Assembly (NCBI RefSeq): GCF_000188155.2
Contig: NZ_KE124774.1
Span: forward strand, 1,184,356-1,248,355
Length of the DNA stretch: 64,000 bases
Reading direction: 5' to 3'
Origin: Methylocystis sp. ATCC 49242
GTDB taxonomy: Bacteria; Pseudomonadota; Alphaproteobacteria; Rhizobiales; Beijerinckiaceae
Position numbers and translations under genes: made by a program
Part shown: in pieces, positions 1 to 64,000 of the stretch
Numbering within the stretch: position 1 is the stretch's first letter
Layout: every line of letters starts with the position of its first letter
Notes under the pieces: model-generated
Seen by the model: the letters and a program-made list of their open reading frames with translations, nothing else
The model's database searches: none
What the model was told of the DNA's origin: nothing

Positions 1-2
1 CG

Positions 3-158
3 GCAGCGCAACGCCCGGCTGCGCCGCCGCCCGCGCCGCCCCCGCCGCCGGTGAAGGAGCCGACGCCGCCCCCGCCGCCGCCGGCCGCCGAGATCGACCC
101 GCTCGAGTCGCTCGAGGCTGAAATGGCGCGGCTTCTGGGCCGTCCGGAGAAGGAATAA
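3..158 (+). CDS. C-terminal end of a proline-rich protein (5' end outside window)
   Basis: This is the last 51 codons of a gene that begins before the window. The visible part is a long proline/alanine linker with runs of five to six prolines, followed by a short acidic and hydrophobic tail with the motif DPLESLEAEMARLLGRP and a TAA stop. Similar tails occur at the C-terminus of FliO-like flagellar or other membrane proteins of Rhizobiales, but I cannot confirm that from this fragment. It ends directly in front of a strong terminator palindrome. No function is claimed. Confidence 0.6.
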   Translation, partial: AAQRPAAPPPAPPPPPVKEPTPPPPPPAAEIDPLESLEAEMARLLGRPEKE

Positions 159-160
159 GC

Positions 161-195
161 AAAAAGGGCGTCGCCTTGTCAGCGACGCCCTTTTT
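161..195. terminator. Bidirectional rho-independent terminator
   Basis: A 14-bp perfect inverted repeat (AAAAAGGGCGTCGC and its complement) flanks a 7-nt loop. It has an A-run on the left and a T-run on the right, so it can terminate transcription in both directions. It sits between the convergent proline-rich protein gene and dksA, as expected for a shared terminator. Confidence 0.9.
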
Positions 196-219
196 CATTG
201 CTTCAACGAAAACCGCAGA

Positions 220-636
220 TCAGTCGTCCCGATAGACCTTTTCCCGCCGCTCGTGGCGCTCCTGAGCCTCGATCGACAGCGTCGCAATCGGCCGGGCGTC
301 GAGGCGCTTGAGCGAGATTGGCTCGCCCGTCTCCTCGCAATAGCCGTAGGTGCCGTCCTCGAGACGCATCAGCGCCGCGTCGATCTTGGCGATCAGCTTG
401 CGCTGCCGGTCACGGGCCCTAAGCTCGATGGCGCGGTCCGTCTCCGACGACGCGCGATCGGCGAGGTCGGGATGGTTTTCGTTTTCATTCTGCAGGGCGG
501 CCAGCGTTTCGCGGCTTTCATGCAGAATGTCCTCCTTCCACGACAGCAGCTTGCGACGGAAGTATTCGCGCTGCCTATCGTTCATGAAGGGTTCGTCTTC
601 GGACGGTTTGTAAGTCTCTTCCAAATCCACCGTCAT
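220..636 (-). CDS. dksA: RNA polymerase-binding transcription factor DksA
   Basis: This 138-residue protein has the DksA layout: a long coiled-coil rich in Arg, Glu and Lys (about residues 15-95), then the C-terminal globular motif YGYCEETGEPI followed by KRLDARPIATLSIEAQERHE. DksA binds the RNA polymerase secondary channel and works with ppGpp in the stringent response. The classical four-cysteine zinc finger is reduced to one cysteine; the other ligand positions read Thr, Ser and Ala. That pattern is known from alphaproteobacterial DksA proteins thought not to need zinc. I chose the ATG at 636 because the upstream in-frame extension is not DksA-like. The gene converges on the terminator at 161-195. 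Confidence 0.93.
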   Translation of the reverse strand: MTVDLEETYKPSEDEPFMNDRQREYFRRKLLSWKEDILHESRETLAALQNENENHPDLADRASSETDRAIELRARDRQRKLIAKIDAALMRLEDGTYGYCEETGEPISLKRLDARPIATLSIEAQERHERREKVYRDD

Positions 637-787
637 TGCCGCGAATCCCCCGTAAGGCCATAGGCGGAGCCTATATAGACGCGCCGGTTGACACTTACAA
701 TCGCTGACGCCCGTGTTGCCATTTTCACCCGCATACCGTGCAGAATCATAACCTTGCAAATGGGTCGGAAAAGGCGCGCCCGCGCGC

Positions 788-1999
788 TCAACCCATCGCC
801 TTGCGCAGATTTTCGTCGATCTTGTCGAGGAAGCCGGTGGTCGAAAGCCACTTCTGGTTGCAGCCGACGAGCAGCGCCAGGTCCTTGGTCATGAAGCCGG
901 CCTCGACTGTCGCCACGCAGACCTCCTCGAGCGTGCGGGCGAAGCGGGCGAGTTCCTCGTTGCCGTCGAGTTTGGCGCGATGGGCGAGGCCCCGCGTCCA
1001 GGCGAAGATCGAGGCGATGGAGTTCGTCGAGGTCTCGTGACCCTTCTGGTGCTCGCGGTAGTGCCGCGTCACCGTGCCGTGCGCGGCCTCCGCCTCCACC
1101 GTCTTGCCGTCGGGCGTCATCAGCACGCTGGTCATGAGCCCGAGCGAGCCGAAGCCCTGCGCGACCGTATCCGACTGCACGTCGCCATCGTAATTCTTGC
1201 AGGCCCAGATGTAACCGCCCGACCATTTCAGCGCCGAGGCGACCATGTCGTCGATCAGGCGATGCTCGTAATGCAGGCCCAGCGCCTCGAACTGCGGCTT
1301 GAATTCCGCGTCGTAGATCTCCTGGAAGAGATCCTTGAAGCGGCCGTCATAGGCCTTGAGAATCGTGTTCTTGGTCGAGAGATAGACGGGGAATTTGCGC
1401 ACCAGCCCATAGTTGAAGGTGGCGCGCGCGAATTCGCGGATCGACTCGTCGAGGTTGTACATGGCCATGGCGACGCCGGCGCCGGGGAAGGAGAACACCT
1501 CCTTCTCGATCACCTGCCCGTCCACGCCCTCGAACTTGATCGTCAGGCGGCCCTTGCCGGGAACCTTGAAATCCGTCGCGCGATACTGGTCGCCGTAAGC
1601 GTGGCGGCCGACCACGATCGGCTGCGTCCAGCCCGGCACGAGCCTCGGCACATTCTTGCAGATGATCGGCTCGCGGAAGATCACGCCACCCAGAATGTTG
1701 CGGATCGTGCCGTTCGGCGACTTCCACATCTCCTTGAGGCTGAATTCCTTAACGCGCGCTTCGTCGGGGGTGATGGTGGCGCATTTCACGCCGACGCCAT
1801 GCTGCTTGATGGCGTTGGCGGCGTCGACCGTCACCTGATCATTGGTGGCGTCGCGATTCTGGATCGAGAGATCGTAGTAAAGCAGATCGATGTCGAGATA
1901 GGGCCGGATCAGCTTGTCCTTGATGAAAGCCCAGATAATCCGGGTCATTTCGTCGCCGTCGAGTTCGACGACCGGATTCGCCACTTTGATCTTCTGCAT
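788..1999 (-). CDS. icd: Isocitrate dehydrogenase (NADP+)
   Basis: The 403-residue protein starts [23 protein letters not shown], the signature of the homodimeric, eukaryote-like (type II) NADP-dependent isocitrate dehydrogenase. It converts isocitrate to 2-oxoglutarate in the TCA cycle and supplies NADPH and the carbon skeleton for ammonia assimilation. Further family motifs are visible, including the [18 protein letters not shown] stretch and the [12 protein letters not shown] stretch. Length matches the family (about 400-410). It is a single gene with no operon partner; dksA lies downstream on the same strand about 150 bp away. Confidence 0.97.
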
Positions 2000-2341
2000 G
2001 AAACCCTCATCCCGTTCGGCGCCCGCTTATAACGCCGCGCCTATGCAAGGCAAAGCGGGCGCCATCATGGCCCGTCAAATCAAGGGATCTGAAACCGCGT
2101 CAGAATTGATCCCGAACGACGACCAGTCGACATATGGCGGCCGTCCTTCCCCTGAGCTTCATGAACAGTTGTACACATAACAAGAAGTGCTTTTGTTTTC
2201 ATGAGATGTTGCGCGAGCGGACGGCAGCAGAGCTTTTGTTGACTATTGGAATATTGCAAGGAACGCTCAAGATTCACGGTCTAGCTTGCGCAACTGGAAC
2301 CATGGCGAAGCTCTTTTCGCGCTGTGTGGATATTCGGAGCA
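2000..2341. other. Intergenic region between icd and the TadG-like gene
   Basis: This 342-bp region lies between two divergently transcribed genes and must hold both promoters. It is less GC-rich than its surroundings, especially 2160-2270. A TTGACT hexamer near 2240 is a possible -35 box for the rightward gene, but no convincing -10 follows at the right distance. Short open frames here have no ribosome binding site or recognisable sequence. I see no RNA gene. Confidence 0.5.
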
Positions 2342-3718
2342 ATGCATAAACCTGGATTTTATGCTCTCGCACGCGCGTCGCGTGTCCGGAAGCGATTGCG
2401 AAATTTTCGCGCCAACGAGCGCGGCTCCATTGCGATGATCTTCGGGCTAGCGCTCATCCCGATGTTCATGATGATGGGCGCCGCCGTCGATTACACGCAG
2501 GCGGTGACGGTCAGATCGCGGCTGAATCATCTCGCCGACCGGGCGGCGCTTGCCGCCGTCAAGGCCGCCGCCCAGAAGGAATCGGACTGCGTCGCCAATC
2601 CTGCCGGCAACAATGTCTCGAATTTTCAGGGTTGCGGGCAGAAAGACATCATCAAGGCCGGCGTCGCGGCCGGCGTCCAGTATATGAACGGCGATCCGCT
2701 CATGCGCGGGGCCGACCGAAAACCGACGATCGAACTCTCTAGCAGTGAGGGTTCATGGTCGGCGACGGTCAATTATTCGGCCGACATTCCCACGAATATC
2801 GCGCGACTGATGGGCGTGCAGACGATCCCCGTCAACGGGAAAGTTACGTCCAATATCGCGCTCGGCACGCATATGTATCTGAACTTCCATCTGCTGCTGG
2901 ATCGTTCGATGTCGATGGGCATAGGCGCGACCTCGGACGACATTTCGCGACTTCAGGCACTGACCGGCTGCGCCTTCGCGTGTCATTCGGAAGGCTACGA
3001 GGCGCAATATTACGACCAGCCCAAGGCGCAGGGCATCCGCTTCCGCATCGACGATCTCCGCGACGCCACTGGCGCGCTCGTCGCACAGGCAAAGATGGTG
3101 GCGAGCGCCAATGCGCGCGAGCATATTCAGATGGGCGTCTACGCTTTCAACCATCATGTCTCGCCGCTCGTCGAGATGACGTCGGATCTCACGAATGTGG
3201 CGAACGCCGTGAAAAATCTCGATCTCCCCACCCACGACGACGGCACGCAGGCGGCCGACGCGGTGACCTGGCTGGTCGCCAACAAGATCAAGGGCAACGG
3301 CACGGGGCTCACCAGCGCCGCGCCGCTCGAAATCGTGTTCCTCGTCACCGACGGCGTGGAGGACGGCATCTACACGGGCTGGAACAAGATGGTCGGCCCG
3401 ACCGGCCTGCCGCTGCCCTGGTGGCCGTCATGGATGACCAAGGCGCCGACGAGCGCCTTCCCCGTCACCGCATGTGACGCGCTGAAGAGCAAGGGCGCCA
3501 TCGTCGCCGTTGTCTATACGACTTACGTGCCGTTCCCCGGCACGGTTCAATACGACAGGTTGATAGGCCCCTTTGCGCCGAATATTTCCCCCAATCTGCA
3601 AGGTTGCGCGTCGCAGGGCTATTTCTTCACGGCGTCCGAGCCGGGCGACATCACGAGAGGCATGCAGAGCCTGTTCAACAGGGCGCTGCAGGAGCTCGCG
3701 CTGAAACTGACGCATTGA
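2342..3718 (+). CDS. TadE/TadG-like pilus-assembly protein with von Willebrand factor A domain
   Basis: The 458-residue protein begins with a basic segment, then RGSIAMIFGL and a hydrophobic helix (about residues 30-53). This is the TadE/TadG-type prepilin-like anchor of Flp pilus systems. A von Willebrand A domain follows, with the metal-binding DxSxS motif (LDRSMSM) and a later VTDGVED aspartate loop. Such proteins are periplasmic or secreted and anchored by one helix. No other tad genes are nearby, so its pilus role is inferred only from the family. I place the start at ATG 2342, preceded closely by GGAG; an in-frame GTG at 2324 is the alternative. Confidence 0.82.
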   Translation: MHKPGFYALARASRVRKRLRNFRANERGSIAMIFGLALIPMFMMMGAAVDYTQAVTVRSRLNHLADRAALAAVKAAAQKESDCVANPAGNNVSNFQGCGQKDIIKAGVAAGVQYMNGDPLMRGADRKPTIELSSSEGSWSATVNYSADIPTNIARLMGVQTIPVNGKVTSNIALGTHMYLNFHLLLDRSMSMGIGATSDDISRLQALTGCAFACHSEGYEAQYYDQPKAQGIRFRIDDLRDATGALVAQAKMVASANAREHIQMGVYAFNHHVSPLVEMTSDLTNVANAVKNLDLPTHDDGTQAADAVTWLVANKIKGNGTGLTSAAPLEIVFLVTDGVEDGIYTGWNKMVGPTGLPLPWWPSWMTKAPTSAFPVTACDALKSKGAIVAVVYTTYVPFPGTVQYDRLIGPFAPNISPNLQGCASQGYFFTASEPGDITRGMQSLFNRALQELALKLTH

Positions 3719-3817
3719 TGCAGGAGATGCGGCGGCGCATCGAAGAGCCGTCGTTTACGGCGTATTATGCGCGAGACGACTAACGTCGCGCGACCCCTGC
3801 CGCGCGGAAATTCTTTT

Positions 3818-5272
3818 ATGCTGACCTCGCTACTTTATCTTGTGATTTATTCGCTGCCGTCGATCGCCGGCTGGTGGCTCTGCTTCAAGGCGCCATTGGG
3901 CCGACGCAAGATCCGCCTTTCCGCTTCGATTCCCGCGCCGCCGCAGGCCGTGTGGCTGCGTCTCGATCCGCGCAATTCCGATGCGGAGTGGAATCCGCAA
4001 TACGACATCCGTGACGTGACGATACTCTCGCAGGAGCCGCTGACCATCGCGAAGACGCTGCGTCCGCGCCATAGCGACAAGCCTTTCCGGCGCATCGTCG
4101 ACGCATGCGCCCTCGAGGAGTCGAAAGGCCGTATGGAGATCGTGGAGCTCTCGAAAGACGGTAGGCCAACGCCCGCCGAAGAAGCGCCGCACATATGTTA
4201 CGAAGTGACCGGGGACGGCGCCGGATCGCTGGTCACGCTCACTTACGAGAGCAGGATGACAGGCTATCTGAATTACGAGCTGTCGCGGCTGAGCCTCACG
4301 CGCTATCTCGCGGCGCTGCGAGACGTCGCCGTCGGCCACGGCTCGGCGAAGACGCCCTGTCTGCGATTTTCCGGCTGGCGTATGGCGTGGCTGGGATTTC
4401 TCGGCGCCGTTGCGCTGATCGCAATGATGCTCGCGCCAGCCGTCTACATGGCTTTGAGCGGATTGCCGGCAAACTTTTTCGCTTTCGCCGGAGGCGCTTC
4501 CATCAATGGCGCCGCGGCCGCCGTCATTTGCCTGGTCGTTTTTCTGCTCATCACCTATCTCGCCGCCATTTTCGTTCTTGCGACGCTGGTTCACGAGCTC
4601 GGGCACGCGCTGGCGATGGTCGCTTTCGGCCATCGCGGCGTCACCGTCAGCCTCATTCCGTTCGGCGGCGGCGTCGCGCTGACGGGGCGCAATCACGCCA
4701 GCGCATTCGAGGCCGGAGCCGTCGCCCTCGCGGGCCCCCTTCTCGCCGCCGCCTTGGCGCTTCTGGCGCTGCCGGACGCGGAGACGGCGACGAAAGCGCT
4801 TGGCTATCTCGTCGGTTCCGCGAACACCCATTCCTCGGAGACACTCAGCCTGCTGACATGTTTTTCGGCTGTGACCGGCGTGCTTTTCGCGTTTCTGACG
4901 CTGCTGCTGAACGTCCCGAATATCCTGCCCTGGACGGGCTCGGATGGCGCGAAGGCGCTCGCGGCGACCTTCAGCAGCCGCAAGCTGCGGCTCGTCGCCG
5001 CCGGCGGCCTGACCGCGCTGCTCGCGCTGACTTTCGCGAGGTTCGAGGATCTTTTGCCTTTCGGCGTGCTTCTGGCGGTTCTGAGCTGGTGGAACCGCAA
5101 GCGCGCGAGTAGCGAGACGACCCGCGCGCCCAGCGGCGGCGAGCGCCTCCTCATCGCTGGGGTAATGGCGCTCACAATCGCGCTTTACGCCCATGAGGCG
5201 GCGATGCTCAGGCGCATCGAATGGCCCCAGAAACCAGGCGCCGAGACGCCGTTTCCAGCGAACGGGACCTGA
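3818..5272 (+). CDS. SRPBCC-domain / M50 site-2-protease-like membrane fusion protein
   Basis: The N-terminus has one hydrophobic segment. About 150 residues resembling a SRPBCC (START-like) ligand-binding fold follow (SIPAPPQAVWLRL, then DAEWNPQYD). The rest is a polytopic membrane domain with HELGH (about residues 259-263), the zinc motif of M50 metalloproteases, and a later N-x-LPWTGSDG segment that fits the family's second motif with its aspartate at about 376. Full length is 484 residues. An intramembrane metalloprotease joined to a lipid- or small-molecule-binding domain is unusual. GGAAA seven bases upstream supports ATG 3818; ATG 3767 is an alternative. Substrate and role are unknown. 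Confidence 0.75.
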   Translation: MLTSLLYLVIYSLPSIAGWWLCFKAPLGRRKIRLSASIPAPPQAVWLRLDPRNSDAEWNPQYDIRDVTILSQEPLTIAKTLRPRHSDKPFRRIVDACALEESKGRMEIVELSKDGRPTPAEEAPHICYEVTGDGAGSLVTLTYESRMTGYLNYELSRLSLTRYLAALRDVAVGHGSAKTPCLRFSGWRMAWLGFLGAVALIAMMLAPAVYMALSGLPANFFAFAGGASINGAAAAVICLVVFLLITYLAAIFVLATLVHELGHALAMVAFGHRGVTVSLIPFGGGVALTGRNHASAFEAGAVALAGPLLAAALALLALPDAETATKALGYLVGSANTHSSETLSLLTCFSAVTGVLFAFLTLLLNVPNILPWTGSDGAKALAATFSSRKLRLVAAGGLTALLALTFARFEDLLPFGVLLAVLSWWNRKRASSETTRAPSGGERLLIAGVMALTIALYAHEAAMLRRIEWPQKPGAETPFPANGT

Positions 5273-5317
5273 CCCCTTCCCCCCGGCGCGCGTTCTGAAT
5301 AGTTTGCCGCCTCTCTC

Positions 5318-6202
5318 GTGAAAGGGGCGCAAGTGGTCGGAGCCGGGACGGATCGAAGCAAGATAGCCTATTCAGGCGGGCCGGCCATCATACTGGTGCG
5401 GCCGCAGCTCGCCGTGAATATCGGCATGTGCGCGCGGGCGATGGCGAATTTCGGTCTCTCCGACCTGCGGCTCGTGAGCCCGCGTGAGGGATGGCCGAGA
5501 ACCGGCGCCTATCGCAAGGGCGCCTACGCCGCCGCCGCCGGCGCGACGCATCTGCTCGAAGGCGCGAAGCTCTATGACAGCGTGCGCGAGGCGATAGAGG
5601 ATCTGTCCTTCGTCTACGCCGCGACGGCGCGCGGACGCGGGCAGATGAAGCCCGTGCATACGCCCGCGCAGGCGCTGCCGACGACCGCCGCGCGCCATGC
5701 GGCGGGCGAAAGGCATGGGGTGCTGTTCGGCCCCGAGCGCACCGGGCTCGACAATGACGACGTGGCGCTCGCCGACGCGATTCTGACCTTCCCCGTCAAT
5801 CCCGCCTATGCCTCGCTCAATCTCGCGCAGGCGGTGCTGCTCACAGGTTACGAATGGTTTCGCGCCGCCCATGGCGACGTCATCCCCTTCGAGATCGAGG
5901 AGCGCTCGCCGCCGGCGACGCGGGAGATGACGCTCGCCTTCTTCGATTTTCTGGAAAACGAACTGGACAAGCGCGGCTTCTTCCGCCCTCTGACGAAAAA
6001 GCCGGTGATGTCGCGCAATCTGCGCAACATGTTTCACCGCATGAGCCTCACCGAGCAGGACGTCCGCACGCTCTGGGGCGTCGTGGTGCGGCTGGTGGAA
6101 GGCCCCCGCCGCGACCCGAAGAAGGCGTCGCGCAAGAAGGCGGCGGAAGGAACGAATGAAGCCGCCGGGACGCAGGAGCCGGAGAACGCCGACTCTCAGT
6201 GA
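5318..6202 (+). CDS. trmJ: tRNA (cytidine/uridine-2'-O-)-methyltransferase TrmJ-like (SPOUT family)
   Basis: The protein shows the TrmH/SpoU superfamily signatures: ILVRPQLAVNIGMCARAMANFGLSDLRLVSP near the N-terminus, LFGPERTGLDNDD, and the knot region FPVNPAYASLNLAQAV. This arrangement fits TrmJ, which methylates the ribose of nucleotide 32 in tRNA using SAM. The C-terminal third carries the LDKRGFFRPLTKKP segment typical of TrmJ and ends in a lysine-rich tail. Length is 294 residues. The start is uncertain; I give the GTG at 5318, with a second GTG at 5333 possible. It converges with the NTF2-like gene and overlaps it by 7 bp. Confidence 0.88.
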   Translation: MKGAQVVGAGTDRSKIAYSGGPAIILVRPQLAVNIGMCARAMANFGLSDLRLVSPREGWPRTGAYRKGAYAAAAGATHLLEGAKLYDSVREAIEDLSFVYAATARGRGQMKPVHTPAQALPTTAARHAAGERHGVLFGPERTGLDNDDVALADAILTFPVNPAYASLNLAQAVLLTGYEWFRAAHGDVIPFEIEERSPPATREMTLAFFDFLENELDKRGFFRPLTKKPVMSRNLRNMFHRMSLTEQDVRTLWGVVVRLVEGPRRDPKKASRKKAAEGTNEAAGTQEPENADSQ

Positions 6203-6591
6203 AACGAGCGTTTTGCCTCCTGCTTCGCGGGCGGCGGCGGGGCGAGCGGGCTGGCCTGATGGTGCAGCAGCCGCCATTTTTCGTCGATCAGCCGAAACCA
6301 GTTGGTTGCGAGCAGTAGCCCGCCCCCCACTTCCTCGACACAGAAAACGCGGCCGTCCCCGCCTTCGATCAGCGTCTTCTCCTCGCGCGCCGTCACCGCC
6401 TCCTGCGACGGGTTGCGGAAAATGTCGCGGTAGGAGGCGATCACCGGCGCACGCCCGATGAGCGCCGGCCAGCCGGGATGCACGCAGGTGACGCCATCGG
6501 ACGCCCACAACGCCTCCATGGCGCCGAGATCACGCGCGGCGAAGGCTTGATAATAAACAGCATTGGCGGCGAGGAGAGCGTTTTCGTCCAT
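6196..6591 (-). CDS. SnoaL/NTF2-like fold protein (DUF4440-type)
   Basis: The 131-residue protein has the NTF2-like pattern: AANAVYYQAFAARDLGAMEALWA, then TCVHPGWPALIGRAPVIASYRDIF, ending in a beta strand pair with WRLLHHQASP. Such cone-shaped proteins are ketosteroid-isomerase-like, and many have no known substrate. The tail is rich in proline and lysine. ATG 6591 gives the usual family N-terminus; an in-frame ATG at 6621 has a slightly better AAGGGG upstream and may be used. It is convergent with and overlaps the trmJ stop. Fold is well supported; function is unknown. Confidence 0.75.
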   Translation of the reverse strand: MDENALLAANAVYYQAFAARDLGAMEALWASDGVTCVHPGWPALIGRAPVIASYRDIFRNPSQEAVTAREEKTLIEGGDGRVFCVEEVGGGLLLATNWFRLIDEKWRLLHHQASPLAPPPPAKQEAKRSFH

Positions 6592-6664
6592 GCGCCGAGA
6601 GTGTCCGATTTGCGCCGGCATGGCAAATGCAGCCCCTTGATCGCTATCGGAAAGGACGCCGGAG

Positions 6665-6877
6665 ATGGATGCGTTGACGTGGTTCGGACTGTTCGCTGTC
6701 AGCGCGATGCTCGTCACCTATGCACTCGAGGCGCGCAGCCACTGGTTCGTGCTCGCCTTCGCGGCGTCCTGCGCGATGGGCTCGGTCTATGGCTTTCTGC
6801 AGGGCGCCTGGCCCTTCGGCGTCGTCGAGGCGATCTGGTCGCTCGTCGCGCTGAACCGCTGGCGAAAGCCTGGTTGA
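6665..6877 (+). CDS. Small inner-membrane protein
   Basis: A 70-residue protein with two or three hydrophobic stretches (LTWFGLFAVSAMLVTYALE, WFVLAFAASCAMGSVYGF, FGVVEAIWSLVAL) and a basic C-terminus NRWRKPG. The ATG at 6665 is preceded by CGGAGATG-like purine sequence. Similar short proteins are common next to NTF2-like genes in Rhizobiales, but I do not recognise a named family. It is divergent from the NTF2-like gene. Likely integral to the inner membrane; function unknown. Confidence 0.65.
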   Translation: MDALTWFGLFAVSAMLVTYALEARSHWFVLAFAASCAMGSVYGFLQGAWPFGVVEAIWSLVALNRWRKPG

Positions 6878-7063
6878 GGCGCGTCAACGGGCGAAAGGGC
6901 GTGGCGCGGGGGCCGGTCGCGGATGACAGCGACCTCTGCGGGCCGCCCGGTCTGCTATTTCAGGTCCGGCGTTCAGGAGACAAGGCTGCCGAGCAAGCCG
7001 GGGGCGTGAGCGCCGCTTGATTCAATTCCGGGAAGCTTCCTGAAAAAACGCCCAAAAAAAGAT

Positions 7064-7095
7064 AGTCCGCCAGCGAATAGATACGCTGGCGGACT
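7064..7095 (-). terminator. Rho-independent terminator of the microprotein transcript
   Basis: A 12-bp perfect stem (AGTCCGCCAGCG) flanks an 8-nt loop. Read on the minus strand it is followed by ATCTTTTTTT, the U-tract of an intrinsic terminator. The only minus-strand unit upstream is the 23-codon gene at 7240-7311, so a short transcript of roughly 250-350 nt probably ends here. A second 8-bp hairpin (CTTACGCC/GGCGTAAG, 7139-7158) lies between the gene and this terminator. Confidence 0.8.
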
Positions 7096-7239
7096 CTATT
7101 TCGATGACGCGCGTGACCTGATAGCCGTTAAGGGCAGCCTTACGCCTTTCGGCGTAAGCCGCCTCATGTCACGACCCAAGTCGCATCACCGTCGAAACCG
7201 GACCACTCTGTGGGACCGATCACGCGCTGATCGTAAAGA

Positions 7240-7311
7240 TCAGAGGCGCGTCAGGGTCACAGCGGCGATGACGACCATAGCCAACATAGCTGCGGGGACA
7301 AGCCAACCCAT
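7240..7311 (-). CDS. 23-residue membrane microprotein
   Basis: The ATG at 7311 is preceded by a strong Shine-Dalgarno run GAGGGAGAG (7316-7324). The open frame encodes 23 residues, with GWLVPAAMLAMVVIAAV forming one transmembrane helix, then TLTRL and a TGA stop. On the minus strand, a TTGACA hexamer (7398-7403) lies upstream without a convincing -10, and a terminator lies downstream (7064-7095). Size and layout recall single-helix regulators such as KdpF or CydX, but I cannot match it to either family and no partner gene is adjacent. A leader peptide or a host for a small RNA are alternatives. Confidence 0.55.
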   Translation of the reverse strand: MGWLVPAAMLAMVVIAAVTLTRL

Positions 7312-7670
7312 GATTCTCTCCCTCTTGTTACGCCTTTTTATTGGCGTCCTTTTTACGGCGTAGCCGCACGAGATAGCTTCACGAAGGGCTCCCCCTTTGT
7401 CAAGCCCCAACCATCTCATTGAAACGCTCCCTGCTCTTGGGGTCAGGCGAGCGAGGCGCTCCTGACCGCCGCCCTACAGGAGTTCCAGACCTCAAAAAAC
7501 CGGGAAAATCCGGATCGATTTTCAGGCGCGCGGACGACGCTAGGCCGGCGACGGTAAGCCTCCGACGGAGTCGAGCCGCACGTCCCCCTACCTATGGCGC
7601 AATCCCCTTATGCGCCCGTCAGCCCCGGCGGCGAGGGCTTCGCGCGCTTGTAACCGACCGCGAAGTGCAT
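7312..7670. other. Intergenic region before the Hcp-like gene
   Basis: This stretch holds the promoter side of the microprotein gene, including a short hairpin ACGCC/GGCGT (7330-7347) and the TTGACA at 7398-7403 on the minus strand. From about 7420 an open frame runs into the Hcp-like gene, but its composition (many Arg, Pro and Gly) is not protein-like. I see no further feature. Confidence 0.4.
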
Positions 7671-8225
7671 ATGCTTGCCGCGCATTTCGACAAGAAAATT
7701 CAGATGGCGAAGATCGCAGCAGCAGCGGCCAGCCTCTTGTTTTTCTTCCAGACTTTCGCATTCGACGCGAATGCGGCCGATCTGCGCATGATCGCCAAAG
7801 GCGCCAAGCAAGGGATCATTCGCGGCGATTCGTCGGCGCAAACGCCGGAGCGAATCCCTGTGCTGGCCGTCGAGCACGGGATCAGCGTTCTGCGCGACGC
7901 CTCGGGAGGGGCGACGGGAAAAGCCATTCGTAAACCCCTCATTGTCACCGTCCCGATGGGCGCCAGTTTTCCCCAGCTTTACGACGCCGCGGTTAACGGC
8001 GAGGTCCTGACAGAGGTGACGATCGAGGCGGATGCGTCGGGCGAAGGAAGGCCGGCATGGACCCTTGCGCTGAAAAATGCGCTGATCATCGAGGCCGCGC
8101 TCGATGCAAGGACCGGAATCGAGTTGGAGAAAAAAATTTTGCGTCTGACGATGACCTATCAGGACATCGGCTGGAGCCTCCAGCCTGGCTCCGAGGGCGT
8201 TGTTTCTCCGATGGTTCCGCATTGA
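7671..8225 (+). CDS. Hcp-like (type VI tube-fold) protein with N-terminal signal sequence
   Basis: After a charged start, residues around 13-35 (IAAAAASLLFFFQTFAF followed by DANAAD) form a Sec-type signal peptide with a likely cleavage after ANAA. The mature part has the Hcp-family beta pattern: LRMIAKGAKQGIIRGDS, IPVLAVEHGISV, KPLIVTVPMGASFPQLYDAAVNGE, then VTIEADASG and LALKNALIIEAAL. Hcp normally forms the type VI secretion tube and has no signal peptide. No other type VI genes are visible, so an independent periplasmic or secreted role is more likely. Start choice between ATG 7671 and 7704 is open. Total 184 residues. Confidence 0.65.
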   Translation: MLAAHFDKKIQMAKIAAAAASLLFFFQTFAFDANAADLRMIAKGAKQGIIRGDSSAQTPERIPVLAVEHGISVLRDASGGATGKAIRKPLIVTVPMGASFPQLYDAAVNGEVLTEVTIEADASGEGRPAWTLALKNALIIEAALDARTGIELEKKILRLTMTYQDIGWSLQPGSEGVVSPMVPH

Positions 8226-8311
8226 ATGAAAATCATTCGTCGCCATCTTAGCTCCGATCGTGATATTGAGCCGTCGCGCCGGCCTTGAACCGGGCGCATC
8301 AGAGGCCAGAC

Positions 8312-8875
8312 ATGTTCATCCAGACCGAAACCACTCCCAACCCCGCCACGCTGAAATTCCTCCCCGGCCAGGACGTGCTCGGCCAGGGCGCAATGGAGTT
8401 TCGCTCGCCCGACGCCGCCGCCAACGCGCCGCTGGCGCAGGCGCTTCTCGCAATCGACGGGGTTCAGGCCGTGATGTACGGCTCCGACTTCGTGTCCGTG
8501 ACGAAGGACGGCGCCGACTGGGCGCATCTGAAGCCCGCGATTCTCGGCACGATCATGGAGCATTTCGCCTCCGGCGCGCCGCTGCTGACCGAGGGCGCCG
8601 CCGGGGCGCAGCAGCATGAGGACGGCGAGTTCTACGACCCCTCCGACGCGGAAACCGTAGCCACGATCAAGGAGTTGATCGAGACGCGCGTGCGTCCGGC
8701 AGTGGCCGGCGACGGCGGAGACATCGTCTTCCGGGGCTTCCGGGACGGCGTTGTCTATCTCACCATGAAGGGCGCCTGCTCGGGCTGCCCGTCCTCCACC
8801 GCGACGCTGCGCAACGGCATCGAAAACCTGCTGCGCCACTTCCTGCCGCAAATTAAGGCGGTGCAGTCGGCGTGA
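8312..8875 (+). CDS. Fe-S cluster carrier, NifU-like (Nfu) protein
   Basis: The 187-residue protein starts MFIQTETTPNPATLKFLPG, the hallmark of the Nfu N-terminal domain. It ends with a NifU C-terminal domain carrying the cluster-binding CxxC motif (KGACSGCPSSTATLRNGIE). It delivers [4Fe-4S] clusters to target enzymes; MiaB, encoded downstream, is a plausible client. ATG 8312 is chosen because it gives the canonical N-terminus; an upstream in-frame codon at 8285 is unlikely. It heads the conserved order nfu-tsaB-rimI-miaB. Confidence 0.95.
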   Translation: MFIQTETTPNPATLKFLPGQDVLGQGAMEFRSPDAAANAPLAQALLAIDGVQAVMYGSDFVSVTKDGADWAHLKPAILGTIMEHFASGAPLLTEGAAGAQQHEDGEFYDPSDAETVATIKELIETRVRPAVAGDGGDIVFRGFRDGVVYLTMKGACSGCPSSTATLRNGIENLLRHFLPQIKAVQSA

Positions 8876-8972
8876 GCGGAACCCCCTGCTACACATAAGT
8901 TTTGGCTTCAATCTGAGGATTCGCCGGCGCCTTTGTTGATCGAGACCGGAAAACGGTCATAATCCGGGAATC

Positions 8973-9743
8973 ATGCGAATCCTTGCGATTGACACAGCCC
9001 TTCCCGCCGTCTCGGCCTGCGTGCTCGACCACGACGCGGAAGAGCCCATTGCCTCCGAGCGCCTCGAGATGGAGCGCGGACACGCCGAGGCGCTTTTGCC
9101 GCTCATCGAGCGGGTCATGAGCAAGGTCGAGGGCGGCTTCGCCTCGATCGACCGCGTCGCAGTCGCGGTGGGTCCCGGCTCCTTTACCGGAATTCGGATC
9201 GGGCTGGCCGCCGGTCAGGCCATCGCGCTCGCCTGCAAGGCGGAGATCGTCGGCGTCTCCACGCTCGCGGCGCTCGCCGCCCCGCTTATTCTCGAATCTT
9301 TCGAGGGCGTTGTCGCCGCCGCGATAGACGCCCGCCACGGCAAGGTCTATGTCGCGGCCTTCGGGCCGGACGGCCGCGCGCTTCTGACGCCCCGCCGCGC
9401 GGGGGCGCATGAGGCGCTGCGCGCGCTCGGCGACGGTCCGCTGCTCCTGATCGGCTCGGGCGCCGAACTGCTGGCCAAGGAAGCCCGCGCCCGCGGCGTC
9501 GCGGTCAAGATTGTCGGCGAACAGGCCTCTCCGGACATTTCCTACGTAGCCCGCCTCGGCCTCGCTGCGCAGCCGGAAACAGCCCCGGCCCGGCCGCTCT
9601 ATCTCAAGGAGCCGGACGTCACGGTCGACAACAAGCAGCAGGACGCGCAGCCCGTCGGCGCGGCGACCGACGTCCCGCCGGCTGTGGAGACCGCAATGGC
9701 GCCCGACGTCGTGTCCGACGCGCCCTCTCCGGCGCAAGCGTGA
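8973..9743 (+). CDS. tsaB: tRNA threonylcarbamoyladenosine biosynthesis protein TsaB
   Basis: The protein begins MRILAIDTALPAVSACV and has the ASKHA-fold motifs ERGHAEALLPLIERV and VAVGPGSFTGIRIGLAAG, which define TsaB. TsaB scaffolds TsaD and TsaE in making t6A at position 37 of ANN-decoding tRNAs. The 256-residue protein has a low-complexity acidic and proline-rich tail after residue 210. It is followed after 9 bp by rimI, the common partner in bacteria. Confidence 0.94.
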   Translation: MRILAIDTALPAVSACVLDHDAEEPIASERLEMERGHAEALLPLIERVMSKVEGGFASIDRVAVAVGPGSFTGIRIGLAAGQAIALACKAEIVGVSTLAALAAPLILESFEGVVAAAIDARHGKVYVAAFGPDGRALLTPRRAGAHEALRALGDGPLLLIGSGAELLAKEARARGVAVKIVGEQASPDISYVARLGLAAQPETAPARPLYLKEPDVTVDNKQQDAQPVGAATDVPPAVETAMAPDVVSDAPSPAQA

Positions 9744-9752
9744 GCCGGACAG

Positions 9753-10241
9753 ATGAGTCTGCTGTCCAGCTTTTTTGGCAAGGCCACTTTCGTCATTGAG
9801 CCGATTGGCGCCGAGCGCGCGGAGGAATGCGAGCGCCTGCACGGCGCCTCCTTCGCGTTCGGCTGGTCGAAGATCGATTTCGAGAGTTATCTTACGGATT
9901 CACACGTCATAGCGGACGGCGCGGTGACGGAGGGCCGGCGGTCGACATTGGGCGGGTTCATCCTCTCGCGCCTCCTGCCACCCGACGCGGAAATACTGAC
10001 TTTCGCGGTCGATCCCGCCCGGCGCGGCGTCGGTCTCGGCCGGATGCTCCTGGACAAGCACCTCGAAAATCTCGAACGCGGCGGCGCGCGACTGGTGTTC
10101 CTTGAGGTGGCCGACGACAACGAGGCGGCCCTGAAGATCTACTCGCGCGCGGGCTTCAAGGAGATCGGGCGGCGTGAGAACTACTACCAGCGCGCCAATG
10201 GCGAACGCCGCGCGGCGATCAATCTACGTCTGGAGATGTAG
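9753..10241 (+). CDS. rimI: Ribosomal protein S18 alanine N-acetyltransferase (GNAT)
   Basis: A 162-residue GNAT acetyltransferase. The acetyl-CoA binding motif A reads TFAVDPARRGVGLGRMLLDKHL, and the following motif B contains FLEVADDNEAALKIYSRAGFKEIGRRENYY, the RimI/RimJ pattern. RimI acetylates the N-terminus of ribosomal protein S18. Nine bases separate it from tsaB, so the two are almost certainly co-transcribed. Other GNAT substrates cannot be excluded, but the tsaB-rimI linkage supports the name. Confidence 0.9.
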   Translation: MSLLSSFFGKATFVIEPIGAERAEECERLHGASFAFGWSKIDFESYLTDSHVIADGAVTEGRRSTLGGFILSRLLPPDAEILTFAVDPARRGVGLGRMLLDKHLENLERGGARLVFLEVADDNEAALKIYSRAGFKEIGRRENYYQRANGERRAAINLRLEM

Positions 10242-10307
10242 GCCGGCCGAATATTGGATTCGGCGCAGCCGCTGAAAGCCCCTATAATACGTTCGCTGGA
10301 CTCGGCG

Positions 10308-11756
10308 ATGCGCGAGTCGCGGCTGGGGCTTCAGGGAGCAAAAGAGATTTCCACACCGGTTTCGAACGCGGTCGAGACGATCGAGGACGTGACCGCCAAA
10401 GGCGGCAAGGTTCTGGTCAAGTCCTATGGCTGCCAGATGAACGTCTATGACGCGACCCGCATGGCGGACCTGCTCGGGCGCGAGGGCTATGCCGAGACGG
10501 CGAACGAGGAAGACGCCGACCTCGTCATTCTCAACACCTGCCACATCCGCGAAAAGGCCGCCGAGAAGATCTATTCCGAACTCGGAAAACTCGCCTTGAC
10601 CAAGCGCGAACGCGACGCGCAGGGCCGCGAGATGAAAATCGTCGTCGCCGGCTGCGTCGCCCAGGCGGAGGGCGAGGAGGTTCTCAAGCGCCAGCGCGCC
10701 GTCGATCTCGTCGTCGGACCTCAGAGCTACCACCGCCTGCCGGACCTGTTGCGGCAGGCAAAGGACGGCCGCCGCGTCACCGACACGGAATTTGCTGTCG
10801 AGGACAAATTCCACGCCCTGCCCGACCCGAGCCGCGCCCAGATCCGCGCCCGGGGCGTTTCCGCCTTCGTCACCGTGCAGGAAGGCTGCGACAAGTTCTG
10901 CTCCTTCTGCGTCGTGCCTTACACCCGCGGCGCCGAAGTCTCGCGGCCCGTCGCCGATATCGTCGCCGAGACCCGACGGCTTATCGACGCCGGGGTAAGA
11001 GAGATCACGCTCATCGGGCAGAACGTGAACGCCTATCGCGGCGCGGACGACAAGGGGCGGGAATGGGGCCTCGCGCGGCTTCTGTCTCACCTTGCCGACA
11101 TGGATGGGGTCGAGCGTCTTCGCTACACGACCAGTCATCCTGTCGACATGGCGCAGGATTTGATTGACGCGCATGAGTCGATCGGAAAGCTCATGCCCTA
11201 TGTCCATCTCCCCGTGCAGTCCGGCTCGGACCGCATCCTGAAAACCATGAACCGCCGCCATACGGGCGCCGACTACCTCGACATCATCACGCGGCTGCGC
11301 AAGGCGCGGCCGGATGTGGCGATGTCCTCCGATTTCATCGTCGGTTTCCCCGGCGAGACGGACGCGGATTTCGAGGAGACGATGGCGCTGGTGCGAGAGG
11401 TCGGCTTCGCTTCGAGCTTTTCCTTCAAATATTCGCCCCGCCCGGGCACGCCCGGCGCCGAGCGCGACGACCAGATCGACGAGGAGGCGAAGCGCGAGCG
11501 CCTCGCCGCGCTTCAGGCGTTGCTCGAAGAACAGCGCCAGGCATTCAACACCGCGACCGTCGGCCGTGAAATCGACGTGCTTTTTGAAAAGCCCGGCCGT
11601 CACGAGGGTCAAATCGCTGGCAAGAGTCCCTATATGCAGGCTGTGCATGTCGAGGGGGATCCCGAAATGATCGGGAAAGTGGCGCGCGTCGCGATTGTCG
11701 CGGCAGGCTCCAATTCTCTGGCGGGACGGCTTTTGGGCGAGGAGGCGAAGGCTTGA
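10308..11756 (+). CDS. miaB: tRNA-2-methylthio-N6-dimethylallyladenosine synthase MiaB
   Basis: The 482-residue radical-SAM methylthiotransferase has the N-terminal UPF0004 domain ([26 protein letters not shown]), with three cysteines for the auxiliary cluster. The radical-SAM CxxxCxxC motif is present ([16 protein letters not shown]), followed by a C-terminal TRAM domain with [10 protein letters not shown]. It adds the methylthio group to i6A37 of tRNAs. I chose ATG 10308; a TTG at 10254 would add 18 residues without family support. Its stop overlaps the TTG start of phoH. In several related Rhizobiales a fur/mur gene sits just upstream; none is here. Confidence 0.95.
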
Positions 11757-12793
11757 CGACGATCGACGATCTGCAGATCGTTCCGCGCGACGACGCGGCA
11801 GAGCCCGATGCGGAAATCACGCTCGCCTTCGAAAACAACAAATATGCTTCGCTCGTCTTCGGCCTCTACGATCAGAATCTCGCGAAAATCGAACGACGCC
11901 TGCGCGTCGCCTCCTTCGCCAATGGCAATCACGTCACGCTGAAGGGAAAATCCGAAGCCTGCGAACACGCGCGCCGCGTGCTCGAGGCGCTTTACGACCG
12001 TATCTCCAAGGGACAGGCGGTCAGTCTCGGCGACGTCGACGGGGCGATCGAGGAGACCGCGCGTCAGCGCAGCCTCTTCCCCGAATCGGAGCCGAGCCGC
12101 GGCGCCTTCGAACAGATCCTCACCCGCAAGCGCGGCCTCGTTCGCGCCCGCAACGCCGCGCAGGATCAATATCTGCGCGCGCTGAAGCGTTATGAGCTCG
12201 TATTCGCCGAAGGCCCGGCCGGCACCGGCAAGACCTGGCTGGCCGTGGGCCATGCGGTGCAGCTGATGGAGCAAGGCGCCGTCGAGCGACTGATCCTCTC
12301 CCGACCGGCGGTCGAAGCCGGCGAGCGTCTGGGCTTCCTGCCGGGCGACATGCGCGAGAAGGTCGATCCCTATCTGCGTCCGATCTACGACGCGCTGCAC
12401 GACTTCATGGATTCGCGAATGGTCGAGCGCGGCATGCAGACCGGCATCATCGAAGTTGCGCCGCTCGCCTTCATGCGCGGCCGCACGCTGACGCGCGCCT
12501 GCATCCTGCTCGACGAGGCGCAGAACGCCACCTCCATGCAGATGAAGATGTTCCTCACGCGCCTCGGCGAAGGCTCGCGCATGATCGTCACGGGCGATCC
12601 CTCGCAGACCGACCTTCCGCCCGGCCAGGTTTCGGGGCTTTCGGAAGCCGTCGGGCTGCTGTCGGAAATCGACAGCGTCGGCCGCGTGAAATTCTCGGAA
12701 GGCGACGTCGTGCGCCACGATCTCGTGCGCCAGATCGTCGGCGCCTATGATCGCGCCGCGCGCGCCAGGAAGAAGCCGCGCGACGACGCATGA
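11753..12793 (+). CDS. phoH: PhoH-family ATPase
   Basis: The 346-residue protein has a KH-like N-terminal region and a PhoH P-loop ATPase core with Walker A GPAGTGKT (residues 154-161), [18 protein letters not shown], and Walker [10 protein letters not shown]. PhoH proteins are cytoplasmic ATPases implicated in RNA metabolism and are genetically linked to ybeY. The TTG start overlaps the miaB stop (TTGA), and the gene ends in an ATGA overlap with ybeY, so translation of the three genes is probably coupled. Confidence 0.94.
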
Positions 12794-13308
12794 GCGTGGA
12801 CATCGACATTCTGATCTCGACCCCCGCGTGGGAAAGCTTCGAGGGGCTGGAGGCGCTGGCGCAGGATTGCGTGCGCGCAAGTCTTGCCGAAAGCGGCGCG
12901 AAACTGGCGCCGGGCTGCGAGTTGAGCGTCAATTTCTGCGACGACGCGGAAATCCGGGAGCTGAACGCCGAGTGGCGCGGCAAGGACAAGCCGACGAACG
13001 TGCTCTCCTTTCCCACCCCCGGGACGCTCGCGAACCGGCCCCTGCTCGGCGACATCGTCATCGCCTACGAAACCGTGGCGCGCGAGGCGGGGGAGCAAGC
13101 CAAGACCTTGCGGGACCACACCGCGCATATGGTGATCCATGGATTTCTGCATCTGATCGGCTATGATCACGAGACGTCCGCCGAAGCTGAGACGATGGAG
13201 GCGCTGGAACGTCGCATTGCGGCCGGGTTGGGCCTGCGCGACCCCTATGCGCCCGGTGACGACGAAGAGGCGGGGCAACTGAACAAGTCTGATGTCGACA
13301 CGATCTGA
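12790..13308 (+). CDS. ybeY: Endoribonuclease / rRNA maturation factor YbeY
   Basis: The 172-residue protein carries the UPF0054 zinc motif HGFLHLIGYDH preceded by HTAHMVI, plus the DKPTNVLSFP segment. YbeY is a zinc-dependent RNase acting in 16S rRNA 3'-end maturation and ribosome quality control. The ATGA overlap with phoH and the 17-bp overlap with the following corC-type gene indicate tight coupling. It is slightly longer than the Escherichia coli protein because of an acidic C-terminal tail. Confidence 0.95.
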   Translation: MSVDIDILISTPAWESFEGLEALAQDCVRASLAESGAKLAPGCELSVNFCDDAEIRELNAEWRGKDKPTNVLSFPTPGTLANRPLLGDIVIAYETVAREAGEQAKTLRDHTAHMVIHGFLHLIGYDHETSAEAETMEALERRIAAGLGLRDPYAPGDDEEAGQLNKSDVDTI

Positions 13309-14236
13309 TAACGCCGAGGAGCCTTTAAGACGCACGCACGAGGGGTCGCGCGGTTCGTTTTTCGACCGCCTGCGCGCTGCGCTGGGACTGGCGCCGGCCT
13401 CCGTGCGCGAGGACATCGAGGACGCGCTGGAGGAATCCGCCGGCGACGTGACGCCACATGAGCGCGCGCTTCTCAAGAATGTGCTGAGCCTGCACGATCT
13501 GCGCGTCGAGGACGCCATGATCCCGCGCGCCGACATTATCGCTGTGCCGATGGACGCGCCGCTGCGGGAGGCGCTGAAAGTGTTCCGCGAGGCCGGCCAT
13601 TCCCGCCTGCCCGTCTACGCCGACACTCTCGACGACCCGCGCGGCATGGTCCACATCCGCGACTTCGTCAATCATCTCGCCTCCTGCGCGGAGCTTCGCG
13701 CGGCGCAATCCGGCGGCACTCCGGCGGAGGGGAAGAAAGTCGACTTCGACACGCCGCTCTCGGCGGCGAGCCTTCTCAAGCCCGTGCTCTTCGTGCCGCG
13801 CTCCATGCCGGCGCTCGATCTGCTGATCCGCATGCAGGCGACGCGCACCCATCTCGCGCTGGTGATCGACGAATATGGCGGCACCGACGGGCTCGTCACC
13901 ATCGAAGACATCATGGAAATGATCGTCGGCGACATCGAGGACGAGCACGACGTCAGCGACGAGCCGGCCATAGAGGCGCTGGAAAACGGCGACTACCTCG
14001 TCGACGCGCGCGCCGATCTCGACGAAGTCACGGTCCGCCTCGGCGTCGACTTCCGGCTGGAGGATACGCCGACCGAGGTGACGACGATCGGCGGTCTCGT
14101 CGCCTGGCTCGCCGGCCGCGTGCCCATGCGCGGCGAAATCATCGCGACGCCCGTCGAGGCCTATGAGTTCGAGATCGTCGACGCCGATCCGCGCCGGGTC
14201 CAGAAGCTGCGGGTGCGCGCGCGCCGCCATCCCTGA
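13292..14236 (+). CDS. Hemolysin/CorC-family protein with tandem CBS domains
   Basis: The 314-residue soluble protein has an N-terminal alpha region, two CBS domains (RVEDAMIPRADIIAVP onward; LLKPVLFVPRSMPALDLLIRMQ with the EYGGTDGLVTIEDIMEMIVGDIEDEHD motif) and a C-terminal CorC/HlyC transporter-associated domain. This is the CorC form without transmembrane helices. Family members are linked to magnesium and cobalt efflux and bind adenosine nucleotides. It overlaps ybeY and precedes lnt, the conserved order in Rhizobiales. Confidence 0.9.
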   Translation: MSTRSDNAEEPLRRTHEGSRGSFFDRLRAALGLAPASVREDIEDALEESAGDVTPHERALLKNVLSLHDLRVEDAMIPRADIIAVPMDAPLREALKVFREAGHSRLPVYADTLDDPRGMVHIRDFVNHLASCAELRAAQSGGTPAEGKKVDFDTPLSAASLLKPVLFVPRSMPALDLLIRMQATRTHLALVIDEYGGTDGLVTIEDIMEMIVGDIEDEHDVSDEPAIEALENGDYLVDARADLDEVTVRLGVDFRLEDTPTEVTTIGGLVAWLAGRVPMRGEIIATPVEAYEFEIVDADPRRVQKLRVRARRHP

Positions 14237-14322
14237 GACGTGGGCGCAACCGTCTTGGGCTTTGCCTTGCCGGGAAACCGATTAAAGTCGGTTCCGCTGA
14301 TTCGCGGGGGGCGAACGGGCTT

Positions 14323-15957
14323 ATGACGCAAACTGCCGCACTGACCGGCGCGCTGACGGGACTGCGCTCGTTTCCGCAACGCATTATCCTCGCCGACGGC
14401 TGGGTCCGGCGCGGCGTCGCGTTCGGTTGCGGCGCGCTCGGCGCGCTGGCGCTCCCTCCCTTCGATTTCGCGCCGGCCATGGCGGCGCCCCTCACCGCCG
14501 CCGTCTGGCTCATCGACGGCTCCGCCGCACGCGGCGCGCGCTTCGGCCTCGCGCCCCTGATCTCGGCGGCGAGCGCGGGCTGGTGGCTGGGCTTTGGCTA
14601 TTTTCTCGCGGGGCTATGGTGGCTCGGCGCGGCCATGCTGGTCGAGGCGGACCAGTTCGCCTGGGCGTTGCCGCTCGCGGTGCTCGGCCTGCCCGCGGCG
14701 CTGGCGCTTTTTCCCGCGCTGGGCTTCGCGATTTCACGCCTCTTGTGGTCCTCGGGCAGTCTGCGGGTCTTTGCGCTCGCGGCGGGGCTCGGCGCCTCCG
14801 AATGGCTGCGCGGCCAAGTTCTCACCGGATTTCCGTGGAACGACTTCGGCATGGCGCTCGCCGGCGCCGGCCCGCTGGCGCAAACGGCTTCGCTCATCGG
14901 CCTGCATGGGCTCGATCTTGCCGCTATCGTGATCTTCGCCGCGCCGGCGACGATCGTCGATCGGCCGACCGGTCAGCGCAATTTCGCCAATGGCGCGGCG
15001 CGGGTCGCCGCCGTCCTGCTCATCGCCATGTTGGCCTTTGGCGTATTCCGGCTGGCGAGAAACGAAACCAAATTCGTCGAAGGCGTGAAACTGCGGCTGA
15101 TGCAGCCCAATCTGCCGCAGGACGCCAAGTTCCGCCCTGAGAACGGCGCGGAAATCCTGCGCCATTATCTGGCTCTATCGGACCGCGCAACCGGCCCGGG
15201 ACGGACGGGCGTCGCGGACGTCACCCATCTGATCTGGCCCGAATCCGCCTTCCCCTACGTCCTCTCGCGCGAGCCCCAGGCCCTCTCGGCGATTGCCCGC
15301 GCCATGCAGGGAAAAACGCTCATCACCGGAGCAGCGCGAGTCGAAGGCGACGGCGGCGGAAGACGCGGCAAGATTTTCAATTCAATCGAGGTGCTGCAGG
15401 GGGATCGAATCGTCTCTTTCTACGACAAGACCCATCTTGTCCCCTTCGGCGAATATCTGCCGCTCGAAGGGCTGCTGCGGCCACTGGGCGTGAGCCATCT
15501 CGTTCCCGGAATATGGGATCAGGGCCAGGGGCCGCGCGGCCTTTCCGCGCCCGGCCTGCCGGCGATCGCCCCGCTCATCTGCTATGAAGCGATCTTCCCC
15601 GGCGAGGCTGCGGCGCGCGACAGGGGCGGCGATCGCCCGCAACTGCTGTTGAATCTGACGAATGACGGCTGGTTCGGTAAAACGACCGGCCCCTACCAGC
15701 ATTTCGGTCAGGCGCGGCTGCGCGCGATCGAGGAAGGACTGCCCTTGATCCGCGTCGCCAACACCGGCATTTCCGCCATCGTCGACGCCTACGGACGGAC
15801 GCTCGAGTCCTTGCCGCTCGGCGAGGAAGGTGTAATCGACGGCCGATTGCCGAAACCGGCGCCGGAGACCTTTTTCGCGCGTCACGGCAGTCTGGTCTTC
15901 TCCATAATGTGGGGACTTCTTGTGGTCGTCGCCGGAATTGGACGCTGGCGCGACTGA
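14323..15957 (+). CDS. lnt: Apolipoprotein N-acyltransferase
   Basis: The 544-residue protein has about six N-terminal hydrophobic helices and a periplasmic nitrilase-fold domain. The catalytic triad is visible: glutamate in LIWPESAFPY, lysine in YDKTHLVPFGEY and cysteine in LICYEAIFPG. Lnt adds the third acyl chain to the N-terminal cysteine of lipoproteins in the inner membrane. The NDGWFGKTTGPYQHF segment is also conserved in the family. It sits between corC and the xre/metK pair. Confidence 0.96.
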   Translation: MTQTAALTGALTGLRSFPQRIILADGWVRRGVAFGCGALGALALPPFDFAPAMAAPLTAAVWLIDGSAARGARFGLAPLISAASAGWWLGFGYFLAGLWWLGAAMLVEADQFAWALPLAVLGLPAALALFPALGFAISRLLWSSGSLRVFALAAGLGASEWLRGQVLTGFPWNDFGMALAGAGPLAQTASLIGLHGLDLAAIVIFAAPATIVDRPTGQRNFANGAARVAAVLLIAMLAFGVFRLARNETKFVEGVKLRLMQPNLPQDAKFRPENGAEILRHYLALSDRATGPGRTGVADVTHLIWPESAFPYVLSREPQALSAIARAMQGKTLITGAARVEGDGGGRRGKIFNSIEVLQGDRIVSFYDKTHLVPFGEYLPLEGLLRPLGVSHLVPGIWDQGQGPRGLSAPGLPAIAPLICYEAIFPGEAAARDRGGDRPQLLLNLTNDGWFGKTTGPYQHFGQARLRAIEEGLPLIRVANTGISAIVDAYGRTLESLPLGEEGVIDGRLPKPAPETFFARHGSLVFSIMWGLLVVVAGIGRWRD

Positions 15958-16200
15958 CGATCCGCGCGATTACGCAAGTAAGCGACAGGAAGAAGCATCA
16001 ATTGCGACCGTGGAACCACCCCGAAGCCAATGGTTTCTCCGGCCTTCGGGACAGGACGGCGGCTCCGCTCAAGGGTCGGCGGATTAACTATTGCCCTCAT
16101 TTCAAGCAACTTTTTTTTGGGTGGGATTTCATATACCTAACCAGAACCTTTGTTTGCATTTGATTGGATTTGAGCTAGAACGTGACAGGAGGTCGTTAAC

Positions 16201-16626
16201 GTGAAAAAGACGCCAGATCCGATCGACCGTCACGTCGGTAGCCGTGTGCGGATGCAGCGTATCTTGATGAAGATGAGCCAGGAAAAGCTCGGCGAAGCTT
16301 TGGGGCTCACCTTTCAACAGGTCCAGAAATACGAAAAGGGCGTGAATCGGATCGGCGCAAGCCGCCTTCAGCAGATTTCCAAGACGTTGAACGTGCCGCC
16401 GTCTTTCTTCTTCGAAGGCGCGCCGACCCTGAACGGGGCCGTCGACGGCGCAGGCGGCTTCGCGGAAGAATCGTCGTCGCAATATGTCGTCGATTTCCTC
16501 TCCACAGCGGAAGGCATGCATCTCAACCGCGCCTTTGCGCGGATAAAAGACCCGAAGGTGCGCAAGCGCGTCCTCGACCTCGTGACGACGCTTGCGGACC
16601 AGGAGGACGCCGCCGTAGAGGGCTGA
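16201..16626 (+). CDS. XRE-family helix-turn-helix transcriptional regulator
   Basis: The 141-residue protein has an HTH_3 domain at residues 8-68: VGSRVRMQRILMKMSQEKLGEALGLTFQQVQKYEKGVNRI, followed by an alpha-helical C-terminal region. The start is a GTG preceded by a near-perfect AGGAGGT. The position upstream of metK is conserved in Rhizobiales, so a role in controlling methionine/SAM metabolism or cell-cycle functions has been considered, but the sequence itself does not show a target. The 243-bp upstream gap holds a poly-T stretch (near 16110) and no gene. Confidence 0.88.
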   Translation: MKKTPDPIDRHVGSRVRMQRILMKMSQEKLGEALGLTFQQVQKYEKGVNRIGASRLQQISKTLNVPPSFFFEGAPTLNGAVDGAGGFAEESSSQYVVDFLSTAEGMHLNRAFARIKDPKVRKRVLDLVTTLADQEDAAVEG

Positions 16627-16668
16627 TCGCTGTCGCCGCCGCAGCGTGACAAGTCTCAGTTCTCTATA

Positions 16669-16705
16669 ACGAACATTTTGGTTCGTCTCGCTTGACGAAA
16701 CGAAC
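16669..16705 (+). promoter_or_regulatory. metK leader with two mutually exclusive hairpins
   Basis: Three short blocks lie in the leader: ACGAAC (16669-16674), GTTCGT (16681-16686) and ACGAAC (16700-16705). The middle block can pair perfectly with either neighbour, with a 6-nt loop upstream or a 13-nt loop downstream, and not with both. This is the layout of a switch between alternative structures. A CTATAA box at 16664-16669 could be a -10 element, which would put the first block at the transcript start. No match to a known SAM riboswitch consensus is evident. Confidence 0.4.
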
Positions 16706-16786
16706 GCCTGCTGGCAGATGACGCGCGCGAGCGTCGCAGAAGTGGTCGCCCGCGCCCCTCACCTGCGGCCATTGGGAGATTCCGAA

Positions 16787-17977
16787 GTGACCCGGAAGAA
16801 TTATCTTTTCACGAGCGAGTCCGTTTCCGAAGGCCATCCCGACAAGGTTTGCGACCGCATTTCCGACGAGATCGTCGACGAGTTCTTCCGCGAGGGACCG
16901 AAGGCCGGAATCGACCCCTATGCGATTCGCGTCGCAGCCGAGACGCTCTCGACCACGAACCGCGTCGTGATCGCCGGCGAAGTGCGCGGCCCGCACATCC
17001 CCTTCGAGCGAATCATCGAGATCGCCCGGGGCGCCATTCGCTCCATCGGCTATGAGCAGCGCGGGTTCCACTGGAACACCGCCAACATCGAAGTCCTGCT
17101 CCATGAGCAGTCCGTCGACATCGCGCAGGGCGTCGACGCCGCCGGCAACAAGGACGAAGGCGCGGGCGACCAGGGCATCATGTTCGGCTACGCCGTGCGC
17201 GAGACGCCCGACCTGATGCCGGCGCCTCTCTATTACTCGCACAAGATCCTCGAACTGCTGGCCCACGCCCGTCACTCCGGCAAGGAGAAGGGCCTCGGCC
17301 CGGACGCGAAGAGCCAGGTGACGGTCCGCTATGTCGACGGCAAGCCCGTCGAGGCGACGCAGATCGTTCTCTCGCATCAGCACATCGATGAGAGCCTGTC
17401 GCCGGCGGACGTTCGCCGCATCGTCGAGCCCTATATCCGTCAGGCGCTGCCCGAAGGCTGGATCACCGACAAGACCGTCTGGCACGTCAATCCGACCGGC
17501 AAATTCTTCATCGGCGGTCCGGACGGCGACGCCGGCCTCACAGGCCGCAAGATCATCGTCGACACCTACGGCGGCGCGGCTCCGCATGGCGGCGGCGCCT
17601 TCTCGGGCAAGGATCCGACCAAGGTCGACCGCTCGGCCGCCTACGCCGCGCGCTATCTCGCCAAGAACGTCGTGGCCGCTGGTCTCGCCGACCGCTGCAC
17701 GCTGCAGCTCGCCTACGCCATCGGCGTCGCCGAGCCGCTGTCGATCTATGTCGATCTGCACGGCACCGGGCAGGTGCCGGAGGACAAGCTCGAGGAAGTG
17801 CTCCCGCAGCTCATGCGCCTGTCGCCGCGCGGCATCCGCGAGCACCTCCAGCTCAACCGCCCGATCTACGCCCGCACCTCGGCCTATGGTCACTTCGGCC
17901 GCAAGCCGGAGACGGACGGCGGCTTCTCCTGGGAGAAGACCGACCTCGTCGACCAGCTGAAGTCGCACTTCGCCTGA
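16787..17977 (+). CDS. metK: S-adenosylmethionine synthetase
   Basis: The protein begins [25 protein letters not shown] and contains [12 protein letters not shown] and the [23 protein letters not shown] signature, all diagnostic of MetK. It makes SAM from methionine and ATP and feeds TrmB, TrmJ and MiaB in this window. I chose the GTG at 16787, with GGGAG eight bases upstream, giving 396 residues; an upstream frame to 16718 is not family-like. The gene is followed by a terminator hairpin at 18003. Confidence 0.97.
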
Positions 17978-18002
17978 TCGGTTCTCCTGATCCAAAAATC
18001 GC

Positions 18003-18025
18003 ATGGCCGGGCTCGTCCCGGCCAT
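18003..18025 (+). terminator. Hairpin after metK
   Basis: A 9-bp perfect GC-rich stem (ATGGCCGGG/CCCGGCCAT) with a 5-nt loop lies 25 bp after the metK stop and is followed by TTGCGTCTTTG, a weak U-rich tail. It probably attenuates or terminates transcription before trmB. Confidence 0.6.
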
Positions 18026-18056
18026 TTGCGTCTTTGTAAAGTCTGTCGTCTCGCAA

Positions 18057-18731
18057 ATGACTGAAGAGGCCCACCCCACCCGTCGCCTCTATGGCCGCTC
18101 GAAAGGCAAGGCGCTGCGCCACCATCAGGCCGAGCTGATGGCGGAGCTTCTGCCGAAGCTCGCGCTCGACCTCGCGGCCCCGCCCCGCCCCGCTCCGGGC
18201 GGTGAGTTGCGGCTGGAAATCGGCTTCGGCGGCGGCGAGCACCTGATCGAGGCGGCGACGCGCGAGCCGGCCGTCGATTTCATCGGCTGCGAACCTTTCG
18301 TCAACGGCATGGCGAAGCTCCTCTCCCGCATCGAGGAGCGCGGCCTGACCAATATCCGCCTGCATCAGGGCGACGCGGCGGAGGTTCTCGACCTTCTGCC
18401 GGACGCGAGTCTCTCCCGCGTCTATCTTTTCTATCCCGATCCCTGGCCGAAGCGTCGCCACCGCAAGCGCCGTTTCGTTTCCCCGGAGAATCTCGAAAAA
18501 CTGGCGCGGGTCCTGCAACCCGGCGCGCAATTGCGCTTCGCCACGGACATCGACGATTACGCGGCCTGGACGCTGGCGCGGCTGCGCGTTTGCGCCGCAT
18601 TCCGCTGGCGGGCCCAAAAGGCGGAGGATTGGCTGACTCCCTGGGAGGGCTGGACGCAAACCAAATATGAGGCCAAAGCGATGGCGGCGGGCCGCCGGCC
18701 GGTCTATCTGACGTTCACCAGAACCGATTGA
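18057..18731 (+). CDS. trmB: tRNA (guanine-N7-)-methyltransferase TrmB
   Basis: The 224-residue SAM-dependent methyltransferase has motif I LEIGFGGGEHLIEAA, the family-specific YLFYPDPWPKRRHRKRRFV segment and the C-terminal TKYEAKA motif. It methylates G46 of tRNA. Start ATG 18057 yields the standard N-terminus MTEEAHPTRRLYGRSKGKALR. The metK-trmB linkage is conserved. Confidence 0.95.
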   Translation: MTEEAHPTRRLYGRSKGKALRHHQAELMAELLPKLALDLAAPPRPAPGGELRLEIGFGGGEHLIEAATREPAVDFIGCEPFVNGMAKLLSRIEERGLTNIRLHQGDAAEVLDLLPDASLSRVYLFYPDPWPKRRHRKRRFVSPENLEKLARVLQPGAQLRFATDIDDYAAWTLARLRVCAAFRWRAQKAEDWLTPWEGWTQTKYEAKAMAAGRRPVYLTFTRTD

Positions 18732-18744
18732 GGAAAACAGGAGC

Positions 18745-19644
18745 ATGCGGATGGTCGAGGAGGCGAACACGGGCGCAGGGGCGGCGGCGCCGATCGAGAC
18801 GACGACAGCGCGTTTCCGCGCCGATGTTCTCGACGCCTCGATGCGCAAGCTGGTGCTCGTCGATTTCTGGGCTCCCTGGTGCGGTCCGTGCAAGCAGCTC
18901 GCGCCCGTGATCGAGCGGCTCGTGGCGGCGACCGGCGACAAGGTTGCGCTCGTCAAGATGAACATCGACAATGACCCCGCCATCGCCGACCAGCTCGGGA
19001 TCAAGTCCATCCCGGCTGTTGTCGCTTTCCAGCGCGGACGCCCCGTGGACGGCTTCGTCGGCGCCCTGCCGGAGAGCCAGATCAAGGGTTTCATGGAGCG
19101 TCTCGTCGGCCCCATCGAGGACGAGAGGGATGCGCTCGAGGCGGCGCAGGCGCTTCTTGCCGAAGGCGACGTCGCCGGCGCGCATGAGTTGCTGTCGGAG
19201 CTCGTCGGCCAGGAGCCGCCGAACCCCAAGGCCATCGCCCTCCTCGCGCGCCTCTATGTCGGCGCGGAGCAATTCGAGACGGCGCGCGCCTTGATCGAGC
19301 GCCTGCCCGAGTCGGCCCGCCGCGACCCCGACGTGGCGGCGGCGACCGCCGCGATCGAGAACGCCGCGCGCGCTCAGGATCTTGGCGAAATCGACGAGCT
19401 GAAGACGCGCATCAATTTCGACCCCAATGATCTGCAGGCCTATTTCGATCTTGCGCTCGCGCTCAACGCCAAGGATCGGCGCGAAGAAGCCGCACATGCG
19501 CTTCTTGAAATCATCCGCCGCGACCGTAGTTGGAACGATGACGGGGCGCGAAAGCAGCTCGTCCAGTTTTTCGAGGCATGGGGACCGATGGACAAGGCGG
19601 CCGTGAGCGCGCGCCGCAAACTTTCCACGCTCCTTTACTCCTAG
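18745..19644 (+). CDS. ybbN: Thioredoxin-fold co-chaperone YbbN (CnoX-like)
   Basis: A thioredoxin domain with the intact active site WAPWCGPCKQL (around residue 40-50) is followed by tetratricopeptide-like helices (residues 125-299), the layout of YbbN/CnoX. In Escherichia coli the protein protects substrates under oxidative stress and hands them to GroEL; unlike that protein, this one keeps the CGPC pair and so may be redox active. It lies 13 bp after trmB and just before a LON-domain gene, the usual alphaproteobacterial order. Confidence 0.9.
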   Translation: MRMVEEANTGAGAAAPIETTTARFRADVLDASMRKLVLVDFWAPWCGPCKQLAPVIERLVAATGDKVALVKMNIDNDPAIADQLGIKSIPAVVAFQRGRPVDGFVGALPESQIKGFMERLVGPIEDERDALEAAQALLAEGDVAGAHELLSELVGQEPPNPKAIALLARLYVGAEQFETARALIERLPESARRDPDVAAATAAIENAARAQDLGEIDELKTRINFDPNDLQAYFDLALALNAKDRREEAAHALLEIIRRDRSWNDDGARKQLVQFFEAWGPMDKAAVSARRKLSTLLYS

Positions 19645-19667
19645 GAGGGCGCTCGTCGCGCGTCGCC

Positions 19668-20336
19668 ATGGGCCTGAATCACCCATATACGGATCTCCGG
19701 GAGTTGCCGGAGATCATTCCGGTTTTTCCGCTTGCCGGAGCCCTGCTTCTGCCGCGCGGAGAGCTGCCGCTGAACATATTCGAGCCGCGCTATTTCGCGA
19801 TGGTGGACGCCGCGATCGCCGGCGAGCGCGTTATCGGGATGATCCAGCCGCAATCGGAAAATCACGGGATCGCCCATGCGCCGGAACTTTTCCATGTCGG
19901 CTGCGCGGGCCGCATAACGCGCTTTGCGGAGACGGGCGACGGACGCTATCTCATCACGCTCACCGGCCTTGCGCGTTTTCGCATCGCCGATGAGATTTCC
20001 GCCGGGACGCCCTATCGGCAATTCCGCGTCAGCTATGAAGGATTCCAGGCCGACCTGCTGCCCGGCGCCGGCGAAAACGCCGTCGACCGCGAAAGCATGG
20101 TGTCGATGTTGCGCAACTTCGCGGAATGTTCGAAACTCGAAGTCGACTGGGCGAGCATCGACGCCGCGCCGACGGAGACTCTGGTCAATGCGCTGGCCAT
20201 GATGTGTCCCTTCGGCGCGAATGAAAAGCAGGCGCTGATCGAGGCAATAGACCTGAAAACGCGCGCCGAGACGCTCATCGCGCTCGCAAAGCTCGATCTC
20301 GCGCAGCGCGGCGGCGACACGCCGCAATGGCATTGA
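19668..20336 (+). CDS. LON-substrate-binding-domain protein
   Basis: The 222-residue protein is a stand-alone N-terminal domain of the Lon protease (PUA-like): IIPVFPLAGALLLPRGELPLNIFEPRYFAMVDAAI, then IGMIQPQ and CAGRITRF. It has no ATPase or protease part. Such proteins are widespread in alphaproteobacteria beside the YbbN gene, and their function is not established; substrate recognition or protein quality control is the usual guess. ATG 19668 fits the family N-terminus. Confidence 0.9.
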   Translation: MGLNHPYTDLRELPEIIPVFPLAGALLLPRGELPLNIFEPRYFAMVDAAIAGERVIGMIQPQSENHGIAHAPELFHVGCAGRITRFAETGDGRYLITLTGLARFRIADEISAGTPYRQFRVSYEGFQADLLPGAGENAVDRESMVSMLRNFAECSKLEVDWASIDAAPTETLVNALAMMCPFGANEKQALIEAIDLKTRAETLIALAKLDLAQRGGDTPQWH

Positions 20337-20366
20337 CGACAAATTGACGACAACAGGGCAAGAGAC

Positions 20367-20594
20367 ATGAATGACACGATTGACGCCGGCGTTGAAAATC
20401 AGGAAGACGGCGCCCCGGAGGCGACGAAGATCGATCCGCGCCTGCTCGAAATTCTCGTCTGCCCGCTGACCAAGACGACTCTCGAATATGACCGCACGAA
20501 GCAGGAATTGATCTCCCGCTCGGCGCGGCTCGCCTATCCGATCCGCGACGGCATTCCGATCATGCTGCCGGAGGAAGCGCGTCAGATCGATTGA
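20367..20594 (+). CDS. Trm112-family protein
   Basis: A 75-residue protein with the Trm112/YcaR core [21 protein letters not shown], and the end [15 protein letters not shown]. In eukaryotes Trm112 activates methyltransferases; in bacteria the role is less clear. Only one cysteine remains of the zinc motif, as in many proteobacterial homologues. Thirty base pairs separate it from the LON-domain gene, and the TTG start of tesB overlaps its stop. Confidence 0.9.
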
Positions 20595-21475
20595 CGCTGT
20601 CACCCGCCTTGGACGCACCCGCAAGCGACCTGCTCGCGCTCCTCGATCTCGAAAAGATCGGGGACGACCTTTTTCGCGGCTATAGCCCGGCGACGGCCGG
20701 CAAGCAGGTCTATGGCGGTCAGGCGGTGGCGCAGGCGCTCGTCGCGGCGACGCGCACGGTTCCCGAAGACCGGCCCGCTCATTCGCTGCATGGCTATTTC
20801 GTCCTCGCCGGCGACCCGCGCACGCCGATCGACTATGCGGTGGAGCGGGTGCGCGACGGCCGCAGCTTCACCACGCGGGGCTGCATAGCGACACAACGCG
20901 GGCAGACGATTTTCTCCCTCGAAGCGTCGTTCCAGATGCGGGAAGAGGGATTTTCGCATGGCTCGGCCATGCCCCGCACGCCCGATCCCGAGACGCTCGA
21001 CGGCATAGACGCGCTGGTCGAGCGATTCCACGCCTTCCTGCCGAAGCCCGCGGAGAACTGGCTGAAGCGCGCGAGCGCGCTCGACATGCGCATCGTCTCG
21101 CCTGAGAACATGCTGTCTGCCGACGCGAGCCGGGACGGCCAGATGATCTGGTTTCGCATCCGCGGCCCCCTGCCTGACGATCAGGCGACGCATAGCGCGC
21201 TCCTCGCCTATCTTTCGGACATGACGCTGCTCAATACGGCGCTGCTCGTCCATGGCCGCACGATCTTCGATCCCGCGGTGCAGGTCGCGAGCCTCGACCA
21301 CGCATTGTGGATTCATCGCGCCTTCCGCGTCGACGACTGGCTGCTTTACGCGCAGGAAAGTCCGATGGCTGCGCATGCCCGGGCGCTGACGCGGGGGCAG
21401 ATTTTCACCCGCGACGGAAGGCTCGTGGCGTCGGTGGCGCAGGAAGGATTGATCCGCCTGCGCACCAAACAATAG
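20591..21475 (+). CDS. tesB: Acyl-CoA thioesterase II
   Basis: The 294-residue double-hotdog protein has the TesB motifs [30 protein letters not shown], and the C-terminal [20 protein letters not shown] and [22 protein letters not shown]. It hydrolyses medium- and long-chain acyl-CoAs. The start is a TTG overlapping the Trm112 stop (TTGA), so translation is likely coupled. Confidence 0.94.
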
Positions 21476-22140
<665 letters not shown>

Positions 22141-22175
22141 TCGCCTCCTCCCCGAACCTTCAGGAGCTTTCCCAC

Positions 22176-23642
22176 ATGAAATGTCCTTCGTCTCGGAGCG
22201 CGTATGCGGCTTCGGTCATCGCGGGAGCGGCGGTCGCGGCGGGCCCGGCCTTCGCCGGCAACGACCCGACCCCGAACCCCGGCGACATCGCCTGGATGCT
22301 GACCTCGTCGCTGCTCGTGCTGATGATGTCCATCCCGGGTCTCGCGCTGTTCTATGGCGGCCTGGTTCGCACCAAGAACATGCTGTCGATCCTCACGCAG
22401 GTGTTCGCCATCGTCTGCCTCGTCGGGGTGATCTGGACGGTCTATGGCTATTCCCTCGCCTTCGGCGACGGCGGCTCGCTGAGCAATTACATCGGCGGCT
22501 TCAACAAACTGTTCCTGAAGGGGGTTACGGCCTCCTCCAACGCCGCGACCTTCACGCCCGGCCATGTGATTCCGGAATATGTCTATTTCGTCTTCCAGAT
22601 GACCTTCGCCATGATCACGCCGGCGCTGATCGTCGGCGCCTTCGCGGAACGCATGAAATTCTCCGCAGTGCTGCTGTTCGTGTTTCTCTGGGTGACGATC
22701 ATCTACTTCCCCATCGCGCATTGGGTTTGGGGCGCGGCTGATCCGAACGCGCTGGTCGACGCCGCGACGCAGCTCGCCGCCGCGACTGACGAAGCTGCGA
22801 AAGCGGCGGCGCAGGCAAAGATCGACGAGATCAACGGCGCCGTGGGCTGGCTTGCGGGCAAGGGCGCGCTGGACTTCGCGGGCGGCACTGTCGTGCACAT
22901 CAACGCCGGCATCGCGGGCCTCGTTGGCGCCATCATGGTCGGCAAGCGCATCGGCTACGGCAGGGAAGTGCTGGCGCCGCATTCGCTGACAATGTCGATG
23001 ATCGGCGCCTCCCTCCTGTGGGTCGGCTGGTTCGGTTTCAACGCGGGCTCCAACCTCGAGGCCAATGGCGCGACGGCGCTCGCCTTCGTCAACACCATGG
23101 TCGCGACGGCCGGCGCGGGGCTCTCGTGGATGCTGGTCGAATGGCTGGTGAAGGGCAAACCCTCGCTCCTCGGCCTCATCACCGGCGCCGTCGCGGGGCT
23201 CGTCGCGGTGACGCCCGCGGCGGGCTTCGCGGGCCCGGTCGGTTCGCTGATCCTCGGCCTCGCCGTCTCGCCGATCTGTCTCTTCTTCGTGGACGTCGTG
23301 AAGAAGATGATCGGCTATGACGACGCGCTCGACGTCTTCGGCGTGCATTGCATCGGCGGCATCACCGGTGCGCTGGCGACCGGCCTGCTGGTGAATCCCG
23401 ACTTTGGCGGCGTCGGCATCACCGACTACACCAATCTCGAAACCTTCGCCGGAACCTACGACATGATGGCGCAGATGAAGGCGCAGGCGATAGCGGTCAT
23501 CGCTACCCTGCTCTTCTCGGGCGTCGGCTCGGCGATCCTTTACAAGATCGTGGACGTCCTCATCGGCCTGCGTCCGGCGCCCGATCAGGAACGCGAGGGC
23601 CTGGACATCACCGACCACGGCGAACGCGCTTACAACTACTGA
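22176..23642 (+). CDS. amtB: Ammonium transporter AmtB
   Basis: The 488-residue protein has a cleavable signal (about residues 1-28, ending PAFAG) and the Amt family core of eleven helices. Both twin-His positions are present, in YFPIAHWVWG and DVFGVHCIGGITG. Between the first of these and GALDFAGGTVVHINAG lies an alanine-rich extra segment of about 35 residues, predicted periplasmic or loop. AmtB takes up ammonium and is gated by GlnK. AGGAG lies nine bases before ATG 22176. The gene shares the sigma-54 promoter at 21675. Confidence 0.96.
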   Translation: MKCPSSRSAYAASVIAGAAVAAGPAFAGNDPTPNPGDIAWMLTSSLLVLMMSIPGLALFYGGLVRTKNMLSILTQVFAIVCLVGVIWTVYGYSLAFGDGGSLSNYIGGFNKLFLKGVTASSNAATFTPGHVIPEYVYFVFQMTFAMITPALIVGAFAERMKFSAVLLFVFLWVTIIYFPIAHWVWGAADPNALVDAATQLAAATDEAAKAAAQAKIDEINGAVGWLAGKGALDFAGGTVVHINAGIAGLVGAIMVGKRIGYGREVLAPHSLTMSMIGASLLWVGWFGFNAGSNLEANGATALAFVNTMVATAGAGLSWMLVEWLVKGKPSLLGLITGAVAGLVAVTPAAGFAGPVGSLILGLAVSPICLFFVDVVKKMIGYDDALDVFGVHCIGGITGALATGLLVNPDFGGVGITDYTNLETFAGTYDMMAQMKAQAIAVIATLLFSGVGSAILYKIVDVLIGLRPAPDQEREGLDITDHGERAYNY

Positions 23643-23666
23643 CGCTGCCTCCAAGACCACGAAGCG

Positions 23667-23697
23667 AAACGGCGCCCACGGGCGCCGTTTCTTTTTT
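23667..23697 (+). terminator. Rho-independent terminator of glnK-amtB
   Basis: A 10-bp perfect stem (AAACGGCGCC/GGCGCCGTTT) with a CACG loop is followed directly by CTTTTTT. It lies 24 bp after the amtB stop and closes the operon. Confidence 0.95.
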
Positions 23698-23901
23698 GGG
23701 GCGCCTTGCTGCTTGCGACGCCTCTTCCAGCAAAGCTCGCGTTGTTTTAGGCTCGCTGCGATAAAGGACCGCCTTTCAGGAAAGCATTTCGCAATGACCG
23801 ACGACGCGAAGCCCAATTTGACGCCGGCGAATGAGAACCCCTGGTATTTGCTGGCGACGCTTTATGGGGAGCAGGAGGAAGTCCGATGCTCAAATTGGCG
23901 C

Positions 23902-23905
23902 CCGC
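23902..23905. repeat. Target-site duplication, left copy (CCGC)
   Basis: CCGC directly precedes the left end of the insertion element. The identical CCGC at 25174-25177 directly follows the right end. A 4-bp duplication is what IS407-group elements of the IS3 family generate. Confidence 0.9.
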
Positions 23906-23968
23906 TGACCTGCCCCTGAGAAACTCGACCAGATGCGATTAGAGTCCGGCCATATCGGGACGGACGAG

Positions 23969-24235
23969 ATGAAGAAGAAGCGGTTCACGGAAGAGCAGAT
24001 CATCGGGATTTTGCGGGAGCACGAGGCGGGCGCGAAGGCGGCGGATCTGGCTCGCAAATATGCTGTGTCGGAGACGACGCTTTACAACTGGAAGGCCAAA
24101 TATGGCGGCATGGACGTCTCCGAGGCCAAGCGGTTGAAAGCGCTCGAAGAAGAGAATGCGCGGCTGAAGAAGCTTCTGGCCGATCAGATGCTGGAAGCCG
24201 CGGCGCTGAAGGAGCTTTTGTCAAAAAAATGGTAG
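23969..24235 (+). CDS. IS3-family transposase OrfA
   Basis: The 88-residue protein begins [21 protein letters not shown] and contains the helix-turn-helix [48 protein letters not shown] with a leucine-zipper-like end. It binds the IS ends. At its 3' end the run TCAAAAAAATGG is an A7 slippery site at which ribosomes may shift -1 into orfB and make the OrfAB transposase. Confidence 0.94.
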
Positions 24236-25155
24236 GGCCCGCCGCCAAGCGCGCAGCCGTTGTGCATCTGCGAGCCGCCATGGCTCTGTCGGAGCGTCGG
24301 GCCTGCCAGATTGTCGCCGTCGATCGCGCGACCGTCCGCTACATCTCGAAGCGGCCGACCGACAAGCCGTTACGGGAGCGGCTGCGGGAACTCGCCAACG
24401 AGCGCCGGCGCTTCGGCTATCGGCGGCTGTTCGTGCTGCTGCGGCAGGAGGGCGAGACGTCGGGCAAGAACCGCATCTACCGGCTCTATCGCGAGGAAGG
24501 GCTGACGGTGAGAAAGCGGCGCGCCCGCCGAAGGGCTGTCGGCGCGCGGGCGCCCATTCCTGTCGAGGCGCGGCCGAATGCGCGTTGGTCTTTGGACTTC
24601 GTGCATGACCAGTTCGCCTGCGGACGCCGGTTCCGCATCCTGAACATCGTCGACGACGTGACGCGTGAATGCCTCGCGGCGATCCCCGACACATCCATCT
24701 CGGGCCAACGCGTGGCGCGGGAACTGTCGGCGCTGATCGCATGGCGCGGCAGGCCCGGCATGATCGTTTCGGACAACGGCACGGAGTTCACCTCGAACGC
24801 CGTGCTGTCGTGGTCGAGCGAGAACAGGATCGAGTGGCGCTATATCGCGCCGGGCAAGCCGATGCAGAACGGCTTCTGCGAGAGCTTCAACGGGCGCATG
24901 CGCGACGAACTGCTGAACGAGACGCTGTTCTTCGGGCTCGACCATGCCCGGGAGAAGATCAGCGCCTGGGCCCAGGACTACAATCACCGCCGCCCGCATT
25001 CGGCCCTCGGCTATGCGACGCCCGCCGCCTTCGCGGCCAATCTCACCGCAACAGGCGATCGGCTGCGCAACCCGGACCAACTCCGCCGATCGCCTGTTGC
25101 TCCATTCGCGCCCTCGGGCGTATCAACCGGAAGGACTCAACCCGCCGCTGGATGA
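24229..25155 (+). CDS. IS3-family transposase OrfB (integrase core)
   Basis: The 308-residue frame contains the rve domain with DDE residues: the first Asp in WSLDFVHD, the second in [10 protein letters not shown] and the Glu in [14 protein letters not shown]. The [17 protein letters not shown] end is typical of the IS407 group. Its frame is -1 relative to orfA and starts inside the overlap, so it is probably made as an OrfAB fusion by frameshifting on the A7 run. No disabling mutation is seen. Confidence 0.95.
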
Positions 25156-25173
25156 AAGTTCAGGGGCAGGTCA

Positions 25174-25177
25174 CCGC
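25174..25177. repeat. Target-site duplication, right copy (CCGC)
   Basis: CCGC directly follows the right inverted repeat of the insertion element and matches the left copy at 23902-23905. Confidence 0.9.
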
Positions 25178-26559
25178 GAACAGCCATCGCAGAAGCCAAT
25201 CGGGAAGCATGGAATCGATGGATGGCTACATCCATTCACGGCGAAGAATTGGAAAAGCTAACATCACATACTCACGTAAAGGACAACCCTAAACCCTTTA
25301 CAGGCGATGAAATCGATAAATTTCGTGGAGATTTCGCAAAACGCGCTGGGCGACAAGATATCCAACTTCCGATGCCATATAAAGACCCTATTAATTTCTT
25401 CAATTGTCGTTTTGATAGACCAATTTTATTTTCTCGGTTCATTTTCCCGGTGACCGTACATTTTTTTGGATCTAAATTTGCAGGGCCCGCGTATTTTGAT
25501 TCTGCATTATTCCTTCTCCACGTCATGTTCGACCATGTTCGCTTCGGCGCGTACGCATCATTTAGTAGGACAGCGTTTAGCCAGGGCGCCGGTTTCGATA
25601 ATGCACACTTTGCCCGCGATGCATTTTTTGGAAATTCAAAATTTGATGGCGACGCATTTTTCCAGGGTGTGCAATTTTGTGGCAATGCTTCATTCGTTAA
25701 GACCGCGTTCCTGAATAAGGCATCGTTCGATCACGCTGATTACTTAAAAGGTGCGCAGTTTAACGAGGCAATTTTCTCTTCCGAGACGGTCTTTGAGAAT
25801 ACGAGTTTTGGTTCCGATGCCGACTTCCAAAACGCCGAGTTTCTGAGCGCAACCAAATTTGGCGGCGCAAATTTTAAGGGAAGGGTAAAATTCAACGGGA
25901 CTGCCTTCAAACTTGACACGAGCTTCATTCGCTCAAAGTTTCAACAGTCTGTCCCTGATTTCCGCGACGCTAAATTGCGCGAGGCGACAGAATTGCATGG
26001 CGCTAAGTGGCCATCGCCTCCAAAAAATCATGAAGACGCCCAGCAACAAATCTATGCCTACGAACGCCTCAAAGCCGAGATGGAGCGGCTCAAAAAGCAC
26101 GAGGATGAGCAATTCTTCTTCGCCAAGGAACTGCGTGCGCGGCGAGCCTTGTTATGGTTTCGTATGCGCGACAAAAAGCGACGCTTCGGCGAGCGAGTCA
26201 ACGACGGCGTCGCTTGGTTTATGAACAGCGCATATGATTCTCTCGGCAGTTACGGCCTCAGCGTTGTCAGACCAATTTTTTGGCTCGTTTCGCTTTTCTC
26301 CGTCGGCTTCGTCATTCTGGCGTCTACCAACTCACTCGATGACGGCCCGATGGAGCCTTCGGACGCGGCGGCGTTAAGTGTAACTAACCTTATTTCCTTG
26401 CTTCCCTACAAGCCGGACAAGCTCATCACCGATCACCTCACCCCCGCCGCCAAGATCATCGGCAACATCCAATCCGTCCTCGGCCTCATCCTGCTCTTTC
26501 TGCTCGGCCTCGCTCTGCGCAATCGCTTCAGGATGAAGTGATCCGACGGGGCTCCCATA

Positions 26560-26577
26560 CCTCCCCTTGCGGGGAGG
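26560..26577. repeat. Short palindromic intergenic repeat (REP-like)
   Basis: CCTCCCC-TTGC-GGGGAGG is a perfect 7-bp hairpin, followed by a second GC-rich inverted pair around GCGGCCGAAGGCC. A close relative occurs at 53646-53666. Such hairpins are dispersed between genes in Rhizobiales genomes. This one could act as a transcript end for the pentapeptide gene. Confidence 0.6.
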
Positions 26578-26710
26578 TCAGCGGCCGAAGGCCGTCGGGT
26601 GGGGGCAAGCCCAAGCCGCGCTGATCGCTTCGCGCCCCCCTGCGAAGACGAGGCTTCTCGCCGACGCCTCGCGTATTGCGGCCGTCATCGAAGCGGGTCA
26701 ACATGCGCGC

Positions 26711-28210
26711 ATGGTGACTTTTCTCAGGCTTCTCGCCCTCCTCCTTCTTCTTATCGCCGCCCTCCCCGCCGCGGCCGCCCCGCGCGTCGTAAATGTCACG
26801 TTGCTCGTCTTCAGCGACATCTACGAAATCGCCGAGAAGAACGGGCGCGGCGGGTTTGCGCGGGTGGCGGGCGCGCTCGCCGCCGAGCGCGCGAGGGCGA
26901 AGAACGTCATCGTCGCCCATGCCGGCGACACGCTCTCGCCCTCTCTTATGTCGAGCCTCGACAAGGGCGCGCATATCGTCGACCTGCTGAACCGCATGAA
27001 GCTCGACGTGTTCACGCCCGGCAATCACGAATTCGATTTCGGCGAAGCGGTGTTTCGCACCCGCATGGCGGAGGCGACTTTTCCGATTGTGGCCTCGAAC
27101 CTGCGCGATGGATTCGGCAAGCAATTGCTTGGTTTCGCCGACAACAGGATTTTCGACATGGGCGGCGTCAAGATCGGCGTCTTCGGCCTCACCGACGAAG
27201 AGTCCGCCAAGCGCTCCAACACCGGCGCTCTGCGCTTCGCGCCAATCATCGACACGGCGCGCATGGAAGCGGAGCGGTTGCGCGACGAAGGCGCCGATAT
27301 CATTGTCGCCGTCACCCATTCCGACTGGAAGGACGACCTGCGGCTTGCAAAACTCGGCGTGATCGACATCGTTCTTTCCGGCCACGACCACAACCTTCTC
27401 GTCGCCTATGACGGGCGTTCGGCGATTGCGGAGACCCAGGCCGATGGCGTCAATATCGTCGCCGTCGATCTTGCGATCCGGGTAGACGACGGCGAAAAGC
27501 GCAAGGTCGCCTGGACGCCGAAGTTCCGCATCATCGACACCGCCGACGTGACGCCCGACGCCGCCGTCGCGGCGCGCGTCGCGCAATATCAGTCGAAAAT
27601 CAGCAAGGAGCTCGATGCGGTCATCGGCGAGACCCGGACGCCGCTCGACAGCCGCAAGGCGAGCGTGCGCGGGCATGAGACGGCAATCGGCAATTTGATC
27701 ACCGACGCCATGCGCGCCGCGACGGGCGCCGATGTCGCGCTGCTCAACGGCGGCGCCATTCGCGGCAATCGCACTTACGACGCCGGCGAGAAGCTCACGC
27801 GCAAGGATGTGATGACCGAACTGCCCTTCGACGACACGCTGGTCACGCTCGAATTGAGCGGCGCCGATTTGCGCGCCGCGCTGGAAAATGCGGTCTGGAT
27901 GCTCGGTCGCGACGACGGCCGCTTCGGCCAGATCTCCGGTGCGCGCATCGTTGCGAAGAGCGGCGCCGTTCCGGGATCGCGGCTCGTCTCGGTCGAGATC
28001 GGCGGCAAGCCGCTCGACGACGCGCGGGTCTACAAGGTGGCTGTCACGAATTTCCTCGCGCGCGGCAAGGATGGCTATGACATGCTGACGCGCGGCAAGC
28101 CGCTGGTGAATGATCTCGAGGGGCCGCAGCTCGCGACGGTCGTGATCGACGCGATACGAAAGGCCGGCGCCGTCGCGCCCGCCGTCGACCGCCGCATCAC
28201 GCTACAATGA
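26711..28210 (+). CDS. Bifunctional metallophosphatase / 5'-nucleotidase, periplasmic
   Basis: The 499-residue protein has a signal peptide (residues 1-23, FLRLLALLLLLIAALPAAAA). The calcineurin-like N-terminal domain has VFSDIYE where the first motif is usually DxHG, then HAGDTLSPS, TPGNHEFDFG, VTHS and LSGHDHN. The 5'-nucleotidase C-terminal domain has NGGAIRG, LTRKDVMTELPFDDTLV and KDGYDM. It should hydrolyse nucleotides or cyclic phosphodiesters such as 2',3'-cNMP in the periplasm. The first motif lacks the usual His. The start at ATG 26711 is set by the signal peptide. Confidence 0.9.
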   Translation: MVTFLRLLALLLLLIAALPAAAAPRVVNVTLLVFSDIYEIAEKNGRGGFARVAGALAAERARAKNVIVAHAGDTLSPSLMSSLDKGAHIVDLLNRMKLDVFTPGNHEFDFGEAVFRTRMAEATFPIVASNLRDGFGKQLLGFADNRIFDMGGVKIGVFGLTDEESAKRSNTGALRFAPIIDTARMEAERLRDEGADIIVAVTHSDWKDDLRLAKLGVIDIVLSGHDHNLLVAYDGRSAIAETQADGVNIVAVDLAIRVDDGEKRKVAWTPKFRIIDTADVTPDAAVAARVAQYQSKISKELDAVIGETRTPLDSRKASVRGHETAIGNLITDAMRAATGADVALLNGGAIRGNRTYDAGEKLTRKDVMTELPFDDTLVTLELSGADLRAALENAVWMLGRDDGRFGQISGARIVAKSGAVPGSRLVSVEIGGKPLDDARVYKVAVTNFLARGKDGYDMLTRGKPLVNDLEGPQLATVVIDAIRKAGAVAPAVDRRITLQ

Positions 28211-28218
28211 GGGCGAGA

Positions 28219-28905
28219 TCAGGCGGTTGAAGCCTGCTGCGCGAGACGCTCGTTCAGCCCCTCGGCGGCGCGCGAGAGATTGGCGCGCGCCGCCGCAAGC
28301 CACAGGGCGCGCGTCTCGGGACGCCGGTAGAGCATGTCGCCCTGCGCGAGAAATCGCTCCAGCATCTGCTGACGGCCGAGAAGAAACATCTTCTCCGGCG
28401 CCCAGCTGTATTCGAAGCGGATATCCTCGAAATTCGCCTCGAAGGTCGGCCACGGTGCGGCGAGCGAGGAAAGATCGAGGTCGAGGAACAGATCGAGGTC
28501 CCGCGCAAAGCCCGCGTAGTGCATATGCGCAGCGCGCGCATCCATGTGACTCGCGGTCGCCATCACCATGTCGTGCACGGCTTCGGTATCCGCCGCCGGG
28601 AATTTCGAATGCCGCTCGAACAGCGCCGCGCTCGCGCGCACATTCTCGGCGTCGGCGCGCGGACGGCCGTCGGGGTCGCGCGTTATGAATACCGAATCGT
28701 GCCAGAAGATCGCCGTGGCGATGAGATCCGGGCGCACCGCGAGATCGGTGAGCTGATCGAGCTTGTCGATGAGGTCGGCGATATGAGCCCAGTTATGATA
28801 GGCGCGCTGCGGCTCTCGATAGGCGGCGTCGATCGTCGCGAAAGCCTCAGCGTCGTGGCGCGAAGCGATGAGGCCCCAGTATTTCTCGACGATCTTTTCG
28901 GTCAT
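28219..28905 (-). CDS. HD-fold metal-dependent phosphohydrolase-like protein
   Basis: The 228-residue protein has the predicted-hydrolase pattern YREPQRAYHNWAHIADLIDKLDQL, then ATAIFWHDSVF and an A-E-N-V-R-A-S helix. This places it among HD-domain proteins of unknown substrate that often carry the N-terminal Tyr-x-x-x-x-R-x-Y-H-N signature. The C-terminal half holds conserved FEYSWAPEKMFLLGRQQMLERFL. It follows the cyclase gene on the same strand after 72 bp and could be co-transcribed; whether it acts on nucleotides is only a guess. Confidence 0.75.
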   Translation of the reverse strand: MTEKIVEKYWGLIASRHDAEAFATIDAAYREPQRAYHNWAHIADLIDKLDQLTDLAVRPDLIATAIFWHDSVFITRDPDGRPRADAENVRASAALFERHSKFPAADTEAVHDMVMATASHMDARAAHMHYAGFARDLDLFLDLDLSSLAAPWPTFEANFEDIRFEYSWAPEKMFLLGRQQMLERFLAQGDMLYRRPETRALWLAAARANLSRAAEGLNERLAQQASTA

Positions 28906-28977
28906 GCGCGGGCGGCGGTCCTGAGGTGAGAAGAAGCTGGCGCACGATTTGCGGCGCAAGACGGCGACATGATGGCG

Positions 28978-31209
28978 TCACTTACTTTCCAAATTCCATA
29001 CGGGAGACCACGCCTCTTGCAACCCTGCGCGCGCCAGCATGGAATATCGTTGTTCCAGGGCCACATAGAGCGCAGGCCAGGGGCTGGGAAGCGTCTGCGC
29101 CAGTGTGGAGGCTCGCGCTGCGGCTTCAGCAAATCGCCCGGATTCACAATCGTCGCGCATGGCGTCATGCGATGTGCGCCAGCGCACATACAGCTCCGAC
29201 TCAGCTGTGTCGGGACCGCCGGCAAGCGCGAAGACATGGGTCGGCTCGGTCTTGCCGACGACGACGATGCGGCCCAGATCGAGCCAGGCCATGTCCGGCG
29301 CCGCGTCGCGGATCGCGGCGGAGGCGATGACGTCGGTCCCGAAAGCCTTGCTGGCGCCTTCCAGACGCGATGTAAGGTTCACCGTGTCGCCGAGAATCGA
29401 ATAGTCGAAGCGGCGAATCGAGCCCATGTTGCCGACGCTGCAGGGGCCGAGATGCAGGCCGACCCCGAAGGCGGCGACGCGGTGCGGGCGCCCGTCCGCC
29501 CGCGCGGCCTGCGCGCGAGCTTCATTCAGATTCGCCAGCGCCTCGCGCATCATCAGCGCCGCGCGAACGGCCTTGCGCGGATGATCGACGATGTCGAGCG
29601 GCGCGTTCCAGAAGGCGAGAATGGCGTCGCCCATATATTTGTCGACCGTGCCCTCGCATTCGAGGATCGCGTCGGTCATCGGCGTCAGGTAATCGTTCAT
29701 GAACTGCGTGAGCTCGCGCGCGCTCATGCCTTCGGAAATGCCGGAAAAATTGCGCAGGTCCGAGAAAAGCACGGTTAGTTCGCGCGTTTCGCCGCCGAGA
29801 ACCAGACGCTCGGGATGCTCCGCGATGCGGTCCACGACCGCCGGCGCGACAAACTTGCCGAAAGCGCGCCGCACCTGCCGGCGGGCGAGAGTCTCCGCGC
29901 GCCACAAAGTCACGGCGCCGATCAGATAGCCGCCGATCACGACGAGGCTCGGATAGGCGGGGTCGAGCAGCAGTCCCTGCCGCTCGAATAAATAGAAGGC
30001 GCCGCCGAAAAGTCCCGCGACGGCGAGCGGCGCGAAAGGCGCCGAGACAAGGGGCGGCGCGATGAACAGCAGGCCCATCGTCAGCAGGAAAGCGACGGCG
30101 GCGGCGACGAATTCGAGCCCCGGCGCCCAGTCCGGCCGCGACAACAGCGCGCCCGTCGTCAGCGACTCGACGATCTGCGCGTGCACGTCGACGCCGGGCG
30201 CGACCGCCTCCAGCGGCGTTGCGCGCACATCGCCCAGCCCCACCGCCAGCGCGCCGACGAAGACGATCCGTCCCTCGATCTCGCTGCGCGGGACGCGCCG
30301 CTCCAGCACCGCTTTGGCGGAAATGTCTCGGGCCGGATTGCTGGGCGAATAGCGCGGCCGCACGTCCGCGGCTGGCCCGGTCGCGATCTGGAAGGCGCCG
30401 ATCTTGATCGCGTTGACGCCCGTTTCCTTGCCATAGGCGGTCTCGCCGCTGGCGTTGGATGAACGGATGACGATCGTCTGCTCGCCTTGCGCGACGCGAA
30501 GCGCCTCCACCGCCAGCGACGGCGCGATGGAATCGCCCACGCGCGTCAGCAGCGGCACGCGGCGCACGACCTGATCGCGGTCGGCGAGCCAGTTGGTCGC
30601 GCCAAGGCCCTGCGCGGCTTTCGCCAGTTGGGGCAGCGGCGTGACGACGCCCGTAAAGGAGACGAGGAACGGCGCAGGATCGTCGCCTGCGGTCACGAAG
30701 CCGGCCTTCGGCTCGAATTGCTTGGCGCCGCCGACGTCCGCGAGCGTAACGCCGAGTACGGCAGGCGCCTTGCCGAGCGCGGCCGCAAGGAGCGCGTCGC
30801 CCTCCGGCGTCTTGGCGAGGAGCTTCGAGACTTCCGCGCGCAGTTTCGGGTCGGGCAGCGCATCCGCGATCCGGCGGGCGCTCAGGCGATCCGGCTCGGC
30901 AAAGATGAAATCGAAGGCGATGGCCGCGGCGCCCATCTCGCGCAGCCGATCGACAAGCTCGGCGATGCGCGTCCGGGACCAGGGCCACTGACCATACGCC
31001 TTGAGGCTTTCCTCATCGACGCCGACGACGCGGGCCGGCGTCTCGGGATCATAGACGCGCGGCGAAAGGCGCTGGAAGGAGTCGAAGACCAGATTGCGCA
31101 GATCGTCCAGCGCGCGAGGCTGCAGGAAACCCCATGGCAGGGTGACGGCGGCCGCGACGACGAGCGCGACGAGATAGACCTGCCGCCGTTTCAGCATCCG
31201 CGGCTCCAT
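28978..31209 (-). CDS. CHASE2-domain adenylate/guanylate cyclase (class III)
   Basis: The 743-residue protein has an N-terminal helix (11-30), a periplasmic CHASE2 sensor (about 35-350), three transmembrane helices (365-440) and a class III cyclase domain (475-660). Metal-binding aspartates are D484 (LFSDLRNF) and D528 (MGDAILAFW). K524 is at the purine-selecting position, and S604 in YSILGD sits where class IIIb enzymes have Thr or Ser, so ATP is the likely substrate. N611 and R615 (NLTSRLEG) are the transition-state residues. It should make cAMP in response to an envelope signal. It follows the FecR gene after 73 bp. Confidence 0.93.
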   Translation of the reverse strand: MEPRMLKRRQVYLVALVVAAAVTLPWGFLQPRALDDLRNLVFDSFQRLSPRVYDPETPARVVGVDEESLKAYGQWPWSRTRIAELVDRLREMGAAAIAFDFIFAEPDRLSARRIADALPDPKLRAEVSKLLAKTPEGDALLAAALGKAPAVLGVTLADVGGAKQFEPKAGFVTAGDDPAPFLVSFTGVVTPLPQLAKAAQGLGATNWLADRDQVVRRVPLLTRVGDSIAPSLAVEALRVAQGEQTIVIRSSNASGETAYGKETGVNAIKIGAFQIATGPAADVRPRYSPSNPARDISAKAVLERRVPRSEIEGRIVFVGALAVGLGDVRATPLEAVAPGVDVHAQIVESLTTGALLSRPDWAPGLEFVAAAVAFLLTMGLLFIAPPLVSAPFAPLAVAGLFGGAFYLFERQGLLLDPAYPSLVVIGGYLIGAVTLWRAETLARRQVRRAFGKFVAPAVVDRIAEHPERLVLGGETRELTVLFSDLRNFSGISEGMSARELTQFMNDYLTPMTDAILECEGTVDKYMGDAILAFWNAPLDIVDHPRKAVRAALMMREALANLNEARAQAARADGRPHRVAAFGVGLHLGPCSVGNMGSIRRFDYSILGDTVNLTSRLEGASKAFGTDVIASAAIRDAAPDMAWLDLGRIVVVGKTEPTHVFALAGGPDTAESELYVRWRTSHDAMRDDCESGRFAEAAARASTLAQTLPSPWPALYVALEQRYSMLARAGLQEAWSPVWNLESK

Positions 31210-31282
31210 TCACGCGGGGGCGCAGTCTCGAAAGCGCCGCCGCGTCGCTCGCGGGACGGTTTCCCTATCGTCCCGCCCCCGG

Positions 31283-32134
31283 TCAGGGATAACCGCCCCA
31301 ACCATCGTAAGGCGGATCGCCGCCCTCATGGTGTTCTTCGACCACCGGCGGCGCTGGCTGGTTGACGGCGTTCGCCTGGCTCTGGACCAGAGCCCCGCCC
31401 GCCCAGAACGGGTTGAGCGCGTCGAGCCCCGGCGGCGGATTTATGCTCGGCGGACGATCGTTGCCGAGGGAGAGATTCGCCTCCTCATTATTCGGAATGG
31501 TCTTCGCCCCGCCGTGCTGCCCGCCCCGGCTCGCCATCTGCGCGGTCATGGCCGCAATGGTCTCCGGCGGCACGCGGAACGGCTCCGACACAGGGCCGCC
31601 GCTCGGCGCACAGACGCCATAGCCCGAACGCATCAATGTCTGCGTATTGCCGCCGCCGGTGACGTCGATCTTGCCATATTGATGCACGACCAGCGTGCCG
31701 CATTCGCCGCCGACCCGCACCATCGCGGCGCCGCCGCGCACGCCGATCGAGGCCGTAGGCGTCTTCACGCTGGCGCCGGACCCGTGGCTGACGCCGCCGC
31801 CGACGAAGCGCATCACGCCTTTCGCCATCGACACGCCCTGACTGCCGCCGCCGACGTGATAAACGAAATCATCGATCACCACGGAGCTGTTGCGCCCCAC
31901 CGTCATTGTCGACGTGTCGTTGAAGACGATCTGCGCGCTGCCGTCGGCCGAGGTGTCGATGCGCTCGCGCTTCTCGACGCCGAGGCCGACCGAGAGCGGA
32001 TGCTTGCCGGAGCCGGGCGGCGTGCCATGCGCGGAGACATTTACCGCGCCGACATTGCCGACTTTTTCCGCTGCTGCCGGGAAGGCGGCGAGGCCGATGA
32101 TCGAGGCGAGCGCGAAAGCGGAGATTTTCGTCAT
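31283..32134 (-). CDS. FecR-domain periplasmic protein
   Basis: The 283-residue protein has a signal peptide (residues 1-22, ending AAA-EK) and a FecR beta-rich domain (about 28-165): VGLGVEKRERIDTSADGSAQIVFNDTSTMTVGRNSSVVID, then MAKGVMRFVGG and VKTPTASIGVRGG. The tail is rich in Gly, Asn and Pro and probably unstructured. In Rhizobiales, FecR-domain proteins often sit beside CHASE2 cyclases and may relay a signal to the sensor domain; here that is inferred from position. Fifteen base pairs separate it from the upstream TPR/barrel gene. Confidence 0.88.
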   Translation of the reverse strand: MTKISAFALASIIGLAAFPAAAEKVGNVGAVNVSAHGTPPGSGKHPLSVGLGVEKRERIDTSADGSAQIVFNDTSTMTVGRNSSVVIDDFVYHVGGGSQGVSMAKGVMRFVGGGVSHGSGASVKTPTASIGVRGGAAMVRVGGECGTLVVHQYGKIDVTGGGNTQTLMRSGYGVCAPSGGPVSEPFRVPPETIAAMTAQMASRGGQHGGAKTIPNNEEANLSLGNDRPPSINPPPGLDALNPFWAGGALVQSQANAVNQPAPPVVEEHHEGGDPPYDGWGGYP

Positions 32135-32149
32135 GATCTGTCTCCGTTA

Positions 32150-33499
32150 TCAGAATTTCGCGGTCGGTCCGAAGGACACGGACACGTTCTGCGTCTTGAA
32201 ATTCGGAATGTTCGAGTCGTTGCGCGCAAATTCGAGATTGCCGGCGAAGCCGAATGTGTCGGTCACCGGCGCGTCGAGCATCATGCCGTAAATCCACGCA
32301 GCGTCGCGCCGCGCGACGAAGGGATTGACCAGCGGATTGGCCATGTCGAAAGCAAGATGGGTGAAACGCGCATAGGGCGCGATCGTCCAGCGCCGCGCGA
32401 TCATCGGATGCGGCGGGTCTACCTCAAGACGCAGCATAGCCTGCACGTCCACCTGATCGGAACTCTGCGCCGCATATCCCGCATTGGCGCGCGAATAGGC
32501 GACGCGGCCGTCGAGCCGCACATTCTCCCAGATGCGGTATGTGCCGCCGACATAGCCGGTGACGACGTCGCCCGTCGCCAGAGTCGAGAGCGTGCTGTAA
32601 GGCGGCGGACCGAATATCCCGCGACCGGGATCGACCCACAGGGAACGCCATTCGAAGCCCGGATCGACCGACGCGTCCGGACTGAATTCCGCACGGAAGC
32701 TCAGACCGGCGCCGCCCGTGTTGAGATAATTGTTCGACCCCAGCATCGACACCGCGCCCGTCAGATAGGGACGGATCGAGAAGGCGTGGACAAAGTCCTG
32801 CGGCACGAAGAAACGCGGGCCGATCGAACCGCCGAACAAGGCGACGCTGTATTGCGGCAGACGGAACTGCTCGGTCGCATAGGCCGTTACGCGCGTCTCC
32901 AGCCGGTCGCCGCGCTGATTCTCGAAATCATAGTCATGCGCCGCCTGCACGAGCTGGAAGGCGTTGAGATCGCCCTTGCGCGCGCCCGGCGAGGCGAGCC
33001 CGACGCCGCCCACCTGGAACAGATTGTTCGCCGGAAAATAATTGGCGTTGGATTGCGCCCGCAGGCCAAAATGCATGCGCACGCTGAGGCGGCTGGTCTC
33101 GGTGCGTTTCTCGATGTCGGGCAGTTGCGCCTCGATCTGCGCGGCCTGCGAGGGATCGAGACCGCCGGCCGCGAGCGCCGTGCGCAAATGCTGGGCCGAC
33201 AGCCCGTAGGCGCCGAGCCGCGCATAAAGAAAACCAAGCTCCTTTTCAGCGCGCGACAGATTCGGATTGAACATCAGCAAGCGCTCGAGCGCGCCGACCG
33301 CGGCTTCATAGTCGCGTAATTCGGTCGAGATCGTCACATAACGATAGGTTGACTCGTAATCGGTGGGATTGCGCTGGATATGAGCGGCGAGCCGCTCCTG
33401 CTCGACCCGGGCGTCCTGCGCCTGCGCCGGGGACCCGAGCGCGACAGCGACGCAGATCGCGCCCAAAAAAGTCGTTACGGTCTTCGAGACGGAAATCAA
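32150..33499 (-). CDS. TPR plus outer-membrane beta-barrel protein
   Basis: The 449-residue protein has a signal peptide (residues 1-27, ending AQAQ), a tetratricopeptide segment (about 30-120) and a C-terminal region of alternating amphipathic strands that ends in phenylalanine (VSFGPTAKF). This is the pattern of an outer-membrane barrel with a periplasmic TPR arm, resembling surface-protein assembly modifiers, but I do not recognise a named family. The start is a TTG at 33499 with GGGGG six bases upstream. It is the first gene of a unit with FecR and the CHASE2 cyclase. Confidence 0.8.
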   Translation of the reverse strand: MISVSKTVTTFLGAICVAVALGSPAQAQDARVEQERLAAHIQRNPTDYESTYRYVTISTELRDYEAAVGALERLLMFNPNLSRAEKELGFLYARLGAYGLSAQHLRTALAAGGLDPSQAAQIEAQLPDIEKRTETSRLSVRMHFGLRAQSNANYFPANNLFQVGGVGLASPGARKGDLNAFQLVQAAHDYDFENQRGDRLETRVTAYATEQFRLPQYSVALFGGSIGPRFFVPQDFVHAFSIRPYLTGAVSMLGSNNYLNTGGAGLSFRAEFSPDASVDPGFEWRSLWVDPGRGIFGPPPYSTLSTLATGDVVTGYVGGTYRIWENVRLDGRVAYSRANAGYAAQSSDQVDVQAMLRLEVDPPHPMIARRWTIAPYARFTHLAFDMANPLVNPFVARRDAAWIYGMMLDAPVTDTFGFAGNLEFARNDSNIPNFKTQNVSVSFGPTAKF

Positions 33500-33732
33500 T
33501 GCACGCCCCCACTTGAAATGACGCTAAGACTCAACACCTGATAGCCGGTCGGCGACGAAGCTGACTCATGTTTACCGAAGTCGCAAGTTGCGAGGCTGTC
33601 CCCGACACGGGGGGCGCGTTTCTGATAAATAATTGAAATATAATTGTAAACACGGAAAACAATACCCGAAGTGTCGCGATGTTCCGACCCGCCGGCCGCC
33701 ACGGGCGGCCAAACAAATTTCGAGTGTGACGG

Positions 33733-34173
33733 CTAAACCACAGATTCTGACGAGAGATTTTCGCCGGATCGCATTCGCCAGGCAAGAATTTTCCCGGAGA
33801 TCTGGCCTTGCCCCTTGCCGCCGGCCGGCCCTTCGGCTTCTCGTACGCCCGCAACCGGCCACGCCAGCCGGAACCGCACTGGCCGGCCGCGCCGACGCAT
33901 CGGCGGCGTTTTTGCGCTGCTGACGGGTTCGCTTGCAAGCAGTCGACGCAGGACGATCAGCAGGTCCGCCGCGCGCGCCGCCTCGCCTGCGTCCAGCGCA
34001 TCGCGAATATCCGCGACAATGCGCAGCTGAGCTGAAGCGGGCTCGTAAACGCGGCGATACATCGCCAGAATCCGCTCATGTTCAGCGCCGGGGCTAACGC
34101 CCAGCATGATCTCATGGGCGCGGAGCCCGGCGACCTGCGTGCAACGCGCGATTGGCGTCAGTTGAGGGATCAT
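33733..34173 (-). CDS. Small hypothetical protein between the barrel gene and Crp
   Basis: ATG 34173 is preceded by a strong GAGGAGAGG. The 146-residue frame has a protein-like helical N-terminal half (AGLRAHEIMLGVSPGAEHERILAMYRRVYEPASAQ, then LLIVLRRLLASEP), while the second half is rich in Arg, Gly and Pro and less convincing. I do not recognise a family. A Crp-type palindrome (34262-34277) lies about 90 bp upstream of its start, and it is on the same strand as the regulator gene and the cyclase unit. Confidence 0.6.
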   Translation of the reverse strand: MIPQLTPIARCTQVAGLRAHEIMLGVSPGAEHERILAMYRRVYEPASAQLRIVADIRDALDAGEAARAADLLIVLRRLLASEPVSSAKTPPMRRRGRPVRFRLAWPVAGVREAEGPAGGKGQGQISGKILAWRMRSGENLSSESVV

Positions 34174-34261
34174 CTGCCTCTCCTCGATCTTCTATCGCTC
34201 GTTTTGGGCTTTGCCTCTTCTTCGAGCGATTGCGACCGTAGGGGTCCCCTGCCCTTTTTTG

Positions 34262-34277
34262 TGTGCGCGAACGCACA
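34262..34277. promoter_or_regulatory. Crp-type palindrome
   Basis: TGTGCGCGAACGCACA is a 16-bp palindrome with the TGTG-N8-CACA spacing of Crp sites (consensus TGTGA-N6-TCACA). It lies between the crp-like gene and the small hypothetical gene. A short hairpin in RNA is the alternative reading, but no T-run follows it on the minus strand. Confidence 0.5.
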
Positions 34278-34282
34278 CTCCG

Positions 34283-34972
34283 TCAATCGGCGTCGTTCAT
34301 CGCGTCCTGCACGCGCTTTTCCAGCACGGAGGGACGAAGCAGCACGAGGCCGCCACGGATTTTTTCCGCAAGCCCCTCGTCGATCATGGCGGTGAGTTCA
34401 CGGCTCACCTGCTCGCGACGGCAGCCGATGCGCGCCGCGAGATCGTGCTGGAACGGCGGCGGCGAGACGATGGACTGGCCGTCATGCCCCTTGCGCGGCG
34501 CCGACATGCGCAAGAGCTCCGCATAAAGGCGATGACGCAGATCGAGCACGGAGCGCTCGAAGAGCCGCGTGTTGAGTTCGCGCACGCGCGATGTGAGGAT
34601 GCGCAACAGGCGATCGCAAATCTCCGGCTCGTGCAGCACGATTTCGCGGAACACGGCCGGCGGCACGAGCAGAAGCTCGGCGTTGGTTAGCGCCGTGACG
34701 TTCGCCGAACGCTTGGCGCCGTCGATCGCGGCCATTTCGCCGAAGAATTTTCCGGGACCGAAATCGCCGAAGATCATCTCCTTGCCGGCGGCGGTGCGGA
34801 TCAGGACGCGCACGTCGCCGCTGACGATGAAATAGACGTCCGTGGAGTGATCGTCGAAATCGAGAACGAGTTCCTCTTCCGAATATCGCTTGCGCACGCA
34901 CTGACGCGCGAAAGTCTCGGCCCGCGTCGGATCGAGGCCGGCAAAAAACGGTATCCCGTCGAAAACGGACAC
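34283..34972 (-). CDS. Crp/Fnr-family transcriptional regulator
   Basis: The 229-residue protein has a cyclic-nucleotide-binding domain (about 10-125) with the phosphate-binding cassette FFGEMAAIDGAKRSANVTA (E79, R88, S89 at the conserved positions) and a C-terminal winged helix (FQHDLAARIGCRREQVSRELTAMIDEGL). It has no Fnr-type cysteine cluster. The intact cassette makes cAMP or a related nucleotide the likely ligand. It lies near the CHASE2 cyclase unit on the same strand and is divergent from the EEP-family gene. Confidence 0.9.
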   Translation of the reverse strand: MSVFDGIPFFAGLDPTRAETFARQCVRKRYSEEELVLDFDDHSTDVYFIVSGDVRVLIRTAAGKEMIFGDFGPGKFFGEMAAIDGAKRSANVTALTNAELLLVPPAVFREIVLHEPEICDRLLRILTSRVRELNTRLFERSVLDLRHRLYAELLRMSAPRKGHDGQSIVSPPPFQHDLAARIGCRREQVSRELTAMIDEGLAEKIRGGLVLLRPSVLEKRVQDAMNDAD

Positions 34973-35160
34973 GGAGGCGCGCTCCCAAGTAGAAATAGAC
35001 GAAGGATTTTGTCGTCAAACTCTCTGGACGTCGAGTGGCGGAGGGTCAAGTCTTCGCGTTCGGGTGAAGAGATTCTTTCGTGAAAGCTCATAAGCGCGGC
35101 GCAAGCGTGACAATGCGCTGCGCCGCTGGCGCTATCCCGCAAGCCGGGCGAAGATCAACC

Positions 35161-36120
35161 ATGAACGAAATGCGGCTCGCGACTTTCAACCTTGAAAATC
35201 TCGACTGGGCGCCCGGTCGGCCAGAGGCATTCGCGCGGCGGCGCGCGGCGCTGCTGCCGCTGCTTGACGATATAGACGCCGACATTCTCTGCCTTCAGGA
35301 GATCGACGCGCAGAAAACCTCCAAGCACGGTCCACGCGCCTATCTCGCGCTCGACCGACTGTTCGACGGCACGCGATACGCTGGTTTCCACCGTTTCACG
35401 AGCCTGCGGCCGGGCGCCGACACGCCCGCCGACGTGCACAACCTCGCTATCCTCAGCCGCTGGCCGATCCGTATACGGCGCCAGATCCACCATGAAATCG
35501 TCCCGCCATGGCCATGGCCGCCGCCCCGCGACGGCGACGTTACGCCCCCGCCGATCGCCATCGGCTGGGACCGGCCGATGCTCTATGCCGCGGTCGAGCT
35601 TCCCGACGGTCGATTGTTGCATGTCGTCAATCTGCACCTGCGCGCGCCGCGCCCCGTTCCCGTGCCCACCGCGCGGGGCGAGGGCTCCAGCCGCGCGTTG
35701 ATCGAAGGCCAGTTCGTCGCCGCGCTGAAGCGCGAGGGTCAGGCGCTGGAAGCGCGGCTTTTCGCGGAGACGATCTTCGACGCCGAACCGGATGCGCTTC
35801 TCGCCATTTGCGGCGACTTCAACGCCGACGAGCATGACGCGCCGACGCGCCTGCTGCGCGGAGGCCGGGACGAGGGCGAAGACGCGCCGCGCGCGCTTCT
35901 GGCGCTGGAGGAGCGCGTCGCCCCCGCGAGCCGCTATACGGTGATCCACGCCGGGCGGCCGACGCTCATCGACCATATTCTCGCCTCCCACGCGCTGGCG
36001 GCGATGTGGCGGTCGACGGCGATCCTGAACGCCGGTTTGCAGGACGAGTTCTATGCAAAGGACCCGATCGACGGCTCGTTGCATGCGCCGGTCATGGCGA
36101 TGTTCGAAATTTCCGGATAG
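35161..36120 (+). CDS. Endonuclease/exonuclease/phosphatase (EEP) family protein
   Basis: The 319-residue protein carries EEP-fold motifs: MRLATFNLENLDW, ADILCLQEIDAQ (catalytic Glu), LLHVVNLHLRAPRP, LLAICGDFNADEHD and the final LIDHILAS with GSLHAPVMA. It is probably a divalent-metal phosphodiesterase or phosphatase; the substrate cannot be told from sequence. No signal peptide is evident. ATG 35161 gives the standard N-terminus. Confidence 0.88.
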   Translation: MNEMRLATFNLENLDWAPGRPEAFARRRAALLPLLDDIDADILCLQEIDAQKTSKHGPRAYLALDRLFDGTRYAGFHRFTSLRPGADTPADVHNLAILSRWPIRIRRQIHHEIVPPWPWPPPRDGDVTPPPIAIGWDRPMLYAAVELPDGRLLHVVNLHLRAPRPVPVPTARGEGSSRALIEGQFVAALKREGQALEARLFAETIFDAEPDALLAICGDFNADEHDAPTRLLRGGRDEGEDAPRALLALEERVAPASRYTVIHAGRPTLIDHILASHALAAMWRSTAILNAGLQDEFYAKDPIDGSLHAPVMAMFEISG

Positions 36121-36194
36121 AGCCGCGGCGCAGCGCGACATTGCGCAGGCGGCGCCAGGTTGTAGACTTGATTTGTAAAAGCGAGGCGACTCTA

Positions 36195-37607
36195 ATGAAA
36201 ACAATTGCGAAGCTGGTTTTAGGCCTTGCCGTCCTTGCATTTTCGTCGGCCGCGCCGACGAAAGCCGCGCAGGCGGAAGCGGTCAACGAACAGGAAGCCT
36301 ATGAGATCGGCAAGGAGGCCTACATCTACCTTTATCCCCTCGTGACGATGGATGTGACGCGCAAGGTCATGACCAATATCGAGGCGGGAAAGAAGCCCGG
36401 CGCCGGCCCGATGAACGAATTCTCCCATGTTCGGGAATATCCGCCCGCGGATTTCAGGGACGTGGTGCGCCCGAACTTCGACACGCTCTATTCGATCGCC
36501 TGGCTCGACCTGACCAGGGAGCCGATCATCATGTCGGCGCCCGACACCAGGGGACGTTATTACCTTCTGCCGCTTCTGGACATGTGGAGCGATGTCTTCG
36601 CGGCGCCGGGCAAGCGCACGAGCGGCACGGCGGCCGCCAGTTTCGCCATCACGCCGCAGAACTGGCACGGCAAACTGCCAAAGGGCGTCGAAAGGATCGA
36701 CGCGCCCACGCCCTATGTCTGGGTCATCGGCCGCATGCAGACCAATGGCCCGAAGGATTATGACGCCGTTCATGCAATTCAGGACGGATACAGGCTTACG
36801 CCGCTGTCGCGCTGGGGCAAGGCGGCGAAGCCCGCCGCCGCGAAGATCGATCCGGACGTGGATATGAAGACCCCGCCCCTCGATCAGGTCAACAACATGC
36901 CGGCCAGCAAATTCTTCTCCTATGCCGCCGAGCTGTTGAAGGTTAATCCACCGCATGTGACGGACTGGTCGCAGATTGCGCGGCTGAAACGCATCGGGAT
37001 CGAGCCCGGCAAGAGCTTCGACGTCGAAAAGAGCGATCCCGCCGTGAAGCGCGCGCTCGAAAAAGCCCGCGCCGACAGTCTCGCCGAAATGGCGGCCAAG
37101 GTTACGACGCTGGCGCGCGTCGTCAACGGGTGGCAGATGAACACCGACACGATGGGCGTCTACGGCGATTATTATCTCAAGCGCGCCATCATCGCGCAGC
37201 AAGGGCTCGGCGCGAACCAGCCAGAGGACGCAATCTACCCATTCAATCTCGCCGACGGCGGCGGCAAGCCGCTCAAGGGCGAGAACAATTATGTGCTGCG
37301 CTTCGCAAAGAGTGAATTGCCGCCTGTCGGCGCTTTCTGGTCGCTCACCATGTATGACGATCAGGGCTTCCAGATCGCCAATCCGCTGAACCGTTTTGCG
37401 ATCGGCGATCGCGACCCGTTGAAATATAACCCGGACGGCTCGCTCGATATTTATGTCCAGCACGCCAGTCCCGGCCCGGACAAGGAAACGAACTGGCTGC
37501 CCGCGCCGGCAAGCGGCGGCGCGAACATCACCATGCGCCTTTATGCGCCGAAGCCCGAGGCGCTCGACGGCCGCTGGGCGCCGCCGGCGGTGAAGCGGAT
37601 CGATTGA
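36195..37607 (+). CDS. DUF1254/DUF1214-domain exported protein
   Basis: The 470-residue protein has a signal peptide (residues 1-24), then the DUF1254 domain (YEIGKEAYIYLYPLVTMDVTRKVMTN and VVRPNFDTLYSIAWLDLTREPIIMSAPDTRGRYYLLPLLDMWSDVF) and a C-terminal DUF1214 domain (NYVLRFAKSELPPVGAFWSLTMYD, and YVQHASPG). These proteins are common in Proteobacteria and have no settled function. The signal peptide fixes ATG 36195. Confidence 0.92.
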   Translation: MKTIAKLVLGLAVLAFSSAAPTKAAQAEAVNEQEAYEIGKEAYIYLYPLVTMDVTRKVMTNIEAGKKPGAGPMNEFSHVREYPPADFRDVVRPNFDTLYSIAWLDLTREPIIMSAPDTRGRYYLLPLLDMWSDVFAAPGKRTSGTAAASFAITPQNWHGKLPKGVERIDAPTPYVWVIGRMQTNGPKDYDAVHAIQDGYRLTPLSRWGKAAKPAAAKIDPDVDMKTPPLDQVNNMPASKFFSYAAELLKVNPPHVTDWSQIARLKRIGIEPGKSFDVEKSDPAVKRALEKARADSLAEMAAKVTTLARVVNGWQMNTDTMGVYGDYYLKRAIIAQQGLGANQPEDAIYPFNLADGGGKPLKGENNYVLRFAKSELPPVGAFWSLTMYDDQGFQIANPLNRFAIGDRDPLKYNPDGSLDIYVQHASPGPDKETNWLPAPASGGANITMRLYAPKPEALDGRWAPPAVKRID

Positions 37608-37616
37608 GCGGGCGCG

Positions 37617-38669
37617 TCAAACCCGCTCGCCGTCCATCCCGATACGATGCATGAGGTAGCACAGGCAGTCGAGCCGCACCGCGCGCGGATCGACTGTCAG
37701 CATCGCGGGGATGGCCGCGCGGGAAAGGCGGATTTCGCCGCCCGTGTAATCGAAATACTCCTCCGGCTGCGCGTCGACGCTGTCGCCGGGAAGTATCTCC
37801 AGCCGCGCGCCCGGCGCCTGCACGGAGCCGAATGACGCACCAGGCGCCAGCTCGCTGAAATTCATGTGATCGATGTCGGAACGGAAAATGAAATCCGCGG
37901 GCGAACCGTCGAACGAAAAGCTCGCGTTCGCAGGCGGCTTCACGATGGCGTAGGTGCGCAGCAGGTCGACGTCGTGCGGCGCCGGCGCATGATCGGGAAG
38001 CTGGGAGATCGACAGCGCGGCCTCGACGAGTTCGATCGCATGTTCCGTCGCGGAGCCCGCGCCGGCCTTGCCGCATTCGACGGTGATCGCAGGGCAAAGC
38101 TCTGCGAAAGCCCCGGCCTGCGTGCCCACCGGCTGCTGGAAATGAACGACGGTGCGCGAAAAGAGCTGCGCCAGCGCGATGAATTTCGGTTCGAGCCTCC
38201 GCACGCAACTGTAGTGCGGATTGAAGCCAGTGTTGTTGTGGATGTCGATGCTGGCGAAAAGATTGCGCCTTGCCGCGTAGTCATAGACCCAGCGCGCCAT
38301 ATGCGCGAGCGGATCGTCGGGCGTGAGCGTGCCGGGCCAGACGCGGTTGTAGTCGCGCTCATCCGGCAGCGTGCGTACATGCGCGGCGGCAGCGCGAATA
38401 TTGCCGATAAACAGCAACAGGGAACGATTCAACCCACGCGCGGCGTGGCGTCGCAACACCGCCTGCACGGCGCCGAGCCCGCTGTCCTCGTTGCCGTGCA
38501 GCAGCGTCGAAACGAACAGCGGATGCGGATCGCGTCCCGGCAGATCGAAAAGGGTCGGTCCGGGCAACAGATCGATCAACCTGTCCGCGGGGAAATCGAG
38601 AAAACCCTCGGGCAGCCGATCCATCACGGCGCAGGGCGCGTCAGTCACATACATTTTCACAAGTCCCAT
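37617..38669 (-). CDS. Succinylglutamate desuccinylase/aspartoacylase-like M14 metallohydrolase
   Basis: The 350-residue protein has the zinc motif LLHGNEDSG (H58, E61) and SIDIHNNTGFNPHYSC with the third ligand, plus ITVECGKAGAGSATEHAIELVEAAL carrying the catalytic glutamate. This is the M14 AstE/aspartoacylase fold, which cleaves N-acyl amino acids or amides. It overlaps the end of the GCS2-type ligase gene by 13 bp if it starts at ATG 38669; ATG 38654 with GGGA nine bases upstream is an alternative. The gene pair suggests a shared peptide or amide substrate. Confidence 0.85.
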   Translation of the reverse strand: MGLVKMYVTDAPCAVMDRLPEGFLDFPADRLIDLLPGPTLFDLPGRDPHPLFVSTLLHGNEDSGLGAVQAVLRRHAARGLNRSLLLFIGNIRAAAAHVRTLPDERDYNRVWPGTLTPDDPLAHMARWVYDYAARRNLFASIDIHNNTGFNPHYSCVRRLEPKFIALAQLFSRTVVHFQQPVGTQAGAFAELCPAITVECGKAGAGSATEHAIELVEAALSISQLPDHAPAPHDVDLLRTYAIVKPPANASFSFDGSPADFIFRSDIDHMNFSELAPGASFGSVQAPGARLEILPGDSVDAQPEEYFDYTGGEIRLSRAAIPAMLTVDPRAVRLDCLCYLMHRIGMDGERV

Positions 38670-40057
38670 TCATGCACTGGCGCGCCGCTGCGCTGGCCTT
38701 CACAATAGGCGGCCATCATCGCATAGAGGTCGCCGTCGTTCGCTGCGAGCGCCCTGCGCTGCCACACGGCGCCGGTCTGGCGCGCGCGCACGCGAGCCTC
38801 GATCACATCGAGGAAGCCGCGCGAGTCGATCACGCCGAAATCGGCGAGGCCCTCGCGCGCGGCGGGTATGAGCCGCTCCAGCAGCAGCCTGTCGGCGCCG
38901 ATCTCGCCGACGCCGGGCCATATCAGCGTAGCGTCCAGTCCATGGCGCGCGGCGGTGTAGAAATTGCGCCTGGCGTCGGCGAAAGGGAGCCCGGCCGTTC
39001 CCTCGTCCGTCATCGCCAGCGCGCGCGAAAGGCCAAGATAGAGCGCGGCGTTCGCCATCATGTCGACGAAGGTCGGCCCCGCCGGCAGGATGCGATGCTC
39101 GATGCGCAGATGCGGAGCGCCATCCTCGTCGAAACCGATCAGCGGACGGTTCCAGCGCCAGATGACGCCATTGTGCAGGCGCAGATGACGCAGCGCCTCG
39201 GGCGCGTCGTCGAACGCGATTGGCAGCAACGCCTCGTAGTCGCGCGCATTCTCCTCGAACACTTCGAGCAGCGAGCGCGTCGCATAGCCCGAGCCCATGG
39301 AGACTCGCGCCGGCCCCGGCACATCGACCGCCTGCTCGAAAAGCGGAATGCGGGTCTCCTCCCACAACGCCTTGCCGAAGAGGAATGGCGCGTTGCCGCA
39401 GGCGGCGAGAATTGGGCCGGAGGCGGCGATGGAGGCGTTGTAATAGCGATGCGCGAGATCTGCGGGGGATTTGAGATGCACCTGAAAAGAGGTTGTCGCC
39501 GCCTCCAGCATGACGTCGCGATGTTGCGAGACGAGATGTTCGCGGCCCAATATATCTACGCGCAGAGGGCGGCCGCCGCGCCGGCGCAGCACCTCCGTAT
39601 TGAGGGCGTAATAGCGGTTGAGCGGCGACATGTTCGCGAGCGTGAGATCCTCGTCTCGGATCGTCGGCAGCGTACCGATGAGAACGAGATTGGCGTCCAA
39701 CCGATGGGCGACGTCATTGCAGCGCGCCCAGACGTCGGTGAGGGCGTCATAGGCGCGCGCGAGCGCGTCGCCTTCGAGGATCAGCGGCTCGCAATTGAGT
39801 TCGAGATTGAAGCGCGAAAGCTCCGGCACGACGAGCGGACTGTTCAGCGCCTCGAGAAGCTCCTGATTGATCGAGGCAGGAAAGTAATTGTGATCGACGA
39901 TCCAGGTCTCGATCTCGAAGCCGATCATGTGACCGGCGCGCGAGAATTTGTCGCCTGCGAAAAGGCGCCGGGCGATATGGGTTTCCTGCGCAAGGCGATC
40001 GGCGAAGCGCGCCTTGTCATCGCGCGTGAAGCCGGTTGTCTCGATTTCCTCGCCCAT
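38657..40057 (-). CDS. Glutamate-cysteine ligase family 2 (GCS2)-like carboxylate-amine ligase
   Basis: The 466-residue protein has the family pattern: MIGFEIETWIVDHNY, NLELNCEPL, LIGTLPTIRDEDLTLANMSPLNRYYALN, and TTSFQVHLKSPADLAHRYYNA, ending with LHNGVIWRWNRPLIGFDEDGAPHLRIEHRILPAGPT. It should form an amide bond between a gamma-carboxyl and an amine using ATP; classical glutathione synthesis uses a different family in many proteobacteria. It is coupled to the M14 hydrolase gene. ATG 40057 gives the family N-terminus. Substrate unknown. Confidence 0.82.
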   Translation of the reverse strand: MGEEIETTGFTRDDKARFADRLAQETHIARRLFAGDKFSRAGHMIGFEIETWIVDHNYFPASINQELLEALNSPLVVPELSRFNLELNCEPLILEGDALARAYDALTDVWARCNDVAHRLDANLVLIGTLPTIRDEDLTLANMSPLNRYYALNTEVLRRRGGRPLRVDILGREHLVSQHRDVMLEAATTSFQVHLKSPADLAHRYYNASIAASGPILAACGNAPFLFGKALWEETRIPLFEQAVDVPGPARVSMGSGYATRSLLEVFEENARDYEALLPIAFDDAPEALRHLRLHNGVIWRWNRPLIGFDEDGAPHLRIEHRILPAGPTFVDMMANAALYLGLSRALAMTDEGTAGLPFADARRNFYTAARHGLDATLIWPGVGEIGADRLLLERLIPAAREGLADFGVIDSRGFLDVIEARVRARQTGAVWQRRALAANDGDLYAMMAAYCEGQRSGAPVHEWDL

Positions 40058-40254
40058 GCGCTTCCCGTCACGCCGACCGTTGATCTGCCGGGCTTTTATC
40101 CTGTCGCGGGGAAACGGAAAAGGCGGCGCGGCGAAGGGTCGCGTTGGCGCTGTCGTATCGTCCTTCGCAAGCAGGGGTCGCGCGCAGCCTTTTTCGGGGA
40201 CAGAACGCCGCCATTCCACTAAATTGCCGCGCGACTCGTCCCCGGAGCCCGACA

Positions 40255-41112
40255 TTGTCCGACATTGCCTACGTAAATGGCGCCTTCACGCCGCTCGTCG
40301 AGGCGCGCATCTCCATTCTCGACCGCGGCTTCCTCTTCGGCGACGGGGTCTACGAGGTCGCGGCCGTGATCGACGGCAAGCTTGTCGACAATGAAGCGCA
40401 TATTGCGCGGCTAGAGCGTTCGCTGAGGGAGTTGCGGCTCGATAGTCCGGTTCCGATCAGCCGTATCGTCGAAATCGAAAGAGAGCTTGTCGCGCGCAAT
40501 GGCGTCGCCGAGGGCATGGTCTATCTGCAGGTGACGCGCGGCGCGGCGGATCGCGATTTCGCCTTTCCGGAAGGCGTAACGCCGACGCTCGTCGCCTTCG
40601 CACAGAAGAAGAACATACTCGCCTCCCCCGCCGCGCGGACGGGCGTGAAGGTCGTCACCGTGCCGGAGATGCGCTGGGCGCGGCGCGACATAAAGAGCGT
40701 CGCGCTGCTCGCGCAGGTGCTCGCCAAGCAGGCGGCGGTAGAGGCCGGCTGTCAGGAAGCCTGGATGGTCGACGCCGACGGCTTCGTGACCGAGGGCTCG
40801 TCTTCGACGGCCTTCATCATCACAAAGGCCGGCGTCATCGTCACGCGCCCCAATTCACGGGAGATCCTGCCCGGTTGCACGCGCCGCTCCGTGCTGGCGC
40901 TGGCCGAACAGGATGGTCTGACGATCGAGAAACGGGGCTTTACGGTCGCGGAGGCTTTCGAGGCGGCGGAGGCTTTTCTCACCAGCGCGTCCAATCTCGT
41001 ATTGCCGATCGTCTCGATCGACGGCCGCTCCATCGGCACCGGCGTTCCGGGCGATCACGCCACGCGGTTGCGCGCGATCTACCTCGACTTCGCGCGCGCA
41101 ACTGCTGTTTAG
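40255..41112 (+). CDS. dat: D-amino acid transaminase (class IV)
   Basis: The 285-residue PLP enzyme of fold-type IV shows YVNGAFTPLVEARISILDRGFLFGDGVYEV, RWARRDIKSVALL with the PLP lysine, and EAWMVDADGFVTEGSSSTAFII. This fits D-alanine aminotransferase, though branched-chain transaminases share the fold. The start is a TTG at 40255 with GGAG seven bases upstream. It is divergent from the GCS2-type gene. Confidence 0.85.
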   Translation: MSDIAYVNGAFTPLVEARISILDRGFLFGDGVYEVAAVIDGKLVDNEAHIARLERSLRELRLDSPVPISRIVEIERELVARNGVAEGMVYLQVTRGAADRDFAFPEGVTPTLVAFAQKKNILASPAARTGVKVVTVPEMRWARRDIKSVALLAQVLAKQAAVEAGCQEAWMVDADGFVTEGSSSTAFIITKAGVIVTRPNSREILPGCTRRSVLALAEQDGLTIEKRGFTVAEAFEAAEAFLTSASNLVLPIVSIDGRSIGTGVPGDHATRLRAIYLDFARATAV

Positions 41113-41778
41113 TCACCGCTGCATCTGCACATGGTCGAAATCTGAGCTTCGCTCTTCCTGAATCGCGAGCGCGAGAATGAGGCTGAAGACGGCCGCGGCC
41201 AGGCACCAGAGCGAATACCAGGCAGGCCGGTTTTCGACGAGCGCAAAGACGAACGTGCCGAACACCGCCAGTCCGAACAGCGCAACGCCGCGCCGCTCGC
41301 AGCAGACGAGCGGAACCACCGTCAGGACGACGTATAGAAAATCCGCGATCAGCGGCGGCCTTTCGAAAAGCGGGTCGTAGGCGAGCGAATGCCTGACGAC
41401 CGTCAGGTCGATGCCGTCGGAGCCGGCAAGCTTCAGGATCAGATAGACCGCAAGGATCACGCCCGTCCCGCCCATCAGCCGCCAGAGGCGCTGGCGCTCG
41501 GGGTCGGCCTCGGCATAGGCCGCCGCGAAGGGCGTGAGCACGGGCCACACCGTGAAAGCGATGAGCGTGTAGACGTAACGAAACGGCTGGCCGCGCTCCG
41601 GATCATGGAGCGTGAGCCAGACTGCGCCCTCCGTGAACTGGTGCACACTGAAAACCAGAGGGAACGCGGCGAAGACAAGCATGCGCCGGTCATGACGCAA
41701 CGCCTTGGAAACCATGCCGAAACCGGCCAGTCCCAGACCAAGCCCCGCGGTGACGCTTGCCTCTAGCGAGTAGCACAT
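41113..41778 (-). CDS. DUF6629-like membrane protein
   Basis: The 221-residue protein begins MCYSLEASVTAGLGLGLAG and has about seven hydrophobic segments with short loops. The pattern MCxSxxAS at the start plus RRLVFA-type spacing is typical of the DUF6629 family of membrane proteins. Function is unknown. It is convergent with the D-amino acid transaminase gene, whose stop is directly adjacent. Confidence 0.72.
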   Translation of the reverse strand: MCYSLEASVTAGLGLGLAGFGMVSKALRHDRRMLVFAAFPLVFSVHQFTEGAVWLTLHDPERGQPFRYVYTLIAFTVWPVLTPFAAAYAEADPERQRLWRLMGGTGVILAVYLILKLAGSDGIDLTVVRHSLAYDPLFERPPLIADFLYVVLTVVPLVCCERRGVALFGLAVFGTFVFALVENRPAWYSLWCLAAAVFSLILALAIQEERSSDFDHVQMQR

Positions 41779-41877
41779 GGCTCGACCCAACCCTGTGACC
41801 ACTGACAGTAAGGTTGAACGAACACGATTTTATCGCAGTGTTTGCATTCGTCGAGATGCGCGATACGCAAAAAAAAA

Positions 41878-41902
41878 GCCCCGCTCGACAGAGTCGAGCG
41901 GG
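41878..41902 (-). terminator. Rho-independent terminator downstream of pmoC
   Basis: A stem of 11 bp (CCCCGCTCGAC/GTCGAGCGGGG) with a 3-nt loop is flanked by an A9 run on the plus strand, which reads as a T-run after the hairpin on the minus strand. It lies about 160 bp after the pmoC stop and closes that transcript. Confidence 0.92.
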
Positions 41903-42060
41903 GAAGTTTCTGGGTGGGAGGTTCCCCCACGCGGGAGGGAGTGCAACCGCGTGAAGCTCTGTTACGCAGATCTGGCTGCGAAAAGTGGCGGCCGGCGTCG
42001 AAGCAAGGGGGAGCGACGCCGGCCAGGGAGCGCGCGCCGGGCGAATGCGCGCGCCCCAAA

Positions 42061-42834
42061 TCAGCGTCGGAGCAAAGCCTCCACTCCTTCCGCGCCAAGG
42101 AGTTCGCGGAAGCGGCCGAGGATCTGCAACACCACGCCGAATATGGCGAGCGACATCCATCCGAAGAACACGAAGCCCCAATGCAGCGGGCCGGCGAAGC
42201 CTTCATCCATCGACCAGGAGGTGTGGCCCCATTCATTGAAACCGACATTGGGGATGGTCATGAACACGCCGACGACGAGCACCAGGAAAGCAAGCGAAAA
42301 GCCCTTCGCGAAAAAGGGAAGGCGTGTCCTTGCATAGAAGAACGCGCCTATCCCGATGATCGCGAACAGCGGATATGAAATATAAAAGGTGATGATATTG
42401 CTTGGGGTGAAATCGGTGTCGCGCACGGCGGTCATGTGCCAGACCGCCGTCTGCTCGGAGAAGAAGCTCAGGCCCCAGAACAGCGCCAGAGCGAAAACAA
42501 CCAGCCATTGGACGAGAAAGAACAGCCGGCGCGTTTCGGCGGCCGGCGTCAGCAGCGTGAAGTCCCGATCCCGCGTGCGCCAGAGATAGGCGACGAGGGC
42601 GATGACGCTGAAGAAACCCAGCACGACGGCGAACTGAAGCAGATTGATCCAGAAAGTCTGGAATTCGGGCGAGAAGGAGTCGAGCCCCGCGGTCCATCCG
42701 AAGCGCTGCTCATAAGCGCGCAAAATCGCGACGAGCAGCGTCAGGGCGGCTATGCCGATCAATACAGGTCTTTTGTCGAGGATCGGTTCGACGCGTTGTA
42801 CGGCGCCGGCGCGATCTGCGTCAGTCATGCTCAT
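42061..42834 (-). CDS. pmoC: Particulate methane monooxygenase subunit C (divergent, lone pmoC)
   Basis: The 257-residue membrane protein matches PmoC: AVWHMTAVRDTDFTPSNII, RLPFFAKGFSLAFLVLVVG, then NVGFNEWGHTSWSMDE and PLHWGFVFFGWM. PmoC is one of three subunits of the copper enzyme that oxidises methane. Copper ligands of the CuD site are intact (N200, H204, H218). At the CuC site only H133 is kept; the usual Asp is T129 and the usual second His is N146. No pmoA or pmoB accompanies it. GGAG lies eight bases before ATG 42834. The leader has small hairpins, and a terminator closes the gene. Confidence 0.9.
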   Translation of the reverse strand: MSMTDADRAGAVQRVEPILDKRPVLIGIAALTLLVAILRAYEQRFGWTAGLDSFSPEFQTFWINLLQFAVVLGFFSVIALVAYLWRTRDRDFTLLTPAAETRRLFFLVQWLVVFALALFWGLSFFSEQTAVWHMTAVRDTDFTPSNIITFYISYPLFAIIGIGAFFYARTRLPFFAKGFSLAFLVLVVGVFMTIPNVGFNEWGHTSWSMDEGFAGPLHWGFVFFGWMSLAIFGVVLQILGRFRELLGAEGVEALLRR

Positions 42835-43074
42835 TATTATTGTCTCCAAAATCTGGGTGCGGTCGAAGGGCAACGTCCTTCGTGGCTCTGCGGGGGCGCG
42901 TCGAGCGCCCGGCGGCGAAGGCGTCGCCGCGTGAGAGAGGATCAAAAGCGAAAGCAGTGTCGCTTCAGCCGCGTCGCGCTAACGCGGCCCTTTCCGCAGA
43001 GATCGAACGCCTGGGGAATACATCAGGCCGGTCCGTGACGGACCAGTAGCCTCAGCGTCGATGCCGGAAAGGGA

Positions 43075-43470
43075 TCAGGCCGCGAGGGCCGGCGGCGCCC
43101 GTGGAGACTGTGGCGCTACTTTGGGCTCCACGCGCAACAGGGGCGTGGAGACGATCGGAGCGGGCGCAGCGGCCACGCCGGGGAAGTCCAGAACGAGCGC
43201 AAACACCGCCCTGACGACAGGCGCATCGAGCGCGCCGCCATGCATTATACAGCACAGGCCGTGATGCTGGGTCTTCGCGGGCGTCTGGGGCTGTCCGTCG
43301 TCGCTCGACGTCTTTTGCGTCGCGCAGGTCACGCCGAACGTCGCGCCCTGCCCTCCCTCTGTCGCCGCGACGGCGAAGCCCGCGAAGGCGATTTGCAGCA
43401 GCAGCAGGCAGGCGACGAGCGTCGCAACGCTTCGCGCAAACACTCCCTGTTCCTGCCCGAATGGACGCAC
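43075..43470 (-). CDS. DUF2946-like protein
   Basis: The 131-residue protein has a transmembrane or signal segment at residues 12-35 and a middle part with QHHGLCCIMHGG, a cysteine/histidine cluster. It ends in a Pro/Ala-rich tail with PQSPRAPP. The pattern fits DUF2946, small exported proteins often found beside copper-handling genes. It lies about 240 bp upstream of pmoC on the same strand, so a role in copper metabolism is plausible but unproven. Confidence 0.72.
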   Translation of the reverse strand: MRPFGQEQGVFARSVATLVACLLLLQIAFAGFAVAATEGGQGATFGVTCATQKTSSDDGQPQTPAKTQHHGLCCIMHGGALDAPVVRAVFALVLDFPGVAAAPAPIVSTPLLRVEPKVAPQSPRAPPALAA

Positions 43471-43667
43471 GGCCGCTATCTCCCGGTTCCAGATACAGGC
43501 TATTTGCGGCGTAGAAAGGGGTCAAGCGGCGTTGAAGCATAATTGCGCATGTGCGTCGAAACGTCGCGCGACGCTCCGTCCCGTCAAATGCGGCGATTCA
43601 GCTCCGATCGGAACATTTGCGAACACGCGGCGTTTCATTGGCAGATAGCTTGCCTTGGGAGGATACC

Positions 43668-43841
43668 ATGGGCGACCTGTTATACTATGCGATCGTCTTC
43701 CTCGTTGTAGCGCTTGTGGCCGCATTCTTCGGATTCGGCGGCGTCGCCGGTTTTGCAATGGAAGGCGCCCGGCTTCTCTTCTGGGTAGCGTTGTTCCTTT
43801 TCGTCGTTTCCGCTGTCGTCGGAATAATCCGAAGGGCCTGA
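43668..43841 (+). CDS. DUF1328 small membrane protein
   Basis: The 57-residue protein reads DLLYYAIVFLVVALVAAFFGFGGVAGFAMEGARLLFWVALFLFVVSAVVGIIRRA in pieces typical of DUF1328 (YtjA): two hydrophobic helices joined by a Gly-rich loop. GGGAGGA precedes ATG 43668. Family members are often induced by envelope stress, but the function is not established. Confidence 0.85.
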   Translation: MGDLLYYAIVFLVVALVAAFFGFGGVAGFAMEGARLLFWVALFLFVVSAVVGIIRRA

Positions 43842-43866
43842 CGCTCTAATGCTTTTCCCCCGACTA

Positions 43867-43900
43867 AGGCCGGTTGCCCTATGTGCTAACCGGCCTCTTT
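43867..43900. terminator. Terminator between DUF1328 gene and nadE
   Basis: A 9-bp perfect stem (AGGCCGGTT/AACCGGCCT) with a 12-nt loop is followed by CTTT. It serves the plus-strand DUF1328 transcript and overlaps the 3' end of nadE on the other strand. Confidence 0.75.
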
Positions 43901-45937
43901 ATCTGTCGGCACATTCTGGAGCGCGGCCAACCATGCATCTGCGCTCGAGTCGCTTGGCGCGCGCCAGTCGCCGCGTGGCGAGAGCGAACCGCCGGAACTG
44001 ACTTTCGGCCCATTTGGGAGCGCCGATCGCTTGAACTGGCTCGTCGCAAAAAAGCGCCGCACGAAAACTGTGAGCCAATGCTTGATCTCGGCGAGATCAT
44101 AGGCGCAGCGATCCGATTGCGCGATCACGGACGGCCAAACTCCGCTCTCAGCGTCGCGCCATGCGCGCCACGCCAGGAACGCAACTTTTGCCGGACCGAA
44201 GCCAAAGCGCGTGATGTAATAAAGATTGAAATCCTGTAGCGCGTAGGGGCCGACGAAGGCTTCCGTGCGTTGCGCGGTTTCGCCGGGAATGAGCTCAGGC
44301 GAAATCTCGGTCGCAAGAACATCTTCCAGCACGGCGACCGTCTCGGCGCCGAAGCGCGCATCGCGCGCGCACCAGCGAATGAGATGCTGGATGAGCGTTT
44401 TCGGCACGGATGCATTGACGTTGTAATGCGACATCTGATCGCCGACGCCATAGGTGCACCAGCCGAGCGCGAGTTCCGAAAGATCGCCTGTGCCGATGAC
44501 GATGGCGTCGTGCTGATTGGCGAGACGGAAGAGCAGCGACGTGCGCGCGCCCGCCTGCACATTCTCATATGTCGCGTCATAGATCTCTTCGCCGCGCGCG
44601 ACAGGATGGCCGATATCGGAGAGCATCTGCGTGCAGGCGGCGGAGACGTCGATCTCCTGCGCGGAGACGCCGAGCGCCTGCATGAGGCGCCACGCGTTGC
44701 TTTTCGTGCGATCCGTCGTGGCGAAGGCCGGCAAAGTATAGCCAAGTATATTCTCGCGCGGCAGGCCGAGCCTGCCCATCGCGGTCACGGCGACGAGAAG
44801 CGCATGGGTGGAGTCGAGGCCGCCCGAAACCCCGATGACGACCTTCTGCATTCTCGTCGCGCGCAGGCGCTGCTCCAGTCCATGCGACTGGATGTTGAAG
44901 GCCTCGAAACACAATTCCGCGAGCCGCGTCTCGTCGTTCGGCACGAAAGGAAAGCGCGGGACGTCACGCATGAATCCGAGATCGCGATCGCGCGGCGCGG
45001 CGAGTTCGAATTCGACGCGGCGAAACTGCGTCGCGCCCGCTTCGACGTCGGCGCAATCGCCGAAAGTGACCTGCCGGGCGCGTTCCGCAACGAGCCGGCC
45101 CAGGTCGATGTCCGCGAGAACGAGTTGCGGCTCATCGGAAAAGCGCGGAGCCTTGGCGAGCAACTGGCCATTCTCGTGGATCATCGCCTCGCCGTCCCAG
45201 GCGAGATCGGTCGTCGACTCGCCCTGCCCCGCCGCCGAATAGAGATAGGCGGAAAGGCAACGCGCTGAATGAGCGGCGCAGAGGATCTGCCGATGATCGG
45301 ATTTGCCGACGATGGCGTTGGACGCGGAAAGATTCAGCAGCACTGTGGCGCCGGCGAGCGCCGCGCGCGACGAGGGGGGAATCGGAACCCAGACGTCCTC
45401 GCAGACCTCCATATGGACGACGAGATTGTCGAAGTCGCCCGCCTCCAGCAGAACGTCAGAGCCAAACGGCGCAATCTGCCCCGCGACCGAAATCTCCTCG
45501 CCCGCGACGAAGGCGCCGGAGGCGAAATGGCGCCGCTCATAGAATTCGCGATAGTTCGGCAGATAGATTTTCGGCGTCACCGCCAGCACGCGGCCGCGCA
45601 ATATGGCTATGGCGCAATTATAAAGCCGTCCGCGATGGCGCAGCGGGGCGCCGACGACGATCAGCGGATGCAGCGCGCGCGAGACCTCAATGAGTTCACG
45701 CAGCGCGGCTTCGACAGCGGCGAGCAGCGCGTCCTGCTGCAAAAGATCGTCGATGGCGTAGGCCGAAAGTCCGAGTTCAGGGAACAGGATGAGCGAAGCG
45801 CCGCGCTGGTCCGCCTCCCGCGCCATTTCTATCGTGCGCGCAACATTGAAGGCGGGATCGGCGACGCGCACGCGCGGACAAGCCACCGCCGCGCGTATGA
45901 AACCATGGGTGTGAATCGAGAAAAAGGGGTGGGTCAT
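43886..45937 (-). CDS. nadE: NAD+ synthase, glutamine-hydrolysing
   Basis: The protein has an N-terminal carbon-nitrogen hydrolase (glutaminase) domain with [26 protein letters not shown] and the nucleophile region [15 protein letters not shown], and a C-terminal synthetase domain with the P-loop [15 protein letters not shown]. It makes NAD+ from deamido-NAD, glutamine and ATP. Length from ATG 45937 is 683 residues; an ATG at 45949 is nearly equal. It is convergent with the DUF1328 gene. Confidence 0.95.
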
Positions 45938-46057
45938 CGAGGTCCGCATCAATGGCCGGGCCTTGCGCCGGACCGAATAGCGCCGTTCTGCGCCGCGATA
46001 ATGCAGAATGTAACGCGCAAAGTCACATTTGTTTTTTCGGTGAACGCGCGTGAGAAC

Positions 46058-46438
46058 TCAGTCTTTTTTTGGCTCCGGTTGCTTAATTTCATCATCCGGC
46101 TTGAGTATATGCCGGGTGTCGAACACGACAGTCAGTCCCTGTTCTCCGTCACGATACATGACAACCGTAACGGAAAAATTGGGCCCCGCGGGCTCATTGG
46201 CGACGATCGGCCGCGCGGGACCCGCGCGCCAGTCCGTCAGACGAAAAAGCGTGTAGCCGCGGGCGACGGTCTCCTTCGCCGCGAGGACGAGCAGGTTCCT
46301 GATCACCGACTCGTCGGCAGGCCCCTCCGCCTCTATCAGGTTGAGGCGCACCATGTTGGGCCCGAGAGACTCGACTTTCGTCGAAAGACAGGCTGCGAGC
46401 GCAACGCTCGCGGCCAAGACGGCCATTGCCGAAGCCAA
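46058..46438 (-). CDS. Putative lipoprotein
   Basis: The protein has a lipobox (ASVALAAC) near residue 16, so it should be lipidated and anchored to the membrane. The mature part of about 110 residues is charged, with YTLFRLTDWR and SVTVVMYRDGEQGLTVVFDTRH, and is not a family I recognise. The best canonical start is a TTG at 46438, but a better signal peptide and a GGGAG site would require an ATT (46453) or ATA (46456) start (IIRFKRLASAM). Actual length is therefore uncertain. Confidence 0.65.
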   Translation of the reverse strand: MASAMAVLAASVALAACLSTKVESLGPNMVRLNLIEAEGPADESVIRNLLVLAAKETVARGYTLFRLTDWRAGPARPIVANEPAGPNFSVTVVMYRDGEQGLTVVFDTRHILKPDDEIKQPEPKKD

Positions 46439-46605
46439 TCGCTTGAAACGAATTATGACGTCACTCCCGGAACACGAACGCGCCGCGCATCCTGCGCAAA
46501 TGAGTTCTCGCCGCCTCGATCGCGAGACCGTAGCCGATCAGTCGGCGAGGTCAATGATCCGGCCGGTGGCGGTCGGCGCACGGGCCGGGAAGCGGCAAAC
46601 CCATG

Positions 46606-46632
46606 AAAAAGGGCGGGGTCTCCCCCGCCCTT
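46606..46632 (-). terminator. Rho-independent terminator of hppA
   Basis: AAGGGCGGGG/CCCCGCCCTT form a 10-bp stem with a 4-nt loop. On the minus strand it is followed by TTTTTC, and it lies 24-50 bp after the hppA stop. Confidence 0.9.
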
Positions 46633-46655
46633 CAAAACTGCGCGATGTCCGCGGC

Positions 46656-48848
46656 TCAACCCCAGTGCGCCAGGATCGCCAGCATCAGCAACGCGACGAT
46701 GTTGGTGATCTTGATGGCCGGGTTCACGGCCGGGCCCGCGGTGTCCTTGTAGGGGTCGCCGACGGTGTCGCCCGTGACGGAGGCCTTGTGCGCCTCGGAG
46801 CCCTTCATGTGCTTCACGCCGTCCTTGTCGACGAAGCCGTCCTCGAAGGACTTCTTGGCGTTGTCCCAGGCGCCGCCGCCGGAGGTCATCGAGATCGCGA
46901 CGAAGATGCCGTTGACGATCACGCCGAGCAGCAACGCGCCGACGGCCGCCAAAGCGTTGGCCTTGCCGCCGCCCAGGATCAGCACGGCGATGAACATCAC
47001 GATCGGCGCAGCGACCGGCAGCAGGGACGGAACGATCATTTCCTTGATCGCCGCCTGCGTCAGCATGTCGACCGCGCGGCCGTAATCAGGACGGGCGGAG
47101 CCGTCCATGATGCCCGGCTTCTCCTTGAACTGACGACGCACTTCCTCGACGACGGAACCCGCCGCGCGGCCGACCGCCGTCATGGCGATGCCGCCGAAGA
47201 GGTAGGGGATCAGGCCGCCGAAGATCAGGCCGGCGACCACGAAGGGATTCGACAGGCTGAAGTCGATGTTCTCGAGGCCCTTGAAAAAGGACACGCCCGT
47301 TTCAGCGAAGTGCTTGATGTCGTTCGTGTAGGCCGCAAACAGCACCAGCGCGCCGAGGCCGGCGGAGCCGATGGCGTAGCCCTTGGTCACGGCCTTGGTC
47401 GTGTTGCCGACGGCGTCGAGCGCGTCGGTCGACTGGCGCACTTCCTTCGGCAGGCCGGACATTTCGGCGATGCCGCCGGCGTTGTCGGTCACGGGGCCGA
47501 ACGCGTCGAGCGCGACGATCATGCCGGCGAGGCCGAGCATCGTCGTGACGGCGATCGCCGTGCCATAGAGGCCGCCGAAGTTATAGGTGAGGATGATGCC
47601 GAGTACGATCACCAGAGCCGGCGCCGCCGTCGCTTCGAGCGACACTGCGAGACCCTGAATGACGTTCGTGCCATGGCCCGTCACCGAGGCCTGCGCAATC
47701 GACACCACCGGGCGCTTGCCCGTGCCGGTGTAATATTCGGTGATGTAGACTATGGCGCCCGTCACGATCAGGCCGATGAGGCCGCAGAAGAACAGGCCGA
47801 TGCCGTGGATCGCCTCGCCATTCACCTTGCCGACTTCGCCGAAGCCGACGGTAAAGAGCGTCGCGAGGAAGAGGCCGGCGACCGACAGAACGCCCGCCGC
47901 GATCAGGCCCTTGTAGAGGGCGTCCATGATCGAGTCGTTCTTGAGGCCGATCTTCTCGAAATAAGGCGCGGCGATCTTGCCCCACTGCGTGTCGTCTTCG
48001 CCGAGCTTCACGAAATAGGTGCCGGCGATGGAGGTGAGGATCGAGAGGCCGCCAATCGCCAGCGGATAGAGCACCGCGCTCGCGAGGCCCGACTGGCCCG
48101 CAAAGAAGATCGACGCCAGCACCATGGTCGCGACGACCGTCACGGCGTAGGTCTCGAAGAGGTCGGCCGCCATGCCCGCGCAGTCGCCGACATTGTCGCC
48201 GACGTTGTCGGCGATTGTGGCCGGGTTGCGCGGATCATCCTCCGGAATGCCCGCCTCGACCTTGCCGACGAGGTCGGCGCCGACGTCGGCGCCCTTGGTG
48301 AAGATGCCGCCGCCGAGACGCGCGAAGATCGAGATCAGCGAAGCGCCGAAGCCCAGGGCGACCAGCGCGTCGACCACGACGCGGTCGGACGGCGTATAGC
48401 CCGCGAACCAGGTGAGAATAGCGTAGTAAACCGCGACGCCGAGGAGCGCCAGACCCGCGACGAGCAGGCCCGTGACCGCGCCGGCCTTGAAGGCGATGTC
48501 CAGTCCGCCCGCGAGCGACTTGGTCGCCGCCTGCGCCGTGCGCACATTGGCGCGGACCGACACGTTCATGCCGATATATCCGGCCGCGCCGGAGAGCGCG
48601 GCGCCGATGGCGAAGCCGAAAGCCACCGCCCAGCCAAGCAGGATGACGAGAAGCACGAAGATCACGCCGCCGACCATGCCGATGGTCTTGTACTGGCGAT
48701 TGAGATAGGCCTGCGCGCCTTCAGCGACCGCGCCGGAAATTTCCTGCATCCGCTGCGAGCCTGGATCGGCCGCGAGCAGCTCCTGTGATGTCTTCACGCC
48801 GTAAACGACGGACATCAGTCCGAAGACGATGGTGAGAAAAAGGACCAT
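46656..48848 (-). CDS. hppA: K+-insensitive proton-translocating inorganic pyrophosphatase
   Basis: The 730-residue protein has about 16 hydrophobic helices and the pyrophosphate-binding segments [20 protein letters not shown] and [21 protein letters not shown]. The motif [12 protein letters not shown] has lysine at the position that distinguishes potassium-insensitive H+-pumps from potassium-dependent ones. It uses cytoplasmic pyrophosphate to build proton motive force. The start ATG 48848 gives the family N-terminus MVLFLTIVF. Confidence 0.97.
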
Positions 48849-49034
48849 ATTGGCTTCGCCTTTTCGTTCTTCAGCCGGGGGACGGCCGAAACTGATCGCG
48901 CCACGTGAGGATGTTGCGCAACGGAAAAAGGAAACGCGACCGCGCCGAACGAATCGGCCGGGCGCCCGCGAATTTTCCGGGCGCTTCTTGCCAGAAACCG
49001 GGCTTCGCGGCAATGGCGGGCGGGATTTCACCCG

Positions 49035-49985
49035 TCAGAAATGGCTGAAAGACAATTTTCCGAAAATTACAGGTTTCTTATGGGCATCGCGCAGGATCGG
49101 GGGCGCTGTTCCGGCCGTGATCGCGCCTATGCGGGCCACCCCCTCGGGCGGGCTGAAGTCAGGGGCGGCGGTGAAGAGGATTTCATAATCATCCCCGCCA
49201 GTTATTGCAGACTCGAACAGCCCGGGCGCAAGCTCGATCGCCTCCCGCGCCGCGTCGGAGAGCGGGATCAACGGCAGATCGACCAGAGCGCTGACGCCGG
49301 ACGCCCGGCACAGTTTGGCGAGATCGCCCGCGAGACCGTCGGAGACATCCATGGCGGCGCTGGCGTGTTCGCGCAGGAGCGGCGCCAGATCGAGGCGGGG
49401 CCGCGGCAGCAGATAGCGGTCCAGCAGGAAGTCGCGCGCATCAGGCGAGAGCCTCGCCGCAAGCGCCGGATCGCGCCGCAGGGCAAGGCCGAGCGCGGCG
49501 TCGCCCGTCGTCCCCGAGACGTAGATCCCGTCGCCGGCCCGCGCGCCAGTTCGGGGGACGAAACGCGGCGTCCGGCCGAGGGCGGTGATGGAGATTGTCA
49601 GCGGCCCTGGCGTCGACGCCGTGTCGCCACCGAGAAGCGGCGCGGCGTAAGTCCGCGCATCGTCCGCAAGACCTGCGGCGAAAGCCGAAAGCCATTCGTT
49701 CGTCCACTCTCCGGGGAGCGCGATCGACAGCAGGAAGCCCGCCGGCGCCGCGCCCTTGGCGGCGAGATCGGAGAGATTGACGCGAAGCGCCTTCCTCGCG
49801 ACCGCGTCCGGCGGATCGTCGGCGAAGAAATGCACCCCCGCGACGAGCATGTCCGTCGTCACGACGAGCGGCTCGGCCGAGGCCGCGAGCAGAGCCGCAT
49901 CATCCTTCAGGCCCAGCCCCGCGGGCCCCGCGATGGGCGCGAAGATGCGAGCGATGAGTTCGTCTTCGCTGTAGCGGTCAGCCAT
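49035..49985 (-). CDS. thiL: Thiamine-monophosphate kinase
   Basis: The 316-residue protein has the AIR synthase-like fold: SEDELIARIFAPIAG, LKDDAALL, TTDMLVAGVHFFADDPPDAVARKALRVNLSDLAAKGA and MDVSDGLAGDL. It phosphorylates TMP to the active cofactor TPP. ATG 49985 is the family start. It lies between nusB and hppA in the conserved order of alphaproteobacteria. Confidence 0.95.
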   Translation of the reverse strand: MADRYSEDELIARIFAPIAGPAGLGLKDDAALLAASAEPLVVTTDMLVAGVHFFADDPPDAVARKALRVNLSDLAAKGAAPAGFLLSIALPGEWTNEWLSAFAAGLADDARTYAAPLLGGDTASTPGPLTISITALGRTPRFVPRTGARAGDGIYVSGTTGDAALGLALRRDPALAARLSPDARDFLLDRYLLPRPRLDLAPLLREHASAAMDVSDGLAGDLAKLCRASGVSALVDLPLIPLSDAAREAIELAPGLFESAITGGDDYEILFTAAPDFSPPEGVARIGAITAGTAPPILRDAHKKPVIFGKLSFSHF

Positions 49986-50092
49986 CGCCTCGCCCTCGCG
50001 CATCCAGACGCTCGCGCCTCGGCATGAGGGCGAGGAGGCTTAATCAACCCGAGGAGCCGCCGCTGACGGCGCCCCGAAGGACCAGTAAGCCC

Positions 50093-50545
50093 TTATCCCA
50101 GTTCCTCCGCCCGCTCCTCGCGCGCAATCTTGTCGAGCACCGCGTTCACCATGCCGGACTCCGTCGGCCCGAAAAAGGCGCCGGCGACGTCGACATATTC
50201 CTTGATGACCACGCGCGCCGGCACGTCCTTGCGCGCTCGCAGCTCATAGGCGCCCGCGCGCAACGCGGCGCGCATCACCGCCTCGACGCGCGACAGCGGC
50301 CAGCCGCCGGAAAGCACGCGGTCAATCTGCCGGTCGATCGCGACCTGGTCGGTCAGCACGCCCTGCAGCACGTCGCGAAAGAAGGTCACTTCCGCGGGCT
50401 TGTATTGCACGCCCTCGATCTCGCGCCCGATCCAATGCGACTCGAATTCGGCGAAGATTTCGTTGAGGCCCTTGCCGGCGACCTCCATCTGATAAAGCGC
50501 CTGCACGATGGCGAGGCGCGCGGCGGAGCGCTGGTCGAGACTCAT
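50093..50545 (-). CDS. nusB: Transcription antitermination factor NusB
   Basis: The 150-residue all-helical protein begins [19 protein letters not shown] and ends with [31 protein letters not shown], the NusB signature. It binds boxA RNA with NusE and takes part in rRNA antitermination. Its ATG overlaps the ribH stop (ATGA), so translation is coupled. Confidence 0.96.
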
Positions 50546-51024
50546 GCGAGGCTCCGCTTCAGACGCACCAGCGCAAGCGCGGCATGCGCCGCGTCGGCGC
50601 CCTTGTCGCCCTGTTTCGGATCGGCGCGCACAATCGCCTGTTCGTCATTTTCCACGGTCAGTATTCCATTGCCAAGCGGCAGGCGCCGCGACACCGAAAG
50701 ATCGGTCAGGGCGCGCGAACTTTCATTCGCCACGATTTCGAAATGATAGGTCTCGCCCCGAATGACGCAGCCCAGCGCCACGAGACCGTCATAAGGCTGG
50801 CCCGACTTCTCCGCCGCGTCGATCGCGATGGCCGCGGCGGCGGCGATCTCCAGCGCGCCGGGAACCTCGATCACTGTCGCTGTCGCGCCGAGGCGTTCGA
50901 TCGCCGCCAGCGCGCCCTCGCGCAGTTGCGCCACGATGTCGGCGTTGAACCTTGCCGCAACAACGAGAATGCGTGCGCCGGGAACAGGCGTCGCGTCAAC
51001 GTCGTCGGGTGAAAAACCTGCCAT
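50542..51024 (-). CDS. ribH: 6,7-dimethyl-8-ribityllumazine synthase
   Basis: The 160-residue protein has the lumazine synthase pattern [60 protein letters not shown] and a C-terminal [13 protein letters not shown]. It joins the pyrimidine and dihydroxybutanone precursors in riboflavin synthesis. ATG 51024 fits the family; ATG 51051 is possible. A 222-bp gap with repeat-like sequence separates it from ribE. Confidence 0.95.
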
Positions 51025-51051
51025 AGTGCTCAGAACTCCGAAGGCCCCCAC

Positions 51052-51180
51052 CGCAACCCTCCCTCGCGCAGCGGGGAAAGGAGTCAGACGCGGCGCTCTG
51101 CTGACGCAGCGCCAAAGCAGATCAAGAGCGTCCCCTCTCCCGCGCGGCGGGGAGCGACAGGGAGGGGGCAGACATCCTGC
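51052..51180. repeat. Intergenic REP-like palindromic stretch
   Basis: Between ribH and ribE lie imperfect GC-rich palindromes, including ACCCTCCCTCGCGCAGCGGGG and TCCCCTCTCCCGCGCGGCGGGGAGC. They resemble the hairpin repeats at 26560 and 53646. No gene is present. They may affect mRNA stability within the rib cluster. Confidence 0.5.
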
Positions 51181-51246
51181 GGAAATCGCTGATTTCGTGC
51201 GTCGCCTTATGTCACACCGGCGGCGCCTTGTCAGCCATTAAGGGCG

Positions 51247-51846
51247 CTATTGTCCACTCAGCCGGGCGGCGTAGCGCGCCATCAGATCGACCTCGATATT
51301 CAACGCATCGCCGGCCTTGCGCGCGCCGAACGTCGTCACGGCGAGCGTATGCGGAATGAGCAGAATCGAGAAGCGGTCGCCCTCGACCTCGTTAACCGTC
51401 AGCGATGCGCCGTCGAGCGCGACGGATCCTTTCTGCGCGACGAAGCGCGAAAGCTCATGCGGCGTCTCGATCCAGTAACGGGCCATGCCGTCGAAATCGT
51501 CGCGCGACATGATCCGCGCAATCCCGTCGATGTGGCCGGTGACGATATGGCCGCCGAGTTCGTCGCCGATCCTCAGCGCGCGCTCGAGATTGATGCGCGT
51601 TCCGACGGCCCATATCCCGACGGTCGTACGCGCCAGCGTTTCGGCGGCCGCATCGACATCGAAGACAGTGCGGGCGCCCTCGCGCGCAACCGCGACCACG
51701 GTGAGACAGGTTCCCGCGCAGGCGATGGAGGCGCCGAGCGCGATTCCATCGGCGTCATAATTGCAGGCGATGCGCAGGCGGCGCAGTTCGCCGCGCGGCT
51801 CGACCGCGACGATTTCGCCAATGTCGGTGACGATGCCCGTGAACAT
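51247..51846 (-). CDS. ribE: Riboflavin synthase
   Basis: The 199-residue protein has two repeated barrel domains, begins [16 protein letters not shown] and contains GASIACAGTCLTVV and the second-copy GSVALDGASLTVNEVE. It dismutates lumazine into riboflavin. The ATG overlaps the ribD stop (TGATG), so translation is coupled. Confidence 0.95.
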   Translation of the reverse strand: MFTGIVTDIGEIVAVEPRGELRRLRIACNYDADGIALGASIACAGTCLTVVAVAREGARTVFDVDAAAETLARTTVGIWAVGTRINLERALRIGDELGGHIVTGHIDGIARIMSRDDFDGMARYWIETPHELSRFVAQKGSVALDGASLTVNEVEGDRFSILLIPHTLAVTTFGARKAGDALNIEVDLMARYAARLSGQ

Positions 51847-52976
51847 CAATCCGCCCTCGCGTAACGGGTCATCTGATCGGCGCCCAGCATCCGGCTTTCG
51901 ATGAGGCGATAGCGCGACACATTCTCCAGCGCCGTGCGCGCTTTCGGCGTCAGCGCTGGCTGGCCGGGGCGGCCGAGCGGCTTGACGCCCATGTGCAGAA
52001 TGACCTCGTCCGCGAGCCCCGCAGTGAGCAGGCTCTCCGCCACACGCGGGCCGCCCTCGCTAAACACGCGCGTGATTCCGCGCTCCGCAAGCAGGCGCAA
52101 GGCGGCGAGCAGATCGAGCTTTCCCTCATACATCGGGACTTTCACAACCTCGGCGCCCGTCGCATCCATAAACCTGTGGACGTCGGCGTCCGGAACATCC
52201 AGGGCGGTGATGACGAGCAGCGGAGTCTCGCGCGACGTAGAGGCGACGCGCGACCGCGGCGACAAGGCGAGTTTTTCGTCGAGAACGACGCGCAACGGCG
52301 TGACGCCTTCGAGCCCCGGCAGGCGGACGGTCATCAGCGGATCGTCCTCGCGCGCTGTTCCCGCGCCGACCATTATCGCGTCGTGAAGCGCGCGATGAAC
52401 ATGCGTGAAGGCGTCGGCGATCGGCCCCGTGATGCGCAGTCGCGGATCATGCGCGGCGCCGGCGGCGTAACCGTCCGGGGTCTGCGCGAGTTTGAGAGTC
52501 ACCATCGGGCGATGTTTGGTGACGCGCAGGATATGGCCGAGATGGTCGGCGCGGGCCGCCGCAGCCTCTGGCCCGATGAAGACGTCGATCCCGGCGTCGC
52601 GAAGAATCTGATGCCCCCTGCCCGCGACGCGCGGATCGGGGTCTTCCATTGCAGTGACGACGCGCGCGATTCCCGACGCGATGATCGCGTCGACGCATGG
52701 CGGCGTCGAGCCGTGATGCGAACAGGGCTCGAGCGTCACGTAAAGCGTGGCGCCGCGCGCCGCCTCACCCGCCGCCGCCAGCGCGATTGCTTCGGCATGC
52801 GGGCGTCCGCCCTTCGCCGTCCAGCCGCGCGCGATGATTATCCCGTCGCGCACGACCAGCGCGCCGACCGCCGGATTGGGCGCGGTGCGGCCCATGTTCC
52901 GCCGCCCAAGCGCCAGCGCCGCGGCCATGAAGGCCTCGTCAGTCGCCACATAGGGAATCGGCTCGTGAATGGTCAT
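51846..52976 (-). CDS. ribD: Bifunctional deaminase/reductase RibD
   Basis: The 376-residue protein has the deaminase domain with [11 protein letters not shown] and the zinc motif [18 protein letters not shown], and the C-terminal reductase domain with [11 protein letters not shown]. It performs the second and third steps of riboflavin synthesis. It overlaps nrdR (ATGA) and ribE. Confidence 0.95.
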
Positions 52977-53476
52977 GCGTTTTCCGGGTCGTCGGCGCTT
53001 TCCGGTAGCGCCTCGCTTTCGCCGCCGCTCTCCAGTTCGTCGATGATCGCGTTGAAGTCGCGCGCTTCACGGAAATCCCGATAAACGGAGGCGAAGCGCA
53101 CATAGGCCACCGCATCCAGCGAACGCAAGCCTTCAATAATCAATTCGCCGATGCGCTGGCTCTCGACCTCCGCCTCGCCGAGGCTTTCCAATTGGCGCAC
53201 GACGCCGGAGATCATCTGTTCGACGCGCTCGGGCTCCACCGGCCGTTTGCGCAGCGCGATCTCGACCGAGCGCGTGAGCTTGTCGCGGTCGAAAGGCGCG
53301 CGTCTTCCGGATTTCTTGACGACGATGATTTCGCGCAATTGCACGCGCTCGAAGGTCGTGAAGCGGCCGCCGCAGGTGGGGCAAACGCGTCGCCGGCGGA
53401 TGCAGGAGGAATCCTCGGCCGGACGAGAGTCCTTCACTTGCGTGTCGAAGGAGCCGCAATAGGGACAGCGCATCAA
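52973..53476 (-). CDS. nrdR: Transcriptional repressor NrdR
   Basis: The 167-residue protein starts [43 protein letters not shown], a zinc ribbon, followed by an ATP-cone domain ([16 protein letters not shown]). It represses ribonucleotide reductase genes in response to the dATP/ATP balance. It lies between glyA and ribD, its usual place. Confidence 0.97.
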
Positions 53477-53645
53477 AACCCTCGGCGCTCACTCACCCTC
53501 CACCGGAGGGAAAGGGTCGAACGGCCAGCCTATCGGGATCGGGTGACGGCCCGAACGCTTGCCGGATTTGCCTAAAGCAGAAGGCGCAGGGACCGGGGCG
53601 CGTCCCAACATTCTGGAAGCGCCCCACCCCGCGCCTTCGGCGCGA

Positions 53646-53666
53646 CCCTCCCCATTGCGGGGAGGG
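53646..53666. repeat. REP-like palindrome downstream of glyA
   Basis: CCCTCCCC-ATTGC-GGGGAGGG is an 8-bp perfect hairpin closely related to the element at 26560-26577. It lies about 20 bp after the glyA stop on the minus strand and could form the 3' end of that transcript, although no T-run follows. Confidence 0.6.
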
Positions 53667-53683
53667 CAGAAAATAGTCCCGAC

Positions 53684-54961
53684 TTACGGATAGATCGGGA
53701 ACTTCGCGGTCAGCGCGTGAACCTTGTCCTTCACCGCCGCTTCGGTCGCCGCATTGCCCTCTTCGCCCTTCGACGACAGGCCGTCCAGCACCTCGACGAT
53801 CAGCTTGCCGACCTCGGTGAACTCCGACTGACCGAAGCCGCGCGAGGTCGCCGCCGGCGTGCCGAGACGGATGCCGGAGGTGACGAAGGGCTTCTCCGGA
53901 TCAAAGGGGATGCCGTTCTTGTTGCAGGTGATGTGGGCGCGGCCGAGCGCGGCTTCCGCCGCCTTGCCGGTGATCTTCTTCGGGCGAAGATCCACGAGCA
54001 TGAGGTGGTTCTCGGTGCCGCCGGAGACGATCGCGAGACCGGCGTCGACGAGCGTCTTCGCCAGCGTCTGGGCGTTGTCCTTGACGCGCTGCTGATAGGC
54101 CTTGAACTCGGGCGTCAGCGCCTCGCCGAAGGCGACAGCCTTCGCCGCGATGACATGCATGAGCGGACCACCCTGCAGGCCGGGGAAGATCGCCGAATTG
54201 ATCTTCTTGGCGATGTCTTCGTCGTTGGTCAGCACCATGCCGCCGCGCGGGCCGCGCAGCGTCTTGTGCGTCGTCGTAGTGACGACATGCGCGTGCGGGA
54301 ACGGCGACGGGTGCAGGCCCGCGGCGACGAGGCCGGCGAAGTGGGCCATGTCGACCATGAAATAAGCGCCGACTTCATCGGCGATCTTGCGGAACGCCTC
54401 GAAGTCCCAGATGCGGGAATAGCCCGAACCGCCGGCGATGATGAGCTTCGGCTTATGCTCACGGGCAAGCGCGGCGACCTGCTCCATGTCGATGCGCTGG
54501 TCGTCCTTGCGGACGGTGTAGCTGACGGGCTTGAACCAGCGGCCCGACAGGTTCACGGGCGAGCCGTGGGTGAGATGGCCGCCGGCGGCGAGGTCGAGGC
54601 CCATGAATGTGTCGCCCGGCTGCAGCAACGCGAGAAACACGCCCTGGTTGGCCTGCGAGCCCGAATTCGGCTGCACATTCGCGAAACCGCAGTTGAAGAG
54701 CTTCTTGGCGCGGTCGATCGCGAGATTCTCGGCGATGTCGACATACTGGCAGCCGCCGTAATAGCGCTTGCCGGGATAGCCCTCGGCGTATTTGTTGGTC
54801 AGGACCGAGCCCTGAGCTTCCATCACCGCCTTGGAGACGATGTTCTCCGACGCGATCAGTTCGATCTCATGGCGCTGACGGCCGAGTTCGAGGTCGATCG
54901 CCTTGGCGAGCTCCGGGTCGGACTGCGCAAGGGAGGTGGTGAAAAATCCGGACTGGCTCAT
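53684..54961 (-). CDS. glyA: Serine hydroxymethyltransferase
   Basis: The 425-residue PLP enzyme has [31 protein letters not shown], the aminotransferase-type lysine in [15 protein letters not shown], and a C-terminus with [13 protein letters not shown]. It interconverts serine and glycine and feeds one-carbon units to tetrahydrofolate. In type II methanotrophs it also serves the serine cycle of formaldehyde assimilation. Confidence 0.97.
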
Positions 54962-55357
54962 GGGTTTCCTCTAGCCTAAGGGCGCGAAAAATAAGCGAAA
55001 AAGACGGCTCCCCCGGTCCCTGTCGGCGAATCCGGCCTTCCTGACGCGCGTAGTTGAGGCGTTCGCCTTATCACGGCGCGGGCGGGACGGGAAGAGTGGC
55101 GGATTGAAGCGGGCGATTACGATCTCAACGCCTGTTCTGGATTGAACAGAATTTTTGCAACGAAAGCTGATTGGAAGCGCCGTAATGGGCAGAGAGACAG
55201 CCTAAAGATAAGAACTTTTGAGATATCGGCTATATCGAGACGATGCACGATGGCGAAAAGAAAGCGATGGACGCCGACGATCGCGCTCTCGGGCTATTAT
55301 GAAATGTTACGCAGGGTAGGAATTATGGGACATCGCCGAAGGGATGATTTGTCGGGG
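54962..55357. other. Gene-poor region between glyA and the DJ-1/PfpI gene
   Basis: This 396-bp region is noticeably richer in A and T than its neighbours after position 55135. It contains a 42-codon open frame from ATG 55250 (KRKRWTPTIALSGYYEMLRRVG) without a clear ribosome binding site. I do not call it a gene. The glyA promoter must lie in the first part. Nothing else is visible. Confidence 0.45.
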
Positions 55358-56062
55358 CTAGTATTCGGAAGTCGTTGAACCTCCCGGGGCTTGTGGCGCG
55401 TTGGACGCGGCTTCCATCACTGCCTCCAACTCCCCCGCCCGCATTTCCCTGATCCGCTCCGCCACTCCCGCCGGCGCCCGCTCCGGCGCGCCCGCGTCGA
55501 ACGGCGGCTGCGGATCATATTCCACCGCAAGCTGCAACATCTTCGCATGGTCCTCGCCGCGCAGGGTCGCCACGAGCGTCAGGCCGAAATCCAGCCCCGC
55601 GGTCGCGCCGCCGCCCGTGATGCGATTGCGGTCGATGACGACGCGTTCCTTCACCAGTTCCGCGCCGAAAAGCGGCAGCAGGTCGCGCACCATCCAGTAG
55701 CTTGTCGCCTTGTAGCCTTTGAGTAGCCCGGCCGCGCCGAGCACCAGCGAGCCCGTGCAGACGCTCGTGACATATTTCGCCCGGGAACCGCGGTCGGCGA
55801 GAAAATCGAGCACGGCGCGGTCCTGCATCGCCGGGATCGTGCCCTTGAGGCCGCCGGGGACGAAGAGTATGTCGAGGTCTCTCGGGCAGCTCTCGAAATC
55901 GTGCCGCGCGAAATAGGAGACGCCAAGGTCGCTGACGACGGGCGCCCGGTCTTTCCAGACGAGAAAGACATTAGCGTCCCCGAGGCGTTGCATGAAGGTC
56001 AGAGGCCCGACGAGGTCGACGTCGAACATCATCGGATAGATGAGCATTCCGACCTGCAGCAT
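55358..56062 (-). CDS. DJ-1/PfpI-family protein (isonitrile hydratase-like)
   Basis: The 234-residue protein shows IYPMMFDVDLVGPLTFMQ, FVPGGLKGTIPAMQD and the nucleophile elbow TSVCTGSLVLGAAGLL. It is the glutamine-amidotransferase-like fold of the DJ-1/PfpI family, and close relatives include isonitrile hydratase. The cysteine is preserved, so an enzyme is likely; the substrate is open. Confidence 0.85.
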   Translation of the reverse strand: MLQVGMLIYPMMFDVDLVGPLTFMQRLGDANVFLVWKDRAPVVSDLGVSYFARHDFESCPRDLDILFVPGGLKGTIPAMQDRAVLDFLADRGSRAKYVTSVCTGSLVLGAAGLLKGYKATSYWMVRDLLPLFGAELVKERVVIDRNRITGGGATAGLDFGLTLVATLRGEDHAKMLQLAVEYDPQPPFDAGAPERAPAGVAERIREMRAGELEAVMEAASNAPQAPGGSTTSEY

Positions 56063-56155
56063 GTCATCCTCCGCTCGAGGCCGCGACCGAGGCGCCGTTT
56101 TTCGCCATCGGCGGCGCGCTCGCCGCGTCCGCCTGCATGTGCCGCGCTCCGACGA

Positions 56156-57745
56156 TCATGCCGCCTTCTTCTGATAGTCCTTTACATCCGAGAATTTTAT
56201 CGCCGGATTGCGCTCGGCGTCATAGTTGAGCTGGAACGCCGACGAGCTCATGAACACCGGCGCGCCGTCGAGATCGTCGGCGATGCTGGAGCCGTTCGAG
56301 TCGACAAAGCTCTTCAGCTTCGCGGGGTCGTCCGAGGTGATCCAGCGGCAGATCGTGAAGCGGGACTGCTCGTAGCGCGTCTGCAGCCCATATTCGGCTT
56401 CGAGCCGCGTCGCCAAAACGTCGAGCTGCAGCGCGCCGACGACGCCGACGATGGAGCCCGAGCCGTCATGCGGGGTGAAGACCTGCACGACGCCCTCCTC
56501 CGCCAATTGCTGCAGGGCTTCGCGCAATTTCTTGGCCTTCATCGCGTCCGAAATGAGAATGCGGCGCAGGATTTCCGGCGCGAAGCTCGGCACGCCGCGG
56601 AAGACAATGTCCTCGCCCTCGGTGAGCGTGTCGCCGATGCGCAATTGGCCGTGGTTCGGCAGGCCGACGACGTCGCCAGCAAAGGCTTCGTCCGCGATGG
56701 AGCGGTCGCGCGCGAAGAAAAACTGCGGCGCGTTGATCGGGATGTTCTTGCCCGTGCGGATCAGCTTCGCCTTCATGCCGCGCGTGAGCCTGCCCGAGCA
56801 CACGCGCATGAAGGCGATGCGGTCGCGGTGGTTGGGGTCCATGTTCGCCTGAATCTTGAAGACGAAGCCGGTCATCTTTGGCTCTTTCGCTTCCACCACG
56901 CGCTTATCCGCCTCCTGCGCGCGCGGGCTCGGCGCATATTCGGCCATGGCGTCGATGAGGTCGCGCACGCCGAAATTGCGCAGCGCGCTGCCGAAGAAGA
57001 CGGGCGTGAGATGCCCCTCGCGGAAGGCGGCGAGATCGAAGGGCTTCGAGCCCTCCGCCGCCAGCATCGCCTCCTCGCGCCAGGCGTCGGCGGCGCCGGG
57101 GGGCAGCAGCGAGGCGAAGATCGGGTCGTCGAGGCCGCTCGTCTGCGTGAGTTCGTCGTCCTTGTCGATCTTCCGGATCGTCTTCGTCGCGAAGCGGTAG
57201 GTGCCTGCGAAACTCTTGCCGCCGCCGATGGGCCATGTGATCGGCGTCGCGTCGAGCGCCAGCGTCTTCTCGATTTCGTCGAGAAGCTCGAACGGATCGC
57301 GGCCTTCGCGATCGAGCTTGTTGATGAAGGTGACGATCGGGATGTCGCGCAGGCGGCAGACCTCGAAGAGCTTTCGCGTGCGCGCCTCGATGCCCTTCGC
57401 GGCGTCGATCACCATCACCGCCGCGTCGACGGCGGAGAGCGTGCGATAGGTGTCTTCCGAGAAGTCTTCGTGGCCCGGCGTGTCGAGCAGGTTGAAGACG
57501 CAGTCGGCGTATTCGAACGTCATCACCGAGGTGACGACCGAAATGCCGCGCTCGCGCTCGATGTTCATCCAGTCCGAGCGCGTCTGCTGGGCGTTGCGCT
57601 TCGCCTTCACCGCGCCGGCGAGCTGGATAGCGCCGCCGAAGAGCAGCAGCTTCTCGGTGAGCGTGGTCTTGCCGGCGTCGGGGTGCGAGATGATCGCAAA
57701 AGTGCGGCGCCGCGAAACGGGGTCGCGGGTGATGGGGTTGGTCAT
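56156..57745 (-). CDS. prfC: Peptide chain release factor 3
   Basis: The 529-residue translational GTPase has the P-loop ISHPDAGKTTLTE, switch II DTPGHEDFSEDTYR, NKLD and the RF3-specific ending. It recycles RF1 and RF2 after termination. It begins TNPITRDPVSRRRTFAII. Single gene between the PfpI-type gene and DUF3501. Confidence 0.97.
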   Translation of the reverse strand: MTNPITRDPVSRRRTFAIISHPDAGKTTLTEKLLLFGGAIQLAGAVKAKRNAQQTRSDWMNIERERGISVVTSVMTFEYADCVFNLLDTPGHEDFSEDTYRTLSAVDAAVMVIDAAKGIEARTRKLFEVCRLRDIPIVTFINKLDREGRDPFELLDEIEKTLALDATPITWPIGGGKSFAGTYRFATKTIRKIDKDDELTQTSGLDDPIFASLLPPGAADAWREEAMLAAEGSKPFDLAAFREGHLTPVFFGSALRNFGVRDLIDAMAEYAPSPRAQEADKRVVEAKEPKMTGFVFKIQANMDPNHRDRIAFMRVCSGRLTRGMKAKLIRTGKNIPINAPQFFFARDRSIADEAFAGDVVGLPNHGQLRIGDTLTEGEDIVFRGVPSFAPEILRRILISDAMKAKKLREALQQLAEEGVVQVFTPHDGSGSIVGVVGALQLDVLATRLEAEYGLQTRYEQSRFTICRWITSDDPAKLKSFVDSNGSSIADDLDGAPVFMSSSAFQLNYDAERNPAIKFSDVKDYQKKAA

Positions 57746-57811
57746 TGTGCTCGGTTCAGGCGAAATGGTCAGGCGCCCGGCTTAACGGCTAGCGCCCCCG
57801 CCTGCAACGAT

Positions 57812-58402
57812 TTACGCAAAATCCTCCGCCAGCGCCGCCCGGGTCGCCTCGGACAGCACGGCCATATGGCTGTAATTCGGGTGCGTCAGGCCGAGGATCA
57901 CCCTTGTATTTGGCTCGCGGAAGGCCGCGACCTGCGCGTCCGTGAAGGGGAAATGCACGAATTGCACGGAGCTGGCCTTGCCCTCGGCGGTGGTGCGGTC
58001 CTGATCTTCTTCAGCCCTCGCGGCGACGCGCTCGCCGCCGACCTCGATGAAGGCGGTTTCCTCGACGCCGCCGAGGCCGGAAAGCACGCGGGCGCGGCGC
58101 AGCGGGTCGTCGATCTCGATCATGAAGGTCGCCACGAGCTCGCGCCCCTTGGGGATGAGCGGATTATAGGCCGCGAGTTCGTCGGCGATCTGCGCGGGCC
58201 CGCCCTTCTCTATGTGCAGCATCTCCTGCACCTGCAGCCACATCGTGTCGAAACTCTCGAAATAGAAGGTCACGAAGGTCCCGACCTCGACGCGACGATT
58301 CCGCTTGATTGCGGTTATGCGGCGGCGATGCTCCGCGCGGTCTTTCGCGTATTCCGCCCAAGGCAGGATGTCGGATGGTGTGAGTTCGTGACGATTCGTC
58401 AT
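57812..58402 (-). CDS. DUF3501-family protein
   Basis: The 196-residue protein reads LTPSDILPWAEYAKDRAEHRRRITAIKRNRRVEVG, FYFESFDTMWLQVQEMLHIEKGG and LVATFMIEIDDPLRRARVLSGLGGVEE. This is the DUF3501 pattern. Such genes usually accompany an Hdr-like Fe-S protein and rubrerythrin, as here, which suggests a common role in redox or oxidative stress chemistry. Function unknown. ATG 58402 fits the family N-terminus. Confidence 0.88.
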   Translation of the reverse strand: MTNRHELTPSDILPWAEYAKDRAEHRRRITAIKRNRRVEVGTFVTFYFESFDTMWLQVQEMLHIEKGGPAQIADELAAYNPLIPKGRELVATFMIEIDDPLRRARVLSGLGGVEETAFIEVGGERVAARAEEDQDRTTAEGKASSVQFVHFPFTDAQVAAFREPNTRVILGLTHPNYSHMAVLSEATRAALAEDFA

Positions 58403-58562
58403 CTTGTTGGTGCTCCTGAACCTGAGCCCTAATGCTGAGGCGTGGCGATCTATCGCCGCGTCTCGAAGCACGGGGGCGAGGCCACATCTGCGATCCGTTT
58501 TTCCTCGTCCTTCGAGACGGCCGCGCGGCCTACTCAGGACGAGGAAAGCCAATCCCGCCGGG

Positions 58563-59909
58563 TTACTCGCTCCCGACCCCATAGGCCCGCGCCATCAGCA
58601 CGATCGGGTGCGAGATACGCTCCGGCTTCGGCGCGTCGCCGCCGAGCGCGCCGATCCCCTGCTCGATATGTATGCCGGCGAGCGGACATTCCGAGACGAC
58701 ATGTTTCTTTCCGGCGGTGTTCAGCTGGCGCGCGGCGGGCTTGCCGACTTTCATGGCGACTTCGAAATTGCCCTTCTTGTATCCCCAGGCGCCGCCGTGA
58801 CCCGAGCAACGCTCGACCACCGCGACATCCGCCTGCGGAATGAGATTGAGCAGCTCCGCGCCTTTCTGGCCGATGTTCTGCGCGCGGGAATGGCAGGACA
58901 CGTGGAAGGCGACGCCGCCCTCGACGGGAGTCATGCCTTCGGCAAGGCCCTCTTTCCTGGCGATGTCGACGATATATTCCGAAAGGTCGAAAGTCGCCTT
59001 GGAGAGCTTCTTCACGCTCTCGTCATTGGGCAGGATGAGCGGCCACTCGAATTTCAGCATCAGCGCGCAGGACGGCACCGGCGCGACAATGTCGTAACCC
59101 TCGTCGATGTAGGGCGCGAAAGCGGCGGCGACCTTGCGCGCGGCGTCGGCGACCTCGCCGATCAGACCCTGTTCGAGCTTCGGCATGCCGCAACAATGCG
59201 GGTGGACGACCTTGGTCTCGACGCCGTTCTTCGCGAGGACGTGCAACGCCGCCATGCCGATCGAGGTGTCGTTGTAGTCGCCGTAACAGGTGGCGTAGAG
59301 CACGACCTTGCGGGCCTTCGCCGGCCCGCTCTCGTTGCGCGCGGGCGGATTGGCGGCGGCTTTGGCCTCCAGCGTATGGCTGGCGTATTTCGGCAGTTCG
59401 GCGTTGCGGTCCAGGCCGGCGATTTTCTCCTCCAGCCCGCGCATGGTCGTGTTCTCACGACGCGTCGCCCAGTTGGCGGCGCCGGCGATCAGCGTCGCCC
59501 ATTTGCCGTTACGGTCGGTCTCGGCCAGCGCGCGATCGGCGGCGCCGATCCCGTGCTTTTTCGCCTCGACGGCGCGATAGCGCAGCATCAGATGCGGGAA
59601 GTCGAGATTGAATTCATGCGGCGGGACGTAGGGGCACTTCGTCATGAAGCACATGTCGCACAGCGTGCAGGCGTCCACGACCTGTTTGAAGTCCGCGCTC
59701 GCCACCGTATCGAGTTCGCCGCTTTTTGACTCGTCGACGAGATCGAAAAGACGCGGAAACGAATCGCAGAGATTGAAGCAGCGGCGGCACCCGTGACAGA
59801 TGTCGAGAACGCGCCGCATTTCGGCGTCGAGCTTCGCCTCGTCGTAAAAATCAGGGTTTTCCCAATCCAGCGGATGCCGGGTCGGGGCCTCGAGACTGCC
59901 TTCTCTCAT
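58563..59909 (-). CDS. Heterodisulfide reductase-related iron-sulfur protein (GlpC-like)
   Basis: The 448-residue protein has two [4Fe-4S] cysteine groups near the N-terminus (CHGCRRCFNLCDSFPR and CTLCDMCFMTKCPYVPP) and two C-terminal CCG domains (VHPHCCGMPKLEQG and CHSRAQNIGQKGAELL, then ERCSGHGGAWG). It resembles the electron-carrier subunits GlpC and HdrB. It sits between DUF3501 and rubrerythrin, so it may pass electrons to the rubrerythrin. Confidence 0.92.
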   Translation of the reverse strand: MREGSLEAPTRHPLDWENPDFYDEAKLDAEMRRVLDICHGCRRCFNLCDSFPRLFDLVDESKSGELDTVASADFKQVVDACTLCDMCFMTKCPYVPPHEFNLDFPHLMLRYRAVEAKKHGIGAADRALAETDRNGKWATLIAGAANWATRRENTTMRGLEEKIAGLDRNAELPKYASHTLEAKAAANPPARNESGPAKARKVVLYATCYGDYNDTSIGMAALHVLAKNGVETKVVHPHCCGMPKLEQGLIGEVADAARKVAAAFAPYIDEGYDIVAPVPSCALMLKFEWPLILPNDESVKKLSKATFDLSEYIVDIARKEGLAEGMTPVEGGVAFHVSCHSRAQNIGQKGAELLNLIPQADVAVVERCSGHGGAWGYKKGNFEVAMKVGKPAARQLNTAGKKHVVSECPLAGIHIEQGIGALGGDAPKPERISHPIVLMARAYGVGSE

Positions 59910-59936
59910 GATGTTCCTGCCTGGCGGGCGTCAGCC

Positions 59937-60012
59937 GTCATTGCGAGGCGAAGCGGTGGCGGTCGAAGGGCTCCGTCATAAGTCCCGATCACCCCGCCTC
60001 CCTCGCAATGAC
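59937..60012. repeat. 12-bp inverted repeat element
   Basis: GTCATTGCGAGG (59937-59948) and its perfect complement CCTCGCAATGAC (60001-60012) flank 52 bp of GC-rich DNA between the Hdr-like and rubrerythrin genes. The GTCATTGCGAGG block is a common dispersed repeat in proteobacterial genomes. It may form a stem in the shared transcript. Confidence 0.7.
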
Positions 60013-60021
60013 GAAGGTCGG

Positions 60022-60441
60022 TTACTTCAGCTCGTCGAGCGCGCGCTGGAAGCGGCCGGCGTGCGAACGCTCGGCCTTGGCCAGCGTCTCGAACCAGTCG
60101 GCGATCTCGTCAAAGCCCTCTTCGCGGGCAGAACGCGCCATGCCGGGATACATGTCGGTGTATTCGTGGGTCTCACCGGCGACGGCGGCCTTGAGGTTGT
60201 CGGCGGTCTTGCCGATCGGCAGGCCCGTGGCGGGGTCGCCAACGCCCTCGAGGAACTCGAGATGGCCGTGGGCGTGGCCGGTCTCGCCTTCCGCGGTGGA
60301 GCGGAACACGGCGGCGACGTCGTTGTAGCCCTCAACGTCGGCCTTCTGAGCGAAATAAAGATAGCGGCGATTGGCCTGCGATTCGCCGGCGAAAGCCGCC
60401 TTGAGATTCGCTTCGGTCTTGCTGCCCTTGAGCGTAGCCAT
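60022..60441 (-). CDS. Rubrerythrin-like diiron protein (no rubredoxin domain)
   Basis: The 139-residue protein has the ferritin-like diiron motifs [61 protein letters not shown] and [16 protein letters not shown]. It lacks the C-terminal rubredoxin domain of classical rubrerythrin. It should reduce peroxide and needs an external electron donor, perhaps the Hdr-like protein. ATG 60441 is the family start. Confidence 0.93.
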
Positions 60442-60648
60442 TGTTGCCTCCAGAAAAGTCACGTCGCCGGAATCGCTCTCTGCGCTTACCGGCGAGGCGA
60501 GAATTAGAATAATTCAAAACTAGGCGGCGTCCAACCAAAATCCGACAATCCGCCGGTAGATTTCGCCGCAGGGGACGCCGCACGCGGGACCGGCGGGTTT
60601 GACGCCCCCGGCGAGCAGGCTATGTCTTGGCAATTTCGGGGGAAGAGC

Positions 60649-61213
60649 ATGTTCGACCGGCTTGTCCACAACTGGGTCTACGGCGGCTTTCTCGCCGGAC
60701 TCGCGCTACTTGCGCTTTATCCGCTTCTCGCCGAGCACTGGTCGGAGCCGCTCCGGCTGACCTTTCTCTTCCTGCCGATCTATATTGTGCATCAGTATGA
60801 AGAACATGACGCGGACCGCTTCCGGCTGTTCTTCAACCGGACGATCGGCGGCGGCCGCGAGGTCCTTAAGCCTGCGGCCGTTTTCATCATCAATATTTTC
60901 GGCGTGTGGGGCGTGATCGTCGCGGCCTGCTATTTGTCGGCCAATGTCAATCCCGGCTTTGGGCTGATCGCGGTCTATCTGGCGGTGGTCAACGCCGTCG
61001 TGCACGCCGTCCACGCCATCGCCTTCCGCGGTTACAATCCCGGCCTCGCGACGGCGCTGGTCCTGTTTATTCCCCTCGGTGCCTACAGCATAATGCGATT
61101 CGACGCCCTCGGCGCCGGCGGCTTGGCGTGGCAGGCGACGGGCCTCGGCGTCGCCATCTCCATTCACGCCGCCATCATCGCCTATGCCCTGCGCCGCCGG
61201 GCGGCGCTCGCCG

Positions 61214-61221
<8 letters not shown>
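60649..61221 (+). CDS. HXXEE-domain membrane protein
   Basis: The 190-residue protein has about six hydrophobic segments and the motif [10 protein letters not shown], which matches the HXXEE family; the His and Glu residues may bind a metal. GGGGGAAGAG precedes ATG 60649. Function is unknown. Confidence 0.85.
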
Positions 61222-62224
<1,003 letters not shown>

Positions 62225-62375
62225 GGGGATACTCCTGCTGAAAACGTCGTCACTGCGCTTGACGGGGAATATTGAACGCCGCCTGTTACGGGATTGGCTG
62301 TTCGCCGTTTACCTTTGAAGATGCAAGCGTCGCCGCTTAATTTGTCAATGAGCGAACGACCGGGAGACAGTGCGC

Positions 62376-62981
62376 TTGGCTGACCGCTACGAGAGTTTTC
62401 AGTCGCTTGCGGCGCGCGAAATAGAGGGCGTGCATTACCGCATCCATGTCGCCGCGCGATCGTCGCCGGTCGTGGTCGTCGCGCCGCATGGCGGATTGAT
62501 CGAGCCGGGAACGTCGGAAGTAGCGGCGGCGATCGCCGCGGATCGTTTCTCGCTCTATTGCTTCGAAAGCCTGACGATGCGGGCCAGGGGCGACGGCCTC
62601 CATATTACGTCCACGCGTTTCGACGAGCCGCGAGCCTTGAGACTGATCGAGGCGTCAGACGTCGCCATCGGCGTGCATGGCCGCAAGAATGGTGAGGACG
62701 AGGCGTCGGTCTGGGTTGGCGGACTGCATGAAACATTGCGGGACGCGATCTGCGATGCGCTGCTGCAAAGCGGCTTCCGCGCCAAGACGGTCGGCGAGGG
62801 CCACCGCCTCGCGGGCCGCGACCCGGCCAACATCTGCAACCGGGGCCGTCGCCGCGAAGGCGTGCAAATCGAAATGCCGAAGGCCCTTCGGATCAAATTC
62901 GCGGCCGACGCAGCGCATCGTCACGCCTTCGCCGACGCCGTGCGCGCTGCGTTGAGCGACGAACTGGCAGGCGTCCGTTGA
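62376..62981 (+). CDS. Poly-gamma-glutamate hydrolase-like zinc protein
   Basis: The 201-residue protein has the pattern VVVVAPHGGLIEPGTSEVAAAIA with a zinc His, FESLTMRARGDGLHITSTRFDEP, VAIGVHGRKNGEDEASVWVGGLHE and VQIEMPKALR with the late Glu. This matches the phage-type PGA hydrolase family. The TTG at 62376 has GGGAG at a good nine-base distance; GTG 62370 is close but too near that site. Substrate in this organism unknown. Confidence 0.8.
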   Translation: MADRYESFQSLAAREIEGVHYRIHVAARSSPVVVVAPHGGLIEPGTSEVAAAIAADRFSLYCFESLTMRARGDGLHITSTRFDEPRALRLIEASDVAIGVHGRKNGEDEASVWVGGLHETLRDAICDALLQSGFRAKTVGEGHRLAGRDPANICNRGRRREGVQIEMPKALRIKFAADAAHRHAFADAVRAALSDELAGVR

Positions 62982-63022
62982 TAGTAGCCGGCGCGGCGCA
63001 ACGCGCGCCGCGCCCGCCACAA

Positions 63023-63337
63023 CTATCTGCGCTCGATTTTCTGTGAGAGAATTTGCCCGGTGCGGGCGTCGATCAGCAGCTCGGTCTTCCGTCCATTCGG
63101 GGACAGAACCTCGACCTCATAGACCCAGCGGCCCCGCTTCCGCTCCAGTTCGATCTCGGTCACAGTTCCCGGCGCCGCTTCATGCGCCCGGGCGAGAATC
63201 GTCTCCATCGGCAGGATCGCGCTGTCATTCGTCGACGGCAGAATGTCGAAGAGGTCGTCGGCGGATGCGGCGCCGGCCGTGAGGCCGATGCAAAGAGCGA
63301 GCGCTTTAAGACTATGCGAAAATGAGCGATTGATCAT
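63023..63337 (-). CDS. PepSY-domain periplasmic protein
   Basis: The 104-residue protein has a signal peptide (residues 1-26, ending ASA-DD) and a PepSY domain: ETILARAHEAAPGTVTEIELERKRGRWVYEVEVLSPNGRKTELLIDARTGQILSQKIE in pieces. Such proteins are thought to modulate protease or signalling activity in the envelope. Function here unknown. Confidence 0.88.
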   Translation of the reverse strand: MINRSFSHSLKALALCIGLTAGAASADDLFDILPSTNDSAILPMETILARAHEAAPGTVTEIELERKRGRWVYEVEVLSPNGRKTELLIDARTGQILSQKIERR

Positions 63338-63396
63338 GACTCTTCTTTCCTCGACCGATTATTGGCGCCCGACGATGCGGCGTCGACGCAAAATCC

Positions 63397-64000
63397 CTAA
63401 CTCTTTTTCTTTCCCGCATATGGGTTGTCGCCCGCCTTTCTCGAAATGCGGATTGGCACGCCCGGCAAGTCAAAGGTCTTGCGCAGGCCGTTGATGAGGA
63501 ACCGCTCGTAACTCGTGGGCAGTTCCTCCAGTTGATTGCCGAAGATCACGAAATGAGGCGGACGCGACTTAGCTTGAGTCATGTAGCGTATCTTGATGCG
63601 GCGTCCAGAGACCGCCGGCGGAGGAGATTCCTCCACCGCGGAGAGGAGCCATCGGTTCAGTTTCGCCGTGGCGATGCGCCTGTTCCACACGGCATGCGTC
63701 GCGACGATCGCCTCCATGAGTCTGTCGAGCCCCTGCCCCGTGGCGCCCGACACGGGCACGACCGGACAGCCGCGAACCTGCGGCAACAGGCGCTCGGCCT
63801 CCTCTCGCAGCAGGGAAAGCTTCGCCCCCCGATCCTCGATCAGGTCCCATTTGCCAAGGGCGATGACGAAGGCGCGGCCCTCGCGCGCGGCGAGATCGGC
63901 GATGGTGAGATCCTGCTTCTCGAACGGGATCGTGGAATCGATCAGCAGGACCACGACTTCCGAGAAACGCACGGCGCGTAGCGCGTCGGCTGCGGACAGC
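63397..64000 (-). CDS. der: GTPase Der, C-terminal part (5' end outside window)
   Basis: The visible 201 codons contain the end of the second GTPase domain ([31 protein letters not shown] as the NKxD-like motif, [15 protein letters not shown]) and the KH-like C-terminal domain ([38 protein letters not shown] and [22 protein letters not shown]). Der is an essential GTPase in 50S ribosome assembly. The gene runs off the right edge on the minus strand. Confidence 0.95.

Follow-up and report, generated by a model that had tools for sequence, protein, structure and literature searches.

What is a PmoC protein that has lost one of its copper sites used for, and what decides when it is made? These questions are raised by a 64,000-nucleotide stretch of DNA from Methylocystis sp. 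ATCC 49242 (hereafter the window), which lies on a contig of 4.3 Mb (the genome totals 4.73 Mb in 6 contigs and has an estimated completeness of 100%) and which carries a pmoC gene whose product lacks two of the three ligands of the CuC site. The copper site at which pMMO oxidises methane has long been disputed, and recent work moves between CuC and a second site, CuD (PMC12576850). The reading that we favor, and whose chances as a whole we judge to be about even, is that this gene forms a two-gene operon with a copper-sensing leader and encodes an alternative PmoC that uses CuD only.

The gene occupies positions 42061..42834 on the minus strand, with its ATG at 42834 and its stop codon ending at 42061, and it encodes 257 residues. 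Pfam AmoC (PF04896) covers residues 12-247 of the product with an E-value of 8.5e-90 and a score of 300.8 bits (cut-off 26.7), in agreement with the preliminary description, which had reported a full-length PmoC without naming the strand. The protein falls below both NCBIfam equivalog cut-offs for PmoC/AmoC (279.0 vs 280.6 and 301.4 vs 319 bits), and its top match in the PDB is the PmoC of 3rfr, at 345.6 bits. The alignment with chain C of 1yew, the PmoC of M. capsulatus, runs without gaps at an offset of +27; it places T129, H133 and N146 at the CuC ligands Asp156, His160 and His173, and N200, H204 and H218 at the CuD ligands Asn227, His231 and His245 (ligand names from PMC12576850). In other words, the CuC pattern Asp-x3-His-x12-His fails through D129T and H146N, with H133 kept, and the CuD pattern Asn-x3-His-x13-His is intact; both sites had been read in this way before, and the alignment confirms that the residues compared are the right ones. 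We refer below to PmoC forms by the residues at the three CuC positions: T-H-N for the form found here, D-H-H for the normal one and G-H-N for a third one with Gly-His-Asn.

Is the altered site a feature of this one copy? The genome contains six pmoC genes, two in pmoCAB operons and four that stand alone, the T-H-N copy being one of the four. One of the other lone copies has the operon sequence and adjoins an ftsH gene, and the remaining two are 55% identical to the T-H-N query. All five of these other PmoCs are D-H-H, so the outcome in which every copy of the genome shares the altered pattern did not occur. The three lone copies with normal ligands (L131, L132 and L133) lie on contigs C6 and C4, one of the 55%-identity copies being near a contig end. 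The T-H-N gene was described as having no pmoA or pmoB in the window, and a direct search of all 64 kb, in which control stretches with pmoCAB operons matched, indeed found neither; the two pmoA and pmoB matches of the genome lie outside the window, elsewhere on contig C6. The pmoB of the second pmoCAB operon (G000:C6:2440034-2441189, L135) is in two frames, owing either to a real frameshift or to an assembly error. No pmoA- or pmoB-like gene was found across 23 T-H-N stretches searched (the window and 22 others).

The T-H-N form is widespread within its genus. A DNA pattern for the RDTDFTPSN stretch, which captures H146N, matched 17 loci in the genome collection; 15 are in Methylocystis or relatives and are all T-H-N (one is cut before CuD), and two are verrucomicrobial and both G-H-N. 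Searching 39 genomes of the genus and then reading the loci gives 25 with a T-H-N PmoC, two of these having a divergent or partial copy (G135 at 59% and G148 at 69%); the other 14 genomes include incomplete ones, and not every partial PmoC match in them was read. Another genus of this family, probably Methylosinus (it includes G042 and was represented by 10 genomes), yielded 22 newly read PmoCs, all D-H-H. The full classification covers 124 distinct PmoC rows with 150 residues or more: 28 T-H-N (including L037 and L038, which are cut copies of other rows), 93 D-H-H and 3 G-H-N. All 27 distinct T-H-N sequences that span both sites, three of them partial, have lost the same two CuC ligands, reading Thr-His-Asn as in the window, and all 27 keep the Asn-His-His of CuD. 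A specialization of strains that do not have soluble methane monooxygenase does not explain this distribution, T-H-N being present in 6 of 7 sMMO-positive and 19 of 32 sMMO-negative genomes. Candidate mobile origins fared no better: the H146N match was absent from viral contigs and the phage collection had no match to T-H-N PmoC, and all ten plasmid PmoC/AmoC matches were less than 60% identical, the six that were read being D-H-H. Genome G158 (about 210 contigs) has two different T-H-N operons (L112 and L113), both with the leader described below, and may represent two strains binned together.

The phylogeny and the pattern of substitution both speak to the history of the variant. A maximum-likelihood tree of 79 rows, for which the program warned of long branches, L146 among them, unites the 26 T-H-N rows in one clade (support 100/98) and puts two G-H-N rows in a separate clade (100/99) among verrucomicrobial D-H-H sequences. 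Such a tree requires two changes, i.e. CuC was lost twice, and both times the Asp was replaced, the second His became Asn, and the first His and CuD were kept. The median dN/dS within the T-H-N clade is 0.16 and the highest value 0.26 (NG86; 21 genes, 133 of 210 pairs with usable dS); T-H-N pmoC is under purifying selection. When the 27 T-H-N rows (the window counted twice, as q and L142, and partial rows included) are compared with 44 rows of close D-H-H sequences, 75 positions are fixed and identical in both groups and 17 are fixed differences, among them D129T, H146N, E149T and L212G. The specialised variant with one metal site, one of the options offered in the preliminary description, is therefore the best supported by the shared CuC loss, the conserved CuD triad and the low dN/dS. 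A second option, a subunit of a different copper oxidase, finds no backing: the 23 stretches have no pmoA- or pmoB-like gene, and the sole recurring neighbor is an ORF of the DUF2946 family. The third, a non-catalytic paralogue, may also apply.

This neighbor is an upstream ORF (uORF) at 43075..43470 on the minus strand, directly upstream of T-H-N pmoC and outside the segment described previously. It starts with GTG and encodes 131 residues, with an N-terminus that is hydrophobic and signal-like as judged by eye, a CC-x-x-H metal motif, and a C-terminal PQSPRAPP that resembles an arrest motif. In a comparison of 22 T-H-N loci with up to 20 kb of surrounding sequence, the uORF was the only window neighbor that recurred; it is present in 20 of the 21 other loci, the exception being a contig that starts at pmoC. 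Among the loci listed, about 12-13 share common genomic neighbors, annotated in one locus as polA, chorismate synthase, an AMP-binding/acyltransferase gene and a HemN-like radical SAM gene. Since these are not copper genes, a wider copper gene cluster can be set aside. The window, L105-L108 and L120 do not have this common context, yet among the same listed loci they keep the uORF-pmoC pair.

How strictly is the leader tied to the variant? A profile search of up to 700 nt upstream found the uORF before all 25 T-H-N rows that could be tested (from 24 genes), but before none of 90 testable D-H-H rows and none of 3 G-H-N rows; because the profile was built from 21 T-H-N leaders, its independent positives are only L082, L083/L037 and L146. 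Rows with a short upstream flank, namely T-H-N rows L038, L098 and L130 and three D-H-H rows, were set aside. An earlier motif search over 82 sequences gave the same split. Two of the 22 rows from the G042 genus, L174 and L178, had matched an RxPP-plus-Cys pattern, but the frames concerned are Arg-rich and the profile search lent them no support. As all T-H-N rows form one clade, the linkage reflects one origin that has been kept and not many independent gains.

The family assignment of the leader is a weak Pfam match: the uORF of the window scores 25.0 bits against DUF2946 (cut-off 23.7), two of four leaders tested, the window included, pass the cut-off, and the leader of L146 has no match at E 0.001. 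All 21 aligned leaders have CC-x-x-H, which is not a strict CXXC, and L144, a DUF2946 paralogue of the same genome, likewise has CXXH. The C-terminal motif is RAPP in 19 of the 21 and RPPP in two, with RGPP in L146. From the His of CXXH to R-x-P-P there are 46 residues in 15 leaders and 47 in six. The arrest region has a pN/pS of 0.17 and the metal motif one of 0.30, against 0.68-0.69 elsewhere; constrained motifs in an otherwise loose sequence fit a sensor and stalling peptide, not a folded protein. On contig C6 of the genome, a search with a limit of E 1 adds ten DUF2946 matches (L136-L145), six of which score above the cut-off; the same loose search also gives matches in 9 of 14 control genomes, above the cut-off in one. 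By gene order, a TonB-dependent receptor gene immediately follows three of the DUF2946 ORFs, a fourth stands two genes before one, and others stand before ExbB genes, which suggests that leader ORFs of the copper type are common in this genome.

The arrangement of the locus bears on whether pmoC has a promoter of its own. Between uORF and pmoC lies a gap of 240 nt (42835..43074); the corresponding gap is 148-240 nt in 21 loci and poorly conserved in sequence, its only strongly conserved part being the GGAGA box of the pmoC ribosome-binding site (TTTTGGAGACAATAATAATG, 42832..42851, minus strand). Upstream of the uORF and on the same strand are a candidate -35 element, TTGACC (43520..43525), which is present in 20 of 21 orthologous loci, and, 17 nt after it, a candidate -10 element, TAGCCT (43497..43502), a form found in 7 of 21 loci, a CTAAG/CTAAC-like sequence taking its place in other loci. 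A stricter promoter scan did not flag this pair. Farther upstream, still on the minus strand, is an operator-like inverted repeat, GCGACGTTTCGACGCA (43552..43567). A looser form of it, GCGNCGNTTCGNCGCA, occurs in 17 of 21 aligned T-H-N loci, in most of these some 20-25 nt before TTGACC, and among the 171 loci compared this looser form is confined to T-H-N loci; the exact sequence seen in the window has a single occurrence in the genome, and the repeat may thus be a dedicated operator. Downstream of pmoC, a strong hairpin of 11 pairs followed by nine T (41879..41903, minus strand) resembles an intrinsic terminator. A gene for a DUF6629 protein lies past this hairpin at 41113-41802 on the same strand and does not recur beside the operon. 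The Shine-Dalgarno (SD) sequence and the terminator that had been noted earlier are thus present, GGAG preceding the ATG and the hairpin following the gene, but the suggestion drawn from them, that pmoC is expressed on its own, finds no support: with shared promoter-like elements before the uORF and a linked uORF in every testable T-H-N row, T-H-N pmoC is probably the second gene of an operon.

Among the members of DUF2946 are CruR, from Bordetella pertussis (PMC9426467), and CutF, from Rhodobacter capsulatus (PMC9973294). Both act while nascent: a Cys motif lets them sense copper, their action requires a RAPP or Pro-rich motif at the C-terminus, and they control the gene that follows (PMC9426467, PMC9973294). 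They differ in direction. Copper relieves the CruR stall and switches off an operon that contains TonB receptor genes (PMC9426467), whereas in CutF copper turns the next gene on (PMC9973294). The T-H-N leader resembles both in being a short first-gene protein with a signal-like N-terminus, a C-terminal RAPP, and a metal motif 46-47 residues before it, and its long intergenic gap is as in CruR. It departs from both in having CXXH instead of CXXC and in preceding a gene for a methane monooxygenase subunit; the word "monooxygenase" is absent from the main text of PMC9426467 and PMC9973294. The motif difference counts against our reading, given that mutation of the CruR CXXC strongly impaired copper control (PMC9426467). 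The spacing speaks for it: the distance of 45 residues from CXXC to RAPP matters in CruR (PMC9426467), and the T-H-N leaders are within one or two of it when counted from the His of CXXH, though at 49-50 residues they would miss it when counted from the second Cys. By a crude heuristic, 2 of the 21 intergenic regions have a rut-like site where 7.2 would be expected, from which the Rho-dependent CruR mechanism gains no support, and the mean accessibility of the SD over 21 loci is 0.39 vs 0.38 in shuffles. SD sequestration, and with it the shielding stem-loop of the CutF type, is accordingly not supported.

Taken together, how might the operon work? The first gene would encode a CruR/CutF-type protein, short and probably exported, whose nascent chain would sense copper through CC-x-x-H and pause the ribosome at the C-terminal RAPP, and on this pause the expression of the second gene would depend. 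The latter would provide an alternative PmoC that is unable to form CuC and keeps CuD, that is most likely made when copper is scarce, and that may substitute for the normal PmoC in a complex with the PmoA and PmoB encoded by the pmoCAB operons, holding at most one copper, at CuD. The parts of this proposal deserve different degrees of confidence. Control by copper, suggested by the copper-type leader, we regard as quite likely. That the switch is on when copper is scarce, as in CruR, is suggested weakly by the long gap and by the paralogues before TonB receptor genes, and we rate it at no better than even. The role as an alternative C subunit that assembles with PmoA and PmoB is slightly less secure still; it is suggested by a conserved PmoC body from which one site only has been removed, a pattern that points to pMMO more than to an unrelated role. 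As for chemistry, none of the structures reviewed in PMC12576850 has copper at CuC and CuD at once, the metal having shifted by about 6 Å from one to the other, and a T-H-N subunit without CuC would then hold copper only at CuD. Asp156 and His173 are also described as hydrogen-bonding to water near CuD (PMC12576850), and the activity of a T-H-N enzyme may therefore be changed or lost; such an enzyme could oxidise methane, or its C subunit could serve just to keep the complex assembled.

Lone pmoC genes as such are already known, and the T-H-N form is best placed by comparison with them. It shares with the PmoC of pMMO (PF04896; 3rfr, 4phz, 1yew) its length, homology over the whole length, the CuD triad and the Arg-Asp-Thr-Asp-Phe-Thr-Pro-Ser stretch; it differs in having Thr and Asn where pMMO has the CuC Asp and second His, in standing outside a pmoA/pmoB operon, and in having a copper-type leader ORF. 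The monocistronic pmoC genes of methanotrophs, such as pmoC1Gs (by ftsH), pmoC2Gs and the plasmid-borne pmoC3Ps of strain SC2, are likewise lone and outside pmoCAB. Unlike the T-H-N gene, the ftsH-linked pmoC of the present genome is D-H-H and has no DUF2946 uORF, and two Methylocystis plasmid copies that were read are also D-H-H. The published accounts of monocistronic pmoC consulted here mention neither a loss of ligands nor a leader. SC2 has two chromosomal lone pmoC genes, of which pmoC1Gs is identical to the operon copies and adjoins ftsH, the other being pmoC2Gs (PMC3794950). Genome G144 has three pmoC matches of equal score, one of them beside ftsH, plus a T-H-N gene; if G144 is SC2, PmoC2Gs is probably the T-H-N protein. 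At 1 mM ammonium PmoC2Gs gave a signal about 1/400 as strong as that of PmoC1, rising to log2 +2.3 at 75 mM ammonium (PMC9600857). For a monocistronic pmoC of M. bryophila, which may or may not be of the T-H-N kind, expression was higher at ambient than at low oxygen (PMC12319191).

Could the variant have a role outside methane oxidation altogether? It is conceivable, though we consider it unlikely, that T-H-N PmoC is a membrane copper-handling protein (a store, chaperone or sensor) that uses CuD, is not a subunit of pMMO, and is produced with other copper genes. A lone gene without CuC that is linked to a copper-type uORF would suit such a protein, the uORF class elsewhere heads copper uptake genes (PMC9426467), and a sensing instead of a catalytic role has been suggested for lone pmoC (PMC10171618, PMC7716213). 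What makes us prefer an alternative pMMO subunit is that the 75 positions that are fixed and identical with catalytic PmoC include the stretches around both sites; a protein put to another use should not need so many. A nonfunctional duplicate in decay, which the disappearance of two of three CuC ligands might by itself suggest, is most improbable: the same two substitutions recur in all 27 sequences with CuD intact, dN/dS is low among close relatives, and promoter-like elements, ribosome-binding site and leader are shared across loci.

The remaining alternatives concern the signal. Were the uORF CutF-like, copper would delay its export and turn on T-H-N pmoC, and the variant would be made in copper excess; we give this reversal no better prospects than the copper-handling protein. 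By eye, several loci have hairpin-like sequence immediately before the SD, and at the locus of the window the accessibility of the SD is below that of shuffles (0.12 vs 0.34), but this effect vanishes over the 21 loci; most CutF-like genes have spacers below 100 nt (PMC9973294), shorter than any of the 148-240 nt gaps, and in this genome other DUF2946 ORFs precede genes for TonB receptors, the arrangement known from the CruR operon, which copper represses. Nitrosomonas is said to have a divergent lone AmoC3 that acts as a stress-response stand-in. T-H-N PmoC could similarly replace normal PmoC under stress, with copper a secondary matter, a case that we consider improbable. The rise of PmoC2Gs with ammonium, which is not known as a copper signal, favors it and tells against the copper reading; yet PmoC2Gs is no more than probably the T-H-N form, and the strict uORF linkage points to copper. 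A copper-controlled leader followed by a CuD-only PmoC thus continues to be the reading that we prefer.

To what extent is this new, and why would it matter? Searches of open-access literature found no description of a PmoC without CuC, or of its leader. The bacterial and phage PmoCs aligned in PMC7674155 keep Asp156, His160 and His173, and according to PMC12576850 CuC is conserved throughout the known methanotrophic species. A conserved, natural, CuD-only PmoC may thus serve as a test of the catalytic copper site: if it supports methane oxidation, CuC is dispensable, and if it does not, it tells us what CuC is for. The leader, should it control expression by copper, would extend nascent-peptide copper control to the machinery of methane oxidation, and it supplies a concrete, testable role for one class of lone pmoC genes.

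The second loss of CuC, in Verrucomicrobia, offers a comparison. Among 40 surveyed relatives of LP2A, PmoC turned up in 13, and the 29 rows read (some weaker matches were left unread) comprise 3 G-H-N and 26 D-H-H. Like the T-H-N gene, the three lone G-H-N genes (LP2A, STC_89 and G178) have no pmoA or pmoB nearby, neither being found in the three stretches of 19.0, 4.8 and 3.8 kb, in searches in which verrucomicrobial operon controls matched; their products, too, have lost the CuC Asp and second His and kept the first CuC His and CuD. Unlike the T-H-N form, they have Gly-His-Asn, belong to a separate clade (two of the three being in the tree), and have no DUF2946 leader. Three Methylacidiphilum strains keep DxxxH(x12)H in all their PmoCs, an orphan pmoC included (PMC6688271). 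It is tempting to go one step further and propose that Methylocystis builds a second form of pMMO with a CuD-only C subunit under copper shortage, switched by an arrest peptide, and that a verrucomicrobial lineage reached a design without CuC independently; we put this forward tentatively, as an idea with the balance of probability against it. In two of the verrucomicrobial loci (L125:9180-10019 and L128:2760-3587), a conserved, secreted-looking protein of 129 residues that belongs to no Pfam family is encoded upstream of the lone G-H-N pmoC, and a gene for an APH-family kinase follows pmoC in L125, with a similar ORF in L128.
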